Assembly: GCF_002958735.1 (NCBI RefSeq) | Contig: NZ_PPGH01000037.1 | Span: 434,001 to 498,000 of the forward strand | From: Chromatium okenii | Lineage (GTDB): Bacteria; Pseudomonadota; Gammaproteobacteria; Chromatiales; Chromatiaceae | Direction: 5' to 3' | DNA length: 64,000 nucleotides | Part shown: one piece after another, positions 1-64,000 of the stretch | How positions within the stretch are numbered: the first letter of the stretch is position 1 | How the letters are laid out: every line of letters begins with the position of its first letter | Program-made: the position numbers and the translations under genes | The notes under the pieces: model-generated | The model's input: only the letters and a program-made list of their open reading frames with translations | What the model was told of the DNA's origin: nothing | Databases searched by the model: none

Positions 1-5
1 CGCCA

Positions 6-899
6 ATGATTGCCAACAATTTAGAAGCCTACCGGACGCACTGCCAAGCGCGTCTCGAATCTGCCCTTGATGACCTGCTGCCTCGCGTCAATGTGCAACC
101 GGTGCGTCTGCACGAAGCGATGCGTTATTCCGTGCTCGGCGGCGGCAAACGGATTCGTCCGCTGCTGACTTACGCCACCGGCGCAGCACTCGACATTCCC
201 GCTGCGCGTTTGGATCGTCCGGCCTGCGCGATTGAATTCATTCACGCTTACTCATTGATTCACGACGATTTACCAGCGATGGACGATGACGATTTACGCC
301 GTGGTCGCCCCACTTGTCACCGCGCATTTGACGAAGCCACGGCGATTTTGGCGGGCGACGCGCTGCAAACGCTGGCATTTCAGGCACTCGCCGAAGCCGG
401 GGATTTAGACCCGCGCATCCGCGTCGCAATGATTGAACAACTTGCTCGCGCCAGCGGTTCTCGCGGCATGGTTGGCGGACAAGCACTTGATTTAGAAGCA
501 GAAGGAAAACAATTGAATGTGACCATGTTGGAGCACATTCACATTCACAAAACTGGGGCGCTAATTCGTGCCGCCGTACAAATGGGCATTTTGGCTGATC
601 CCGCGATCAATCCCGATCACGCGGAACGTTTAGATCGTTACGCCAAATGCCTCGGGCTGGCGTTTCAAATTCAGGACGATGTGCTTGATGTGGAAGGCGA
701 AACTGCGGCGATTGGCAAAACCGCTGGGCGCGATCAAGTGCTGGATAAAGCTACCTATCCATCATTGGTTGGGCTGGCAGCCGCCAAAGAAATGGTCAGC
801 GATCTCACCGCGCAGGCGCTAACTGCGATTGCGATTTTTCCGGCTGGCGCAGAACCGCTGCGCTGGATTGCGGGCGCACTTGAAGGGCGCAAAAGTTAA
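6..899 (+). CDS. ispA: Farnesyl diphosphate synthase (geranyltranstransferase)
   Basis: Condenses dimethylallyl/geranyl diphosphate with isopentenyl diphosphate to make C15 farnesyl diphosphate, the cytoplasmic precursor for quinone, undecaprenyl and carotenoid chains. The 297-residue product has the family length and both aspartate-rich Mg-binding motifs: DDLPAMDDDDLRRG near residue 87 and DDVLDVEG near residue 222. The GGGKRIRP substrate-binding motif lies near residue 45. The first motif has the short-chain bacterial insertion (DDxxxxD), typical of IspA rather than long-chain synthases. The ATG is five bases into the window, so its ribosome binding site and any upstream partner (often xseB) are not visible. 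It is followed by one or two terminator-like hairpins, so it probably ends a transcription unit. Confidence 0.95.
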   Translation: MIANNLEAYRTHCQARLESALDDLLPRVNVQPVRLHEAMRYSVLGGGKRIRPLLTYATGAALDIPAARLDRPACAIEFIHAYSLIHDDLPAMDDDDLRRGRPTCHRAFDEATAILAGDALQTLAFQALAEAGDLDPRIRVAMIEQLARASGSRGMVGGQALDLEAEGKQLNVTMLEHIHIHKTGALIRAAVQMGILADPAINPDHAERLDRYAKCLGLAFQIQDDVLDVEGETAAIGKTAGRDQVLDKATYPSLVGLAAAKEMVSDLTAQALTAIAIFPAGAEPLRWIAGALEGRKS

Positions 900-906
900 A
901 TCTGCC

Positions 907-947
907 GCAGTTGGCTGTGACCACGACCAACTGCGCAGCACTTTTTT
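907..947 (+). terminator. Terminator-like hairpin after ispA
   Basis: An 8-bp inverted repeat (GCAGTTGG, 907-914, with CCAACTGC, 927-934) is followed seven bases later by a run of six T (942-947). The loop is 12 bases and the T-run is set back from the stem, so this is a moderate candidate for ispA. Confidence 0.4.
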
Positions 948-987
948 AACGGCAATTGACCCCCAAATTAAATGCCGTTGCTTTTTT
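948..987 (+). terminator. Second terminator-like hairpin between ispA and folE2
   Basis: AACGGCA (948-954) pairs with TGCCGTT (973-979), followed by GC and six T (982-987). Together with the preceding hairpin it would insulate ispA from folE2. The T-run ends only 16 bases before the folE2 start, so it may also act as folE2 leader structure. Confidence 0.45.
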
Positions 988-1003
988 AATTGGATAAACA
1001 CTC

Positions 1004-1840
1004 ATGGATCATTCGCTTGAATCGACCTGCTGTAACACTTCAACCGCTGAAATGGTTGATGTACAAGGCAGCGCCGATACCCGTCACATCGCTATTGACA
1101 AAGTCGGCATTAAAGATATTCGTCATCCGGTGCGTGTGCGTGAACGTAACGGAAATGAACAACACACTGTCGCCACGTTCAATATGTATGTGTATTTGCC
1201 GCATGATTTCAAAGGCACACACATGTCGCGTTTTGTGCAGATATTGAATAATCACGAACGCGAGATTAGCGTTGATTCATTCAAAGACATGCTGACCGAA
1301 ATGTCTGCGCGTTTAGAATCCGAAGCTGGGCATATTGAAATGCGCTTCCCGTATTTTATCAATAAGAAAGCGCCGGTTTCAGGAGTGGAAAGTCTGCTTG
1401 ATTACGATGTCACTTTCATTGGCGAAATTTGTCATGGACAACCCACTTTAGAAATTAAAGTGCAAATTCCCGTGACCAGTTTGTGTCCCTGTTCCAAAGA
1501 AATTTCGCGTTATGGCGCACACAATCAGCGTTCACATGTCACCGTGCAAATTCGCGCTCAAGATTTCATTTGGTTAGAAGAAATCATTGAAATGGTTGAA
1601 CAGGAAGCATCATCAGAACTATTCGGCTTATTAAAGCGCCCCGATGAAAAGTTTGTGACTGAACGCGCCTATGAAAATCCCAAGTTTGTTGAGGATATGG
1701 TGCGCGATGTAGCTAAACGCTTAAATGATGATGTGCGCGTCGCAGCCTATATCGTTGAAGCAGAAAACTTTGAATCTATTCATAACCATTCTGCCTATGC
1801 GTTAATTGCCCGCGACAAAGCCATTGAGGTCGCGCCCTGA
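1004..1840 (+). CDS. folE2: GTP cyclohydrolase I, FolE2 (type IB)
   Basis: Converts GTP to 7,8-dihydroneopterin triphosphate, the first step of tetrahydrofolate (and queuosine) synthesis. FolE2 is the variant that does not depend strictly on zinc. The 278-residue protein has the family's [10 protein letters not shown] motif with the metal-ligand Cys and the GAHNQRSH segment immediately after. Early conserved blocks ([27 protein letters not shown]) are also present. No Zur-like operator was recognised upstream. The stop TGA overlaps the likely CTG start of the next gene, so the two are probably co-transcribed. No canonical FolE is seen in this window, so whether FolE2 is the only cyclohydrolase cannot be told. 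Confidence 0.93.
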
Positions 1841-2562
1841 ATACGCCGCGTTGCCTGCTGCTGCACGGATTCACCGGCAGTCGGCAGGATTGGCAACCGC
1901 TCGTCGGCAATCATTCCGCAGTGCTCGCGCTCGCTCTGCCCGGACACGACCATCAACCCGCACCGCTCGGCGATTTCTCTCACGAAATCAACCTGCTATT
2001 GCAACGCCTTCCGCCCAGCATCGACCGCGTGATCGGCTATTCATTTGGCGGACGGCTGGCACTTGGTTTGCTGCAAGCCGCGCCCGCACGTTTTCGCGCT
2101 GCCACCATCATCGCCGCGCATCCGGGCTTGACCGATGCAGCCCAGCGCGAGCAGCGTCGTCACGCAGATCAATTATGGATCAAGCAGTTACGCAGCGAAG
2201 GACTCGCCGCATTTGTGGACAACTGGGCACAGCAACCGCTGTTTACGACGCAGCGCCATTTACCGCCAGCCATTCTTGCCCGCCAACGCGCCGGGCGGTT
2301 GCAACATCAAGCCGAGGGTTTAGCGAGCTGTTTAGAACGGCTGGGTTTAGCGGAAATGCCGAGCACTTGGGCGACGTTGGCGCAATTTTCCGGGCAATTA
2401 CACTGGCTGGTTGGTGGCGCAGATCAGAAATTTCTGGAATTAGCGCAGCAAGTGCTGCACTTGCGCCCCGCAACGACGCTGCGTATTTTTGATGGAATTG
2501 GGCATAACCCATTATTGGAAGCGCCCGAAAAGCTGGCAGAAGTGCTGCGCAGTTTCATCTGA
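1837..2562 (+). CDS. Alpha/beta hydrolase, MenH-like
   Basis: An alpha/beta-hydrolase-fold protein resembling SHCHC synthase MenH of menaquinone synthesis. The nucleophile elbow is GYSFGGR (MenH usually GYSxGGR), the oxyanion HGFTGS lies near the N-terminus, and the catalytic His is in [12 protein letters not shown] near the C-terminus. The first ATG/GTG/TTG in frame is GTG 1921, but starting there would remove the HGFTG motif and first strand. The frame is open back to 1828, and the only candidates before the motif are CTG codons. CTG 1837 overlaps the folE2 stop as CTGA, exactly where an ATGA overlap would be expected. I therefore place the start there (241 residues). Either a rare CTG start is used or an A was read as C. 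Substrate specificity is not proven by sequence. Confidence 0.75.
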
Positions 2563-2577
2563 TTTGTTCATTCCGTA

Positions 2578-2604
2578 GGTTGGGTTGACAGAGTCAACCC
2601 AACC
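2578..2604. repeat. Short palindromic repeat (GGTTGGGTTGAC), copy 1
   Basis: A perfect 12-bp inverted repeat (2578-2589 with 2593-2604) with a 3-base loop AGA, preceded by CGTA. Related copies lie at 3373-3400 and 3471-3507. It sits between the hydrolase and cysZ and can form a stable hairpin in RNA of either strand. Confidence 0.85.
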
Positions 2605-2641
2605 GACAATTGTTAATAAGTTCATTCCACGAGGAACGATG

Positions 2642-3376
2642 ATGGCAATACCAACAATTTCTGGTGCTGGCTACTTATTTCAAGGCATGTGGTTAATCAC
2701 CCGCCCGGGTTTACGGCGGTTTGTTTTAATGCCGCTACTGATTAACATCGTCGTATTTATTGCCGCAATTTACGTTGGCATCATGCAGTTTGAAGCATTG
2801 ATCCTGCAATTTCATGCTAGTGTACCAAGTTGGTTGCAGTGGTTAGATTGGTTATTGTGGCCGTTATTTATTGCCTTGCTATTTATCGTAGTATTTTACA
2901 GCTTCAGTTTAGTTGCCAATCTCATTGCGTCACCCTTTAATGGATTATTGGCGGAAAAAGTCGAATTGTTTTTAACCGATCAACCGCTGATTCAAGGCAA
3001 TGAAGGAACGCAATTGCTCGCCGATTTATTACCAACCTTGCGCGATGAAGTGGGCAAAATCCTGTATGCGCTGCTGTGGGCAATTCCATTTTTATTCTTG
3101 TTATTTGTACCAGTCGTTGGACCATTGCTATGGTTTTTGTATACAGCGTGGATGCTCGCAGTTGAATACGCAGATTATCCGATGGGCAATCACGGCGTGA
3201 AGTTTGCTGAATTGCGGCAGCGGTTACGGAAACAGCGCGGTTTAAGTTTGAGTTTTGGCAGCGCAGTCGCAGTGATGGGAATGGTTCCGATCATTAACTT
3301 TATTTTAATGCCGAGCGCAGTCGCAGGCGCAACGGCAATGTGGGTGCATGAATTAAACATGAGGCATCAATCGTAG
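2642..3376 (+). CDS. cysZ: CysZ-like sulfate transporter (EI24 family)
   Basis: An inner-membrane protein of the CysZ/EI24 family, which mediates sulfate uptake for cysteine synthesis. The 244-residue product (E. coli about 253) has about four hydrophobic segments. Family signatures are GxRRFVLMPLLIN near the N-terminus, ASPFNGLLAEKVE in the middle, LWFLYTAWMLAVEYADYP, and SAVAGATAMWV at the C-terminus. The longest frame begins with TTG 2585 inside the upstream palindrome. I prefer ATG 2642, preceded by GAGG with seven-base spacing; ATG 2639 is adjacent. The stop TAG falls in repeat copy 2. In a sulfur-oxidising phototroph a role in assimilatory sulfate uptake is plausible but not shown here. 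Confidence 0.85.
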   Translation: MAIPTISGAGYLFQGMWLITRPGLRRFVLMPLLINIVVFIAAIYVGIMQFEALILQFHASVPSWLQWLDWLLWPLFIALLFIVVFYSFSLVANLIASPFNGLLAEKVELFLTDQPLIQGNEGTQLLADLLPTLRDEVGKILYALLWAIPFLFLLFVPVVGPLLWFLYTAWMLAVEYADYPMGNHGVKFAELRQRLRKQRGLSLSFGSAVAVMGMVPIINFILMPSAVAGATAMWVHELNMRHQS

Positions 3377-3400
3377 GTTGGGTTGACGCAGTCAACTCAA
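3373..3400. repeat. Short palindromic repeat, copy 2 (imperfect)
   Basis: Begins CGTAGGTTGGGTTGAC like copy 1, has a GCA loop, and a right arm GTCAACTCAA with one mismatch. The cysZ stop codon (3374-3376) lies inside it. Confidence 0.75.
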
Positions 3401-3470
3401 TAACAAAGCATGAAAAAACGACTTATTCATGCAATAACAGTGCAATTCAATTGCTGTGATATTGGCGGCA

Positions 3471-3507
3471 GTTGTTGGGTTGCCAACAGCGGCAACCCAA
3501 CCTACGG
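3471..3507. repeat. Short palindromic repeat, copy 3 (inverted), possible glmS terminator
   Basis: TTGGGTTGCC (3475-3484) pairs perfectly with GGCAACCCAA (3491-3500) across a 6-base loop and is followed by CCTACG, the reverse complement of the CGTAGG that starts copies 1 and 2. So it is the same family in inverted orientation. It lies just beyond the glmS stop, and with copy 2 brackets the cysZ/glmS convergent junction. Confidence 0.75.
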
Positions 3508-3509
3508 CT

Positions 3510-5342
3510 TTATTCAACCGTGACCGATTTGGCCAAATTGCGCGGTTGGTCAACATCGGTGCCTTTGAGCACGGCGACGTGATACGCCAGCAATTGCAGC
3601 GGCACGGTAAACACCAGCGGCGCGAGCAGATTGTCGGTTTCTGGCAACCGAATCACCGTCACGCCGTGCCCTTCGTCCAGTGGCACCTGAAAATCAGCAA
3701 ACACAAACAGTTGACCGCCGCGAGCGCGAACTTCTTCCAAATTGGATTTGAGCTTTTCGAGCAGCGCGTTGTTCGGCGCAACCACGACCACCGGCATCTC
3801 TTCGTCAATCAGCGCCAGCGGTCCGTGTTTCAATTCGCCAGCGGGATAAGCCTCGGCGTGAATGTAGGAAATTTCCTTCAATTTCAACGCGCCTTCCATC
3901 GCAATCGGATACTGCTCGCCGCGCCCCAGAAACAGCGTGTGTTGCTTGTCCACGAACTGCTCGGCCAGCACCGCAATTTGGTTATCCAACGCCAACACCG
4001 CTTCGATTTTGCTCGGCAAAGTGCGCAGCAGCCGCACGAGTTGCGCCTCGCCCGCTGCATCCAGTCGCCGCTCGCGCCCCAACGTCACCGTCAACAGCAG
4101 CAGCGCAGTTAATTGGGTGGTGAACGCTTTGGTGGACGCGACGCCAATTTCCGGCCCCGCGCGAGTGAGCAGCACCAAATCTGATTCGCGCACCAGCGAA
4201 CTTTCCGGCACGTTGCAAATCGCCAGCGTGGTCGTGTAGCCGGAGGTTTGCGCCAGCCGCAGCGCTGCGAGCGTGTCGGCAGTTTCGCCGGATTGCGAAA
4301 TGGTCACAAACAGCGTATTCGGCAGGACAACGTGGGCGCGATAGCGGTATTCGCTGGCGACTTCGATCTGACACGGCAGCCCAGCAATCGCTTCGATCCA
4401 ATTGCGGGCGACCAGCGCAGCGTGATAACTGGTGCCGCAGGCGACAATGGTGACGGCTTGCAACTGCGCAAACAGCGCGGCAGCCTGATTGCCAAAACTC
4501 TCCGGCAGCACGCGATCCGCCAACAATCGCCCTTCCAACGTGGCGGCAATGGCTTGAGGTTGCTCGAAAATTTCTTTCAGCATGAAATGGCGATACGCGC
4601 CGCGTTCGGCTGCATCGGCATTGACGGCGGAGGTTTTCACCGGACGCTCCACCAGAACGCCGTCACGGTTCCAAATCCGCACCTGCTCGCGGGTCAACTC
4701 GGCGATGTCGCCTTCTTCTAAAAAGATAAAGCGATTCGTCACGGGCAGCAGCGCGAACACGTCGGAGGCGATGAAATGCTCACCAAAACCAACGCCAATC
4801 ACCAGCGGGCTGCCTTGCCGCGCTGCAACCAAATGCTCGGGATCGTGGGTATCAATCACGCCCAGCGCATAAGCGCCTTGCAAATGCGCAGTCACTTGCC
4901 GCACCGCGTCGATCAAATCTGCGCCAGCGGTCAGCGCGTCATACAGTGCATGAACGACGACTTCAGTATCAGTATCGGAAGTGAACCGATGACCGGCCGC
5001 AGTCTGCTCGCGGCGCAGCGTTTCGTGGTTTTCGATGATGCCGTTGTGCACAATTGCACAACGGTCGCGGCAAATGTGCGGATGTGCGTTGTGCGTCGCT
5101 GGCGCTCCGTGCGTCGCCCAGCGGGTGTGCGCGATGCCGAGCGTGCCGGGCAGCGGTTGCGCCGCCACTGCTTCACTCAACCGCGCCACCTTGCCGAGCG
5201 TGCGGGCGCGGTTCAGCATTTCCGGCGCGGCCAGTACCGCAATTCCGGCAGAATCATAACCACGGTATTCCAGCCGCCGCAGACCTTCGAGCAAAATGGC
5301 TGCAACTGGGCGTTGCGCAATCGCACCAACAATTCCACACAT
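3510..5342 (-). CDS. glmS: Glutamine-fructose-6-phosphate aminotransferase (isomerizing)
   Basis: Makes glucosamine-6-phosphate from fructose-6-phosphate and glutamine, the entry to UDP-GlcNAc for peptidoglycan, LPS and surface polysaccharide. The 610-residue protein has an N-terminal glutaminase domain that must start at Cys (MCGIVGA), so the start is 5342 rather than the ATG two codons upstream. [17 protein letters not shown] and a glutamine-specific FTSDTDTE segment follow. Two SIS domains follow: CGTSYHA near residue 303 and SQSGETADT near 349, then [10 protein letters not shown]-type residues, here [12 protein letters not shown]. The C-terminus has [16 protein letters not shown] and ends [12 protein letters not shown] as usual. 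It diverges from the adjacent glycosyltransferase and converges on cysZ. Confidence 0.97.
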
Positions 5343-5426
5343 GAGCAATTCTCGGCAATTAAAAGTAGAAGATGTGATATTAACGGATATTCTTTTTCTT
5401 CGATAACCATTTAACGGTTGCTGGCT

Positions 5427-6617
5427 ATGACACGCCCAATTCGCACACTATTATTTTCAACGCTTTATCCCAATTGCATTCGTCCCGGACACGGCATCTT
5501 TGTGGAAACGCGCTTAAAATATCTGCTCGCCAGCGGTGAAGTGGAAACTCGCGTGATTGCGCCAGTGCCTTGGTTTCCATTCAAACATCAGAGATTTGGC
5601 AGTTGGAGTCAATTTGCGCAAATCCCAAATTATGAAAAACATCACGGAATTGAGGTATGGCATCCGCGCTATGTATTACCACCAAAAATTGGTATGAATA
5701 TCGCGCCATTTACGCTGGCGCTGGGTGCGCGGCGCACTGTTGCGAATCTCATTCATAGCGGATTTGATTTTGATGTCATTGACGCGCACTATTATTATCC
5801 TGATGGTGTTGCAGCGGCGTTATTGGCAAAATGGTTTAACAAACCGTTGTTTATCACTGCTCGCGGCACTGATCTCAATTTAATTCCGCGTTACGTCATT
5901 CCGCGTCGTTTAATTCAGTGGGCTGAACAACGCGCAACGGGTTCAATTGGCGTATGCAAAGCATTAACGGATACGCTCATTCAACTTGGCGGCGATATGA
6001 ATAAAACGCATGTGCTGCGCAATGGCGTTGATCTTCAGCGTTTCACTCCACAGAATCAAGCAGAGTCGCGCTTAAAGTTGGGGCTGCCAACGGGTCAATT
6101 ATTGCTTTCGGTTGGATATTTAATCGAAAGAAAAGGTCATCATCTTGCGATTGAAGCATTAGCACAATTACCGCAAGCAATGCTGGCAATTGTTGGAGAA
6201 GGAGAAGAGCGCGAGCATTTGCGTCAACAAGCGCAAGCATTATCGGTTTCTGAGCGAGTGATTTTTGCGGGAGCGCGTCCGCAAACGGAATTGAAAGATT
6301 GGTATAGCGCCGCAGATATATTGTTATTGTGTTCTAGCCGTGAGGGCTGGGCGAATGTATTACTTGAATCAATGGCGTGTGGAACACCAGTGGTCGCAAC
6401 TGCGGTGGGCGGGACACCAGAAGTGGTGCAATTGCCTATTGTTGGACGCATTATGCGTGAACGAAGTGTTGCCGCGCTTGTTGAGGGCATTCAATCGTTA
6501 ATCAGCGATTATCCTGATCGCGCAGCGGTGAGAAAATATGCGGAACAATTTGATTGGGAAATGACAACGCAGGGGCAAATTGCGTTATTTCGATCGGGGT
6601 GTGGTCGGGAATTGTGA
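5427..6617 (+). CDS. Glycosyltransferase family 4 (GT-B)
   Basis: A cytoplasmic GT-B retaining glycosyltransferase, resembling the TuaC-like group used in exopolysaccharide synthesis. The 396-residue product has the acceptor-side N-terminal domain with [11 protein letters not shown] near residue 18 and [10 protein letters not shown] near 148. The C-terminal donor-binding domain has [10 protein letters not shown], a GEGEERE segment, and the E-x7-E motif in [22 protein letters not shown] split as [12 protein letters not shown] 5427 is preferred over TTG 5418. Its 3' end overlaps the convergent O-ligase gene by 33 bases. The exact sugars cannot be inferred. Confidence 0.85.
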
Positions 6618-7874
6618 AGGTGTTTGCTTAACACTGTTAACCGAATACTGTTCATTGTAGAAACGTTCGATTAAAACGACAAAACTCACAAGATGCCAAG
6701 GCAAGTCAAAATAAGATAAACTTAAAAAAGCGCCACCTACAAAATACGCCATTAAGCTAACCTGAAGCATTTTAGCCAGTAAATAAATTTCCTTAGCGTC
6801 AGGATTTTTTTCAGTTTTTTTAATGATGCTTTTTAATTTTAGCCAAGTTAATAAAAAAATAGTCAAAAACATTCCTAAACCAATCCAACCATGATCTGCA
6901 AGTACGCTAAAGTAAATACTATGTGCGGCATGAACATCCGTGGGTTCTGGTGCGTAAAGTGCAAAAGTCTCAGCACTCCAGCTATTAAGTCCGACCCCCA
7001 GTAAGTTATCGTTTGCGGCGTTAAAAGCGTACCACCAAGCGTTAATTCTTCCCATTGCTGAACCGTCTTCTTCGTGGTTTTCAATGGTATTCATCCGTTG
7101 ATACCAAGATTCTGGCGCAAAACTTAATAAAGAAAAAGCTAATACTGCAATGACGATGCCTGTTCCAAGTTTATTTTTGCTTTTAAGCCAATAGGTCAAA
7201 CCAATCGCAACAATCGCCAAAAGTGCGCCCCGCGAGTTACTTCCGATAATCGTAAAAAGACTTAAAACAGATGATCCCATAAGTCCATACTTGATCCATT
7301 TATTTGTTGCAATTTGATATAAGTAAACCATGAGCGGAATAGTCATTAAAACAGCCACTGCCAAAGCATTATTATCGGCAATAAAGCTTTCAGCTGGTCC
7401 CCAAACCCGGTATCCTCCTGCCGTCATAATTGTAAAAAAACCACCTTTAACACTAAAAAATCCAATTGAACAAACGATCACCCACAGCAACTGTTTTAAC
7501 TTGCTCATGTCGGTGATGAGCATCATTGTTAAGAATGTCACGAGTTGGATTTTAAATATTCTTTCATACTGCTCCAATGCACTTTCTGGAAAGTAGGCAA
7601 AAGCAGTTGTAATACCCATAAATAAAACAAAAATAATCCACAGAACAGTAATTAAATTAACTGGAATTTTTTTATTTTCTTTTGAAAACAACATTGAAAC
7701 AAATAACGTTAGTGCTGTCACTTGTGCAAATGGCATGCTATAAGCAAAACCATAAGATAAGCGATGTGGATTCATGTAGCTTAACCATGACCACAATAAA
7801 ATACCGATATATGGTTTCTTTAACGTGTAAATACATCCAAGTAAAACAAAGCAAGTAACTAGTAAATCACGCAT
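6585..7874 (-). CDS. O-antigen ligase-like protein, exosortase A-associated type
   Basis: A polytopic inner-membrane protein of the Wzy/WaaL ligase superfamily, 429 residues with about 11 hydrophobic segments. The N-terminal block (LLWSWLSYMNPHRLSYGF) and the periplasmic loop with AHSIYFSVLADHGWIG match the family I know as the putative O-glycosylation ligase associated with exosortase A (PEP-CTERM) systems. That subtype assignment is from memory of the family. No exosortase or PEP-CTERM protein lies in this window. It would transfer or polymerise lipid-linked glycans at the periplasmic face. It is convergent with the GT4 gene and lies in the same orientation as the methyltransferase upstream (9 bases apart), so those two are probably one unit. 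Confidence 0.75.
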   Translation of the reverse strand: MRDLLVTCFVLLGCIYTLKKPYIGILLWSWLSYMNPHRLSYGFAYSMPFAQVTALTLFVSMLFSKENKKIPVNLITVLWIIFVLFMGITTAFAYFPESALEQYERIFKIQLVTFLTMMLITDMSKLKQLLWVIVCSIGFFSVKGGFFTIMTAGGYRVWGPAESFIADNNALAVAVLMTIPLMVYLYQIATNKWIKYGLMGSSVLSLFTIIGSNSRGALLAIVAIGLTYWLKSKNKLGTGIVIAVLAFSLLSFAPESWYQRMNTIENHEEDGSAMGRINAWWYAFNAANDNLLGVGLNSWSAETFALYAPEPTDVHAAHSIYFSVLADHGWIGLGMFLTIFLLTWLKLKSIIKKTEKNPDAKEIYLLAKMLQVSLMAYFVGGAFLSLSYFDLPWHLVSFVVLIERFYNEQYSVNSVKQTPSQFPTTPRSK

Positions 7875-7883
7875 GGAAATATA

Positions 7884-8696
7884 TCATTTTTTTATTGCTA
7901 ACATGGATAAACCTGGACTTGCAACATGCCCCAGCCAACGTAAAACTGAGTTGCTTATAACAGTGTGAATAATATATCTTTGATAGGTAGATTTTTGTTC
8001 AGTATCCATAATATCGAATCGATCAAATGAGTCCATACCCATTTTCAAAAATTCTCGACGCAGTTGGTAAAAACTAAACCAATTAACCGCAGGATATGTA
8101 GCATAACCGGCTATTTCTGGACGGGTCGTTCTTGCTAGGTTTTCAAAGCGATGCTTTAATAAACTTGGATACCAACTATACAAAGGCAACGTAAATTCTT
8201 CTTGAATAGGGCATAGTTTATTCGTTGTGCTCACAAAAAGAACACCACTAGGTTTTAATATCCGCACGAATTCCTTGAGACAGGTTTCCCAGTCAGCTAC
8301 ATGCTCTAAAAGTTCAGGTGCAATGCACACATCCATAGATTCGTTTTCCCAAGGCAATTCAGTTGCCGAACCAAGTTGAAAATCAATGTTCAGATTTTCC
8401 TGATTAGCGCGTTGCTTGGCAATTTCTAAAAGTGCGGCATTAACATCCAGTCCGTAAACGCTGTGTCCTTCTCGCGCCCAAATCAAACTCATAATACCAG
8501 CATTACAACCAATATCAGCAACATTAAGGCATCCAGAGATGCCACGTTTTTTTAAATTTCTCTTAACACAATTTGCAATTCCTTGCATACGCTGAACGCT
8601 GGTAGCGGTTAAACTTTTTTCAGCATAATAGTCAACAAATTCTTGACGTGTGCCGTGATCGAAAGTGTTTTTAGTTTTTTTCTTCAATTCTTTCAT
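7884..8696 (-). CDS. Class I SAM-dependent methyltransferase (Methyltransf_11 type)
   Basis: A cytoplasmic methyltransferase of 270 residues. The SAM-binding motif I is VADIGCNAG near residue 59, the acidic residue after strand 2 is GLDVN, and the IAPELLEHV/FVRILKPSG region marks motifs post-I to III. The longest frame starts at TTG 8711, but ATG 8696 has GGAG nine bases upstream and is preferred. The gene is AT-rich like its island neighbours and is presumably involved in methylating a sugar or glycolipid. The substrate is unknown. The upstream GGAG may lie within the eroded end of an IS630 relic. Confidence 0.75.
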   Translation of the reverse strand: MKELKKKTKNTFDHGTRQEFVDYYAEKSLTATSVQRMQGIANCVKRNLKKRGISGCLNVADIGCNAGIMSLIWAREGHSVYGLDVNAALLEIAKQRANQENLNIDFQLGSATELPWENESMDVCIAPELLEHVADWETCLKEFVRILKPSGVLFVSTTNKLCPIQEEFTLPLYSWYPSLLKHRFENLARTTRPEIAGYATYPAVNWFSFYQLRREFLKMGMDSFDRFDIMDTEQKSTYQRYIIHTVISNSVLRWLGHVASPGLSMLAIKK

Positions 8697-8767
8697 TGGG
8701 TTGTACTCCAAACTGATGTTAAAAATTGAGTTGATCCACCGATAATAGCGAACTTATCGCTCAGTAA

Positions 8768-9745
8768 TTACCTGTCAAGACCCGAGAGATTGTAGACCTG
8801 TTTTTTGAAGCGTTCAGGTTCTTTCTGTTGCCAGTTTTTCAACGCTTGCACCGGTGACACATGTCCAAGGGCTTTTTGGGGTATCTGATGGTTATACATC
8901 TGTACATAATGGTGCAGCGTTTTTTCTAAATTTTGTGCAGAATCAAAGCGCGTCGTCGCCACCACCTCGGCAATCCGTCCGTTAAATCGCTCGACCATTC
9001 CGTTCGTTTGCGGATGCGAGGGTGGAATTAGGCGATGCTCAATCTGGTGTTCTTTACAAACTAAATCAAAGCGATGGCGACCAGTCGGTTCGCGTTCGCC
9101 GGTAGCGCAGAAACGATCAGTAAACTCCTTACCGTTGTCGGTCAACACCTTTTCAATCTTAAACGCGGCAGCAGCGATCACTTGCTGGAGAAACGCGCTG
9201 GCGTTGGCGGCAGTTTTCTGAACAAAAACCTTAGCATAGACCCAACGCGTTGCCCGATCAATGGCGACAAAAAGATAGCGATGGGCTTGTTCATCCGGCA
9301 TCTTAGGGAGGTATTTAATATCAATGTGGATAAAACCGGGCGCGTAATCTTTGAACTGTTTAGGCGGTTTTTTCGCACCTTCTTCTTTTGGAATCAAGTC
9401 TTTAAGGTTGGAGACGTGGTGGCGACGTAAGCAACGCTGTAGCCCTGAGCGCGACACCTTGGGGTTAAAACAGGTGCGGAGCACGACTAACAAGTCATCG
9501 ATAGGTAGCAACAACGTTGTGCGCAACTCCACTGCAATCAATTCTTCCAATGGTTTCAAAGTGGTATGCAGATGATGTGGACAATGAGACGCATCGTCAG
9601 TGGTCTGGCGGTGACGCCATTTGCGCACAGTGGCTCGATTCAGATGATATTCGCGGGCGAGTTCACGCTCAGATTTAGTGGAATGTTGCAGTTCACGCCG
9701 GATCGCGGGAGTTGTGCGGGCATTTTTGTGTAAATTCAAGTTCAT
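8768..9745 (-). CDS. IS481-family transposase
   Basis: A DDE integrase-type transposase of 325 residues. An N-terminal helix-turn-helix (SERELAREYHLNRATVRKW) is followed by an rve core with the catalytic triad. D is in FIHIDIKYLP near residue 141, D in VLTDNGKEF near 205, and E in NGMVERFNGR near 251. ATG 9745 has AGAGGAG upstream, whereas the longer frame starts at a TTG. Odd detail: the stop TAA (8768-8770) lies just outside the element's TGT terminus, inside the duplicated target, so the host sequence supplies the stop codon. The gene is intact and probably functional. Confidence 0.93.
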   Translation of the reverse strand: MNLNLHKNARTTPAIRRELQHSTKSERELAREYHLNRATVRKWRHRQTTDDASHCPHHLHTTLKPLEELIAVELRTTLLLPIDDLLVVLRTCFNPKVSRSGLQRCLRRHHVSNLKDLIPKEEGAKKPPKQFKDYAPGFIHIDIKYLPKMPDEQAHRYLFVAIDRATRWVYAKVFVQKTAANASAFLQQVIAAAAFKIEKVLTDNGKEFTDRFCATGEREPTGRHRFDLVCKEHQIEHRLIPPSHPQTNGMVERFNGRIAEVVATTRFDSAQNLEKTLHHYVQMYNHQIPQKALGHVSPVQALKNWQQKEPERFKKQVYNLSGLDR

Positions 9746-9887
9746 AGCATCAATTCTCCTCTGAGTGCCCAACCGATTAGCGATGTAGGGCGCGGTGGTG
9801 AATGTCCGTGATGACGGCTTGCAAAGCCTCTCGTGCTAAAAACAGTGGGTAGCTGCGTCGCGGAATATAATCATACGGTTCCTGACA
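8773..9887 (-). mobile_element. IS481-family insertion sequence with 6-bp target duplication
   Basis: The ends are TGTCAAGACCCG (8773-8784) and the inverse of TGTCAGGAACCG (9876-9887), matching at 10 of 12 positions. TGT...ACA termini are typical of IS481. The element is flanked by identical hexamers ATTACC at 8767-8772 and 9888-9893, a clear target-site duplication. Length is 1115 bp with one transposase gene. It is inserted in an older IS630 relic. Confidence 0.9.
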
Positions 9888-10137
9888 ATTACCGTAATTC
9901 TCCATGTTACTGACGCGAACTATTGAACAAACACCAATTTATTCGGGAAGCCAACACGGTACAATTAGTAAAATCAACATGTTATCGTGTTAACTGGCGT
10001 TTCTTACAGTTGATCACGGTTGAGATTCCGTAACATCGCTTGACTAATCACAGCGAAACTCTAACGAAAAAACTAAATGAGAAGAGTATATAAGTCGTTT
10101 TTATCCTGTTAGTTAATCCCTAGTAATTTTCGAAAAA

Positions 10138-10737
10138 TTAATTATATTTCTTTGCCAATGCCCAAACAGTGACAGGAAACTCTTGTTCATTTTTTAGTGA
10201 GCCAAACCATCCTCGCCTTGCCCAATGATTAAAGTTAGCTTTCACACATGAACGATTACCCCAAGACCCAGTAACAATTTCGTCAATTGGAAACCCAGCT
10301 TCCGCTAAAAAATACCGTAATCCTGTTTCAGTCCAGCGCGTGCAATCATTGGGAATTGGGTGATACTTAATCAAAAAAGGTGTAGAAATAAGAAAATATC
10401 CATTAGGATTTAACATTGAGTAAACATTCTGCGCAGCTTGATAAGGCCTCAATAGATGTTCGAAAACTTGATCGGCAATAATTAAATCAAAATTTTTCTT
10501 TAATGTATCTCGACATATATCATACTCAGGATAATTCATTTCTGAGAAACTACGAAAAGGCAACGTTTTCCAATATTGTCCAGCAGAAATTTCTAACACG
10601 TCTAAACTCTCTGCCCCAATTTCTACTAATAATTTAGTACACGCATCGTACATTACTGGTCGCGTCCAGTGGCGATAGTCGTAGCCAATAAAATTCAAGA
10701 TTTTTTTGTAGTTAGAAATCATTCTTTCTTTATTCAT
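10138..10737 (-). CDS. Class I SAM methyltransferase
   Basis: A 199-residue methyltransferase. Motif I is unusual (LDVLEISAGQYWKTLPF instead of a glycine-rich loop). A clear ADQVFEHL follows near residue 105, then LNPNGYFLISTPFLIKYHPIPNDC, as in methyltransferases of polysaccharide clusters. The longest frame starts at GTG 10758, but ATG 10737 with AAGG upstream is preferred. It is followed 248 bases downstream by the IS relic. The substrate is unknown. It is AT-rich like its neighbours. Confidence 0.7.
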   Translation of the reverse strand: MNKERMISNYKKILNFIGYDYRHWTRPVMYDACTKLLVEIGAESLDVLEISAGQYWKTLPFRSFSEMNYPEYDICRDTLKKNFDLIIADQVFEHLLRPYQAAQNVYSMLNPNGYFLISTPFLIKYHPIPNDCTRWTETGLRYFLAEAGFPIDEIVTGSWGNRSCVKANFNHWARRGWFGSLKNEQEFPVTVWALAKKYN

Positions 10738-10855
10738 TGCTTGTACCTTGTTTGACACATTGATTTAATCAAATGAACAGAATATCCAATTTAAATCTAG
10801 GTAGTGATCCCAATATAGTAGGGCGAATCTTAATTTTTTAAAAGGATAAAATTAT

Positions 10856-11767
10856 TTACAACCCCTTCCCTTTTTTAGTCAGTTTATTTACACATTTTTT
10901 AATATAACTGACTGCTAAATAATCAAAAAAAGTATCAACTCCTCTCCATTTGATTCTTAGTTCGGAAATTTTATTTTTGTACATATCATCGACGGTATTA
11001 GGTATTGCTTTTAGTCCTTCTTGCTTCAGTATTGGTTTAATTAACTCAATTTGAATATATCGCAAGCTATATCTAAATTTTCTTCTGTAGTAAAAACGAA
11101 TATCAGCTAATGAAAATAAGGATAATCGAGTATAGCAAAAATCAGCACTACTACAGGTAATGATTTTTTCTTTAACCCACTCACCTTGAGTGTTTAAATC
11201 CCAGTATGCTAATGCACCAACAAGAGAGTCATCGCCAATAAAACCAACAGGAAGATATACATTATTTAATCTTAAATTTTCAACAAAACGCTTAGACAAC
11301 GCATAAAGGTTTCCCGCAAGACCTCCATTTTTTATCATTTCTGCTCTGAATTTTGGAGAAACCTTTACAGAAGGGAGTGCCGCTGCCGCATTTGCAAAAA
11401 TATTTTCTGAAAGGCACACTTCTAAATTATCTAGTGCATTGCGTGAAATCTGGCAGTCTCCATCTAAAAAATAGAATATATCAGCATCTATTTTTAGTTC
11501 ATGGATAAAGAAATTCCAAGCGTTTGCTTTGTCGCCAATTTCAGTTGTAAAAATACGACAAAAATCGTTTTCTTTCATAAAGCACTCAACAACAGAAGCA
11601 GTGTTGTCTTTGCTTCCATTGTTTAGTACTACGCAGATATCATCTTTTCGAACACATATTTTCAAACTCTCTAAACATTGAACGATGTTTTTCTCTTCGT
11701 TATGCGCAAATACTCCTATAACTCTCCGTTTTTGAAAATCACTGTTATATTGTTTTACGCTATTCAT
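10856..11767 (-). CDS. Glycosyltransferase family 2
   Basis: A GT-A-fold glycosyltransferase of 303 residues. The N-terminal nucleotide-binding strand carries GVFAHNEEKNI, then NNGSKDNT, then the DxD-like YFLDGDCQIS near residue 101. A variable C-terminal half may contact membrane lipid acceptor. ATG 11767 is chosen because GAGGAA lies eight bases upstream; the longer frame reads that ribosome binding site as codons. The gene is markedly AT-rich, suggesting recent acquisition with the polysaccharide island. It is bounded by the methyltransferase on one side and an IS630 copy 68 bases from its start on the other. Confidence 0.8.
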   Translation of the reverse strand: MNSVKQYNSDFQKRRVIGVFAHNEEKNIVQCLESLKICVRKDDICVVLNNGSKDNTASVVECFMKENDFCRIFTTEIGDKANAWNFFIHELKIDADIFYFLDGDCQISRNALDNLEVCLSENIFANAAAALPSVKVSPKFRAEMIKNGGLAGNLYALSKRFVENLRLNNVYLPVGFIGDDSLVGALAYWDLNTQGEWVKEKIITCSSADFCYTRLSLFSLADIRFYYRRKFRYSLRYIQIELIKPILKQEGLKAIPNTVDDMYKNKISELRIKWRGVDTFFDYLAVSYIKKCVNKLTKKGKGL

Positions 11768-11834
11768 TTTAATTTTCCTCAAAAAAATAAAAATTTGGCA
11801 GTACCTTGATCAACAAGATTAATGTAACTTATTA

Positions 11835-12959
11835 TACCAAGTTAATATCAGATTTTCGGTTCTTAATCTCCGATAATAGCGAACTTATCACTCATTAACG
11901 ACAGTATTTCATCATGGTATTGATTTGCGTTACTAAAAAACGATTGACAGGCAAACTTGAAATCATTGAATGATTCAAAATAGCGGTTGTAGAGAATTTT
12001 CTTTTTGAAAAATTTCCACAGTCGTTCAATAAGATTAAGGTTTGGCGCATAAGGTGGAAGAAACATTAGTTTAGTTCGTGAAGTTTCAAGATACTTACTA
12101 ACCGCTTTTGAACGATTATAGCGAGCATTGTCACAAATGACGTAGATTACAGCAGCGGTCGGATGTAACTGCTCCAATTGTTTCAATAGTGCAATAGTAG
12201 ATTCTGAATTGATTGTGTCGTCATAACGCACGACTGGTTCTAGCTTATCCAGACTCATAGCACCGTTAATGTTGATACGTTTACGACCAGTGTTAGAACG
12301 AATTTCTTGTTCATCACCACGCTTAATCCAAGCATTGGAGATCACTGGATTATGTTGAGGATGTACCGCATCCATAAAGTATATTGGGTCTTCTTCGCCT
12401 TTGTTTTCTTTGACTTTTTGTATTCAACTAAAAATTCTTTTTGCGCTTCTGGATCAGCTTTTCCTGGAATCAACTTCGGTTTTTTATAAACATAACCAAG
12501 ACGATGTAACAGTGCTGTCATACCGCTTTCGGTATAGGTCACTTCAAAGATATTTTCAACCCAATGAGCTATCTCTTTTGCCGTCAGATAAAGGTTTTCT
12601 TGTAAGTGGTTGTTGAGAAGAGCGAGTTCTATATCGTCAAGCAAACACTCTGAGCCACGAAAAGCAATATGCACAAGTAATTCAATGCCGCCTTGCTGAT
12701 AACGCTTAAAATGATTGCGCACAGTATTAGGGTCTACTTGCAAGACTTCGGCGACTTGTTCGGCAGTCCAGCCTGTGGCTAAAAGAACGACAGCTTTAAT
12801 TCGGTCAGCCTCTCGTTTATTGCGGGTATGCCGATGCAAATTACGCAACTCGTTTAGTTTATCTGTTGGAAGGTGGTAGTCAATCATAGGTAGAATTCCA
12901 CAACATCACTTAGTTGATTGCACCAAGCATATTAACGAAAAAGCTAAATGAAAAGGGTA
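11835..12959 (-). mobile_element. IS630-family element, copy A (frameshifted)
   Basis: Termini read TACCC... and ...GGTA, flanked on both sides by TA (11833-11834 and 12960-12961), as expected for IS630 insertion at TA. The element is 1125 bp, one base shorter than copy B at 23620-24745, to which it is nearly identical in inverted orientation. The missing base breaks the transposase. Confidence 0.9.
11863..12887 (-). pseudogene. IS630-family transposase with a 1-base deletion
   Basis: The N-terminal part (12887 to about 12415) carries the helix-turn-helix region (EQVAEVLQVDPNTVRNHF). The C-terminal part (from ATG 12375) carries the DDE domain (MDAVHPQHNP, VICDNARYN, APNLNLIERLWKF). Compared with the intact copy B, one G is absent at about 12418, in the stretch coding Glu-Tyr-Glu-Lys, shifting the frame. 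Some IS630 relatives use programmed frameshifting, but since copy B reads through in one frame this is best seen as an inactivated copy or a base-calling error. Confidence 0.85.
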
Positions 12960-13056
12960 TACAAGCAGTTATTAAATCGCTATTTATTGAAGCACTAATA
13001 AAATTAACTTTGCAGATTTCAACTTCAATCGATTTTTGTGTCGTATATCATCCACT

Positions 13057-14526
13057 CTAATTGTTTTCTCTACGCAAAACAATTAGCTTGTCAGTAAAAT
13101 AGGACTCAGCACCCGCAGGGCGACCAAATAGTAACCAAATCGACCCAAGCGCAAATACATAAACAAATGCACCGACTATAATTTCAGTTACCAATGAAAA
13201 AAATGGTGATAGTACTATTACTGTCTTGATCCAGAAGATCGAAAGTGCCATCACTATTGTAGCTATTACAGGTCGGCTGATAGAGCGAATGATTTCCCAT
13301 AATTTGATGTTCTTCATCACGCGCAATAAAAGCGTAAAAACAACGGATAAGCCAACCAATACAGATATAACTCGCGCTACAGCAATTTCAACAGCATTAG
13401 AATCAGGTAGTAATAAAAATGCAATCACAATAAAACAGACTACTTGTAGCCAAGCGATTGTTGCCGAATAGCGAACCCAGCCAAGTGTAAGTAAAATATA
13501 ACCACAGCTTGTGGTGATTGCATTGATAGAATGCACAATTGCCAAAATTTGTAGAAAGGGAACAACCACAAACCATTTTTCACCAAGGAGTACGGCAACA
13601 ACATCTGAAGCAATTAGAGCCAACCCTATGCTTACGGGAATAGCAATGGTTGTTTGTACCGATTGGAGGAGCAAAAAAAGGCGTTTCAGTTCTGTTCGAT
13701 CATGTTTCACTTGAACCATTGCTGGAAACAAGACGCGATTTAGCGGAGCTAATAACTCACTTGTAGGAAGACCTGAAATCTCATCGCCTAATGTGTAAGC
13801 ACCCATGGTGCTCGAATCAGCTTGACGACCAACAATAAACTTATGCAAGTTGTTGTCAAGATAACCACCGATACTGCTAACAAGCATCCATTGTGAAATA
13901 CCAAAAATCTCGCCAAATTTTTCAAGACTTAAACGTGGACGCATTGGATGCAACCAATAACTTAATATCACACCTACAATACGTCCAACTAAAGTTCCAA
14001 TAACGAGTGCCCAGTAGTTTTCAATAATAAATGCTGCGGTGATCGTGATAATAAAACTGGCAATTCTTTTGAAAAACATGAACTGAAAATCGAGACCAAA
14101 CCGCATTTCTTTCTGAAAGTTAATAGTACCAATGTTCTCAAATCCCGCGATGAACAGCCCGAGTGCCATCCACTGCATAACCGGAACAACCCTCGCATCA
14201 CCATAATAATCAGCAGCAAAAGGTGCAGAAAAAAATACGAATGAAGCTGATAGTAATACTTGACCTAATCGAATTGTCCAAGCGGCATTGTAATGGGATT
14301 GTAAGGGATTTTTATTTTGAATTAAAGCAACATGCACACCGACATCAAGAAATACACCAACTAAGCCAATAAAGATTGAAGCCATTGCAATGATGCCAAA
14401 ATCTTCAGGTACGAGCAGACGAGCAAGTATAAGTGTACTAATTACCCCAATCAGTCGATCAGTCCAACGCATGACTACAGTGAATAAAGTTCCACGTAGA
14501 ATGCTTGTTGGTTTGGATAAGCTCAT
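13057..14526 (-). CDS. Polysaccharide flippase (Wzx/lipopolysaccharide biosynthesis, MOP superfamily)
   Basis: A 489-residue polytopic membrane protein with about 12-14 hydrophobic segments. It belongs to the oligosaccharidyl-lipid flippase group (Polysacc_synt type). The N-terminal RWTDRLIGVISTLILARLL followed by PEDFGIIAMASIF is typical, and a cytoplasmic GDEISGLPTSELLAPLNRVLFP motif lies in the middle. It would move undecaprenyl-linked repeat units across the inner membrane for the glycosyltransferases and ligase encoded nearby. The methyltransferase gene upstream ends 23 bases before its start, so it is the last gene of a unit beginning at or above 16560. Copy A of IS630 lies about 100 bases downstream. 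Confidence 0.85.
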   Translation of the reverse strand: MSLSKPTSILRGTLFTVVMRWTDRLIGVISTLILARLLVPEDFGIIAMASIFIGLVGVFLDVGVHVALIQNKNPLQSHYNAAWTIRLGQVLLSASFVFFSAPFAADYYGDARVVPVMQWMALGLFIAGFENIGTINFQKEMRFGLDFQFMFFKRIASFIITITAAFIIENYWALVIGTLVGRIVGVILSYWLHPMRPRLSLEKFGEIFGISQWMLVSSIGGYLDNNLHKFIVGRQADSSTMGAYTLGDEISGLPTSELLAPLNRVLFPAMVQVKHDRTELKRLFLLLQSVQTTIAIPVSIGLALIASDVVAVLLGEKWFVVVPFLQILAIVHSINAITTSCGYILLTLGWVRYSATIAWLQVVCFIVIAFLLLPDSNAVEIAVARVISVLVGLSVVFTLLLRVMKNIKLWEIIRSISRPVIATIVMALSIFWIKTVIVLSPFFSLVTEIIVGAFVYVFALGSIWLLFGRPAGAESYFTDKLIVLRRENN

Positions 14527-14549
14527 TATGTGTTTAATTTTAGTTTTTA

Positions 14550-15290
14550 CTACTTTATTTTACGAAAAAGTACATGAATCCAGTTCGAGTGAGTGCAGTA
14601 ACTTAGTTTTTTTGCATAGAACGCACTTTTTGTTATTACTTTTTTAAATAGCGTTCTATTTGGTGGTGGTACTAATTTCTTGCCACAGTGAATGCAGGGT
14701 TCATCTTGATCATAAGTGCCATATGGATTACCAGCTAAATCCATCAAAAAGGTTGAGAGGAGATTAGTTGTAGCGTTCGATTTTCCAACAAATGATATTT
14801 TTTCTATCCCGTATTGAGGAAATAGTTGTTTTAAACGATTTTCGTCAAATGTATTCACATGTCCCCATGGTGGATTTTTTCCACCGCATGAATAACAAGT
14901 TGTACGTCCCACCCGAATGTCTTGTTTATACGGAACACCTATCAACAAGTAGTCTTTGCTGACACGAGCCAGTTCTAAACATGCTTTTTTTAGAGCTAGC
15001 GGTGGGATATGCTCAAGAACTTCAGCGCAAAATACAAAATCAAAGTAAGCGTCGTCAAAATTTAACGATAATACATCACCCTTTACGCATCTAATCCGAG
15101 AGTGTTTAATAGATGGTACTTCTAAATCAAGAGCTACAACTGAATTAAATTTCTCTGCTAAAAGTTTAGAGAAATGTCCGTCACGAGCCCCCATATCAAG
15201 CGCAATATTGCCACTAGATGGTATTAACCGGAGGATGTCTTCTGTTCTCGCTTGTTCTAAACTGCTTGCTCTGTATTTTTCAAGACTCAT
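14550..15290 (-). CDS. Class I SAM methyltransferase with a Cys-pair insert
   Basis: A 246-residue methyltransferase. Motif I is NIALDMGARDGHF, then VVALDLEV, and the catalytic-core FCAEVLEHIPP. Two Cys pairs, CYSCGG near residue 138 and CIHCGK near 196, could bind a metal such as zinc. Start ATG 15290 follows GGTGG at seven bases; the longer frame begins at a TTG 8 bases after the preceding gene. It sits between the GT4 and flippase genes, so it probably decorates the same glycan. The substrate is unknown. Confidence 0.72.
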   Translation of the reverse strand: MSLEKYRASSLEQARTEDILRLIPSSGNIALDMGARDGHFSKLLAEKFNSVVALDLEVPSIKHSRIRCVKGDVLSLNFDDAYFDFVFCAEVLEHIPPLALKKACLELARVSKDYLLIGVPYKQDIRVGRTTCYSCGGKNPPWGHVNTFDENRLKQLFPQYGIEKISFVGKSNATTNLLSTFLMDLAGNPYGTYDQDEPCIHCGKKLVPPPNRTLFKKVITKSAFYAKKLSYCTHSNWIHVLFRKIK

Positions 15291-15339
15291 GCTTTGTCCA
15301 CCATTAAACGACTGCTGCTTCAACCATGCCAATCAATGC

Positions 15340-16560
15340 TTATAACAATTTTTCAAATAATCTAGCCAACTGGTATGTTCGACCTTTCCGAGAAAAATTC
15401 TGAATAACTTCAAAAGACGGAAGATACTGTTTGTCAAAATTACTGATTACCCTAACTAACATATCAGCAATGCGCACAGAGTCGTTGAGAGGAGCAATCG
15501 CTTCAATTCCAACTTTTTTCAATAATTGGGCTGTATCCCCAGCATCATCTGTTAAAGCGATAATCGGACGACCAGCCCGCAGATATTCATAAATTTTTAC
15601 AGGTATTTGATCGTTGCAGCCATTAGATTGAAGGATCATCAAAGCGTCAGCACTTAACATCTCGTTTAATGCTTCTCGATAGCCAACTGGCGGCATCAAT
15701 TCAATCAATTCAGTAATGCCAAAACGCTTGCTTAATTCAACAAGTAAATCTTCATGTGCCGGTGCTCTGAAACGCAAACGTAATCTATTTGTTAACTCAG
15801 GATTACGTTCTTTTAATGTTGCCAGTGCCGTAAAAAGAGATGTTGGATCGCGTTCCTGTGGATAGACAATACCACTATGTAACAATGTAATTTTGCCAGG
15901 ATTTAAGGGCGCTCCTGCTTCAGTACCAACGAAAGTTTCTTCGTCATATCCATTTTCGAGCAAATGTACTTTATCAACAAAGTGCGGATACCGCTGATGG
16001 TAAAGACGAACAGCACCAGGCGTTGTTAATGTCACCGCTGTTGATTGCTCAATTGTTGCACGTTCCAATACAATATAGGCATTCTTCAGAATTGGATCAG
16101 ATGGATAACCTTCTTGCGCCATTGGATCCCGAAAATCACTAATCCAAGGTTTGCCACTAAATTGATGTAATGCGAGACCAATAGAATGAGCCGTTGGAAT
16201 TGGATAAGATGACCAAATTGCATCAATCTGATGTTGGCGTAAAAGCTGTTTGCCGCGTCGTACAGCGTCAAAATACCAGCTTGCCCAACGATCAGGAACT
16301 GCTAAAGCGCGTGGATAACGCCCAAAAATAGAGAAATGACGCGCTGCATCAAATGCAAAAGCGCGTTCAACTTGTAATTCAATAGGGATTTCTTTATTCA
16401 GTTCTTCGCGCTGGTTTTCATAAGCAAATGGATGTGCGGTCAACACAATCGGTTCCCAGCCAAATTCGGGAAGATACCGTGAAAAGCCTAGTGTACGGTG
16501 CATACCGCTACTGCCGAGAATTGGCGGAAAATGAAAAGCGATCATCAATATTTTTTTCAT
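15340..16560 (-). CDS. Glycosyltransferase family 4-like (GT-B)
   Basis: A 406-residue GT-B glycosyltransferase. The N-terminal domain opens with MIAFHFPPILGSSGMHRT, a pattern of GT4-like enzymes in exopolysaccharide loci, followed by DFRDPMAQEG near residue 142. The C-terminal domain has the nucleotide-sugar motif PVKIYEYLRAGRPIIAL near residue 325. It is separated by two bases from the aminotransferase gene and 49 bases from the methyltransferase. Donor and acceptor are unknown. Confidence 0.8.
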   Translation of the reverse strand: MKKILMIAFHFPPILGSSGMHRTLGFSRYLPEFGWEPIVLTAHPFAYENQREELNKEIPIELQVERAFAFDAARHFSIFGRYPRALAVPDRWASWYFDAVRRGKQLLRQHQIDAIWSSYPIPTAHSIGLALHQFSGKPWISDFRDPMAQEGYPSDPILKNAYIVLERATIEQSTAVTLTTPGAVRLYHQRYPHFVDKVHLLENGYDEETFVGTEAGAPLNPGKITLLHSGIVYPQERDPTSLFTALATLKERNPELTNRLRLRFRAPAHEDLLVELSKRFGITELIELMPPVGYREALNEMLSADALMILQSNGCNDQIPVKIYEYLRAGRPIIALTDDAGDTAQLLKKVGIEAIAPLNDSVRIADMLVRVISNFDKQYLPSFEVIQNFSRKGRTYQLARLFEKLL

Positions 16561-16562
16561 TC

Positions 16563-17693
16563 TTATTCCCGCAACTCATCAATAACCGCAACCGCAGCAT
16601 CAATCACCGCCAACGGCGTATAAAAATGCGGAGAAAACCGAATTCCACCGCCGCGTTGTGCACACAATACTTGCCGCGCCATTAACGCTGAATACAATTG
16701 ATCGGCAGGCAAATCAGGCACATTAAACGTGATAATTCCCGCACGACGAGCAGGATCGCGGGGCGTAAGCAATTCAAAACCACGTTGATCTAATAGCGCA
16801 ATAAGATACGCCGTTCGCGCCTGAAGTTCTTGCCAAATTGTCTCCAAACCAATTTCTTCCAACAGCGACAAGCTCGCTTCCAGTGCACAAATCCCCAGCA
16901 TATTCGGGCTGCCGCACTCGAAACGCCGCGCATCAGTCCCTGGCAACCACTTAACGCGGTCAAAATCGCCGGGGTGTTCGACCATGCGCCAGCCAAATTG
17001 CCGCAATGTCAACCGCTCGCGCAGCGCCGGGCGCACATACAACAACGCCACGCCTTCCGGTCCCAGCAGCCATTTGTGTCCATCCGCGACTACGACATCT
17101 ACATCGCTGGTCGCCAAATCAAACGGCACTGCACCAAGTCCTTGAATCGCGTCAACACACAACAGAATATCGCGCTCGCGGCAACCCGCTGTCAATCGCG
17201 CCAAATCCAAACGCAAACCCCGCGCATATTGCACCCAACTGATCGCCAGCACCCGCGTCTGTTGATCGCACTGCGCCAGCAAATCACCTTCAGGATCAAT
17301 TGATTGCGCCAAATCGACTGCTCGCCACGTTACGCCCTGCGCCGCCAGCGATTCCCACACGATGCGATTTGACGGGAATTCTTGAGCAATGCCAACAACA
17401 TTTTCACCCGCTCGCCACGGCAAACCATGCGCAACAATCGACAACCCTTCTGACGTATTTTTGACCAACGCAATATCCGCTGCGTTCGCGCCGATCAACC
17501 GCGCCAATCGCTCGCGCAACCGCTGCTCCATTTCCAGCCAACGCAGATAACCCATTGAACCAGAACGCGCATTTTCAACCGCAAATTGTGTCACTGCCGC
17601 TGCCGTGCGCCGAGGCCAGGGACTCACCGCCGCGTGATTGAGATGACACAACCCAGCGTCAAGTTCAAATTCGCCTGCTAATTCAATGGTCAT
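16563..17693 (-). CDS. PLP-dependent aminotransferase class V / cysteine desulfurase-like protein
   Basis: A 376-residue fold-type I PLP enzyme of the class V (NifS/CsdA-like, kynureninase-like) group. The PLP lysine is in [14 protein letters not shown] near residue 212, the PLP-phosphate segment is [10 protein letters not shown] near 78, and [13 protein letters not shown] carries the conserved Asp. [11 protein letters not shown] at the N-terminus is typical of the isopenicillin epimerase-like/aminotransferase V proteins. No obvious desulfurase Cys loop was seen, so a cysteine desulfurase activity is unproven. ATG 17693 overlaps the end of the kinase gene by 11 bases, suggesting translational coupling. 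Confidence 0.75.
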
Positions 17694-20600
17694 AACGCTC
17701 AAGTTCCTGCGCAATCATGGCATGAACGGTCAATGCTGCTTCAAAGTCGTAATCATCAATCTCTTGCTGCATTTGCGCCAGCGTCTTCGCTAACGCCGTT
17801 CCTGCCAGCAATGGCTGCAACATCTCAATGACTGTTGCGGCATCGGTATCGTCATCTGCCAACAGTTCGTACAACTGCGCCAACAGCGGCGCAATCGCCG
17901 CGACATCGACCGTTTGCGGCGGCGCAGCAACAGATGCAGTCGGTGGTGCAAATACCGCCAAACCATTGATAACCGGTTCTAATTCTGCAACCGTCGCGGC
18001 AAGCAAAGCGTCAATTTCCATCGGTTCTGCCTGCGCATGACACGCCGATTCCAACGCTTGTGCAGTCGCTGCCACTGCCTGCGCTCCGATATTGCCGGCG
18101 ACGCCTTTGAGCGTGTGGGCGCAGCGCGTCGCAGCTTCTGGGTCATCGCTCGACTGCGCCGCAGCAAATTGCGCCGCAAAATCGCTTTGGCTGGCGTGGA
18201 ATTTCACCAGCAACCGTTGATAAAGCTGCGCATTATTTTGGGTAATTGCCAACCCAGCAGCGGTGTCAATGCCGGGGAGAAATCTAAATCCCCCCAACCC
18301 CTCTTTTTCAAAAGGAGGCTTGATTGATAAATCCTCCCAACCCCCCTTTTCTAAAGGGGGGCTTTCTTCATCTCCCCCCTTTGTAAAAGGGGGGCTGGGG
18401 GGGATTTCTTCCGCAGCAAAAGGGGAGCTGGGGATTTCGGGACTGATCCATTTCGCCATGACCGTAAACATCTCGCGCACATTGATCGGTTTGCCGATAT
18501 GGTCATTCATTCCGGCTTCCAGCACTTTCTCGCGGTCGCCGGTCATCACGTTGGCGGTCATCGCAATCACCGGCAAATGTTGATATTGCGGCTGTTGGCG
18601 AATGCGCCGGGTCGCTGCGTAACCGTCCATCACCGGCATCTGGCAATCCATCAACACGCCGTCATAGTGCGCCAGCGCCAGCATGTCGAGCGCCTCTTGC
18701 CCATTATTTGCTACTGCGACGTGCAGCCCGTTGATCGTCAGTAATTCTAAAGCAAGCTCTTGATTAAGTTCGTTATCTTCCACCAGCAATACCGATGCTC
18801 CGCGCAAACGTCCAATCGCTTCGGAGGCTTCTTCGTGACGCCCAGCGGCGCGACTACTCGATGCGATTTCCTGTCCGCTGGCTTGCATGATGGTATCTAG
18901 CAGCGTCGAAGGTGTGACTGGTTTGGTCAGAAATCCTTCGATATTCAAACCACTCGCCGCAGCCAGCGCCTCATCGCGTCCGTAAGCTGTCACCATAATC
19001 AGCGTTGGAACGTGCGTAATGTGTGCGTCGTTCTGAATGGCACGAATCGTATCCACGCCGTCCATGCCCGGCATTTTCCAATCCATTAACACCTGATCGT
19101 AGGGCGCTTCACGGTCAGTCTGTTCGAGCAGTGCAATTGCCGTTGCGCCCGTGCCTGCTTGATCCACTTTGAAGCCAAACGCCGAGAGCATTTCCGACAA
19201 AATTTCCCGCGCAGTCGGATTGTCATCAACCACCAACACGCGCAACGGATTGATTTCAGATAATTTAATACGCGGTTGCGAACATTCACCTTGCTGGCGC
19301 AGCAGCCGCGCTGTAAACGAAAAAGTGCTGCCCCGACCCAGCGCACTTTCTGCCCAAATGTTTCCGCCCATCATGTCGGTCAGCCGTTTAGAAATCGCCA
19401 GCCCCAAACCCGTGCCGCCGTATTTGCGGGTGGTAGACATATCTGCCTGACTGAACGACTGAAACAGATGCGCCTGCTGCTCGGCAGACATGCCAATTCC
19501 GGTATCACGCACCGCAAAATGGAGCAGCACTGCATCTACACTCAGTTCATCAACACTGACCGAAACCACGATTTCGCCGCCACGTTCGGTAAATTTGACC
19601 GCATTATTGCCGAGGTTAATCAAAATCTGCCCTAACCGCAGCGGATCGCCAATCAGCGCCGTCGGGACGCTGGGATGCAGATCAAACATCAGCTCCACGC
19701 CTTTTTCTTCCGCTTTCAGTCCGACCAAATTGGCGAGATTGTCCATCACATCTTCCAGACGAAAATCAATCACTTCCATGTTCAATTTACCGGCTTCGAT
19801 TTTCGAGAAATCCAGAATGTCGTTAATGATGCCCAGCAGCGCCTCGGCGGAACGGTGCACTTTTTCGATGTAATTGTGTTGCTTCTGGTCAAGTTCAGTT
19901 TGCAATGCCAGATGCGACATGCCGATGATCGCGTTCATTGGCGTGCGAATTTCGTGGCTCATATTGGCCAGAAAATCCGATTTCGCTCGCGTTGCACCTT
20001 CCGCCACGAGCAGCGTCTGCTCTAAATCTTCTTGTAATTGCTTGAGATTATCGATGTCAGCACGAATTCCCACCATTCGCGTCGGTTGACCTTCGGCATC
20101 GCGCTCAATCACTTGTCCAGCATCGAGCAGCCATTTCCAACCACCATCGGCGCAGCGGCAGCGATATTCGGCGCGATACGCAGCAGTAGCGCCAGCAAAA
20201 TGCGCCTGTAAACGTTCGCTGGCGCAGTCACGATCATCAGGATGAATCTGCTGCTGTAAAAACGCCCAGCCGCCGCTGATTCGCGCCCATTTGTCATCGG
20301 TTTCGCGCAGCAGCGCCGGCAAATGACCGAGCATCGTGGCGAAATTGGCATTGATGAGCACCTCGCCGCGCTGCGGAAAATAATCCCACAAGCCCAAATT
20401 TGCGGCGCTCGCTGCGGCTTCTAACCGCGCTTCACTTTCGCGCAACCGCTCTTCCGATTGTTTGCGATCAGTAATGTCGAGCAGCCAGCCCAACACGCCC
20501 GCTTCACCCTGATAATTGAACACCATGAAATTGGCGAGCATGTCGCGGGATTGGCGATTGCGCCCGTAATGCCGCAGCTCGTAATTTTCGATCCGCCCGT

Positions 20601-23589
20601 CACGCGCCAGCCGCTGCATGATGATTTCCCGTTCTTGGGGATCGACGTACATCGCGGCGGCTGGCTTGCCAATTTCGGTTTCGATCATGTCCAGAAATTT
20701 CGAGTTAGCGAAACGAATGATGCCTTGCACTGAAATCGCCACGCCCAGCGGCGTGGTATCGAGCAGCGATTTCAACTGCGCTCGTTCCTCCGCCAGCGCG
20801 GTTTCCATCTGTTTACGGTCGCTGATGTCGATCACCGTGCCCGCAAGATTGATGGTGTTGCCCGCAGCATCGTAGCTCGCTTGCCCCTGTTCGTAGACGA
20901 AGCGAATTTTTCCGGCGCGGTCGATGATGCGATATTCAACGGTGTAGGTTTGATGCGCGAGCACTGCTGCCACAATTTCCGTTTCCACCCACTCCATGTC
21001 ATCGGGATGAATCAGGCTGGCAAAAGATCGCGCTGCGTTATGAATAAAATCTGCGGCTGGATAACCACTTAATCGCTCCACTTCGTCGCTGACAAACAGC
21101 ATCGTCCAGTGTTCATCCAACAAACAGCGATACACCGTGCCCGGAATGGTATCGACCAAATTTCTGAAATTTTGCTCCCGCGCCGCGAGCGCCAGCGCCG
21201 CTTCTTTGCGCTCGCTGATGTCTTTGAACACGACGACGCTGCCGACCAATTGACCCGTTTGATACAGCGGCACGGCGACCGATTCCACCGATAGACTGCT
21301 GCCGTCCTCGCGCCAAAACAGCTCATCATCGACTTGACGGCGTTCACCTTCCCGGAATCGCCCCGCAGTCAGATCGGCAAGGAGCGCATCGGTGCGGGTG
21401 ATGAGGTGAATTGACTGCCCGCGCAAGGTTTCTACTGTGTAACCAAGCATCTGCGCTGCCGCATGATTGCAAAAGCTAATCTGTCCTGCCGTGTCTAAAC
21501 CGATAATGCCTTCACCAGCGGAGTTGAGAATCAAGGCGTTATAGGCTTGCGCGGCTTTAACCGCAGCTTCGGCGCAGCGCAGTTCAGTACGATCAAACGC
21601 AACACCGTCGATCCGCGTCGGCTGCCCAGTCGCATCCACACTGGTTTTGCCGCGCACGGCAATAAACCGCTCGCTGCCATCCGCCCACAGCAGACGATAT
21701 TCGAGATCAAGGTCTTTCTCGCAGCACAGCGCCGCTGCGAATGCCTGCGTCACCCGTTCCCGATCATCGGGGTGAAGCAGGGCGATTAACGCGCTGGGCT
21801 GCGGTGTCGTTTCCGCCTCCAGCCCAAACATGCGCAGCACCCGTTCATCCCATGTCCAACAGTTGGTTTTGAGATCGCCGCTCCACAACCCGATCTGCGC
21901 TGCCTCCAGCGCCAGCTGGCGCGTGTTTTCGGCTTCACGCAGCGCCAGTTCTACCAGCTTGTTTTCACTTAAATCTTTGGTCATGGCGACAAAATGTGTC
22001 ACCTGTCCGCTTTGATTTATCACTGGCGCGATGGAAATTGATCCCCAGTAAATCTCACCACTTTTCCGACGGTTACAGATTTCGCTGTGCCACACCTGAC
22101 CGGAGCGAATCGTTCTCCACAGCTCGTCATAACGTTCCGGCGGCGTGAAACCACTTTTTAAGACGCGAGGATTTTGCCCAATCACTTCTTCCGGGGTGTA
22201 ACCAGTGACGGTGGTAAACATCGGATTGACGTGTTCGATGCGTCCTTCCACGTTGGTAATCACGATGCACAGCGGGTTTTGCTCCACCACCTGCGCCAGC
22301 TTGCGCAGCTCATTGGTGCGAGCATCGACTAACACTTGTAAACGGTCGCGGCTGCGGTCGCTCAACCAGATGATGAGCGCAGTCAAACCCAACACCAGCA
22401 GCGCAATGCTCAACAACGCGGCAAAAATCAGGGTGCGCATCGTCCGATAGGGCGCTAACGCATCCGCCAAATCAATCTCGGTCGCCAAACCGATACCCAG
22501 CCGCGCCGACCAATGCCACGCGCCGAACACCATCACGCCACGATAATCCCGATAACCAGTTGTATTCACGCCGTTATTGCCATGTAACGCTGCGCTTGCC
22601 ATCTGCGTCAGCGGCCATTGCGCCCGCAGCGCGAATGGTTGATAGCCCTTCAACAACTCGCCACCGGGATCGCGCACTCGCAGCCCTAACATATTGGTTT
22701 TACCGCGAAAATAGCTGGCAACTGGCGTTAACGTTTCAGCAAATCGGGATGGCGTTAACACCTGCGCCTGACGATTAAACACATAGCTTTCGCCGCTACC
22801 GTGCACCTGCGCCACCTGCATGATCGGGCTAAATTCAGTAAGTGGATCAAAGCACAACGCAAACACCGCGATCACTGCATTCTCGGCATTTCGTATCGGT
22901 GTCAGCAAAAACATCGCTGCTCGCGGTGGAAGATACGCACCATTTGCATCTTCGGAATTGGTTTCGAGGTAAACCGGCGGCACAAACACGGTTTCGCCAT
23001 TGAGTGCTCGATTGAGCAATTCCGGTTGCCACACGGCAATTTGAGTGCGAGCGCCTAATTCAAATCCCCCCAACCCCCCTTTTTCAAAGGGGGGCTTTTC
23101 CTCCCCCTTTAGCAAAGGGGGCTGGGGGGATTTGTCAACAGACGGCTTTTCTTTCTCCCCACTTTGAAAAAGGGGGGCAGGGGGGGATTGATCAAAAAGA
23201 GAATTTAATTGCGTCGCCGCCAGCGTGGTGCGATCCGGCGCAATTAAATAAAACCCAGTGGCGTTCATGTAATTAACTTGCGGCCGCAGCAAACGGTGCA
23301 GCAATTCTTTAAATGGACTGTTATTCAACGTATCGGCAGTGCGCGGCAATTCTAATAATTGAGTTGTCCACGGCAATAGTGCTGGCGCTTCTGCCATCAC
23401 CCGAATTTCGCGCATGTGACTATCCAGCCACATTTCCAACGCCTGACTTGCTGAGGCATTGACACTGGTGAGCGTTTCGCCGAATTCATGGCGCAATTGC
23501 CGTTCCATCGTGTGCAGACCGTAAAGCACGACCATCAACACAATGGTTAAAAACACGGTGACTGCTGCAAAACTGAGTTTCCAGCTCAT
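17683..23589 (-). CDS. Giant hybrid sensor histidine kinase (PAS repeats, two REC, HPt)
   Basis: A 1968-residue membrane sensor. TM1 is at about 5-25, a periplasmic Cache-like sensor at about 30-380, and TM2 at about 386-410. About six PAS/PAC modules follow (roughly 430-1200; for example [18 protein letters not shown] and GYPAADFI). HisKA has [11 protein letters not shown] with the phosphoacceptor His near 1213, then HATPase boxes ([21 protein letters not shown]). Receiver 1 has its Asp near 1502 and receiver 2 near 1646 ([10 protein letters not shown]). HPt has [12 protein letters not shown] with His near 1824. Two stretches, about residues 133-176 and 1721-1768, are encoded by a palindromic DNA repeat and read [19 protein letters not shown]-like; they look like inserted linkers. 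Start ATG 23589 has AGAGGA upstream. An IS630 copy begins 31 bases upstream, cutting it off from the REC/HD-GYP genes. The ligand is unknown. Confidence 0.9.
18286..18407. repeat. GC-rich palindromic repeat, copy 1 (inside kinase, before HPt)
   Basis: Begins AAATCCCCCCAACCCC and ends GGGGGGGATTT, with internal C-run/TTTTTCAAA/G-run hairpins and an extra internal unit starting AAATCCTCCC. It is read in frame by the kinase gene on the other strand as a Pro/Lys/Gly-rich linker between receiver 2 and the HPt domain. Four related copies lie elsewhere in the window. Confidence 0.88.
23062..23189. repeat. GC-rich palindromic repeat, copy 2 (inside kinase sensor domain)
   Basis: Starts AAATCCCCCCAACC and ends GGGGGGGATT, with three C-run/G-run hairpin units. 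It is in frame within the periplasmic sensor region of the kinase and encodes about 43 residues rich in Pro, Lys and Gly. Confidence 0.88.
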
Positions 23590-23619
23590 CAAAATTCCTC
23601 TAATTAACACTCGCATTTA

Positions 23620-24745
23620 TACCCTTTTCATTTAGCTTTTTCGTTAATATGCTTGGTGCAATCAACTAAGTGATGTTGTGGAATTCTACCTATGATTGAC
23701 TACCACCTTCCAACAGATAAACTAAACGAGTTGCGTAATTTGCATCGGCATACCCGCAATAAACGAGAGGCTGACCGAATTAAAGCTGTCGTTCTTTTAG
23801 CCACAGGCTGGACTGCCGAACAAGTCGCCGAAGTCTTGCAAGTAGACCCTAATACTGTGCGCAATCATTTTAAGCGTTATCAGCAAGGCGGCATTGAATT
23901 ACTTGTGCATATTGCTTTTCGTGGCTCAGAGTGTTTGCTTGACGATATAGAACTCGCTCTTCTCAACAACCACTTACAAGAAAACCTTTATCTGACGGCA
24001 AAAGAGATAGCTCATTGGGTTGAAAATACCTTTGAAGTGACCTATACCGAAAGCGGTATGACAGCACTGTTGCATCGTCTTGGTTATGTTTACAAAAAAC
24101 CGAAGTTGATTCCAGGAAAAGCTGATCCAGAAGCGCAAAAAGAATTTTTAGTTGAATACGAAAAAGTTAAAGAAAACAAAGGCGAAGAAGACCCAATATA
24201 CTTTATGGATGCGGTACATCCTCAACATAATCCAGTGATCTCCAATGCTTGGATTAAGCGTGGTGATGAACAAGAAATTCGTTCTAACACTGGTCGTAAA
24301 CGTATCAACATTAACGGTGCTATGAGTCTAGATAAGCTAGAACCAGTCGTGCGTTATGACGACACAATCAATTCAGAATCTACTATTGCACTATTGAAAC
24401 AATTGGAGCAGTTACATCCGACCGCTGCTGTAATCTACGTCATTTGTGACAATGCTCGCTATAATCGTTCAAAAGCGGTTAGTAAGTATCTTGAAACTTC
24501 ACGAATTAAACTAATGTTTCTTCCACCTTATGCGCCAAACCTTAATCTTATTGAACGACTGTGGAAATTTTTCAAAAAGAAAATTCTCTACAACCGCTAT
24601 TTTGAGTCATTCGATGATTTCAAGTTTGCCTGTCAATCGTTTTTTAGTAACGCAAATCAATACCATGATGAAATACTGTCGTTAATGAGTGATAAGTTCA
24701 CTATTATCGGAGATTAAGAACCGAAAATCTGATATTAACTTGGTA
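23620..24745 (+). mobile_element. IS630-family element, copy B (intact)
   Basis: 1126 bp with termini TACCC... and ...GGTA, flanked by TA at 23618-23619 and 24746-24747. It carries an intact transposase and is nearly identical to copy A in opposite orientation. It sits between the lone receiver gene and the hybrid kinase gene. Confidence 0.93.
23692..24717 (+). CDS. IS630-family transposase
   Basis: A 341-residue transposase. The N-terminal half is a Tc1/mariner-like helix-turn-helix region (WTAEQVAEVLQVDPNTVRNH near residues 44-63) with a winged-helix middle. The C-terminal DDE domain has the first Asp in YFMDAVHPQHNP near 173, the second in VICDNARYN near 256, and the Glu in NLNLIERLWKFFKKK near 290. 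It is complete, so this copy may still be mobile. Transcription is divergent from the kinase gene. Confidence 0.93.
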   Translation: MIDYHLPTDKLNELRNLHRHTRNKREADRIKAVVLLATGWTAEQVAEVLQVDPNTVRNHFKRYQQGGIELLVHIAFRGSECLLDDIELALLNNHLQENLYLTAKEIAHWVENTFEVTYTESGMTALLHRLGYVYKKPKLIPGKADPEAQKEFLVEYEKVKENKGEEDPIYFMDAVHPQHNPVISNAWIKRGDEQEIRSNTGRKRININGAMSLDKLEPVVRYDDTINSESTIALLKQLEQLHPTAAVIYVICDNARYNRSKAVSKYLETSRIKLMFLPPYAPNLNLIERLWKFFKKKILYNRYFESFDDFKFACQSFFSNANQYHDEILSLMSDKFTIIGD

Positions 24746-24766
24746 TAGCGCGGCAACAAATCAACA

Positions 24767-25153
24767 CTATTCGCCCAGCATTTCATCGGATAAATGCGCC
24801 GCAATAGTCGTCAATAATTGCGCGGGATCAATGGGTTTAATGATGTAAGCGCGAGCGCCAAGTGCCAAACCTTTTGCGACTTCAGCAGGATCAACTTGAC
24901 CGGTCACGAATAGAATTGGAATCGCCGCAGTGGTCGAGTTAGCCTTTAATTGTTGACACACCGCATAACCGTCCATTTCAGGCATCATGACATCCAGCAC
25001 AATTAAATCTGGCGGCGATTTTGCGACCACTTGCAGCGCCTTTTTGCCGCTAGTTGCTGCTTTAATTTTGTAATTATCGCGCAAAATACCTTTTAACAAG
25101 TCGATATTTTCTGGCGCATCATCGACTAACAAAAGTGTCCGTTGTTTATTCAT
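24767..25153 (-). CDS. Single-domain response regulator (REC)
   Basis: A 128-residue stand-alone receiver. The acidic pair is LLVDDAPEN, the phospho-acceptor Asp is in IVLDVMMPEMDGYAV near residue 54, the Thr/Ser position is LFVTGQ, and the Lys is in YIIKPIDP. With no output domain it likely acts as a phospho-shuttle or by protein-protein contact. Its ATG overlaps the stop of the HD-GYP gene as ATGA (25150-25153), so the two are translationally coupled. The hybrid kinase gene was probably the next gene before IS630 copy B inserted. Confidence 0.9.
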   Translation of the reverse strand: MNKQRTLLLVDDAPENIDLLKGILRDNYKIKAATSGKKALQVVAKSPPDLIVLDVMMPEMDGYAVCQQLKANSTTAAIPILFVTGQVDPAEVAKGLALGARAYIIKPIDPAQLLTTIAAHLSDEMLGE

Positions 25154-26190
25154 GGTTTACTCGCAAAACAATAGCGCGTTTCTGCATACTGCTCTTTGAA
25201 AGCAAGCACTTCCGGCAACGCATCCAGAAACAGCGGAATTAAATGTGGATCGAAATGATTTCCCGCACCTTGTTTTAGAAAATCAATTGCTTGTTCGATT
25301 GACCACGCATCTTTATAGGGGCGCACTGAAGTCAACGCATCGAATACATCCGCCACTGCAACAATGCGCCCAATACGCGGAATCGCCTCACCTTTTAATC
25401 CACAGGGATAACCAGAACCATCCCATTTTTCGTGATGTGTCAAGGCGACAATCTGCGCCATTTCTAATAAATCAGAACCATTTGCTTCGCCAATGATGTC
25501 AGCGCCCACTTGACAGTGCGTTTGCATCAGCGACCATTCATCTGCGTCTAGTTTACCCGGCTTTTGCAACACACAATCAGGAATACCGATTTTGCCGATG
25601 TCGTGCATTGGCGCAGCATTTAATAATAACGAGGCTTCTTGTTCATTCATGCCCACTGCCAGCCCTAAAATCTCGGAATAATGGCTCATCCGAATAACAT
25701 GCAAACCAGTTTCATTGTCTTTATATTCCGCTGCGCGACCCAAGCGGCGAATGATTTGCAGTTGCGCAGTCTGTTCTTTTACGCGCCGGTCGAGCACTTG
25801 ATTTTGGTCGAATAACGCTAATTGCGCTCGCACTCGCGCCTGTACAATGGGCGGGCTAATCGGTTTGGTAATGTAATCGACTGCGCCCAAATTAAAGCCG
25901 TGAATTTCATCTTCAATGCCGATTTTGGCGGTGATAAAAATAATTGGAATATGGCGTGTGGTAAAATCCGCTTTCAATTGCCGGCAGACTTCATAACCAT
26001 CCATTCCGGGCATCATCACATCGAGTAAAATCATATCCGGTGGACGCTCGGAACGAATAATTTGCAACGCCTTTTCACCGCGAGTTGCCGCTTTAACGTG
26101 ATATTCATCTTTCAAACTACTGACCAGTAAGTCGATATTTGCTGGCGCATCGTCTACGACCAATACCGTTTGTCGTTCTCGCGTTGTCAT
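25150..26190 (-). CDS. Response regulator with HD-GYP domain (c-di-GMP phosphodiesterase type)
   Basis: A 346-residue protein with an N-terminal receiver (VVDDAPAN; Asp in ILLDVMMPGMDGYEV near 59) and a C-terminal HD-GYP domain. The HD pair is in PMHDIGKIGIPD and the signature in HHEKWDGSGYP; both metal-binding His/Asp sets look complete. HD-GYP proteins hydrolyse cyclic di-GMP, so phosphorylation would be expected to lower c-di-GMP and affect motility or polysaccharide production. The longest frame begins 20 codons upstream, but MTTRERQ at 26190 precedes the conserved receiver start. It diverges from lpxK. Confidence 0.92.
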   Translation of the reverse strand: MTTRERQTVLVVDDAPANIDLLVSSLKDEYHVKAATRGEKALQIIRSERPPDMILLDVMMPGMDGYEVCRQLKADFTTRHIPIIFITAKIGIEDEIHGFNLGAVDYITKPISPPIVQARVRAQLALFDQNQVLDRRVKEQTAQLQIIRRLGRAAEYKDNETGLHVIRMSHYSEILGLAVGMNEQEASLLLNAAPMHDIGKIGIPDCVLQKPGKLDADEWSLMQTHCQVGADIIGEANGSDLLEMAQIVALTHHEKWDGSGYPCGLKGEAIPRIGRIVAVADVFDALTSVRPYKDAWSIEQAIDFLKQGAGNHFDPHLIPLFLDALPEVLAFKEQYAETRYCFASKP

Positions 26191-26294
26191 AGAATTAAAC
26201 TGCCTTAAAGTGAAATAGAAAAACCCTAACAAATAAACAGTTAGCGGCATCGACGCAATGTTATTATTGCAACCTTATAACAGGTATCAACTTT

Positions 26295-27311
26295 ATGCCA
26301 ATATGGTATAACCAAACTTGTGACGACGTTCCCTTAAATGATCGCCATTGCATCGGAAAGCGTTTGTTCATCGCGTTATTATTACCGCTGTCGTGGCTGT
26401 ATTGCGTCATCGTGCAAATGCGGCGTTGGGCTTATCAACACAATTGGCTGACTTCGGTGCGATTGGCGATTCCGGTGATTGTGGTCGGCAATCTCACGGT
26501 TGGCGGCACGGGCAAAACGCCGTTGGTGTTGCGGCTGGCGGCGCGATTGCGCGAGCGCGGGAAAACGCCCGCAATTCTGACTCGCGGTTACGGTGGCGCA
26601 GCGCGGAAGTGGCCGCAAGTGGTGCGTCCGAACAGCGATCCGGCGCAAGTTGGCGATGAACCGGTATTGCTGGCGCGACGCAGCGGTTGTTTGGTGATTG
26701 CGGGACCGAATCGCGTCGCAGCGGGCAATTTGGCGCTGCAACTCGGCTGCGACATCGTATTGACCGATGACGGATTGCAGCATTATCGGCTGGCGCGAAA
26801 GGTAGAAATCGCGCTGATCGACGGCGAGCGCGGGTTTGGCAACGGACATTGTTTGCCAGCCGGGCCGCTGCGCGAACCGCCGCGTCGGTTGGAAAGCGTT
26901 GATTTGCGGCTGTATCACGGCGGAATGCAGCGCCAGCCGCAAATGCACCTGATTCCCAGCGCGGCAGTCAATCTGCGCCAGCCGAATTTGACGCGCTCGC
27001 TGGCGGAGTTTCGGGGACAGCGCGTGTTGGCGGTGGCGGGCATCGGTTATCCGGCGCGGTTTTTTAACAGTTTGATTGCATTGGGATTAGACCTCGAACT
27101 GCGACCGTATCCCGATCATCATCGGTTCACTGCTGCAGATGTGGCGCAGTGGCCGCCGCTGCCAGTGTTGATGACCGAAAAAGATGCAGTGAAATGTGCG
27201 GCGCTGGCGGGCGCGAATCATTGGTTTGTGCCGGTGGAAGCAGCGGTCGATGCAGAGTTTTTGGCGCAGTTTGAGCGCCTCGTGTTTGGCAATGGTGAGA
27301 AAAATGCTTAA
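26295..27311 (+). CDS. lpxK: Tetraacyldisaccharide 4'-kinase
   Basis: Phosphorylates the 4' position of the lipid A disaccharide at the inner membrane, making lipid IVA. The 338-residue protein has an N-terminal hydrophobic anchor (LLPLSWLYCVIV near 30), P-loop GNLTVGGTGKTPLV near residue 65, LTRGYGG, LTDDGLQHYRL and the MTEKDAVKC motif near 290. It overlaps kdsB by eight bases, so the two are a lipid A/Kdo operon. The N-terminus is about 15 residues longer than I would expect, so a start slightly downstream cannot be excluded. Confidence 0.93.
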   Translation: MPIWYNQTCDDVPLNDRHCIGKRLFIALLLPLSWLYCVIVQMRRWAYQHNWLTSVRLAIPVIVVGNLTVGGTGKTPLVLRLAARLRERGKTPAILTRGYGGAARKWPQVVRPNSDPAQVGDEPVLLARRSGCLVIAGPNRVAAGNLALQLGCDIVLTDDGLQHYRLARKVEIALIDGERGFGNGHCLPAGPLREPPRRLESVDLRLYHGGMQRQPQMHLIPSAAVNLRQPNLTRSLAEFRGQRVLAVAGIGYPARFFNSLIALGLDLELRPYPDHHRFTAADVAQWPPLPVLMTEKDAVKCAALAGANHWFVPVEAAVDAEFLAQFERLVFGNGEKNA

Positions 27312-28082
27312 TCAATTCAAAGTGGTCATTCCCGCTCGGTTCGGCTCAACGCGATTGCCGGGCAAACCGCTGCTCGACATTGGCGGACAACCGATGATCG
27401 CGCACGTCGTGGCGCGAGCGCGGGCGAGCGCAGCGGATGAAATCATCGTGGCGACCGACGATCAGCGGATTGTTGACGTGTGCGCCGGGCTGGGCGTGAC
27501 GGCGTTGCTGACTGCAACCACGCATCGCAGCGGCAGCGACCGGATCGCCGAGGTAATTGAGCGGTGCGGCTGGGATGACGCGCAAATCGTGGTCAATGTG
27601 CAGGGCGATGAACCAGCATTGCCGTCGGCGTTAATCAATCAGGTTGCGGCACTGTTGGCAACGTCAGCGGAGTTGGGCATGGCGACGTTGGCGTTTCCGA
27701 TTACGGATGCAGCGATGTTGTTTGATCCGCAGGTGGTCAAGGTCGTGACGGATAAAAATGGGCTGGCGCTGTATTTTTCCCGCGCACCGATTCCGTGGCA
27801 TCGTGATGATTTTGCTGAAAATATGCCGATTCAACTTGCAGCAACCGGCGGCTGGCTGCGCCACATTGGGCTGTATGCGTATCGCGCTGCGTTTCTCAAA
27901 CAATTTGTCACTTGGTCGCCAGCGCCGTTGGAACAAGTTGAATCGTTGGAACAATTGCGGGCGCTGTGGTGTGGCGCACGGATTAGTGTCGCAATTGCCG
28001 ATGCCGAACCGGGTGTCGGCGTGGATACGCAGAAGATTTGGTGCGAGCAGCAGCGCAACTCGCTGCCGCTGGAATGGTTTAG
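27304..28082 (+). CDS. kdsB: CMP-Kdo synthetase (one apparent 1-base frameshift near the 3' end)
   Basis: Activates Kdo with CTP for the inner core of LPS. IPARFGSTRLPGKPLLDIGG begins at residue 8, followed by ATDDQRI, VNVQGDEP and SRAPIPWHRD, all in place. As given, the frame runs to 28122 with an untypical tail after GVDT. Adding one C at about 28031 restores the family ending PEDLVRAAAQLAAAGMV with a TAG at 28080-28082. That also makes it end exactly against ribE. The ATG at 27304 overlaps the lpxK stop. I treat the frameshift as a likely sequence error because the enzyme is needed for LPS. Confidence 0.9.
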
Positions 28083-28739
28083 TCGGCGCGAAAACCGTGC
28101 GCCGCAAGCAGTTCGCGGGTAATACCGGACGCAGTGGGCGCAGCAGCTTGATCGCCCAACAGCAATCGCTCCAAATAGCGCGATTAAATCCACTTCGAGA
28201 TTGACGCGGCTGCCAACCTGATAATCGCCGCTGATGGTGTGCGCGATGGTGTGCGGAACAATGTTCAATTCAAACACTGCGCCGTCAATTCGATTGACCG
28301 TCAAGCTCGTGCCGTCGATGCAGATCGAACCTTTAGGCGCGATATAACGTGCCAATTCTGCTGGCGCTTCAATCCGCAAGCGCCACGAACGCGCATCGGC
28401 ATGACGTTCCAAAATTGTGCCGATGCCGTCCACATGACCACTCACGAGATGACCGCCGAGCGGAGTCGCCAGCGTTAACGCCGGTTCCAAATTGACGCGA
28501 CTGCCGGAACTGAGGCTGCCGAGCGTCGTGAGCGCCAGCGTTTCACGGGAAACATCGGCAGCGAAACTTTGTCGCGCCAGTTCAACCGCCGTGAGACAGA
28601 CACCGTTGACGGCGATGCTGTCGCCGAGCGCGACACCAGCGAGCGGCAAATTGCCGGTGTTAATGGTGAGACGCACATCGCCGCTGCGCGGTTGCGATTG
28701 CTGAAGGTGGCCGATAGCCTGAATGATGCCGGTGAACAT
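28079..28739 (-). CDS. ribE: Riboflavin synthase alpha chain (frameshift near the C-terminus)
   Basis: Dismutates two 6,7-dimethyl-8-ribityllumazine molecules to riboflavin. It starts MFTGIIQAIGH, has two repeated barrel halves, GVCLTAV and GGHLVSGHVDGIG in the first/second lobe and SICIDGTSLTVNRID. After VNLEVDLIA (about 28187) the frame is shifted. Restoring it, most simply by two bases of a GC repeat (ATCGCGCGCTAT), gives RYLERLLLGDQ and ends AHGFRAD with TAA at 28079-28081, a family-like length of about 220. Unrepaired, the frame runs on to 27831 antisense to kdsB. No FMN riboswitch was recognised upstream. Confidence 0.88.
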
Positions 28740-28849
28740 TTGTGCAATAGTATTGTTGATTATTTTCAGTAAAGAATATCACTTTTCAATTTTAATATCG
28801 GACTTATTTTCAATACTTTCTGCTATTTATACATTGGATCAGGAAGAAT

Positions 28850-28902
28850 ACTGGTTGTCAGTTGTCAGCAAAAACACTGCTTCTTACTGACAACTTTTTA
28901 AC
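28850..28902. other. Hairpin with T-run in ribE/bciB intergenic space
   Basis: In the 173-base space between ribE and bciB, GTTGTCAGT repeats (near 28854-28869) can pair with ACTGACAAC (near 28888-28896), followed by five T. On the plus strand it looks like a terminator, but no plus-strand gene ends nearby; on the minus strand it could terminate bciB. The rest of the gap is AT-rich with no gene. Confidence 0.35.
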
Positions 28903-28912
28903 CTGCTATCAG

Positions 28913-30172
28913 TTACTTTTCACGCAATGGCGTTAGCGGTTGCGCAAATGTCTCCTGATACTGTTCGTTATATGGTTCCAGCGCAGCATAAACATGATAA
29001 GGCACCACGCGTTCCTCAAACCGCGCAAACTTGCTGCGCAGATAATTCAAGTTGCGCAGCAGTTTCATTTCAATGATCGCTCGCGCAAATTCTAAACCCT
29101 GTGAGCCGCGCTTGCGTTGTAGCAGCGCCACCAATTGCCGCACCAAATACGGCGGACGTTTTGCGCCGGGCGGTTGCGCCAGCCGTTGAATAAAATGCGG
29201 CATTCCTTTGCTGCGATCACCTTTTGAAGTTAGTTCGCCCAGTTCTAAATCCGGGCGCAATAACTCAAATAATTCTTCACCATTTGCAGTCCGCGCCAGC
29301 ACCCATTGCCAACCCAATTCCGCGCCCATATAACCGACGGTGATGTCACTCAAACTATTGACGTAATCAAAGCAGGATAAACACGCCGACGGGAAGACGC
29401 CGTGCAATTTATCCATCGGAAATCAATAAAGTTGAGTTTTTCTACGCTGCCGTCTTCATGGCGCATCCACAGCCGAAATCCTGCATAAATCATAATGCAC
29501 AATCGTTGCCGGTGAACGCGAGACTGTTCTAAAAAATAGACCAAATCGGGATAACTGACGTTATCGCTGCAAGGAATGCCAATCACGTCTAAATGATCTA
29601 AATTCAATTCAGATTCAATCGCTCGCAGCGCGTGAACTTGGCAACTGGTGCCAATAAATCCTAAGCGTTTAATGCCTGTTCGCGCACGGCATCCAATAAA
29701 TTCAAAACCGGCGATAAACTCGGTTTATTGCCCGCCGTTGCCAGCACTTCCGCCGGCGTCGCGCCAGCACCGGCTGCGCTTGAAACCGCGTGCCCGCCCG
29801 CGCCGGTGGTCAGCACCGCCTCAACGCGCCCAGTTCGAGCAGCCGCGCTCCGAGCGCCGTTACGATACCCGTCCACTGCGCCTTGGGATTGGGGCGGCGC
29901 AGTCGCGCTGCGTGTTGCGCCCGAAAATTCCAAACTGGCGCTCGTCATCGGCGTGGCGATTGCGCCCGTGCAGCCGTGCTCCAGCGCCTCGGTTTGATTG
30001 CGCACAAACACGCAGGCCTGCGCCATCGCTGGCTGCAAATAGCTGTCGCACAGCCCGCAGTCGCTGCACAACGCGGGCGACCTTGCAGCCGAGCGTCGCT
30101 GCTCAACAGCGCGATCTGGGCGAGACCTTTGGACGGGCCATCAGTCGCCATGAAAGACGCGCTATCGCTCAT
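28913..30172 (-). CDS. bciB: Ferredoxin-type divinyl (proto)chlorophyllide 8-vinyl reductase, BciB-like (multiple frameshifts)
   Basis: An FrhB-family iron-sulfur flavoprotein that, in phototrophs, reduces the 8-vinyl group of divinyl chlorophyllide using ferredoxin. The sequence is broken into several frames, but joined they follow the family. A probable start is at MSDSASFM (30172), then LCSDCGLCDSYLQPAMA with the Fe-S cysteines. Next come EVLATAGNKPSLSPVLNLLD, LDVIGIPCSDNVSYPDLVYF, RHEDGSVEKLNFIDF, DKLHGVFPSACLSCFDY and GLEFARAIIEMKLLRNLNYL. About eight single-base losses are needed between 29400 and 30080. It is divergent from bchI, supporting the bacteriochlorophyll role over other FrhB relatives. 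Consensus error is more likely than a dead gene, but decay is possible. Confidence 0.78.
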
Positions 30173-30464
30173 GTCCGCACTCCGCAATCGGCTAAAAAAA
30201 CTTGCTGTATCAATGTCATAACGTCATTCCTCGTGAAAAAAGAGCCGGTGATTCAATTGGTCAACCCAGCGCCAGCGAGTCTGCATGAAAGCCGCAGCGG
30301 CGTCCAGCCGCGCAGTTGGGCGCGATCCGTTGCCGACGTGTCGCCAATTTAACGGTAAAGTATCATCTTGATCTCACGCGCCAGCCCCAATTTGGCAACG
30401 GGATCGCAGGTCACTGCGTGACTGCACCTTTCTTTCCAAATCACAGCAATCAGGTTCGCCACCT

Positions 30465-31490
30465 ATGTCCATCCCGTTTCCGTTTTCCGCCGTCGTCGCC
30501 CAAGAAGAGATGAAACGCTCGCTGTTGATTGCAGCAATTGATCCGTCAATTGGCGGCGTTCTCGTGTTTGGCGACCGGGGCACCGGCAAATCCACCGCAA
30601 TTCGTGGTCTCGCCGCGCTGCTGCCTAAAATGCAAGCCTATGATTGTACTTACAATTGCGATCCCGACGCCGGTGATGATGCCGTGTGCGCCGACTGCCG
30701 CGAGAAACGCGCCAAAGGCAATCCGCCCAAATCCCGCAAAGTGCCGGTGCCAGTCGTCGATTTGCCGCTCGGCGCGACGGAAGACCGCGTGATTGGCGCG
30801 TTGGATTTGGAGCGGGCGCTGACCAAAGGTGAAAAAGCCTTTGAGCCGGGCTTGCTGGCGCGAGCACATCGCGGCTTTTTGTACATCGACGAGGTGAATC
30901 TGCTGGAAGATCATCTGGTTGATTCGCTGCTCGACGTTGCTGCCTCCGGCGAAAATCTGGTGGAGCGCGAAGGTTTGAGCATTCGCCACCCAGCGCGTTT
31001 GTGCTGGTCGGTTCTGGCAATCCCGAAGAAGGCGAATTGCGCCCGCAGTTGCAAGATCGTTTCGGCTTATCGGTCGAAGTGAAGACGCCGCAGGATTTGC
31101 CGACGCGGATGAAAGTGGTACGGCTGCGCGATGAATTTGAGCGCGATCCCAACGCCTTCGTGCAGAAATGGAAAAGCAAGGACGCCAAAATCCGCAAGCT
31201 GATTGAGAAAGGCAAGGAAGTGTTAAAAACCGTCACCGTGCCGGATGCCACGCTCGAAGATGCCGGACGCTGTGCATCAAACTCGGCACTGACGGACTGC
31301 GCGGCGAATTGACCTTGATCCGCGCTGCGCGAGCACTTGCCGCGTTGCAGGGCGACACCGAAGTCACCAAACGCATCTCAAAGCCATCGCCACTTCTGCG
31401 CTGCGTCATCGCCTGCGCCGCGATCCGCTGGATGAATCCGGTTCCACCAGTCGCGTTGAACGCGCAGTTGCGGAGTTATTCGGCGCATGA
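30465..31490 (+). CDS. bchI: Magnesium chelatase ATPase subunit I (three apparent 1-base deletions)
   Basis: The AAA+ motor of the Mg-protoporphyrin IX chelatase, the first committed step of bacteriochlorophyll synthesis. [10 protein letters not shown] is the Walker A (residues about 30-39), [10 protein letters not shown] the Walker B, and the BchI-specific Cys-containing insert follows ([16 protein letters not shown]). [20 protein letters not shown] is sensor 1. The frame breaks near 30997 (a T missing from TTTT), 31272 (a C) and 31374 (one base). With these restored the protein is continuous, about 340 residues, and ends at TGA 31488-31490, overlapping the bchD start as ATGA. Divergent from bciB, with about 290 bases between the two starts. 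Confidence 0.88.
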
Positions 31491-33292
31491 GCACTGCTGG
31501 CGCGACTCCCGCTGTGATGACTGACGCCCGCCCCGCGCCAGCCGCTGCCTCACCTTGGGAAGACGCCGTGCTGGCAGCAGCGTTGATGACGGTTGATCCG
31601 TTTGGCACTGGCGGCGTCGCCCTTCGCGCTCTCGCCGGGCCGGTGCGCGATCAATGGTTGACGATCATGCGCGACCTGCAACCGGAAGACGCGCCGCAGC
31701 GTCGAATTCCGCTGCACGTCGCTGACGGACGGCTGCTCGGCGGTTTGGATTTAGCGGCGACGCTGAATGCCGGTCGCCCCGTTGCCGAGCGCGGGCTGCT
31801 GGTCGAAGCCAATGGCGGCGTGATTGAGCTGGCGATGGCCGAGCGGATTGCGCCCGGCACGGTGGCGCGATTAACCAGCGCGTTTGATTTTGGCGAGGTG
31901 ATTTTGGAGCGCGACGGGCTGGCGCAGCGCAATCCGGCACGTTTTGCGGTGGTCGCGCTGGATGAAGGCGTCGGTGAAGATGAAGGCTTGCTGCACGCGC
32001 TGAGTGATCGGTTGGCGTTTCATCTCGACTTGACCTACATCCGCCATCACGAGGCGGTGAGCTGCGATTACGACGCCGAGGAACTGACGGCGGCGCGGGT
32101 GCGGCTGCCGACGGTGACGATCAGCGATGAACAGGTTGAGGCGTTGTGCGGAATCGCGCTGGCGCTGGGCATTCCATCGCTGCGAGCGTCGATTTTTGCC
32201 TGCCGTGCGGCCTGCGCTGCTGCTGCGTTAGCCGAACGTGAGGCGGTGACGGAAGCAGATTTAGCGGTCGCCGGGCGGCTGGTGCTGGCACCGCGAGCGA
32301 CGCAGTTGCCGCCGATGGAGCCGCCGCCGGATGCCGAGCCACCGCCGCCGGAGCCGGAGGAACCTGAGCAAAATCAAAATCAAGAGACGGAGCAGCAGGA
32401 ACCGCAGGAATTGCAGGATCAGATTTTAGAGGCCACCAAAGCGGCGATTCCGGCAGGGCTGCTGGCGCAGTTGCAGATGGGCAAATTACGGCGGTCGCGC
32501 TCGCGGGCGACGGGTAAAGCTGGCGCGATGCAGAACGCGCAGACTCGCGGGCGACCGGCTGGCGTGTTGCGCGGTGAACCTCGCGCCGGGCTGCGGCTCA
32601 ACGTGGTGGAAACGCTCCGCGCTGCGGCACCTTGGCAACGCTTGCGCCGCGAGGAACGCGAACGCTGCGGGCAAACTTCGACGCGGATTGAGGTGCGGCA
32701 AGACGATTTCCGCATCACGCGGTTCAAGCACAAATCGGAAACGACGACGATTTTTGTCGTTGATGCGTCTGGCTCTTCGGCGCTGCATCGGCTGGCGGAG
32801 GCGAAGGGCGCAGTGGAATTGTTGCTGGCAGATTGTTATGTGCGCCGTGACAAGGTCGCGCTGGTGGCATTTCGTGGGCAAGCCGCCGAAGTGCTGCTGC
32901 CACCGACGCGGTCGCTGGTGCGAGCCAAACGCAGCTTGGCGGGGTTGCCGGGTGGCGGTGGCACTCCGCTGGCGTCGGGCATTGATCTGGGCATGATTTT
33001 GGCGGATTCGATCAAACGGCGCGGCGGAACGCCGGTGCTGATTGTGATGACCGACGGGCGAGCGAATGTGGCACGGGATGGTTCGGGCGGTCGCACTCGC
33101 GCCAATGAAGAGGCGCTGGGCGCGGCGCGAGTCGTGCGCGGATTGGAAATCACTGCGCTGGTGATTGACACCTCGCCGCGTCCGCAACCGCAAGGGCGTG
33201 AATTGGCAAAAGAAATGGGCGCGATTTATTTACCATTGCCTCATGCAGATGCCAATTCATTAACGCAGGCAGTTCGCGCCACTGCGAATTAA
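31487..33292 (+). CDS. bchD: Magnesium chelatase subunit D
   Basis: The 601-residue partner of BchI and BchH. The N-terminal AAA+-like domain lacks a Walker A. It is followed by a Pro-rich then acidic linker (PPPPEPEEPEQNQNQE near 285) and a C-terminal von Willebrand A integrin-I domain. The MIDAS residues are visible: VVDASGSSA, GGGTPLASG and VMTDGRAN. The ATG overlaps the bchI stop by four bases, and the stop codon shares TTAA with the convergent membrane-protein gene. It is intact, unlike bchI and bciB on its 5' side. bchH is not in the window. Confidence 0.92.
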   Translation: MSTAGATPAVMTDARPAPAAASPWEDAVLAAALMTVDPFGTGGVALRALAGPVRDQWLTIMRDLQPEDAPQRRIPLHVADGRLLGGLDLAATLNAGRPVAERGLLVEANGGVIELAMAERIAPGTVARLTSAFDFGEVILERDGLAQRNPARFAVVALDEGVGEDEGLLHALSDRLAFHLDLTYIRHHEAVSCDYDAEELTAARVRLPTVTISDEQVEALCGIALALGIPSLRASIFACRAACAAAALAEREAVTEADLAVAGRLVLAPRATQLPPMEPPPDAEPPPPEPEEPEQNQNQETEQQEPQELQDQILEATKAAIPAGLLAQLQMGKLRRSRSRATGKAGAMQNAQTRGRPAGVLRGEPRAGLRLNVVETLRAAAPWQRLRREERERCGQTSTRIEVRQDDFRITRFKHKSETTTIFVVDASGSSALHRLAEAKGAVELLLADCYVRRDKVALVAFRGQAAEVLLPPTRSLVRAKRSLAGLPGGGGTPLASGIDLGMILADSIKRRGGTPVLIVMTDGRANVARDGSGGRTRANEEALGAARVVRGLEITALVIDTSPRPQPQGRELAKEMGAIYLPLPHADANSLTQAVRATAN

Positions 33293-36200
33293 TTGATCAC
33301 TTCTAAACGCGCTCCGGCGCGTCCGCTAAATACCCGTAAATCTTCGTGAATACGCTGCCAGCACCGCGCATCTAAATGGATGCGCGGGCCGCGAATGGCA
33401 ACCGTTAAAAATAAATCAGGTTCCAATAAATAAAAACTGAGATGCAGCGTAATTGGTTGAGAATGATCTGGCGCTTTGCAATACAGTTCTAACGTCAATT
33501 CAAATGACGCAGTCGCCAAACGCGGACGCTGCGTTTCAATTCGTCCTAAACTGCAATCCGGCTGTTGGCAACGCCGCCGTAACGCATACGCCAATTCTCG
33601 ATCACAAAAGACGCAAATCGCCCGTTCAATCTCGGCTAAATGTCGTCGCGCATCGCGCAATCGTTGTGGCAATTCAGTTTCAGTGCGCATTTGTATACGC
33701 AAAATGCGCCGCAAACGGTCAAATGCTTTGGGTAAAGTTCCACTATGAAAACCGCGCCGCAGTAATCCGCGCATCGTTTCGCCGTGATTGCCGATAATTG
33801 CTAATTCAATGGCTTGCAATTGCCGTAATGGTGACTTATCCACTGCGGGCAGTGATTCGGGTTGCGAATGATTCGCCGCATAAAGTTTCCAATTTTCTTT
33901 TAATTCCCAAACCAAAAATCCTGCCAATCCCGGCAGTAACAGCACGGTTAAAGTGACCAATGGATAAGCAATCCATTTTGGCAATAAACTGGCAGTCACG
34001 GTCAATAAAAAACTGGTAATCACTGGGAAAAACGGCAGCATCACTTTGTGCCCAATCGTCACCAGCGGAAAATGTTTAATGGGATTGACCTGCGGTTCCA
34101 CCAATACGGTGACGTAAAATTGAATGAGTGCATCTAATAAGCGCCACAATGGAATTAATAACGCTTTGAATGCCAGCGCCCAGCGCGATTCGCCGAGCCG
34201 ATGACTTAATAATTCTTCAATCCAATGTAAACCCTGTTGAAAGCGCCGCGTGACTTCTTTGAAAAACTGCATCAGTTCGCGTAATAAACCGAGAATTAAC
34301 GTTTGATTCACTACGCGCACAAAGCGCCCAACACCGCTGGCGGTGTCATCTAATAAATGCCGTCCCGCTGGAGTATTGCGCACCAGCGTTCCGAGCGCCA
34401 GCGCCAATGCAAATTGCGAAATGTTTAATTGAATTAATGTGCCTTCAATCACGCTGGCAATGGCAATGACAGGCAGCACTAGAAATACACCAATCACGAA
34501 TGGACGCAGCAAATGACGATCTATTCCGCGCACCACGCTGGTGTCCAATAAACGCAGCAGCGGTGGCCAGTGCAGCAGTCGTCGCAAGCTGTCGTAAAAC
34601 AACAATCGCAATCCCCACCACAATCCGCGCAGCGTCGCCAGTGCCACCGTGCGCACGACATGCGCGTGAGCGATCACGTTAATTGCCAGCCCAACCACGA
34701 TGACCAACCACAGCGGCGTTAAATCAAAATTGTGATGAACCAATAAGCTAATCAGCACGTGCAGGGTTTTTAGCCCTAAAAATGCCAAGCCAAACGGCAG
34801 TATCAAATAGCGCAGCGCCAATCGCCCCAGCGCCGTGCCAAACAACGGTGCTCCAAGTTGCTGTAATCCTTTGAGATAAAATTCGCCCGGTTTATACACG
34901 CCGGGCAAGGCGTGTGCTGCGGCACGATCAAATCGCGCTAGTCGATCGCCACGAAACACGTCATTGGCACTGAAATCAGGCAGGCGCAGCACGTTGCGGG
35001 CGATGATGTCGCGCACATCGGTAAATTTCAAATGTCGCCGATGTTCAATCACATCCAGCAATTCGCGCAGTAATTTGTGCGCAGCGACGGCTTCACGATG
35101 ATCGCTGGCGCTGAAACCGGCGTCGGCAATGGCGCGTTGCAAATGTGGTTTTAATTGTTTTTCCAGATGTACGGTGAGTCGTCGCGCCAGCCGATGCAGT
35201 GGCTGATGAAAACGTTCAACTTCTGGCGTTGCCCAGCCGAGTTGTTCCAGTCGCGTCAATCCGGCATCCAGCGCCCGCAACGCTTTGAGATTGGCTTGAA
35301 ATGGCAACACCTCGCGCAGCCGCTGATTGCCAAAACTCAGCATCCATGCCAACGGACGCAGGCAGTAATAAGTGGTGCGGCTTTCAATCAGCACCCGCTC
35401 CAAATCGTGCAGCAGTGCTCGCGCTGTCCAAGCTCTTGATTGATTAAGAATGTCTGCGCTGAGACGCCGCACCAGCACACTTAATTCTTGGGCGCTGTGC
35501 GGATCAAGCACCCATTTTTCAGCCAGCAGCGCCGCTAAGGTGCTTTCCGCCGCAGTTCGGCGATGCAGCAGAATTTGTGAACGTTCGGACGCGACATTGG
35601 CGCAGGGTTCGCCGAGTCGGGTTAAACGCCGTTGCGCAATGGCGAGTTGTTCAATCACGGTCGCAAAGCGTTCACTGCGTTCGGCAATCTGCATTCGGTG
35701 GGCAGCGTGACGAAAGAGTAATAACCCCAGTTCTAGGCGCAAGCTGGCGATGATCTGCGGTGTCGCTCGGTGAAACCAAAATGGTCGCGGCAGCGCGAGC
35801 AGTGCATCCAGTAACGGCGCACAGAATATGAGCAGCCAATGTGCGAATTGCTCGCGCCAGCGCCAATGAGGTGTTTGATCTAAAACGGTTAATGCGCGTA
35901 CTGCTAAACAGGGGCGTGATTGATGGGGCAGGGCGCACAGGATTGACCGCAGCGTGGAGCTGGCGCGGGTTCCGGCAGTGATGGCGGATTAAAACTGACT
36001 CGCGCTGCGGGGCGAGCGCGAACATCGGATCAGATTGGCTGTAAGGCAAATCTGGCGGCAGCGCCAGCAGATGCACTGAATCGCCGCAATGCGGATCAGG
36101 TTGAATGCGTTCCAATAATGCCGGAAGTGAGAGCGTTAAACCGCTGTGGTGCACCCATTGATCAGCGCAGCCCAATCGTGAATTGCTGGAAATAAACACC

Positions 36201-36761
36201 CGCGCACTCCGGGACTGAAATAGCGCAGTCGTGTGACCAATGCCACGAAACCGCGACACACCAGCGCGTCACTGAGACCAGCAGGAATAATGTTGTCGCG
36301 GGTTAACACATCGCGGATTTCTGCAAAGGCAGCACGCCAATCAGCGTATGCAACGCGTGGCTGTCCGGTTGCATCGCACACCGCTTGCCACGCACGAGCG
36401 ATTTCACCTTCAAAACGCCGCGCCCAATAATTGCGCAGCAGGCGCGTAAATCCAGCCGGATCAAGCCGCTGTTCCACGGGCATCGGCAGCAAAATCACCT
36501 GCGGGGGTAAATTCAATCCTTCAATCACGGCGAGCGCTTCGGGATTTTCCGATTCCAAACCGCGCAGAAAAGCGGCGCGGGCATGAGGTAATAATTGAGA
36601 TCGGGAACGGAACCTTCGTAACCAGTGGTTTGCAGGTGTTCGACAATCAGCCGCTCCATCGCTCGTGGATGAAACAGGAACACGCCTTCAGTCGGTTTGA
36701 AGACCCGTTCTCGAAACAACCGGGCGGTGGAATCGGCATCAGTTGGGGACTGGAATGACAC
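33289..36761 (-). CDS. Large multi-pass membrane protein of unknown function (frameshifted N-terminal part)
   Basis: I do not recognise this protein. The intact C-terminal 817 codons (33289 to 35742) include an alpha-helical segment of about 270 residues. A run of about 8-9 hydrophobic helices follows (for example YLILPFGLAFLGLKTLHVLISLLV split across helices). After it comes a soluble C-terminal domain of about 230 residues with CVFCDRE near residue 697 and CQQPDC near 711. The frame can be followed upstream through 36136-36558 (LPPQVILLPMPVEQRLDPAGF) to a GTG at 36761. Together they would give roughly 1150 residues, needing a few single-base corrections near 36540, 36150 and 35750-36000. 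It converges on bchD, sharing TTAA. Confidence 0.6.
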
Positions 36762-36974
36762 AGCTAGACTCGAATGAAATCAAAAAATGGCACTAACCGT
36801 TGGTGCGTCAGTGATGCGCCGAAGACTGCAACGATGATATGCGGGATCAGGCGTATATTATTTAGACTTGAAGCCAAAGCGCCGGGCGATAAAATCATAA
36901 CACGTCCCCGAATGCGCCTTGTTTAAGCAAAACGCGCATCGCTGCGGTGCACGATTATGGAGCGTTAATTGATT
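36762..36974. other. Intergenic space with no recognised feature
   Basis: About 210 bases between the GTG start of the large membrane protein and the small ORF at 36975. It probably holds divergent promoters. I see no gene, RNA or strong hairpin. Confidence 0.5.
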
Positions 36975-37307
36975 ATGCACTATCGCGTTTTTTATCTATT
37001 TGAACGATCAGGTGAAGCTGTTCTTCGGCAAATGCCATTGAAATGAGTGCCCGGTCAATTTGCGAACAATTGCTGCCTCGGTTGCAAGGCGCAGATGATT
37101 ATCTCGGTTTAATGGACGCAGATAATATCCTGCAAATTTTCCGCGAACCGGCGACGGTTGGCGGTTATTGGTTGGAATTGCCGCTTGATGCAGCAAAAGC
37201 ATCTTATGGTCGAGAATTAGATTTTGCGACATTGCAAACGTATTACTCGAATGCCAGCAGTCTTTGAGCGAGAAGATATTCCCGGATTAGAATATCGTCC
37301 ATGGTGA
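36975..37307 (+). CDS. Small hypothetical protein, about 110 residues (frameshifted)
   Basis: Not recognised. An ATG at 36975 opens MHYRVFYLFERSGEAVLRQMP. The frame stops at 37044, but an overlapping frame from 37043 continues with LLPRLQGADDYLGLMDADNILQI and ELPLDAAKASYGRELDF. A third frame near the end gives LPAVFEREDIPGLEYRPW and TGA at 37307. Two one-base losses would make this one protein, matching the error pattern of this part of the window. It is followed by a terminator hairpin. Confidence 0.45.
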
Positions 37308-37359
37308 TTTACGGCGTATTGTAAAATCGTGCTTTCTTTACTAACGGAAGACCATCAGA

Positions 37360-37384
37360 GACGGGGCAATAAACCCCGTCTTAT
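37360..37384. terminator. Terminator hairpin between the small ORF and guaB
   Basis: GACGGGG (37360-37366) pairs with CCCCGTC (37374-37380) over a 7-base loop, followed by TTATTT on the plus strand. It lies at a convergent junction and could serve both the small plus-strand gene and guaB. Confidence 0.65.
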
Positions 37385-37409
37385 TTCGTTACAGCAAGCG
37401 ATTCATGTC

Positions 37410-39962
<2,553 letters not shown>

Positions 39963-40137
39963 TCAGTGGTCGATTGAGTATCAGATGGTCGGCACAAATG
40001 CCGATGATTTGGAGCAAATCATAGTCGCTATTTGAAGCGATACAATTTTTTGACGTTTGCGGCGAGATGACGCGAGACTGTTTGCTGCCCGTGTTAGCCT
40101 GTGATCGTTTCTCAACATCATTCAATAGGTCATGGTC

Positions 40138-40768
40138 ATGCAACAACTTACTCCTGCCGGTCAAAATCTGGTCACTGAACTTGCTGGACGGCATGGTTTC
40201 AGTACCGATGCAGTCACGCATATGCTGTTTGCAGTGTTGCATGGCAACGGTTCAATGGCACAATTTGGTCATCCTGAATTCGGTGGTGGCGGGCAATGGA
40301 TGTCGGGCGGAATGATTATGCTCGGCGACATGTTCAATCACGGGCTTAAAGGGCGCGTCGATGCGCTGTGCAGCGAAATTGCTGGCGTGCTGGCGCGGCA
40401 GCCGGGGTTAATTCACAGCGGTAGTTTTCAATCGCAAATGCAGGGCGGCGTTAATGCACAAATGCAAACTGCGGGCGGTTTTCCCGGTCAATCCAGCCTA
40501 TTTATTCCCGATCCAGCAATGAATTGGTGGCCAGCAGAACTTGGTACACCAAACGCTACTGGAGCGCAGAATAATGTCAAATATGCTTATTTTGCGAATA
40601 GTCATCGGCTGGCAGTTGAAACCGGCGGTTCGTGCTGGATTTATGACACGCTTGATCATCAAATTGGTGGGATTTTCCCAACAGCAAGGCGGCGGCACTT
40701 CAATTACATTTAGTAGCCAATACGGAACAGTGAATCTCGCCACTTTACCAGTCGTGATGCGCAATTAA
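40138..40768 (+). CDS. SHOCT-type conserved protein (one frameshift near the 3' end)
   Basis: Resembles the widespread proteobacterial proteins annotated as SHOCT domain-containing. It opens LTPAGQNLVTELAGRHGFS, has GSMAQFGHPEFGGGGQW and MSGGMIMLGDMFNHGLKGRVD, a Gln/Gly-rich linker, then WWPAELGTPNATGAQNNVKYAYF. The frame shifts near 40672. One base correction joins DHQIGG to FSQQQGGGTSITF and the terminus LATLPVVMRN at 40768, giving about 210 residues. ATG 40138 has AGG eight bases upstream; ATG 40132 is an alternative. Its function is unknown. Confidence 0.65.
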
Positions 40769-40837
40769 ACATGCTGGTGTGTCATTGGTAAAATGGTATG
40801 AACAAATATACTGCAACTCAACTCGGTATTCAATCTC

Positions 40838-42554
40838 ATGCTCAATAACGTAATCACCATTGATACACTTGAAGAAGCCGCTGGCAAAGCGGTTTTCTGG
40901 CGTGGCGAAGCCTATTATTCAAATGGCGCGGTTCGACAAATACAAGTCATTGATGACAACATCATAGCGCGAGTTAAAGGCACTGAAATTATCACGTCAG
41001 ATTATGGGAAGAAGAAGGCGAATTGATGTTTGATTGCACTTGCCCTCATGCCGATGATGGCAATTTTTGCAAGCACTGTGTCGCTGTTGGTTTGACTTGG
41101 CTGACAGGTATGACCAATTTTAATAAAACTGAAGTTGAAACCGATGAAAAACCACCAGCGGATTCGTTGGCAGAAAATCCGCGATTATCTCGCAGCACAA
41201 GCGCAGAAACCTTGATTAAACTACTATTGGATGCTGCGCAATATGATGAGCGGATTTACCGCTCACTCTATTGAAAGCAGATCCGCCTAACATGAATGCC
41301 GACACATTAAATACGTTGCGGAAAGCTATTAACATGCAATCCATGTCGATGATAGCGATTATATACGACGCTTTACGCTTGCTGAAAACATCAATGAAGT
41401 CATTGATTCATTAGAAGAATTGTTGACGCCAAACGGCGCAACAACTGATTGAACTCACTGAATATGCCATCGAACGACTTGAAAACATAAAGTATGAAAT
41501 AGATGATGAAGAAGGTGAAATCATCAGTATTGATGATCGTTTAGGTGAATTACATTTGCAAGCCTGTCGTTTGGCATCAATTGATCCCAGTGCATTGGCT
41601 GATCGCCTGTTTCGACTGGAAATAACGCCTATCAGAAACTGCGAACAGCTTTGATCCGCTAACTTACTGCGATGTACTGGGTAAACTGGATTACAGCGGT
41701 ATCGGAATTAGCAGAAATGGAATAAGGCTAAAACTGCTGGGTATCATGGAATCGCTATAGAATAAAATCCATTATGGAGGCATTAGCAACAGCCTGTGGC
41801 GATATTGAAGAATTGGTCGCTATTCATGCCACCGATTTATCATCTGCTTATGCTTATCTGAATATCGCTGAGATTTGGACTGAAGCACAAAACCAGAAAA
41901 AGCACTGATTGGGCAGAACGCGGTCTAAAGCATTTCCTGAAAAAACCGATAGTCGATTGCGCGATTTTCTGATTGATGCTTACCTAAACGCGGACGCAAT
42001 GATGAAGCAATACAACTCGCTGGGCGCAATTCTCAGAAGTATCATCATTGACGCATTATCAACGTTTACATGCGGTCAGCAGTGCTATTGGTGTCTGGTC
42101 GGAACAGCGCGAACGCGCATTAAATTATCTGCATGATGACATTATTCACACTGCAAGTACTTTTAGTAAACATAAATCAGAAAACGCAACACCTAACTAT
42201 TCACGACGAGTTCAAATTGCGCTATGGGAAGATGATCTTGAAGCAGCTCATGCCGCGATACAGCAAGGTTTTTGCGAACAGAATTTGCTCATCACTGCTG
42301 CCGAAAAATTTTCATCAACACGTCCTCAAGATGCAATTAACATCTATCAGAGAATCGTGTCTTCTCTTATTGGAAAAACAAAAAGTTCCGCTTATGAAGA
42401 AGCGATTAAGCTGCTGAGAAAAATAGCTACCTTGATGACTGCATCGAATCAACATCAAGCATTGATCGAATATCTTAATGCGTTGCGTATTCAGCACAAA
42501 GCAAAACGCAATTTTATTGTGTTGCTTGATGATCTAATTTCTAAAACGCGCTAA
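40838..42554 (+). CDS. SWIM zinc-finger protein (many frameshifts)
   Basis: The N-terminal region (VFWRGEAYYSNGAV) leads into a SWIM motif, CxC...CxH: FDCTCPHADDGNFCKHC near 41030-41080. In the family this motif binds DNA or mediates contacts. The rest is a long helical region whose pieces can be followed in different frames. They include IELTEYAIERLENIKYEIDD near 41450, RLGELHLQACRLASIDP near 41540, and an intact C-terminal 168 codons from 42048 (ALWEDDLEAAHAAIQQGF; FIVLLDDLISKTR). About 570 residues if repaired, matching SWIM zinc-finger family proteins. At least six single-base changes are needed, so it may be a pseudogene or an error-dense stretch. Confidence 0.65.
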
Positions 42555-42591
42555 TCAACTAATTGGCGTCATTCAGCTTTGAGAAACTAAC

Positions 42592-43362
42592 GTGTCAGCT
42601 TTAATGACCTTTGAGCAACCACTCAATGAACGTATTCGTACTTTTTTGCGGATTGAACATCTTTATGAACAAGTGCAACATTTTATACCGCAAAACGGTA
42701 TCGCTGCTAGGCGGGTAGCGATAACCACTTTCATTGATTTAGCAAGTGTCACGGCGCGTTCCGATCTCAAAAATGAGATATTCAAAGAACTCGACCGTTT
42801 GTTTAATACGCTTCAGCGTATCTCTAAACAACCGGAAGTGAATACCGATGCGTTGGAACAGGTATTAGCGAATTTAAGCTGCGCAGTAGATGTCTTGCGT
42901 CAACTCGATTGCCCAATTGGACAAAATGCGCGTGAGGATGAGTTTCTAAAAGCGATTAGTCAACGCAACAGCTTGCCCGGTGGCGCATGTCGTTTTGATT
43001 TGCCGCATTATCATTATTGGCTGTTGCAGCCAGCCGATGTGCATCAAGCATGGTTTAAACATTGGCTGGAAGATTTAGAGCCGGCAATGAACGCAATTAA
43101 ATTAATGCTGTCGTTAATTCGAAATAGTGCGGAAACGCGCACACTCACTGCGAATGGTGGTTTTTTTCAAGAGGCGCTAAACCCAGAATTTCCGGCACAA
43201 TTGCTGCGCGTGTGGCTTGCGCCAGCAACCAATTGTTATCCAGAAATTAGCGGGCATAAAAACCGTTATAGCATTCGTTTTGTGAGTGTGGAACTGGATG
43301 GAAAAGCCACCGTGCCCTGCGATGAAGATGTGCCTTTTAATCTTGCCTGCTGCGTACTCTAA
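42592..43362 (+). CDS. zapD: Cell division protein ZapD
   Basis: A cytoplasmic protein that binds the C-terminal tail of FtsZ and bundles its filaments at the septum. The 256-residue product begins FEQPLNERIRTFLRIEHLYEQ, the family hallmark. It continues with REDEFLKAISQRNSLPGGACRFDLP and WLAPATNCYPEISGHKNRYSIRF. Start GTG 42592 is used; ATG 42604 is an alternative that keeps the domain complete. In many gammaproteobacteria coaE-zapD-yacG are contiguous. Here a patatin gene on the other strand lies between zapD and yacG. Confidence 0.93.
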   Translation: MSALMTFEQPLNERIRTFLRIEHLYEQVQHFIPQNGIAARRVAITTFIDLASVTARSDLKNEIFKELDRLFNTLQRISKQPEVNTDALEQVLANLSCAVDVLRQLDCPIGQNAREDEFLKAISQRNSLPGGACRFDLPHYHYWLLQPADVHQAWFKHWLEDLEPAMNAIKLMLSLIRNSAETRTLTANGGFFQEALNPEFPAQLLRVWLAPATNCYPEISGHKNRYSIRFVSVELDGKATVPCDEDVPFNLACCVL

Positions 43363-43378
43363 AATGAGCGATTGATAT

Positions 43379-45630
43379 TCAGGGTCGTCCGATCAAAACA
43401 TAAATTGTGTTATCGCCAGTTTCGGCGATTCCAAACCCTAAATAAGCCGGTCCAATCCACGTATCTGATCCGAAGAACAAACTCCCACTAACTCGCGTTG
43501 CTTCTGGGTCACGAGCACATTTTTTCCAGTATTAGCGTTGGAAATTATGCCTTTAGAAAGCCAACCGACTTCTAATGATGCGCCCAAATATAATCCGCGT
43601 CCCAGCGGTGATGGTAGTGAAGCAATTTGTCGATAATACGAAATCGCACCAAAAGCCATATCATTTCCGCGAAATTGCTCATTGGCGTAACCAGAAAGTT
43701 TAAGAAAACCACCTAATGGAAATTGATCGTAATAAGGCATATTTGCACCGAAACTAGACCCAGCTTTAATGCTCCCAGAAAGCGTATTCGCGCCAAAACT
43801 ATGGGCAACAACGGTACTAAATAAAGTGCGCGTATAATCAACACTAGCCCCTAACTGCGCCAGCGGACTCGTTGATTCTAATGTGATTTGCACTCCCGAA
43901 CGCGGTGCTCCCGCACTATCAAGCGTGTCATAAATAATTCGTCCGTGTAGTCCAGTATCAGTAATTTGTCCTTCTGTAAGTTCAGAAAAACCCGTATCCA
44001 ATGCAATTCCCGTTTGACCTATGTAAAAACCAGCACGTACTTCTACATCGCTAAGACTAGTACCAAGATCAACGCCAATTCTGGATTGTGTTACGTCATA
44101 CCGCGCTACCCGTTGGTCTTTTAAAAATATGCTGTGTTGATTCAAGCGATAATCTAAATAAGGCGCAATAAAAATCGCTTGATTGAGATTAAGCGGTTGA
44201 TAAAATTCACTTTGTATATGTGGTGCATTGCCAAGAACAAATAGATTATTCCATTCTGCGCCCAGTGAATTGATCCAAGTTTGATTATAAGTGCTGCGCA
44301 ATCCAAAACGGCTATCGCCTTCATTATCGCTCGATAAATCAAGCCCAAATCCTAAATAACCAGGTCCCCAATTTTTTTCAATGGCATCAATAACGAGCAC
44401 ATCGCGCTTATCCGTTTCAGGTATGAAATGATAACTAATGCGCTCAAAATCGCCGCGCCCATAAACCTTTTGAATATCTTGTTCTAATTGTATTCGGTTT
44501 AATGGTTGTTGCGTATGATCTGCAATTAAACCATCGAAAACAACGGTGTTTACCAGCTCTAAACCAGCGATTTGTACCTTTCCAACATATTGCACGGGAT
44601 TCCCAGAATTAAAATGTTTGCGCTTCCATGCTGCGTATTCATTTTTACTCAAGCTGTAACGCGCTAATTGAGGTGTCGCTTTACGTGCTGCGGTGATGCC
44701 AGTTTTAATTGCGTCGGCTGCTCGCGCAAAATCACCAGACCCAATATCACCCAAATTAGGAACAATTAATACATCGCGTTTTGAATTCAGTTGTTGGAGT
44801 GAAATGGTCACGTTTTGCTCGGTCAGAATGGCAATCATTTGACCAGAAACACCGAGGATATTGCCGAGCTGTTCTCGTGGAAGAAAACTAGAACCTAAAT
44901 TGACGACAATCAGCGTATCAACGCCCATTGAACGCGCTACATCAACGGGTAAATTGCGCACCAAACCGCCATCAACATAGATATGATGATTCCATTCCAT
45001 CGGCGCAAAAATACCGGGAACAGCCATGCTGGCTCGCATTGCCATTGGCAATGAGCCATGATCGAAAATGACCATTTCGCCGTTTTCTAAATTGGTCGCA
45101 ATGGCGCGAAATGGAATGGGAAAAGCGTTAAAATCAGGTGCTGTTTCGACACCTTTGACTAAATCGTTAAAAAATAATTGTACTTTTTGACCGGAGATTG
45201 CGCCCTTGGGTAAACGTAAATTTCTATTGCGTATTCCAACTGTAAAATTCCAAGTAGGCATTGTAGATGCTCTTTTGCGTTGATTCGGCCAATCCTCACG
45301 CGGTGGATCGTCATTAAATAGATCGTCCCAATTGACTTGTGTGACGCGCCGTTCTAATTCATCGGCAGACATGCCCGCTGCATAGACACCGCCCACTAAT
45401 GAACCCATGCTGGTTCCGGCAATGGCATGAATAGGAATGCGCAGTTCTTCTAAAACTTTAAGCACGCCAATATGTGCTGCGCCTTTTGCGCCGCCACCAG
45501 CCAGTACGAGACCAATGCGCGGCGCAGTATGTGCCTGTGAACTTGCAGCTGCTGTTATAGAAAATGCTAAGGCAACGAACAATAGAATAACGCGGGCAAG
45601 CATTAAATAACGGTTGTTTTTAATCGTCAT
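43379..45630 (-). CDS. Patatin-like phospholipase with outer-membrane barrel (PlpD/type Vd-like)
   Basis: A signal peptide near the N-terminus (VILLFVALAFSITAAASSQA) is followed by a patatin domain. The oxyanion loop is LVLAGGGAKGAAH, the nucleophile GTSMGS, and the catalytic Asp is in YVDGGLVRN. Then comes a POTRA-like region (VGKVQIAGLELVNTVVF) and an Omp85-type barrel (SGVQITLEST; SGYANEQFRGNDMAFG). This is the layout of secreted phospholipases such as PlpD. The frame as given stops at 43438. Adding one base near 43487 restores SLFFGSDTW, then YLGFGIAETGDNTIYVLIGRP split over the end, at TGA 43379, the usual family C-terminus. Start ATG 45630; AGGAG lies 14 bases upstream. It converges on zapD and diverges from yacG. 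Confidence 0.85.
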
Positions 45631-45693
45631 TGTGATTGAATAATCTCCTGTGAAATAGTTCTTTTCATCTAAACCGATTGTGAGTTTTAAATA

Positions 45694-45894
45694 ATGATCA
45701 ATACCATTGTTAACTGTCCTCATTGTGGAAAACCGGTGGAATGGGTTGCCACTTCAATTTGGCGACCTTTTTGTAGTCAACGCTGTCGCTGGATTGATTT
45801 CGGTGATTGGATTGATGAACGTCACCGCATTGTTGATCAGACTGCGCCGAGCGCCGATTCGCTGCCGATTGCGAGCGATGACGCAGTGCATTAA
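45694..45894 (+). CDS. yacG: DNA gyrase inhibitor YacG (zinc protein)
   Basis: A 66-residue zinc-binding protein known to bind GyrB and inhibit gyrase. The four Cys ligands are visible: NCPHCGKPVEW and PFCSQRCRWIDFG. The family length and the IDFGDWIDE segment match. The start is 63 bases from the divergent patatin start, so the gap should contain both promoters. Confidence 0.93.
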   Translation: MINTIVNCPHCGKPVEWVATSIWRPFCSQRCRWIDFGDWIDERHRIVDQTAPSADSLPIASDDAVH

Positions 45895-45980
45895 CTGCGC
45901 GAAATCCACCAGTCGCTGTTTCAAATGCGGCACATTTTCTGCTTATTATCTGTCCAGACTCATTCAGGAATTCTACCCCG

Positions 45981-48900
45981 ATGTCGATTTTGGTTGCGCT
46001 CAATCACAAAACCGAATACCACTTTGATCGTTCGGTCAATCTGTCGCCGCATGTCGTGCGTTTGCGCCCAGCGCCGCATTGTCGTACTGCGATTCGTTCT
46101 TATTCACTCAATATCGAACCAGCGGAACATTTCATCAATTGGCAGCAGGACGCTTACGGCAATTATCTAGCGCGATTGGTATTCCCGGAAAAAACGCGCA
46201 AATTGTCAATTGAAGTTGATGTCATCGCCGAGATGATTACGATCAATCCCTTTGATTTCTTTCTCGAAGATTACGCATTTTATTATCCGTTCAAATACGA
46301 ACCGGACTTGCGTAAAGAATTGTCGCCCTATTTGGAACTCACTGAAGGTGGACCGCTGCTGCGCAAATGGTTAACTGGCGTCAATCGTAAACGCCGCGAA
46401 ACCGTTTATTTTCTGGTTGATTTGAATCAGCGGTTGCAACAGGACATCGGCTACGTGATTCGGCTGGAGCCGGGCGTTCAAACTTGCGAGCAGACGCTGG
46501 GCAGCGGCAAGGGTTCGTGCCGCGATACCGGCTGGCTGTTGGTGCAGATTCTGCGCCATCTTGGACTGGCAGCGCGGTTTGTCTCCGGCTATTTGGTGCA
46601 GTTGACGGCGGACGTGAAATCGCTCGATGGCCCGTCTGGTACGGAAAAAGATTTCACCGATTTACATGCGTGGGCAGAGGTTTACGTGCCCGGCGCAGGC
46701 TGGATCGGGCTTGATCCGACCTCCGGGCTGTTTGCCAGCGAGGGACATATTCCGCTGGCGTGTTCACCTGCGCCGCGCAGTGCTGCGCCGATCACGGGCG
46801 CGACCGATAAATGCGAAGTGGAATTTTATTTTCACAATGAAATCAGTCGCATTCACGAAGACCCGCGAGTCACCAAACCGTACACGCCGGAGCAATGGAC
46901 GGCGATTGAGGCGCTCGGTCATCAGGTCGATGCAGAATTGGTCGCCAACGATGTGCGTTTGACGATGGGCGGCGAGCCGACTTTTGTGTCGATTGACGAC
47001 ATGGACGGCGCGGAATGGAACATCGACGCGCTCGGCCCGACTAAAAAACCGCTGGCTGAAGATTTGCTGCGGCGCTTAAAACAGCATTTCGCGCCGGGCG
47101 GTTTACTGCATCTTGGTCAAGGCAAATGGTATCCGGGCGAGCAGTTGCCGCGCTGGGCGCTGTCTTGTTACTGGCGCAAAGATGGTGCACCGGTGTGGCG
47201 CGATCCGGCGCTGTTTGGTCAAGAAAATCAAGATTATGGACACACTGCCGCTGATGCCGAGCGGTTTATTCGTACCCTCGCCGGTCATCTCGGCGTTGAT
47301 CCCGCGAACGCTGCGCCAGCGCATGAAGACGTTTGGTATTACCTGTGGCGCGAGGCGCGGCTGCCAGTCAACGTCAATCCGCTGGATAACAAACTGAACG
47401 ATCCCAACGAGCGCCAGCGCATTGCGCGGTTATTTAACAAGGGCTTAAACCAGATTGCGGGTTTTGTGCTGCCGCTGCGCTGGTGGGGATTTGACGCGAC
47501 CGGCAGTTGGAAAAGTGGACGCTGGGCGCTGCGCGACGGCAATCTGTTTTTAATTCCCGGCGATTCGCCGCTGGGTTTGCGGCTGCCGCTCGATGCGCTG
47601 CCGTATGTGCCAGAAGTTGAATTGGATCAAGTCCCTGAGCGCAATCCGCTGGAAGCAGTCGCGCCGCTGCGGTCGCCGTTTGACGAAGTAGCGCGGCGTT
47701 ATAGTCAACGCAGTGCACCAGCGCAAGCGCCGCAAACCATCCGCGAGCAGGGCGCACAACCGCATGATTTAGCGGCGCATTATGGTCGAATTGCGCCAGC
47801 CGATGACAGCCATCACCTGCGCCAGCAAATTGCCCTGCCGGACGAAATGCCGCCGGAATTGATTCGCACTGCGCTGTGCGTGGAGCCGCGAGAGGGGCGG
47901 CTGTACTGCTTTTTGCCGCCGCTGACGCATTTGGAGCACTGGCTGGATTTGGTCATGTGCATCGAAGACACCGCAGCGGAATTGCAACTGCCGATCATCA
48001 TCGAAGGCTATGAACCGCCGCGTGATCCGCGTCTGCAAAAATTAGCGGTGACGCCCGATCCCGGCGTGATTGAGGTCAACATTCATCCGGCCGAAAGCTG
48101 GGATGCGCTGGTGCGCGATACGCGGATTTTGTACGAAGAGGCGCGGCTGGCGCGGCTCGGCACTGAGAAATTCATGCTTGACGGGCGACACACCGGCACG
48201 GGCGGCGGCAATCACGTCACGCTCGGCGGCGCGACGCCAGCGGACAGTCCGCTGCTGCGCCGACCTGATTTGGTGCAGAGTTTAATTGCGTATTGGCAAC
48301 ATCATCCGAGTTTATCGTATTTATTTTCGGGAATGTTTATTGGCCCAACCAGTCAAGCACCGCGAGTGGATGAAGCGCGAGATGATCGTTTATACGAATT
48401 AGAAATTGCATTCCAACAAATGCCAACGGGCGCAATTCCGCAACCTTGGTTAGTGGATCGTATTCTGCGCAATCTATTAACCGATGTTACTGGCAATACG
48501 CATCGCACCGAGTTTTGTATTGATAAACTCTATTCACCAGACAGCGCGGCGGGGCGACAGGGTTTAGTCGAATTTCGTGGGTTTGAAATGCCGCCGCATT
48601 ATCAAATGAGTTTGGCGCAATTGCTGTTATTGCGCACACTCGTAGCGCGGTTTTGGCAAGAACCGTATACGCGCAAACCGATTCGCTGGGGCACGGAATT
48701 GCACGACCGTTTTTTATTGCCGCATTTTGCGCGTTTGGATTTTGAGGACGTGATTTGCGATGTCCGTCGCGCTGGTTATGCGATTGAAACGGCGTGGTTT
48801 GAACCGTTTTTTGAATTCCGTTTTCCGCATTACGGCGATCTCGTCACTGCCGAAGGTATTCAATTGGAATTGCGGGCAGCAATTGAACCTTGGCATGTGC

Positions 48901-49373
48901 TGGGCGAAGAAGTCACCGCGCAGGGCACGTCGCGTTTCGTGGATAGTTCAGTCGAACGAATGCAGGTCAAAATCAACGGCTTAGTTGGTGAGCGGCATGT
49001 CTTGGTGTGCAACGGACGGCGGGTGCCGCTGCGTTCGACCGGACGCAAAGCGGAGTTTGTCGCCGGCATTCGGTTCAAAGCGTGGAGTCCGCCGTCGGGA
49101 TTGCATCCGACGATTCCGGCGCATAACCCGTTGATTTTTGAGATTGTTGATCTGTGGAATCGGCGCAGTCTCGGCGGTTGCACCTATCACGTCGTGCATC
49201 CGGGCGGACGCAGCGAATCGAGTTTTCCGGTGAACAGTTATGAAGCAGAAAGTCGGCGAATTGCGCGGTTTCGGGTGATGGGACACACGGCAGGAGTGAT
49301 TGATCCGCCGCCAGAAATACCGGCTGGCGAGCAGCCGTATACGTTGGATTTGCGGTATCAACCGCGCTGTTAA
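45981..49373 (+). CDS. Transglutaminase-like protein fused to DUF2126
   Basis: A 1130-residue protein with an N-terminal bacterial transglutaminase-like domain. The catalytic Cys is in GSGKGSCRDTGWLLVQ near residue 179, the His in FTDLHAWAEVYVPG near 228, and the Asp in GWIGLDPTSG near 244. The C-terminal DUF2126 region follows, with LTMGGEPTFVSIDDMDGAEW near 330 and LDGRHTGTGGGNHVTLGG near 735. The family is often encoded with circularly permuted ATP-grasp and alpha-E proteins in a proposed peptide-forming system, but neither is adjacent here. The stop TAA overlaps the first base pairs of repeat copy 3. The substrate is unknown. Confidence 0.88.
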   Translation: MSILVALNHKTEYHFDRSVNLSPHVVRLRPAPHCRTAIRSYSLNIEPAEHFINWQQDAYGNYLARLVFPEKTRKLSIEVDVIAEMITINPFDFFLEDYAFYYPFKYEPDLRKELSPYLELTEGGPLLRKWLTGVNRKRRETVYFLVDLNQRLQQDIGYVIRLEPGVQTCEQTLGSGKGSCRDTGWLLVQILRHLGLAARFVSGYLVQLTADVKSLDGPSGTEKDFTDLHAWAEVYVPGAGWIGLDPTSGLFASEGHIPLACSPAPRSAAPITGATDKCEVEFYFHNEISRIHEDPRVTKPYTPEQWTAIEALGHQVDAELVANDVRLTMGGEPTFVSIDDMDGAEWNIDALGPTKKPLAEDLLRRLKQHFAPGGLLHLGQGKWYPGEQLPRWALSCYWRKDGAPVWRDPALFGQENQDYGHTAADAERFIRTLAGHLGVDPANAAPAHEDVWYYLWREARLPVNVNPLDNKLNDPNERQRIARLFNKGLNQIAGFVLPLRWWGFDATGSWKSGRWALRDGNLFLIPGDSPLGLRLPLDALPYVPEVELDQVPERNPLEAVAPLRSPFDEVARRYSQRSAPAQAPQTIREQGAQPHDLAAHYGRIAPADDSHHLRQQIALPDEMPPELIRTALCVEPREGRLYCFLPPLTHLEHWLDLVMCIEDTAAELQLPIIIEGYEPPRDPRLQKLAVTPDPGVIEVNIHPAESWDALVRDTRILYEEARLARLGTEKFMLDGRHTGTGGGNHVTLGGATPADSPLLRRPDLVQSLIAYWQHHPSLSYLFSGMFIGPTSQAPRVDEARDDRLYELEIAFQQMPTGAIPQPWLVDRILRNLLTDVTGNTHRTEFCIDKLYSPDSAAGRQGLVEFRGFEMPPHYQMSLAQLLLLRTLVARFWQEPYTRKPIRWGTELHDRFLLPHFARLDFEDVICDVRRAGYAIETAWFEPFFEFRFPHYGDLVTAEGIQLELRAAIEPWHVLGEEVTAQGTSRFVDSSVERMQVKINGLVGERHVLVCNGRRVPLRSTGRKAEFVAGIRFKAWSPPSGLHPTIPAHNPLIFEIVDLWNRRSLGGCTYHVVHPGGRSESSFPVNSYEAESRRIARFRVMGHTAGVIDPPPEIPAGEQPYTLDLRYQPRC

Positions 49374-49519
49374 ATCCCCCCCCTGCCCCCCTTTTTCAAA
49401 GGGGGGAGTAAAGAAAAGCCCCTTTTATACAGGGGCTTTCTTATTGGTACTTTTCACGCTGTGCTCTATTAAAATACTCAAAATAGCCCCCCTTTGAAAA
49501 AGGGGGGTTGGGGGGATTT
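49372..49519. repeat. GC-rich palindromic repeat, copy 3 (between convergent genes)
   Basis: 148 bp from AAATCCCCCCC to GGGGGGATTT. The left end overlaps the stop TAA of the DUF2126 gene; the right end supplies the stop TAA of the bacteriohemerythrin gene on the other strand. Inside is a terminator-like hairpin (AGCCCC ... GGGGCT followed by TTCTT, about 49417-49441). Confidence 0.88.
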
Positions 49520-49938
49520 AAACTGCGCTTAAATCACTCACGCCTTTTGCTTTTACATGCAGCGAATACAGCATATCTTCATCAGCGATATGTCAATGAA
49601 CCAGTCTTGCGTAATATCCAATGCGCGATCTGCCAGCGCCTGACTGGGGCCGAACATCATCAAATCGTTTTCTAATTCGTCTAACTTCCGAAAAAACCCG
49701 CATGAAGGATTAAATGCTCCTTCAAACCGGTATTCATGCTTGCGCATAAATGCCACTTCGGTTTGAAAATGCTCCTCGGCGTAATTGCGCATAAACGCCA
49801 TTGCATCTTCCACCGCGTTTTTGCCTTCGCGTTCTAAAATGTCGTCATATAACCGATGCGCCGCAGCAAAAAAACCTGATGTTGCGCGTCAATATCAGCA
49901 ATCCCGATGCTATAAATATCTGACCATTCTCTTAACAT
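49518..49938 (-). CDS. Bacteriohemerythrin (two apparent 1-base deletions)
   Basis: A di-iron oxygen-binding four-helix protein of about 140 residues. The start MLREWSDIYSIGIADID at 49938 leads to the first iron ligand in DAQHQ. The frame breaks in a T-run near 49872, then continues AAHRLYDDILEREGKNAVEDAM, HFQTEVAFMRKHEYR and TQDWFIDH. It breaks again near 49590 (one C missing before ATC) and ends HVKAKGVSDLSAV. The ligand set H..H..HxxxE..HxxxH/HxxxxD looks complete once joined. It may carry oxygen or sense it in a microaerobic/anoxic lifestyle. Confidence 0.78.
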
Positions 49939-49996
49939 GTTGCAATTCCTAAATATGTGCGGATGAGCGTGAACATGGCGATCTTATCGTTATGAA

Positions 49997-52631
49997 TCAA
50001 CGCGGCGGCGTGAGACTTTCGAGCCGGTCGTGAATGGCGCAGCGCAGACAGGTTAATGCGGTTTCGCAGGTGATTGGCGTCGCATCGCTATTGGTAATGA
50101 AAAACACGTCTTCAACTTCGCGCCGACCGTGGCGATTTTGGCGTTTTGCAACCGAATTCCGCATTGCTGAAACACTGCGCCAACTTCGGCGAGAATGCCG
50201 GGGCGGTCAAGCGTCGTTAACCGCATGATCGTGCGCTGATTAGGTGCATCAATTGCAAAACTCACGCGAGTTTCAATTGGAAAATGCCGATGCCGCCGCG
50301 AAGCAGCACGAGCCACCGCAATTCGTGCTTCCTGCTGCGCAGTAATAATTGCCGCCAATTTAATACGGATTTCTGCCATGCGCTGCGCATCATTAACCGG
50401 CGTTCCATCTTGATCGAGCACCTGATAACTATTAATTGCCATGCCGTCGCTGGTGGTCATCACTCGCGCATCCATAACGCTTAAACCACGTTGATCGAGC
50501 AGCGCAGTCGTATAGGCAAATAAATTAGTGCGGTCGTGGGTATAAATAAAAATCTCAGTCGCGCCGCGCAGCGTCACCGGACGAATCACAATCAATGGCA
50601 AATGCGCGGAATCAGCAGCGAGGATTTGCCGCGTTTGCCATGCGATTTCATCTGGCGAATGGTGGAGAAAATAATCCACGCTGAATTTCTGCCACAACGC
50701 CGCGCAAGCCGCTGAATCGCCGCCATAACGCGCCACCAGTCGCACTGCTTCTGCCTGCTTCTGCGCGATCAATTCGTCCTGCGCTTGCGGATTATCCAAA
50801 CCGCGCAGCAGCGCCCGCCGCGTACTTTGATACAGCTCGCGCAGCAGCGCATCCATCCAGCCATTCCAGCGGTCGGGATTGGTGGCGCGGGCATCGGCGA
50901 CGGTCAGCAAATACAGATAATCCAGCCGCATCGGATCGCCAATCTTTTCCGCAAATGCTTGAATCACTTCAGGATCGCTGATGTCTTTGCGCTGGGCAGT
51001 CATCGACATGACCAAATGCTGCTCGACCAGCCACGCGACCAAACGGGTGTCGAATTCGCTCAACCCGTGCAGTTGACAAAAATCCCAGACATCACGCGCA
51101 CCCAGCGTCGAATGATCGCCGCCGCGTCCTTTGGCGATGTCGTGAAATAACCCTGCGAGATAGAGCAATTCAAGTTTAGGAATACGTCGCCCAACTGCGC
51201 TGCACAGCGGAAATTCATCATCATGCTTGGGGCTGGCGAAACGGCGCAGATTGCGCACCAGCATCAACGTGTGTTCATCACGGTGTAAACGTGCAGCAAT
51301 CGTATTGCATTCGCCCACGATATTGGCAAATGCCGGAATATACGCAGCGAGAACGCCATAACGATTCATGCGCCGAATCGCTCCAGTGATACCAAAAGGT
51401 TCGCGCAGATTTCCATAAATAAACTGCGAGCGCGGAGATCAGCGCGAAAGCGATCATCAATGCGGTGGCGATTTTCACGAATTAACCGAATGGTGCTGGC
51501 GCGAACGCCGTGCAATTCAGAGCGGGTTTGTAATAAATGAAAAACTTCTAATAACGCAATCGGCGAACGTTGAAACACATTCGGCGCAGTCACTTCCAAA
51601 TAACCACTGCGCGATTGAAAACGTTTGTTAATGGGCTGCGGTGAAACCTCGGCATCATGCAGCAAAATGGCTTCTCGAAACAATTGCAGCAGCATTTCAT
51701 TGAGGCGATTGAGTTCCTGCACCGTGCGGTAATACTGCTGCATGAATTGCTCAACCGCGAGATTATTCGCTCCATCGCAAAAACCGAATTGCTCGGCCAA
51801 TGTCCGCTGATAATCAAATAACAGCCGATCTTCGTGGCGTCCGGTTAATTGATGCAGCGCAAAACGAATACGCCACAGCAACACTGTCCATCATGCAACG
51901 CCTGATGTTCGGCTTCGGTGAGAAAGCCGTGATTGACCAAATCATGCAGCGTTTCGGCAGCAAAATGCCGCTTGCAACCCAGCCAATCATTGGATGTCGC
52001 GCAGTCCACCGGGATTTTCTTTGATATTGGGTTCGAGGTTGTAAGCCGTGCCGCCGTATTTCTGCCAGCGCAGGCATTGCTCCTCGGTTTTGGCCGCAAA
52101 GAATTGTTCACTATTCCATAACTGTTCCGGCGCAATGGCTTCGCGCATTTGCTCAAACAGCGCCGGATTGCCGCACAGCCAGCGGGCTTCCAATAAATTG
52201 GTGATGACGGTGACATCTTTTGCCGATTCCGCCACACAATCGGCGACGCTGCGCACGCTGTGACCGATGTCGAGCCGCAAATCCCACAGCAGCGTGATAA
52301 ACCGCTCCAACGCATCTTGCAGCGCGGTGTCAATCTCCGGTTCGATCAGAATCAAAATGTCGATGTCAGACGCGGGTTGCAGCTCCTGCCGCCCGTAACC
52401 GCCGACCGCAATCAGCGCGGCAGCTTGCGTTTCACCAAAGTAGTCGTTCCAGATTTGGCGCAGCACGGCATCAATCTGTTGGCTGCGCTGGCGCACCAGC
52501 GTTGTGACAGGAACACCTTGATTGAATTGCTGAAACAGCGCCTGTTGATCAGCGCGGAGACGTTCTCGGTAAACCGTGAGCGGGTTAGTTGCGGGGGTCG
52601 AGCGCGGATCAGAACGCAGTGGATTGTTCAT
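49997..52631 (-). CDS. glnD: Bifunctional PII uridylyltransferase/uridylyl-removing enzyme (several frameshifts)
   Basis: Senses glutamine and (de)uridylylates PII to control nitrogen assimilation. Joined pieces give about 880 residues: nucleotidyltransferase IAVGGYGRQELQPASDIDIL near residue 80, linker PNIKENPGGLRDIQ, GYLEVTAPNVF, then NRYGVLAAYIPAF. The HD domain has AGLFHDIAKGRGGDHS, and two ACT domains close the protein (EIFIYTHDRTNLFAYTT; RLTTLDRPGILAEVGAVF). Breaks lie near 51990, 51880, 51405 and 50125. The last correction restores EVEDVFFITNSD and an end at 49997. Start ATG 52631 overlaps the map stop as ATGA. Confidence 0.88.
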
Positions 52632-53403
52632 GTTGAAACCGGATCATCGCGTTCCTCGGCGCGAAGCGTCAGGATTTCGTGTCCGTCGGGCGTGACCAGC
52701 ACGGTGTGTTCCCATGCGCCGAGAGGCTGCGATCTTTGGTGATCACCGTCCAACCGTCCGGCAACACTTTGATATAACGTTTGCCAGCGTTGACCATCGG
52801 CTCCACCGTGAAACACATGCCGCTTCAACACCAGCCCGTCGCCAGCTTTACCGTAATGCAGCACTGCGGCTCTTCGTGAAACTCGCGTCCGATGCCGTGA
52901 CCGCAGTATTCGCGCACCACTGAATAACCTTGTTTTTCCACAAACTTTTGAATGGCAAAACCAATATCACCGAGTGTTGCGCCGGGGCGAATCACCGCAA
53001 TTCCCAACTGCATCGCCTGCTGCGTGATCGTCACCAGTCGTCGCGCCAGCACCGACGGTTCACCCACGAAAAACATCTTGCTGGTGTCGCCGTGATAGCC
53101 GTCTTTAATCACGGTAATGTCGATATTGATGACATCGCCCTTTTTCAGACGCTTGCCATTGGGAATGCCATGACACACCTGATGGTTGATTGAAGTGCAA
53201 ATGGCTTTGGGAAACCCGCGATAATTCAACGGTGCCGCAATTGCGCCCTGCGCATTGATGTAGTCGTGGCAGCGTTGATCCAGTTCTTCGGTGGTCACGC
53301 CGGGCTGCACATAAGGCTCAATCATATCGAGCACATCAGCAGCCAAGCGACCGGCAACGCGCATTCGCTCGATTGCCTCCGGCGTTTTAATTTGCACACT
53401 CAT
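52628..53403 (-). CDS. map: Methionine aminopeptidase type I (three apparent 1-base deletions at the 3' end)
   Basis: Removes the initiator Met. Metal ligands and motifs are present: ICTSINHQVCHGIPNGK, INIDITVIKDGYHGDTSKMF (both Asp) and YCGHGIGREFHEEPQ (His). After that the frame is broken near 52855, 52818 and 52730. Repaired, it reads VLHYGKAGDGLVLK, FTVEPMVNAGKRYIKV, WTVITKDRSLSAQ and EHTVLVTPDGHEILT. Start ATG 53403, about 258 residues. It is divergent from rpsB, as in E. coli and relatives, and translationally coupled to glnD. Confidence 0.9.
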
Positions 53404-53639
53404 CGTTGGTTTATGAAAAATCGAGTAAGAAAGCGGGACAATTGCCCGTATTGAGTTGAGCATGGTATAAAACGCCGCGCAGCGCCGCAATCAACGCCAG
53501 TTTTGCGTTTCATAATGATGGCGACGCTGACACCAAGCGAAAAACTCGTTTTTCGCTTTATTTTTATCAGCAGCACTGACTGCGATTACCGTCCACACAC
53601 GCACCGACACATGCGACTGGGTGCCTTGAGATTCAACTC

Positions 53640-53696
53640 AGGTGGTCACATGGGGCGCGTGGAGGTCTCAACCCAAACCATTAGGAAATTAAGATT
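53640..53696 (+). promoter_or_regulatory. Candidate rpsB leader (S2 autoregulatory RNA)
   Basis: The segment GGTGGTCACATGGGGCGCG followed by TGGAGGTCTCAACCC, immediately before rpsB, resembles my recollection of the gammaproteobacterial rpsB leader to which S2 binds to repress rpsB-tsf. A structure comparison is needed. The map-rpsB gap (53404-53696) must also hold the two divergent promoters. Confidence 0.45.
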
Positions 53697-54439
53697 ATGA
53701 GCAATGTCACTATGCGCCAGATGCTGGAAGCCGGAGTTCATTTCGGCCACCAGACCCGCTACTGGAATCCCAAGATGGGCGCGTTCATCTTCGGGCATCG
53801 CAACAAGATTCATATCGTCAACTTGGAAAAGACGCTGCCGCTGTATCAAGACGCAGTCAATTTCATGGGGACGCTCGCCGCAATGGCGGCAAGGTGCTGT
53901 TTGTTGGCACGAAACGCGCTGCCCGCGATGCGATTCGTGACGAAGCACTGCGCTGCGGAATGCCATTTGTCAACCATCGCTGGCTTGGCGGAATGTTGAC
54001 CAATTTCAAGACCATTCGCCAATCGGTCAAGCGCCTGAAAGATTTAGAAGTCATGTTTGAGACCGGCACGATTGAACGCTTCAACAAAAAGGAAGCACTC
54101 GGTTTATCCCGTGAACGCGCCAAATTGGAGCAGAGTCTCGGCGGCATCAAGAACATGGACGGTCTGCCGGATGCGATGTTTGTGATTGATGTCGGTCACG
54201 AAAAAATCGCCGTCACCGAAGCCAATAAGCTCGGCATTCCAGTGATTGGCGTGGTCGATACCAACAACGATCCCAGCAACGTCGATTACGTCATTCCCGG
54301 CAATGACGACGCGATCCGCGCCGTGCAGTTGTACATCGCTGGCGCTGCCGATGCGATTCTCGACGGACGCAGCACCGCAGCAGCAATGGTTGGGCGCGGC
54401 GATACCATCATCATGGATGCCTCCGCCGGTCGGGAATAA
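53697..54439 (+). CDS. rpsB: 30S ribosomal protein S2 (one apparent 1-base deletion)
   Basis: S2 binds late to the 30S head and helps recruit S1. The N-terminal part [22 protein letters not shown] is complete. The frame breaks at about 53881, where GCC-GCA-ATG should read GCC-GCN-AAT-GGC (AANGGK). It resumes [30 protein letters not shown] and [10 protein letters not shown] to the stop at 54439. About 247 residues when restored. S2 is indispensable, so an error in the sequence is almost certain. Confidence 0.96.
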
Positions 54440-54451
54440 ACCTTTTTGATC

Positions 54452-54550
54452 AATCCCCCCCTGCCCCCCTTTTTCAAAGGGGGGAGAAGAAAGCCCAGTT
54501 CACTAAAGGGAGAGAAAAGCCCCCTTTGAAAAAGGGGGTTGGGGGGATTT
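54452..54550. repeat. GC-rich palindromic repeat, copy 4 (between rpsB and tsf)
   Basis: 99 bp beginning AATCCCCCCCTGCC and ending GGGGGGATTT, with two C-run/TTTTTCAAA/G-run hairpins. It fills most of the rpsB-tsf spacer, which is a single operon in relatives, and must be transcribed. Confidence 0.88.
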
Positions 54551-54582
54551 AAAATGCAGTCAAACATTTAGATAGGTGAAAC

Positions 54583-55469
54583 ATGGCGATTACAGCCGCA
54601 ATGGTTAAGGAACTGCGCGAGCGCACCGGCGTCGGCATGATGGAATGCAAAACCGCCCTCGTTGAAGCCAATGGCGACATCGAAGCTGCGATTGAAGCCA
54701 TGCGCAAATCCGGTCAGGCACGGGCCGCCAAGAAATCGGGCGCATTGCCGCTGAAGGCGTGGTGATGATTCAGATCACTGCCGATCAAAAACACGGCGTT
54801 CTGGTAGAAGTGAATTGCGAAACCGATTTCGTCGGCAAAGACGCTGGTTTCGTTGCTTTCGCCGAAGCCGTCACTGCGACTGCGTTGGCAAGCACTGCCG
54901 CTGATGTTGAGACGCTGGTGACATTGCCGCTGGTCACTGATCCAGCGATGACCGTCAGCGCAGCACGTGAAGCGTTGATTGCCAAGATCGGCGAGAACAT
55001 TCAAGTGCGGCGGTTGCTGCGGTTCGAGAGCGCGACCGGCGCATTGCACAGCTATCGTCACGGTGTTCGCATCGGCGTGGTCGTGGAAATGGAAGGTGGC
55101 GACGCGACGCTGGGGCGTGACATTGCCATGCACGTTGCCGCCAGCAATCCGCTGTGTCTCAGTGCCGAGCAGGTTCCGGCAGAAACGCTTGAAAAGGAAA
55201 AGGAAATTTTCCGGGCGCAGGCGCTGGATAGCGGCAAAAAACCGGAGATCGTGGACAAAATGATCGACGGACGGATGCGCAAATATCTGGAAGAAGTCAC
55301 GCTGCTGGGTCAGCCGTTCGTGAAAGACCCTGAACAGTCGGTTGAGAAACTGGTTAAGCAGGCTGGCGCGAAGGTGCTGGCATTTGCGCGGGTTGAAGTC
55401 GGCGAAGGGATTGAAAAGAAAACCGAAAACTTCGCCGAGGAAGTCATGGCGCAGGTGCGCGGCAGCTAA
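54583..55469 (+). CDS. tsf: Elongation factor Ts (one apparent 1-base deletion)
   Basis: Guanine-nucleotide exchange factor for EF-Tu. The N-terminal UBA-like domain [20 protein letters not shown] is followed by a break at about 54741 (one C missing before GCATTGCC). The correct frame then reads [25 protein letters not shown] with the conserved TDF(V) core. It continues with [26 protein letters not shown] and a C-terminal [17 protein letters not shown]. About 295 residues. It follows rpsB across a repeat and precedes pyrH. Confidence 0.95.
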
Positions 55470-55521
55470 TCGAACCAGCGCCAGCGGCGTTCACGCTTTC
55501 ATTTCCACGAGGTCATCGTCA

Positions 55522-56250
55522 ATGTCACAACCCGCTGTTTATCGTCGCATTCTGCTCAAACTCAGTGGCGAGGCGCTGATGGGCGCGGGAACTGACGGCA
55601 TTGATCCCGATGTGCTCGACCGGTATGCGCGAGACATCCGCGATCTGCTGGCGCTGGGCGTGCAAGTGGCGCTGGTGATTGGCGGCGGAAATCTGTTTCG
55701 GGGCGCAGGTTTGGCAGCGCGGGGCATGGATCGCGTCACCGGCGATCACATGGGAATGCTGGCGACGCTGATGAATGCGTTGGCAATGCAGGACGCGCTG
55801 GCGCGGTTGGACGTTGCAGCGCGAGTGCTGTCGGCATTGCCAGTGGCGCAGGTGTGTGAAAGTTATGATCGGCGGCGGGCGCTGCGGCATCTGGAAAAAG
55901 GGCGCGTGGTGATTTGCGCGGCCGGCACCGGCAATCCCTTTTTCACCACCGATTCTGCCGCGAGTTTGCGAGCAATTGAGATCGGCGCAGACGTGCTCAT
56001 CAAGGCTACCAAGGTTGATGGGATTTATTCCGCCGATCCGCTGCGCGATCCGACCGCAATCCGTTATTCCCGCATCAGTTACGATCAAGTGCTGCGCGAG
56101 GCGCTGCAAGTCATGGACACCACCGCCATCGTGTTATGTCGGGATCACCAGATGCCATTGCGGGTGATGAACATCAATGAACCGGGAGCCTTGCTGCGTT
56201 TGGTGCGCGGTGAGGACATTGGTTCGCTCGTTGTCAGCGAGAATTTTTAG
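55522..56250 (+). CDS. pyrH: UMP kinase
   Basis: Phosphorylates UMP to UDP; a hexameric amino-acid-kinase-fold enzyme. 242 residues starting at ATG 55522 with GAGG ten bases upstream; the open frame extends further upstream but over tsf. Motifs are [52 protein letters not shown] and [10 protein letters not shown]. The stop TAG is immediately followed by the frr ATG. Confidence 0.96.
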
Positions 56251-56808
56251 ATGATTGAAGATATTAAGAAAGACGCTGCCCTGCGCATGGGCAAAAGCAT
56301 CGAAGCCTTGACGCACGAGTTGGCGAAGATTCGCACCGGACGGGCGCATCCGTCGCTGCTCGATCACATCATGGTGTCCTACTACGGTTCGGAAATGCCG
56401 ATTCGCCAAGTTGCCAACGTCAACGCTGAAGATGCGCGGACGCTCGCGGTCGTGCCATGGGAAAAGAACATGGTGCAGGCGATCGAAAAGGCGATCATGC
56501 AGTCAGACCTCGGTTTGAATCCCAACACGGCTGGCACAGTGATTCGGGTGCCGCTGCCGGCGTTGACTGAGGAACGCCGCCGCGATCTCATCAAAGTCGC
56601 TCGCCACGAAGCCGAACAGACGCGGGTTGCCATTCGCAACATTCGCCGCGACGCCAATCACGATCTCAAAGAGTTGGTCAAAGATAAGATGATTTCTGAA
56701 GATGACGAGCGGCGCGGGCAGGAAAATGTACAGAAGTTAACCGATCAGTCGATCAAGGATGTCGATGCAGTGCTGGCCGACAAAGAACAAGATTTAATGT
56801 CGATCTAA
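56251..56808 (+). CDS. frr: Ribosome recycling factor
   Basis: Splits post-termination ribosomes with EF-G. 185 residues, the standard length. Family features are [20 protein letters not shown] near the N-terminus and [20 protein letters not shown] in the C-terminal helical arm. [14 protein letters not shown] and [19 protein letters not shown] complete the arm. It abuts pyrH with no spacer. Confidence 0.97.
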
Positions 56809-56838
56809 ACCTACTTTTCAAAGTTAATTCATACGCTT

Positions 56839-57627
56839 GTGGACACTGCGACTCCCGCTGTTTCCGTTACCGCCGAGCATAACGGCTCCATTCCTCGGCA
56901 TGTAGCGATCATCATGGATGGCAATGGTCGCTGGGCAAAACTGCGCGGACGTCCGCGCACCGTTGGTCATCGTGAGGGCGTAAAAAGCGTTCGTGCCGTG
57001 GTCGATGAATGCCTCCGGCGCGGCGTGAAGACGCTCACCATTTTTGCGTTTAGCAGCGAAAACTGGCAGCGCCCACGCAGCGAAGTCAACATCCTGATGG
57101 AGCTGTTTATGACTGCGCTGCGCGGCGAAGTCCGGCGCATGAACGAAAACGGTGTGCACCTGCGCATCATCGGCGAACGCAGCGCCTTTCCTGAAAAACT
57201 CCAGCGGCGCATTGCCGACGCCGAGGCACTCACCGCCCACAACACCGCACTGTTGTTGCAAGTCGCCGCCAACTACGGCGGACGCTGGGACATTACCCAA
57301 GCGATGCGCCGCTTGCTGATTGACGTGCAAGCAGGGCGATTAAATCCTGATTTACTTGATGAAACCACGCTCGCTGCTTATTTGTCTTTTCCCGATATTC
57401 CCGATCCTGATTTGTTCATCCGCACCGGCGGCGAGCAGCGGTTGAGCAATTTTGTCCTGTGGCAATCGGCGTATGCCGAGCTGTATTTCACCGATGTTCT
57501 GTGGCCAGATTTCAATGAAACGGCGTTTAGCGCGGCGCTCGACGATTTTGCCAATCGGCAACGGCGGTTTGGGCGCACCAGTGAACAAATTGAATCGTGG
57601 GTGACATTCAATGACCGAAGCAAATGA
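56839..57627 (+). CDS. uppS: Undecaprenyl diphosphate synthase
   Basis: The cis-prenyltransferase that elongates farnesyl diphosphate (from IspA-type enzymes) to C55 undecaprenyl diphosphate, the lipid carrier for peptidoglycan and the surface glycans made in the island above. 262 residues from GTG 56839. VAIIMDGNGRWAK holds the catalytic Asp, HREGVKSVR, FAFSSENWQRP, and FIRTGGEQRLSNFVLWQSAY the second conserved block. The 3' end overlaps cdsA by 17 bases. Confidence 0.96.
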   Translation: MDTATPAVSVTAEHNGSIPRHVAIIMDGNGRWAKLRGRPRTVGHREGVKSVRAVVDECLRRGVKTLTIFAFSSENWQRPRSEVNILMELFMTALRGEVRRMNENGVHLRIIGERSAFPEKLQRRIADAEALTAHNTALLLQVAANYGGRWDITQAMRRLLIDVQAGRLNPDLLDETTLAAYLSFPDIPDPDLFIRTGGEQRLSNFVLWQSAYAELYFTDVLWPDFNETAFSAALDDFANRQRRFGRTSEQIESWVTFNDRSK

Positions 57628-58549
57628 TTCGTTAGGAAAATCCCCCCAACCCCCCTTTTCCAAAGGGGGGCTTGACACCTCGCCCGTTGCAAAAGTAGGG
57701 CTTTCTGATTCTCCCCCCTTGGAAAAAGGCGGGCAGGGCGGGATTTTGTTACGCCTCCGCACTGCGCTGATATTGGGCGCAGTGGTTATCGCCGCGATTC
57801 TGTGGCTGCCGACGCCAGTATTTGCCATCGGCATGGCGCTGGTGCTGCTGCTGGCTGGAGTGGAATGGTGCAACTTGGCGGGATTGACGCAGCCGGCATT
57901 GCGGACGCTGTATCTCTTTGGTCTCGCGGCAGTGATGACGCTGTGCTGGTTCCGCCCAGAGTTTCAAATGGGATTGCTGGCGCTGGGCTTGCTGTGGTGG
58001 GCGCGACAAATGCTGTTGCTAACGCAGGTGCGCGACATCACGCCGCAGAGCGGGCTGCAACCAGAATTGTTATTGGTTGGTTTGGTGATTTTAGTTGTGC
58101 CGTGGATCGCATTGGTGGCACTGCATCAACTGCCGGTCGTCGGATCGTTGCTGGTGCTGTTTTTGATGATTCTGATTTGGAGCGCCGATTCACTGGCATA
58201 TTTTGCTGGGCGACGCTGGGGACGCACCAAATTAGCGCCGATCATCAGTCCCGGCAAAACCCGCGCTGGCGTTTACGGCGCATTGGCTGGTGCGGTGATT
58301 TGTAGCGTAGCGCTGGCGCTGTGGTTGAAGCTCGATGTGGTGGAAAGTATTCGCGTGCTGATGATTTGCAGCGCCAGCGTGGTGATTTCCGTCGTTGGCG
58401 ATCTGTACGAAAGTTTGCTCAAGCGCCAGCGCGGATTGAAAGATTCCGGCGATCTGCTGCCCGGTCACGGCGGTTTATTGGATCGCATCGACAGCCTGAC
58501 CGCCGCCGCGCCACTGTTTGCGCTGGGCATGATCTGGGTTTTTTCCTAA
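57611..58549 (+). CDS. cdsA: Phosphatidate cytidylyltransferase with a repeat-encoded N-terminal extension
   Basis: Makes CDP-diacylglycerol from phosphatidic acid and CTP in the inner membrane. 312 residues with about eight membrane segments. The C-terminal signature [20 protein letters not shown] followed by GLLDRIDS is complete, preceded by [18 protein letters not shown]. Residues about 9-46 are encoded by palindromic repeat copy 5 and read [12 protein letters not shown] and [13 protein letters not shown], a hydrophilic Pro/Lys/Gly linker placed before the first membrane helix. Without it the protein would have a normal length of about 270. Start ATG 57611 lies within the end of uppS. Confidence 0.94.
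57638..57746. repeat. GC-rich palindromic repeat, copy 5 (inside the cdsA start region)
   Basis: 109 bp beginning AAATCCCCCCAACCCCC and ending GGGCGGGATTT, somewhat more diverged than the other copies. In frame with cdsA, free of stop codons in that frame. Confidence 0.85.
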
Positions 58550-58563
58550 TTCGGAGTAACGTC

Positions 58564-59757
58564 GTGAAAGGTGTAACCGTACTGGGTTCAACGGGTTCCA
58601 TCGGTGTGAGCACCTTGGATGTGCTGGCGCGACATGCCGAGCAGTTTCGCGTGGTGGCGCTGACGGCAAATCAGGATGTTGAGCGCATGGCCGCACAATG
58701 TCGTGAACATCGCCCAGCATTTGCGGTGATGGTCGATCCGAATGCTGCCGCACAATTGCGTGAACAGCTCGCCGATATGCCGCAGCGCCCAGAAATCCTG
58801 AGTGGCGTTGCCGGTTTGGAACAGGTCGCTGCGTTGCCAGAAACCGATTACGTGATGGCCGCGATTGTCGGCGCAGCGGGATTGCGCCCCACGCTCGCGG
58901 CGGCTCATGCCGGAAAACGAGTGCTGCTCGCCAATAAAGAATCGCTAGTCGTGGCTGGCGCGTTGTTGATGCAGGCAGTCGCCGCCAGCGGAGCGGAATT
59001 GCTGCCGATCGACAGCGAACACAACGCGATTTTCCAATGCCTGCCGCCCAATTTCGCCACCGGATTGGAGGCAGTCGGCGTCGAACGCATTTTGCTCACT
59101 GCATCGGGCGGGCCGCTGCGCGAGTGGCCGTTGGATCAATTGGCGAACGTGACGCCGGAGCAAGCCTGCGCGCATCCGACTTGGGCGATGGGGCGCAAGA
59201 TTTCGGTCGATTCCGCCACGATGATGAATAAGGGTTTGGAAGTCATCGAAGCCTGCTGGCTGTTTGGCACGGACACCGATCACATTCAGGTCGTCATTCA
59301 TCCGCAAAGCGTGATTCATTCGCTGGTGCAATATCAGGATGGCTCGGTGCTGGCGCAGCTCGGCAATCCCGACATGCGCACGCCGATTGCCCACGCGCTG
59401 GCGTGGCCGAAACGCTTTGCTTCTGGCGTAGCGCCACTGGATTTGTTCTCAGTCGGACGATTAGATTTTCAAGAGCCTGATTTAGCACGGTTTCCTTGTT
59501 TGGCGCTGGCGTTTCAAGCGGCGCAAACCGGCGGCACTGCGCCAGCGATTCTGAACGCTGCCAACGAAATTGCGGTTGCTGCGTTTTTAGAACGGCAGAT
59601 TGATTTGCCGGGCATTGCGGCAGTGGTCAGTGGCACTTTGGATGCACTGCCGTATGAAACGGTTGAAGGACAAGATGTTGATTTTCTATTAGATGTTGAC
59701 CGCCGCGCCCGTGCGCAGGCCGAGCAATTAGTACGCAACCGAGGAGTTTTAGCGTGA
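58564..59757 (+). CDS. dxr: 1-deoxy-D-xylulose 5-phosphate reductoisomerase
   Basis: Second step of the MEP isoprenoid pathway (DXP to MEP, NADPH-dependent), supplying IspA and UppS. 397 residues from GTG 58564, with CGGAG seven bases upstream. The upstream frame is open but overlaps cdsA. NADPH site [31 protein letters not shown], metal/substrate block [30 protein letters not shown] and [16 protein letters not shown] are all present. The stop overlaps the rseP GTG as GTGA. Confidence 0.97.
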
Positions 59758-61124
59758 CGGACAACCTGTTATTCACTCTCGCCGCGTTCATCATTGCGCT
59801 GACCGTTTTAATTGCGGTGCACGAATTCGGACATTTTTGGGTAGCGCGGCGCTTGGGCGTAATGGTGACACGCTTTTCAATTGGCTTCGGCCCGACATTG
59901 CTGTCATGGCAGCGCAATCCCGAGACCACCGAATATGTGCTGGCCGCGATTCCACTCGGCGGCTACATCAAGATGCTCGACGAGCGCGAAGGCGAAGTGC
60001 CAGCGCATCAATTAGATCGCGCATTTAATCGCCAGCCAGTATGGAAACGTTCGGCAATTGTATTCGCTGGACCACTCTTTAATTTGCTATTTGCAATTAT
60101 CGCGTATTGGGCAATTTTCATGGTCGGCGATCTCGGTTTAAAACCGGTTATTGGCACGGTCGCGCCACAATCAATTGCCGCAAATGCGGGTTTTCAATCT
60201 GGCGATGAATTGCTGGTGATTGGCGAACAACCGGCGCGAAGTTGGGAAACGGCGCTGTTTGCTTTTGCGGTGGATGCGCTGGATGGCGCAGATTTGCCGG
60301 TGCGGGTGCGCGACGCCAGCAATTTGGAGCAAACCCGCTGGCTGCCCGGCGTGGAACTCGCGGCATTGGCAGAGGAACCGGATTTGCTCAATCGGCTCGG
60401 GTTGACGGCGAAACGTCCGCAACTGCCGGCTGTCATTGGTGAATTAGTGCCCGGCGAAGCGGCAGAGAAAGCGGGATTTGCCGTTGGCGATCATCTGCGC
60501 ACTGCCAACGGTCAACCGATTGAATTATGGAAAGATTGGGTGACGCTGGTGCGCGAGCACCCCGGTCAAGCGATTGCGGTAGAAGTTGAACGCCGCGATG
60601 GTTCACGCACCACGCTAACGGTCACGCCGCAAGCAAACGAAGTTGACGGCAAGGTGAGCGGACACATTGGCGCGGGCGTTGCAGTGCCTGATGGGTTGAT
60701 GGATGACTATCAAGTAGTTGTGCGCTACGGCGCAGGTGAGGCGCTGGGTCAGGCGGTCGGCAAAACGTGGGACATGAGCGTGATGATGCTGCGGGTCATG
60801 GGGCGAATGCTGACCGGCGAAGCGTCAGTGAAAAATCTGAGCGGTCCAATCACCATTGCCGAAATTGCTGGGCGCACTGCCAGCTCTGGTTTTGATGCGT
60901 TCATTAAGTTTTTAGCGGTCGTGAGTATTAGTTTGGGCGTATTGAATTTGTTGCCTATGCCGGTACTTGATGGCGGTCATTTGGTATATTTTCTCATTGA
61001 GCGTATTAAAGGCAGTCCAGTGTCTGAAACCATTCAACAGCACGCACAAACCGTGGGTTTTGTTCTATTGGCAGCGTTAATGGTACTCGCATTTTACGCT
61101 GATATTGTCCGACTATTGGATTGA
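59754..61124 (+). CDS. rseP: Site-2 protease RseP
   Basis: Intramembrane zinc metalloprotease that cuts anti-sigma-E factor RseA (sigma-E envelope stress response) and clears signal peptides. 456 residues with four membrane helices. The zinc site [11 protein letters not shown] is near residue 22, two PDZ domains in the periplasmic part (about 125-300; [21 protein letters not shown] and [18 protein letters not shown]), and the third ligand in [15 protein letters not shown] near 400. GTG start with GAGGAG eight bases upstream. Confidence 0.96.
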
Positions 61125-61171
61125 TTTCAGTTGATCTTCTCTATTGCCGCACCTTCAACGAGGACTCTATC

Positions 61172-63502
61172 GTGCAACCGATAGCTCAGATTTTTTGCAG
61201 CAAGACCAAACAGTTATTGCTGCTATTGATCGTTATCACCGCGTTACCACAATTTGCTGCTGCCGCAGTATTCCAGATTGCTGATATTCGCGTTGAAGGA
61301 TTACAGCGTATTGCGCCCGGCACGGTGTTTAATTATCTCCCTATACAAGTTGGCGATACCGTTGCGGAAGATGTCACTGGTGGCATTATTCGGGCGCTGT
61401 ATAAAACCGGATTCTTTGATGATGTGCGGGTTGAGCGTGACGGAAATGTTTTGGTGTTATGGGTGCGCGAGCGTCCGGCAATTGCAGAAATTAAAATCGT
61501 TGGCAATAAGGACATTGAAACCGAGGCACTCAATACTGCATTAGCGGATATTGGTCTTAAAGAAGGTCGTGTATTCAATCGCTCGGTGCTGGATCGCATT
61601 GAGCAGGAATTAGAACGGCAGTATTTCGCACGCGGCAAATATGGCGTTCTCATTCAATCCACCATATCACCACTAGAACGCAATCGTGTGTCAATTCACA
61701 TTGATGTCATTGAAGGTTTAACTGCCCGCATTAAACAGATCAATATCATCGGCAACCAAGCCTTTACCACTGAAGAACTCAGCAAAAAATTCAAACTTGG
61801 CATCACACGCTGGAACTCTTTTTATTCAAAAAATGATCAGTATTCAAAACAAAAACTGGCTGGCGATTTAGAAACACTGCGGTCGTTTTATTTAGATCGC
61901 GGTTATATTAAATTTGACATTAAATCAACGCAGGTTTCTATCAGTGCTGATAAAAAAGAAATCTACATTGCAATTGTGATTGACGAAGGTCAAGCATTTA
62001 CCATCAGCGATATTAAACTTGCTGGTGATCCTTCAGTTCCCGCTGAACGCTTATTCCCGTTAATTCAACTCAAACGCGGCGATTTTTTTTCGCGTAAAGC
62101 AACTACCGAAAGCGCCGAACGTATTTCTGGTTTACTCGGCGACGAGGGCTATGCTTTTGCGAATGTGAATACAGTTCCTGAAATTAACGAAGCGGCACAT
62201 CAGGTTGCTGTGACCTTTTTTGTTGATTCCGGCAAGCGCGTTTATGTGCGCCGTTTGAATATGAAAGGTAATACACGCACCCGCGATGAAGTGCTGCGCC
62301 GTGAAATGCGCCAATTGGAAACAGCATGGTTTTCAGCAGATTTAGTACGCAAATCCCGCGAACGTCTGCAACGTCTTGGTTATTTTGAAGATGTTGCTAT
62401 TGCGACTCCAGCAGTACCCGGATCAGCAGATCAAGTTGATATTGATGTCACCGTTAAAGAAAAACCGGCGGGTAATCTTGCTGCTGGCATTGGCTTCTCG
62501 CAATCGCAGGGTATTTTGCTGAATGCGAGTATTACTCAGAACAATTTTCTGGGAACCGGCAAACGAGTTGCAATGGCGTTTAATACCAGCTCCTCAACCA
62601 GTCTTTATCAGATTGGTTATACCAATCCATATTATACGATTGATGGAATTAGTCGCGGATTCAACGCATCTTATAGAGAAACAGATTTTAGCAAGTTGAT
62701 TGGCGCAAATTATTCGTCAAATGTGGGAACAACCGAAATGAATTTTGGATTGCCCATTGCAGATAATAGTCGTGCTGGACTAGGTTTTCGCTATCAATAT
62801 ACGGATTTTACTGCTGGTGATTCGAGTATTGCCGAACAATTTGTTTTAGATAATGGACGGCGGTTTAGCGATTATTTAATATCAGCAAGTTATTCAAACG
62901 ACACTCGTGACACCGCTATTTTTCCCACGAAAGGCGGATTAAGAACGCTTGCTGCTGAAATAGCAGTGCCCGGAAGTGCGCTACAATACTACAAAGTTAA
63001 CTATCAAGAACAACGCTATGTTGCATTAACGTCGCGGTTTATTTTTTCATTGACCGGAAATTTCGCTTATGGCGATGGTTACGGTGAAACCACCAATTTA
63101 CCGTTCTTTGAAAACTATTATGCCGGTGGTCCACGTTCTGTTCGTGGTTGGGTCGCTAATTCAATTGGACCCCGCGAGATTCAAACTGATGACCCTATTG
63201 GTGGCAATTTAAAAATGTCTGGTAGCTTTGAATTATTTGCACCAGCACCCGTCGGTGGTGAGTTTGAAAAATCAGTACGATTAGGAGCCTTTTTAGATTT
63301 CGGCTCCGTGTGGGCAATGGAAGATTCCCGTTTATTAACAAATACTGGATTTAATTTCAGTGATTTGCGTTACTCAACGGGAATGTCATTCACTTGGCTC
63401 TCACCTGTGGGAGCACTTTCCATTAGCCTTGCATATCCACTCAATGAAAAAGATGGCGATGATACACAAGTATTCCAATTTGGATTTGGTCAAACCTTTT
63501 GA
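61172..63502 (+). CDS. bamA: Outer membrane protein assembly factor BamA
   Basis: The central Omp85 pore of the barrel-assembly machine. 776 residues from GTG 61172, which has GAGGA seven bases upstream; the longer TTG frame would put extra residues before the signal peptide. The signal peptide is [17 protein letters not shown]. Five POTRA domains follow (about 25-420; [39 protein letters not shown]). The C-terminal 16-strand barrel has the loop-6 region GGPRSVRGW (a W in place of the usual F/Y) and a terminal Phe (FGFGQTF) serving as its own assembly signal. Confidence 0.97.
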
Positions 63503-63520
63503 ATAATATGAGGTTAAATA

Positions 63521-64000
63521 TGATCAAAACGCTGATTATCTCTGGTCTGTTATTGTGTGCGTTACTCGGTCAACGCGCAACGCTTGCTGCTGATTATCGT
63601 ATTGCAGTAGTTAATCCGAATCGTGTCGTTGAACAATCACCACAGTATGAAGCGGCGCGTGATGCTTTACAGCATGAAGTTGAGGATCGAGAGCGTGGTT
63701 TACGCAATCAACAAGAGCAAATTGCATCACTACAAAAGAAATTGGAACATGACGGCGCGTTAATGAGTGAAAGTGAAATTCAGCGATTGCAAAATGATAT
63801 TCGTAGCCGTACCCGTAAACTTAAATATGCCCGCGATGAATTTCAAGAAGATTTTGCACTGCGCCAAAATGAGTTGCGTACTAAACTTGGTCGGCAGGTC
63901 AACGAAGTTGTTGTTGAATTAGCAAAAGAACAAAAGTTTGATTTAATCCTCAGTGAAGGATTAGTTTATTCTAATCCGCGTATTGATATTTCTGATCTTG
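63521..64000 (+). CDS. skp: Periplasmic chaperone Skp/OmpH (3' end cut by window)
   Basis: A trimeric periplasmic holdase that delivers outer-membrane proteins to BamA. 160 residues visible, truncated by the window end. The signal peptide is TLIISGLLLCALLGQRATLAA, then YRIAVVNPNRVVEQSPQYEAA and a long charged coiled-coil arm (about residues 50-125), with LAKEQKFDLILSEG returning to the body. GAGG lies upstream of ATG 63521. lpxD or fabZ would be expected next. Confidence 0.93.

Follow-up and report, generated by a model that had tools for sequence, protein, structure and literature searches.

In Chromatium okenii the gene for phosphatidate cytidylyltransferase, cdsA, carries a copy of an abundant palindromic repeat in frame shortly behind its start codon. 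The best explanation, to which we assign a probability of about 0.83, is that a selfish hairpin element was inserted into cdsA of a Chromatium ancestor and has been tolerated there as a linker, which would imply that the element belongs to a mobile family, that it entered before the species split, and that its translated product is disordered and without function. This reading builds on features observed directly, namely the in-frame position, the occurrence at the same site in a second Chromatium genome, what resembles a remnant in C. weissei, the lack of the element in outgroups, the size of the repeat family and the retention of frame at its copies.

In the window, which denotes the whole stretch of 64,000 nucleotides analyzed, the open reading frame of uppS (undecaprenyl diphosphate synthase, 56839–57627, plus strand; Pfam Prenyltransf, E 1.7e-84) is followed by that of cdsA (57611–58549, plus strand), which starts with the ATG at 57611, has its stop at 58549 and encodes 312 amino acids including the repeat-encoded segment, as read from the sequence and the list of open reading frames. 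The first nine codons (57611–57637, plus strand; MTEANDSLG), starting with the same ATG in the second Chromatium and in C. weissei, precede the repeat AAATCCCCCC...GGGCGGGATTT (57638–57746, unstranded as are its units), which comprises 109 bp and extends over codons 10–45 and one base into codon 46. The position and frame that the sequence-only reading had given for this repeat are borne out by sequence and reading frame list, as is the overlap of the uppS 3′ end with the cdsA start, which amounts to 17 nt and is intact despite the repeat in cdsA; the added residues do lie ahead of the first membrane helix, their number being about 36 instead of the earlier 38 or so. The repeat harbors a left hairpin unit CCCCCTTTTCCAAAGGGGG (57651–57669) and a right hairpin unit CCCCCTTGGAAAAAGGCGG (57714–57732), the latter a rare TTGG variant, and inspection and alignment point to a possible decayed middle unit CGCCCGTTGCAAAAGTAGGG (57681–57700) inside 30 nt that are missing from the copy of the second Chromatium.

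CdsA is essential in Escherichia coli. In the C. okenii protein the cytidylyltransferase domain (Pfam CTP_transf_1, E 4.8e-54, 184 bits versus a cut-off of 24) spans residues 48–305, starting immediately past the repeat segment, and Foldseek returned CdsA (4q2e, E 2.9e-7) as the top solved structure for the predicted model; domain and fold place the protein among the CdsA enzymes, and it scores 177 bits with the NCBIfam equivalog PRK11624.1, under the cut-off of 385. Besides matches to the repeat peptide, one CdsA match is found in the C. okenii LaCa assembly (G000). In the AlphaFold model, calculated with 22 aligned sequences (mean pLDDT 84.7), the first helix comprises residues 42–65 and residues 1–41 have pLDDT values below 50, which is partly expected, and hence at most suggestive of disorder, because most of the aligned sequences lack that segment. 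The N-terminal extension is probably a floppy tail ahead of an intact fold.

The second Chromatium (G002), a genome assembled separately from that of C. okenii, carries the element at the same site of cdsA, in the same orientation and frame and 30 nt shorter. At this site C. weissei (G006) has MTKANDGLEKSNQPPAGGIWLRLRTAL (KSNQPPAGGI), encoded by DNA that resembles the two outer repeat ends fused to each other, and the segment looks like a collapsed in-frame remnant of the repeat. In the other CdsA N-termini compared no repeat was seen; that of L004, for example, begins MSELNSTLRAASSLQRRTFTAF. The comparison with related genera proposed earlier supports the suggestion that a protein-coding repeat is tolerated in CdsA, as two Chromatium genomes have it in frame and a third retains a remnant-like segment.

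CdsA of C. weissei is 88% identical to the C. okenii enzyme and that of G002 79%; because C. weissei is the nearer of the two, the simplest history would be one insertion before the three-way split, followed by in-frame collapse in C. weissei. A single shared insertion is also favored by the TTGG variant of the right unit, which is present in both cdsA copies although it is rare, with whole-genome matches of 4 in C. okenii, 1 in G002 (the cdsA copy itself) and 0 in C. weissei. That C. okenii and G002 acquired the element separately at one and the same site was considered and is less likely given this shared rare unit. Apart from the 30-nt indel, the two cdsA elements are identical at 78 of 80 positions, compared with 1205 of 1560 positions of uppS–cdsA outside 57611–57750, and both differences, read by eye, are third-position changes in glycine codons. 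Such high identity is not predicted by plain descent of an old neutral insertion, and the local recombination, conversion or constraint needed in addition may account for it.

The hairpin unit of the family, CCCCCTTT-NNN-AAAGGGGG, was found with at most two mismatches 441 times in the C. okenii assembly (3,784,749 bases in 45 contigs, about 89% complete), 245 times in G002 and 97 times in C. weissei. A reversed control pattern gave 0, 2 and 1 matches at the same limit, and the ratio of 441 to 0 in C. okenii argues that the cdsA repeat is not a product of chance. Full elements end in AAATCCCC and GGGGATTT. Among 86 elements from samples of the three genomes 54 consist of one unit, 24 of two, 7 of three and 1 of four, and part of the copies show inverted paired hairpins in a REPIN-like manner. 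Full elements are poor in stops, with a mean of 3.3 of the six frames open versus 1.6 in base shuffles and 2.3 in random genomic stretches, which should ease their survival inside genes. In the window a repeat finder located arms at 18281 and 18324 (one element), 23057, 49369, 54447 and 57633. The copies at 18281–18421 and 23057–23203 are both in frame in the same 1977-residue open reading frame on the minus strand, the copy at 49369–49533 overlaps the end of an upstream open reading frame by about 5 nt, with other sequence at this place in C. weissei, and that at 54447–54564 lies outside predicted genes. The window also contains a pair of almost identical stretches in inverted orientation, each about 1.14 kb long (11833–12975 and 23604–24747) and perhaps an insertion sequence; by eye, their ends differ from those of the repeat.

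The distribution of the family across the class is patchy. Whole elements were matched in 7 of 73 genomes and a half-element pattern in 10 of 274 genomes of the class, both counts including C. okenii itself; the half-element matches number 72 in C. okenii, 83 in G220 and 1 to 8 in each of the others. G220 is a distant genome from another family of the class, its matches are split 36/47 between the strands, and independent expansion or transfer is possible in this case. The repeat peptide gave no tblastn match to plasmids at E 0.01, and among 398 genomes of the phylum it matched C. okenii LaCa alone at the strict limit of E 1e-4, G002 and C. weissei evidently being outside this draw. Rfam returned a single match for 57400–58000, well under its gathering score, and the peptide and DNA strings of the repeat were not found in open-access literature by a string search, which may miss other wording.

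Insertion in frame is not confined to cdsA. Coding frame was scored on both flanks of elements with at most two mismatches in sampled DNA of C. okenii (464 kb), C. weissei (715 kb) and G002 (757 kb), excluding elements closer than 300 nt to the end of a sampled stretch. For C. weissei and G002 together (48 elements), 21 elements continue a single open frame from one coding flank to the other, 3 are flanked by coding sequence on one strand but in differing frames, and for 1 the flanks share their frame and a stop interrupts it; the remainder have one coding flank (14), none (7) or flanks on opposite strands (2). In the three cases of differing frames the upstream frame stops at or before the element edge, so that the element lies between genes and no gene is broken. 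Against a chance expectation of 1/3, the probability is 2.6e-7 for 21 of 25, 6e-8 for 21 of 24 and 4e-6 for 18 of 22, the last count taking each protein once and including one orthologous pair. One of the 21 in-frame cases is a 100-residue open reading frame of doubtful reality, and the cdsA copies are not among the 21, having been scored as "one flank coding" because their left flank is too short. The hairpin units of these 21 cases are read in the three phases at a ratio of 15:6:0, the third phase being unused; the openness of each phase fails to explain this ratio, and several of the cases are related to each other.

Of the 18 distinct proteins with in-frame elements in C. weissei and G002, 9 were compared with protein families, as were CcmI and MurC of C. 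okenii. The in-frame hosts include MutL, UvrC, PriA, HrpA, isochorismate synthase, a GH1 glycosidase, an ABC transporter ATPase, an AcrB-type pump and a MenE-like ligase, which scores under the menE cut-off, and the elements occupy N-termini, a C-terminus, linkers and the interior of domains. The gene cdsA, regarded earlier as a stringent example, is not exceptional, since the family is found in frame in many conserved genes of the genus. In UvrC of G002 the element lies within the RNase H domain; UvrC of the outgroup G004 aligns over residues 5–446 and 474–626 with 12 nt between, corresponding to an empty site. The UvrC RNase H domain itself was detected once each in G001, G002, G003 and G004 and in neither C. 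okenii nor C. weissei, and the result for the UvrC protein agrees; for this pair a loss of uvrC or incomplete assemblies are possible. MutL of C. okenii and C. weissei has a 108-nt insert in common that is missing from MutL of G002 and G004. Between the two species the insert shows 5 synonymous and 11 nonsynonymous codon differences, compared with 18 and 3 in 79 flanking codons; its length and frame have been preserved, its peptide has not. In both species an element also separates the start codon from the hydrophobic signal stretch in a small lipoprotein-like gene (L045:2056-2619; G006:C2:60255-60309), identified by eye as LptE. In C. okenii, MurC (L042:3611-5146) ends in about 40 element-encoded residues and the next open reading frame begins at its stop.

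Fewer copies retain an open frame in C. okenii. Of its 38 scored elements, 6 are in frame, 7 have differing frames, 2 contain stops, 17 are coding on one flank and 3 on neither, and 3 have flanks on opposite strands; the frame is thus open in 6 of the 15 elements with same-strand flanks. MurC is one of the 7 cases with differing frames; its frame terminates together with the element and is left unbroken. The low retention is put down to PacBio indels: PriA and an RND pump, broken in C. okenii, are intact in C. weissei with an element or remnant, making assembly indels the likely cause for these two, for which alone intact C. weissei orthologues were seen. MutL of the C. okenii assembly is split into two open reading frames near residue 220, upstream of the insert, and MurG (L042:2266-2934) loses its frame at an element of four units. 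MurG is essential, and an assembly indel is therefore the likely reason for its broken frame. These broken frames, e.g. in MurG and PriA, raise the question of whether the cdsA insert or its frame could itself be an artefact of a homopolymer-rich PacBio assembly, whose long contigs have a reported PacBio RSII coverage of 24–27x (PMC6374484). As the element recurs in G002 with its frame unchanged, and C. weissei has a remnant-like segment that also keeps the frame, such an artefact is extremely improbable.

Translation of CdsA could also begin within or after the repeat, which would then be wholly or partly an untranslated spacer. The sequence-only reading had placed the next plausible starts downstream of 57748, which stands for later codons, but in C. 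okenii in-frame TTG codons are found inside the repeat at residue 37 and at the repeat end at residue 46 (57746–57748, plus strand), with matching or neighboring ones in G002, and the right arm of the repeat is G-rich. In C. weissei, in contrast, the stretch from its own ATG to the first helix contains no further ATG and neither GTG nor TTG, and upstream of this helix (RTAL) the ATG at 57611 is the only one of these codons common to the three genes. The ensuing peptide is common to them as well (MTEPNNSLG in G002, MTKANDGLE in C. weissei) and the outgroup N-terminus MSELNSTL resembles MTEPNNSL; furthermore, the insert lengths in C. okenii and G002 differ by a multiple of three. A start in or behind the repeat is thus quite improbable, and the start at 57611 proposed earlier, with translation through the repeat into a flexible extension, is the best-supported reading, as the shared ATG and the outgroup-like peptide suggest.

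A role of the hairpin at the RNA level, e.g. in lowering cdsA translation or in providing a signal for cleavage between uppS and cdsA, is considered unlikely. The repeat region is predicted to fold at -82 kcal/mol (z -3.7 versus shuffles), as would be expected of any palindrome, and NEMIS hairpins are reported RNase III targets (PMC2229807). However, C. weissei retains uppS followed by cdsA without most of the hairpin, and the family is present in many unrelated genes; an RNA-level side effect of the cdsA hairpin may nevertheless exist. It is very unlikely that the extension has been recruited for a function in CdsA, for instance as a docking tail. The unusual conservation between C. okenii and G002, with both changes in third positions of glycine codons, would fit such a function, but most of the segment is missing in C. 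weissei, it is unstructured and of low confidence in the AlphaFold model, and the similar insert in MutL evolves without visible peptide constraint.

In the preferred reading, a selfish insertion tolerated as a linker, the cdsA repeat would be one copy of a selfish high-copy element of inverted hairpins that entered cdsA of a Chromatium ancestor in the variable stretch separating start codon and first membrane helix. Being GC-rich, without stops in the cdsA frame and of frame-keeping length, it would have added its Pro/Gly/Lys-rich residues with the fold undisturbed; selection since then would hold the frame and probably not the peptide, and C. weissei would subsequently have deleted most of the insert in frame. 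It can be proposed more tentatively that an undescribed Chromatium hairpin family with stop-poor arms and no recognized transposase invades conserved genes, essential ones included, is translated, and gives rise to disordered linkers by in-frame shrinkage. If true, a free-living bacterium would have in this family an ongoing supply of linkers for its proteins.

The best-known cases of palindromes that encode protein come from Rickettsia, with reduced genomes and small populations. Apparently the same process is seen here in a free-living phototroph: three related genomes show, in identifiable genes, insertions held in common, sites that are empty, a remnant in frame and drift of the peptide, and they offer a means of testing how selfish DNA is accommodated by conserved enzymes and whether new linkers arise from such insertions. 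For annotation, the extra CdsA N-terminus should be regarded as an insertion and not as a conserved domain.

With respect to mobility, no Y1 transposase (PF01797) was found in C. okenii, G002, C. weissei or G025, the search being positive in 5 of 14 genomes including the E. coli control; six matches are found in G004, which itself has no element match. None of 27 full elements has a target-site duplication of at least 3 nt (shuffled mean 1.4 at 3 nt), and 2-nt flanking duplications number 2 versus 1.0 in shuffles, with the element ends fixed at AAATC/GATTT, so that a shifted end could hide a duplication. By eye, no GTAG/CGTC tag was seen at the hairpin foot at the ends (AAATCCCC / GGGGATTT) of these 27 elements.

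Several known systems resemble the Chromatium repeat. Rickettsia palindromic elements (RPEs) are described as palindromic repeats of 105–146 bp that occur in several copies and are tolerated in frame in conserved protein genes, and an RPE-carrying Gmk is described as translated and active with altered substrate affinity (PMC2229807, citing Ogata 2000 and Abergel 2006). The Chromatium elements are alike in being multi-copy palindromes in frame inside conserved genes. They differ in host group, in their arms with C/G runs and in their ends, AAATCCCC and GGGGATTT, as judged by descriptions of RPEs rather than by RPE sequences. Reports also exist of small elements with inverted repeats whose open frames are fused to genes, namely QMITE of Coxiella and RU of enterobacteria (PMC5896051, PMC2229807), and small inverted repeats with open frames inside genes are found here as well. 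Contrary to QMITEs, which are located at the 3′ ends of functional genes, Chromatium copies occur at N-termini, in linkers, in domains and at a C-terminus, and unlike in classical MITEs no target duplication was detected at the elements. REPINs consist of hairpin singlets and inverted doublets at high copy number (PMC3116915), and intragenic REPs have been reported, many of them in replication and repair genes (PMC3733652). The Chromatium family shares the high-copy singlets and doublets as well as insertions in genes such as those of MutL, UvrC and PriA, but differs in that no GTAG/CGTC tag was seen at the element ends and no PF01797 match was found in the three Chromatium genomes. The Chromatium repeat is regarded as a new sequence family, and the phenomenon it represents is known from RPEs and intragenic REPs.
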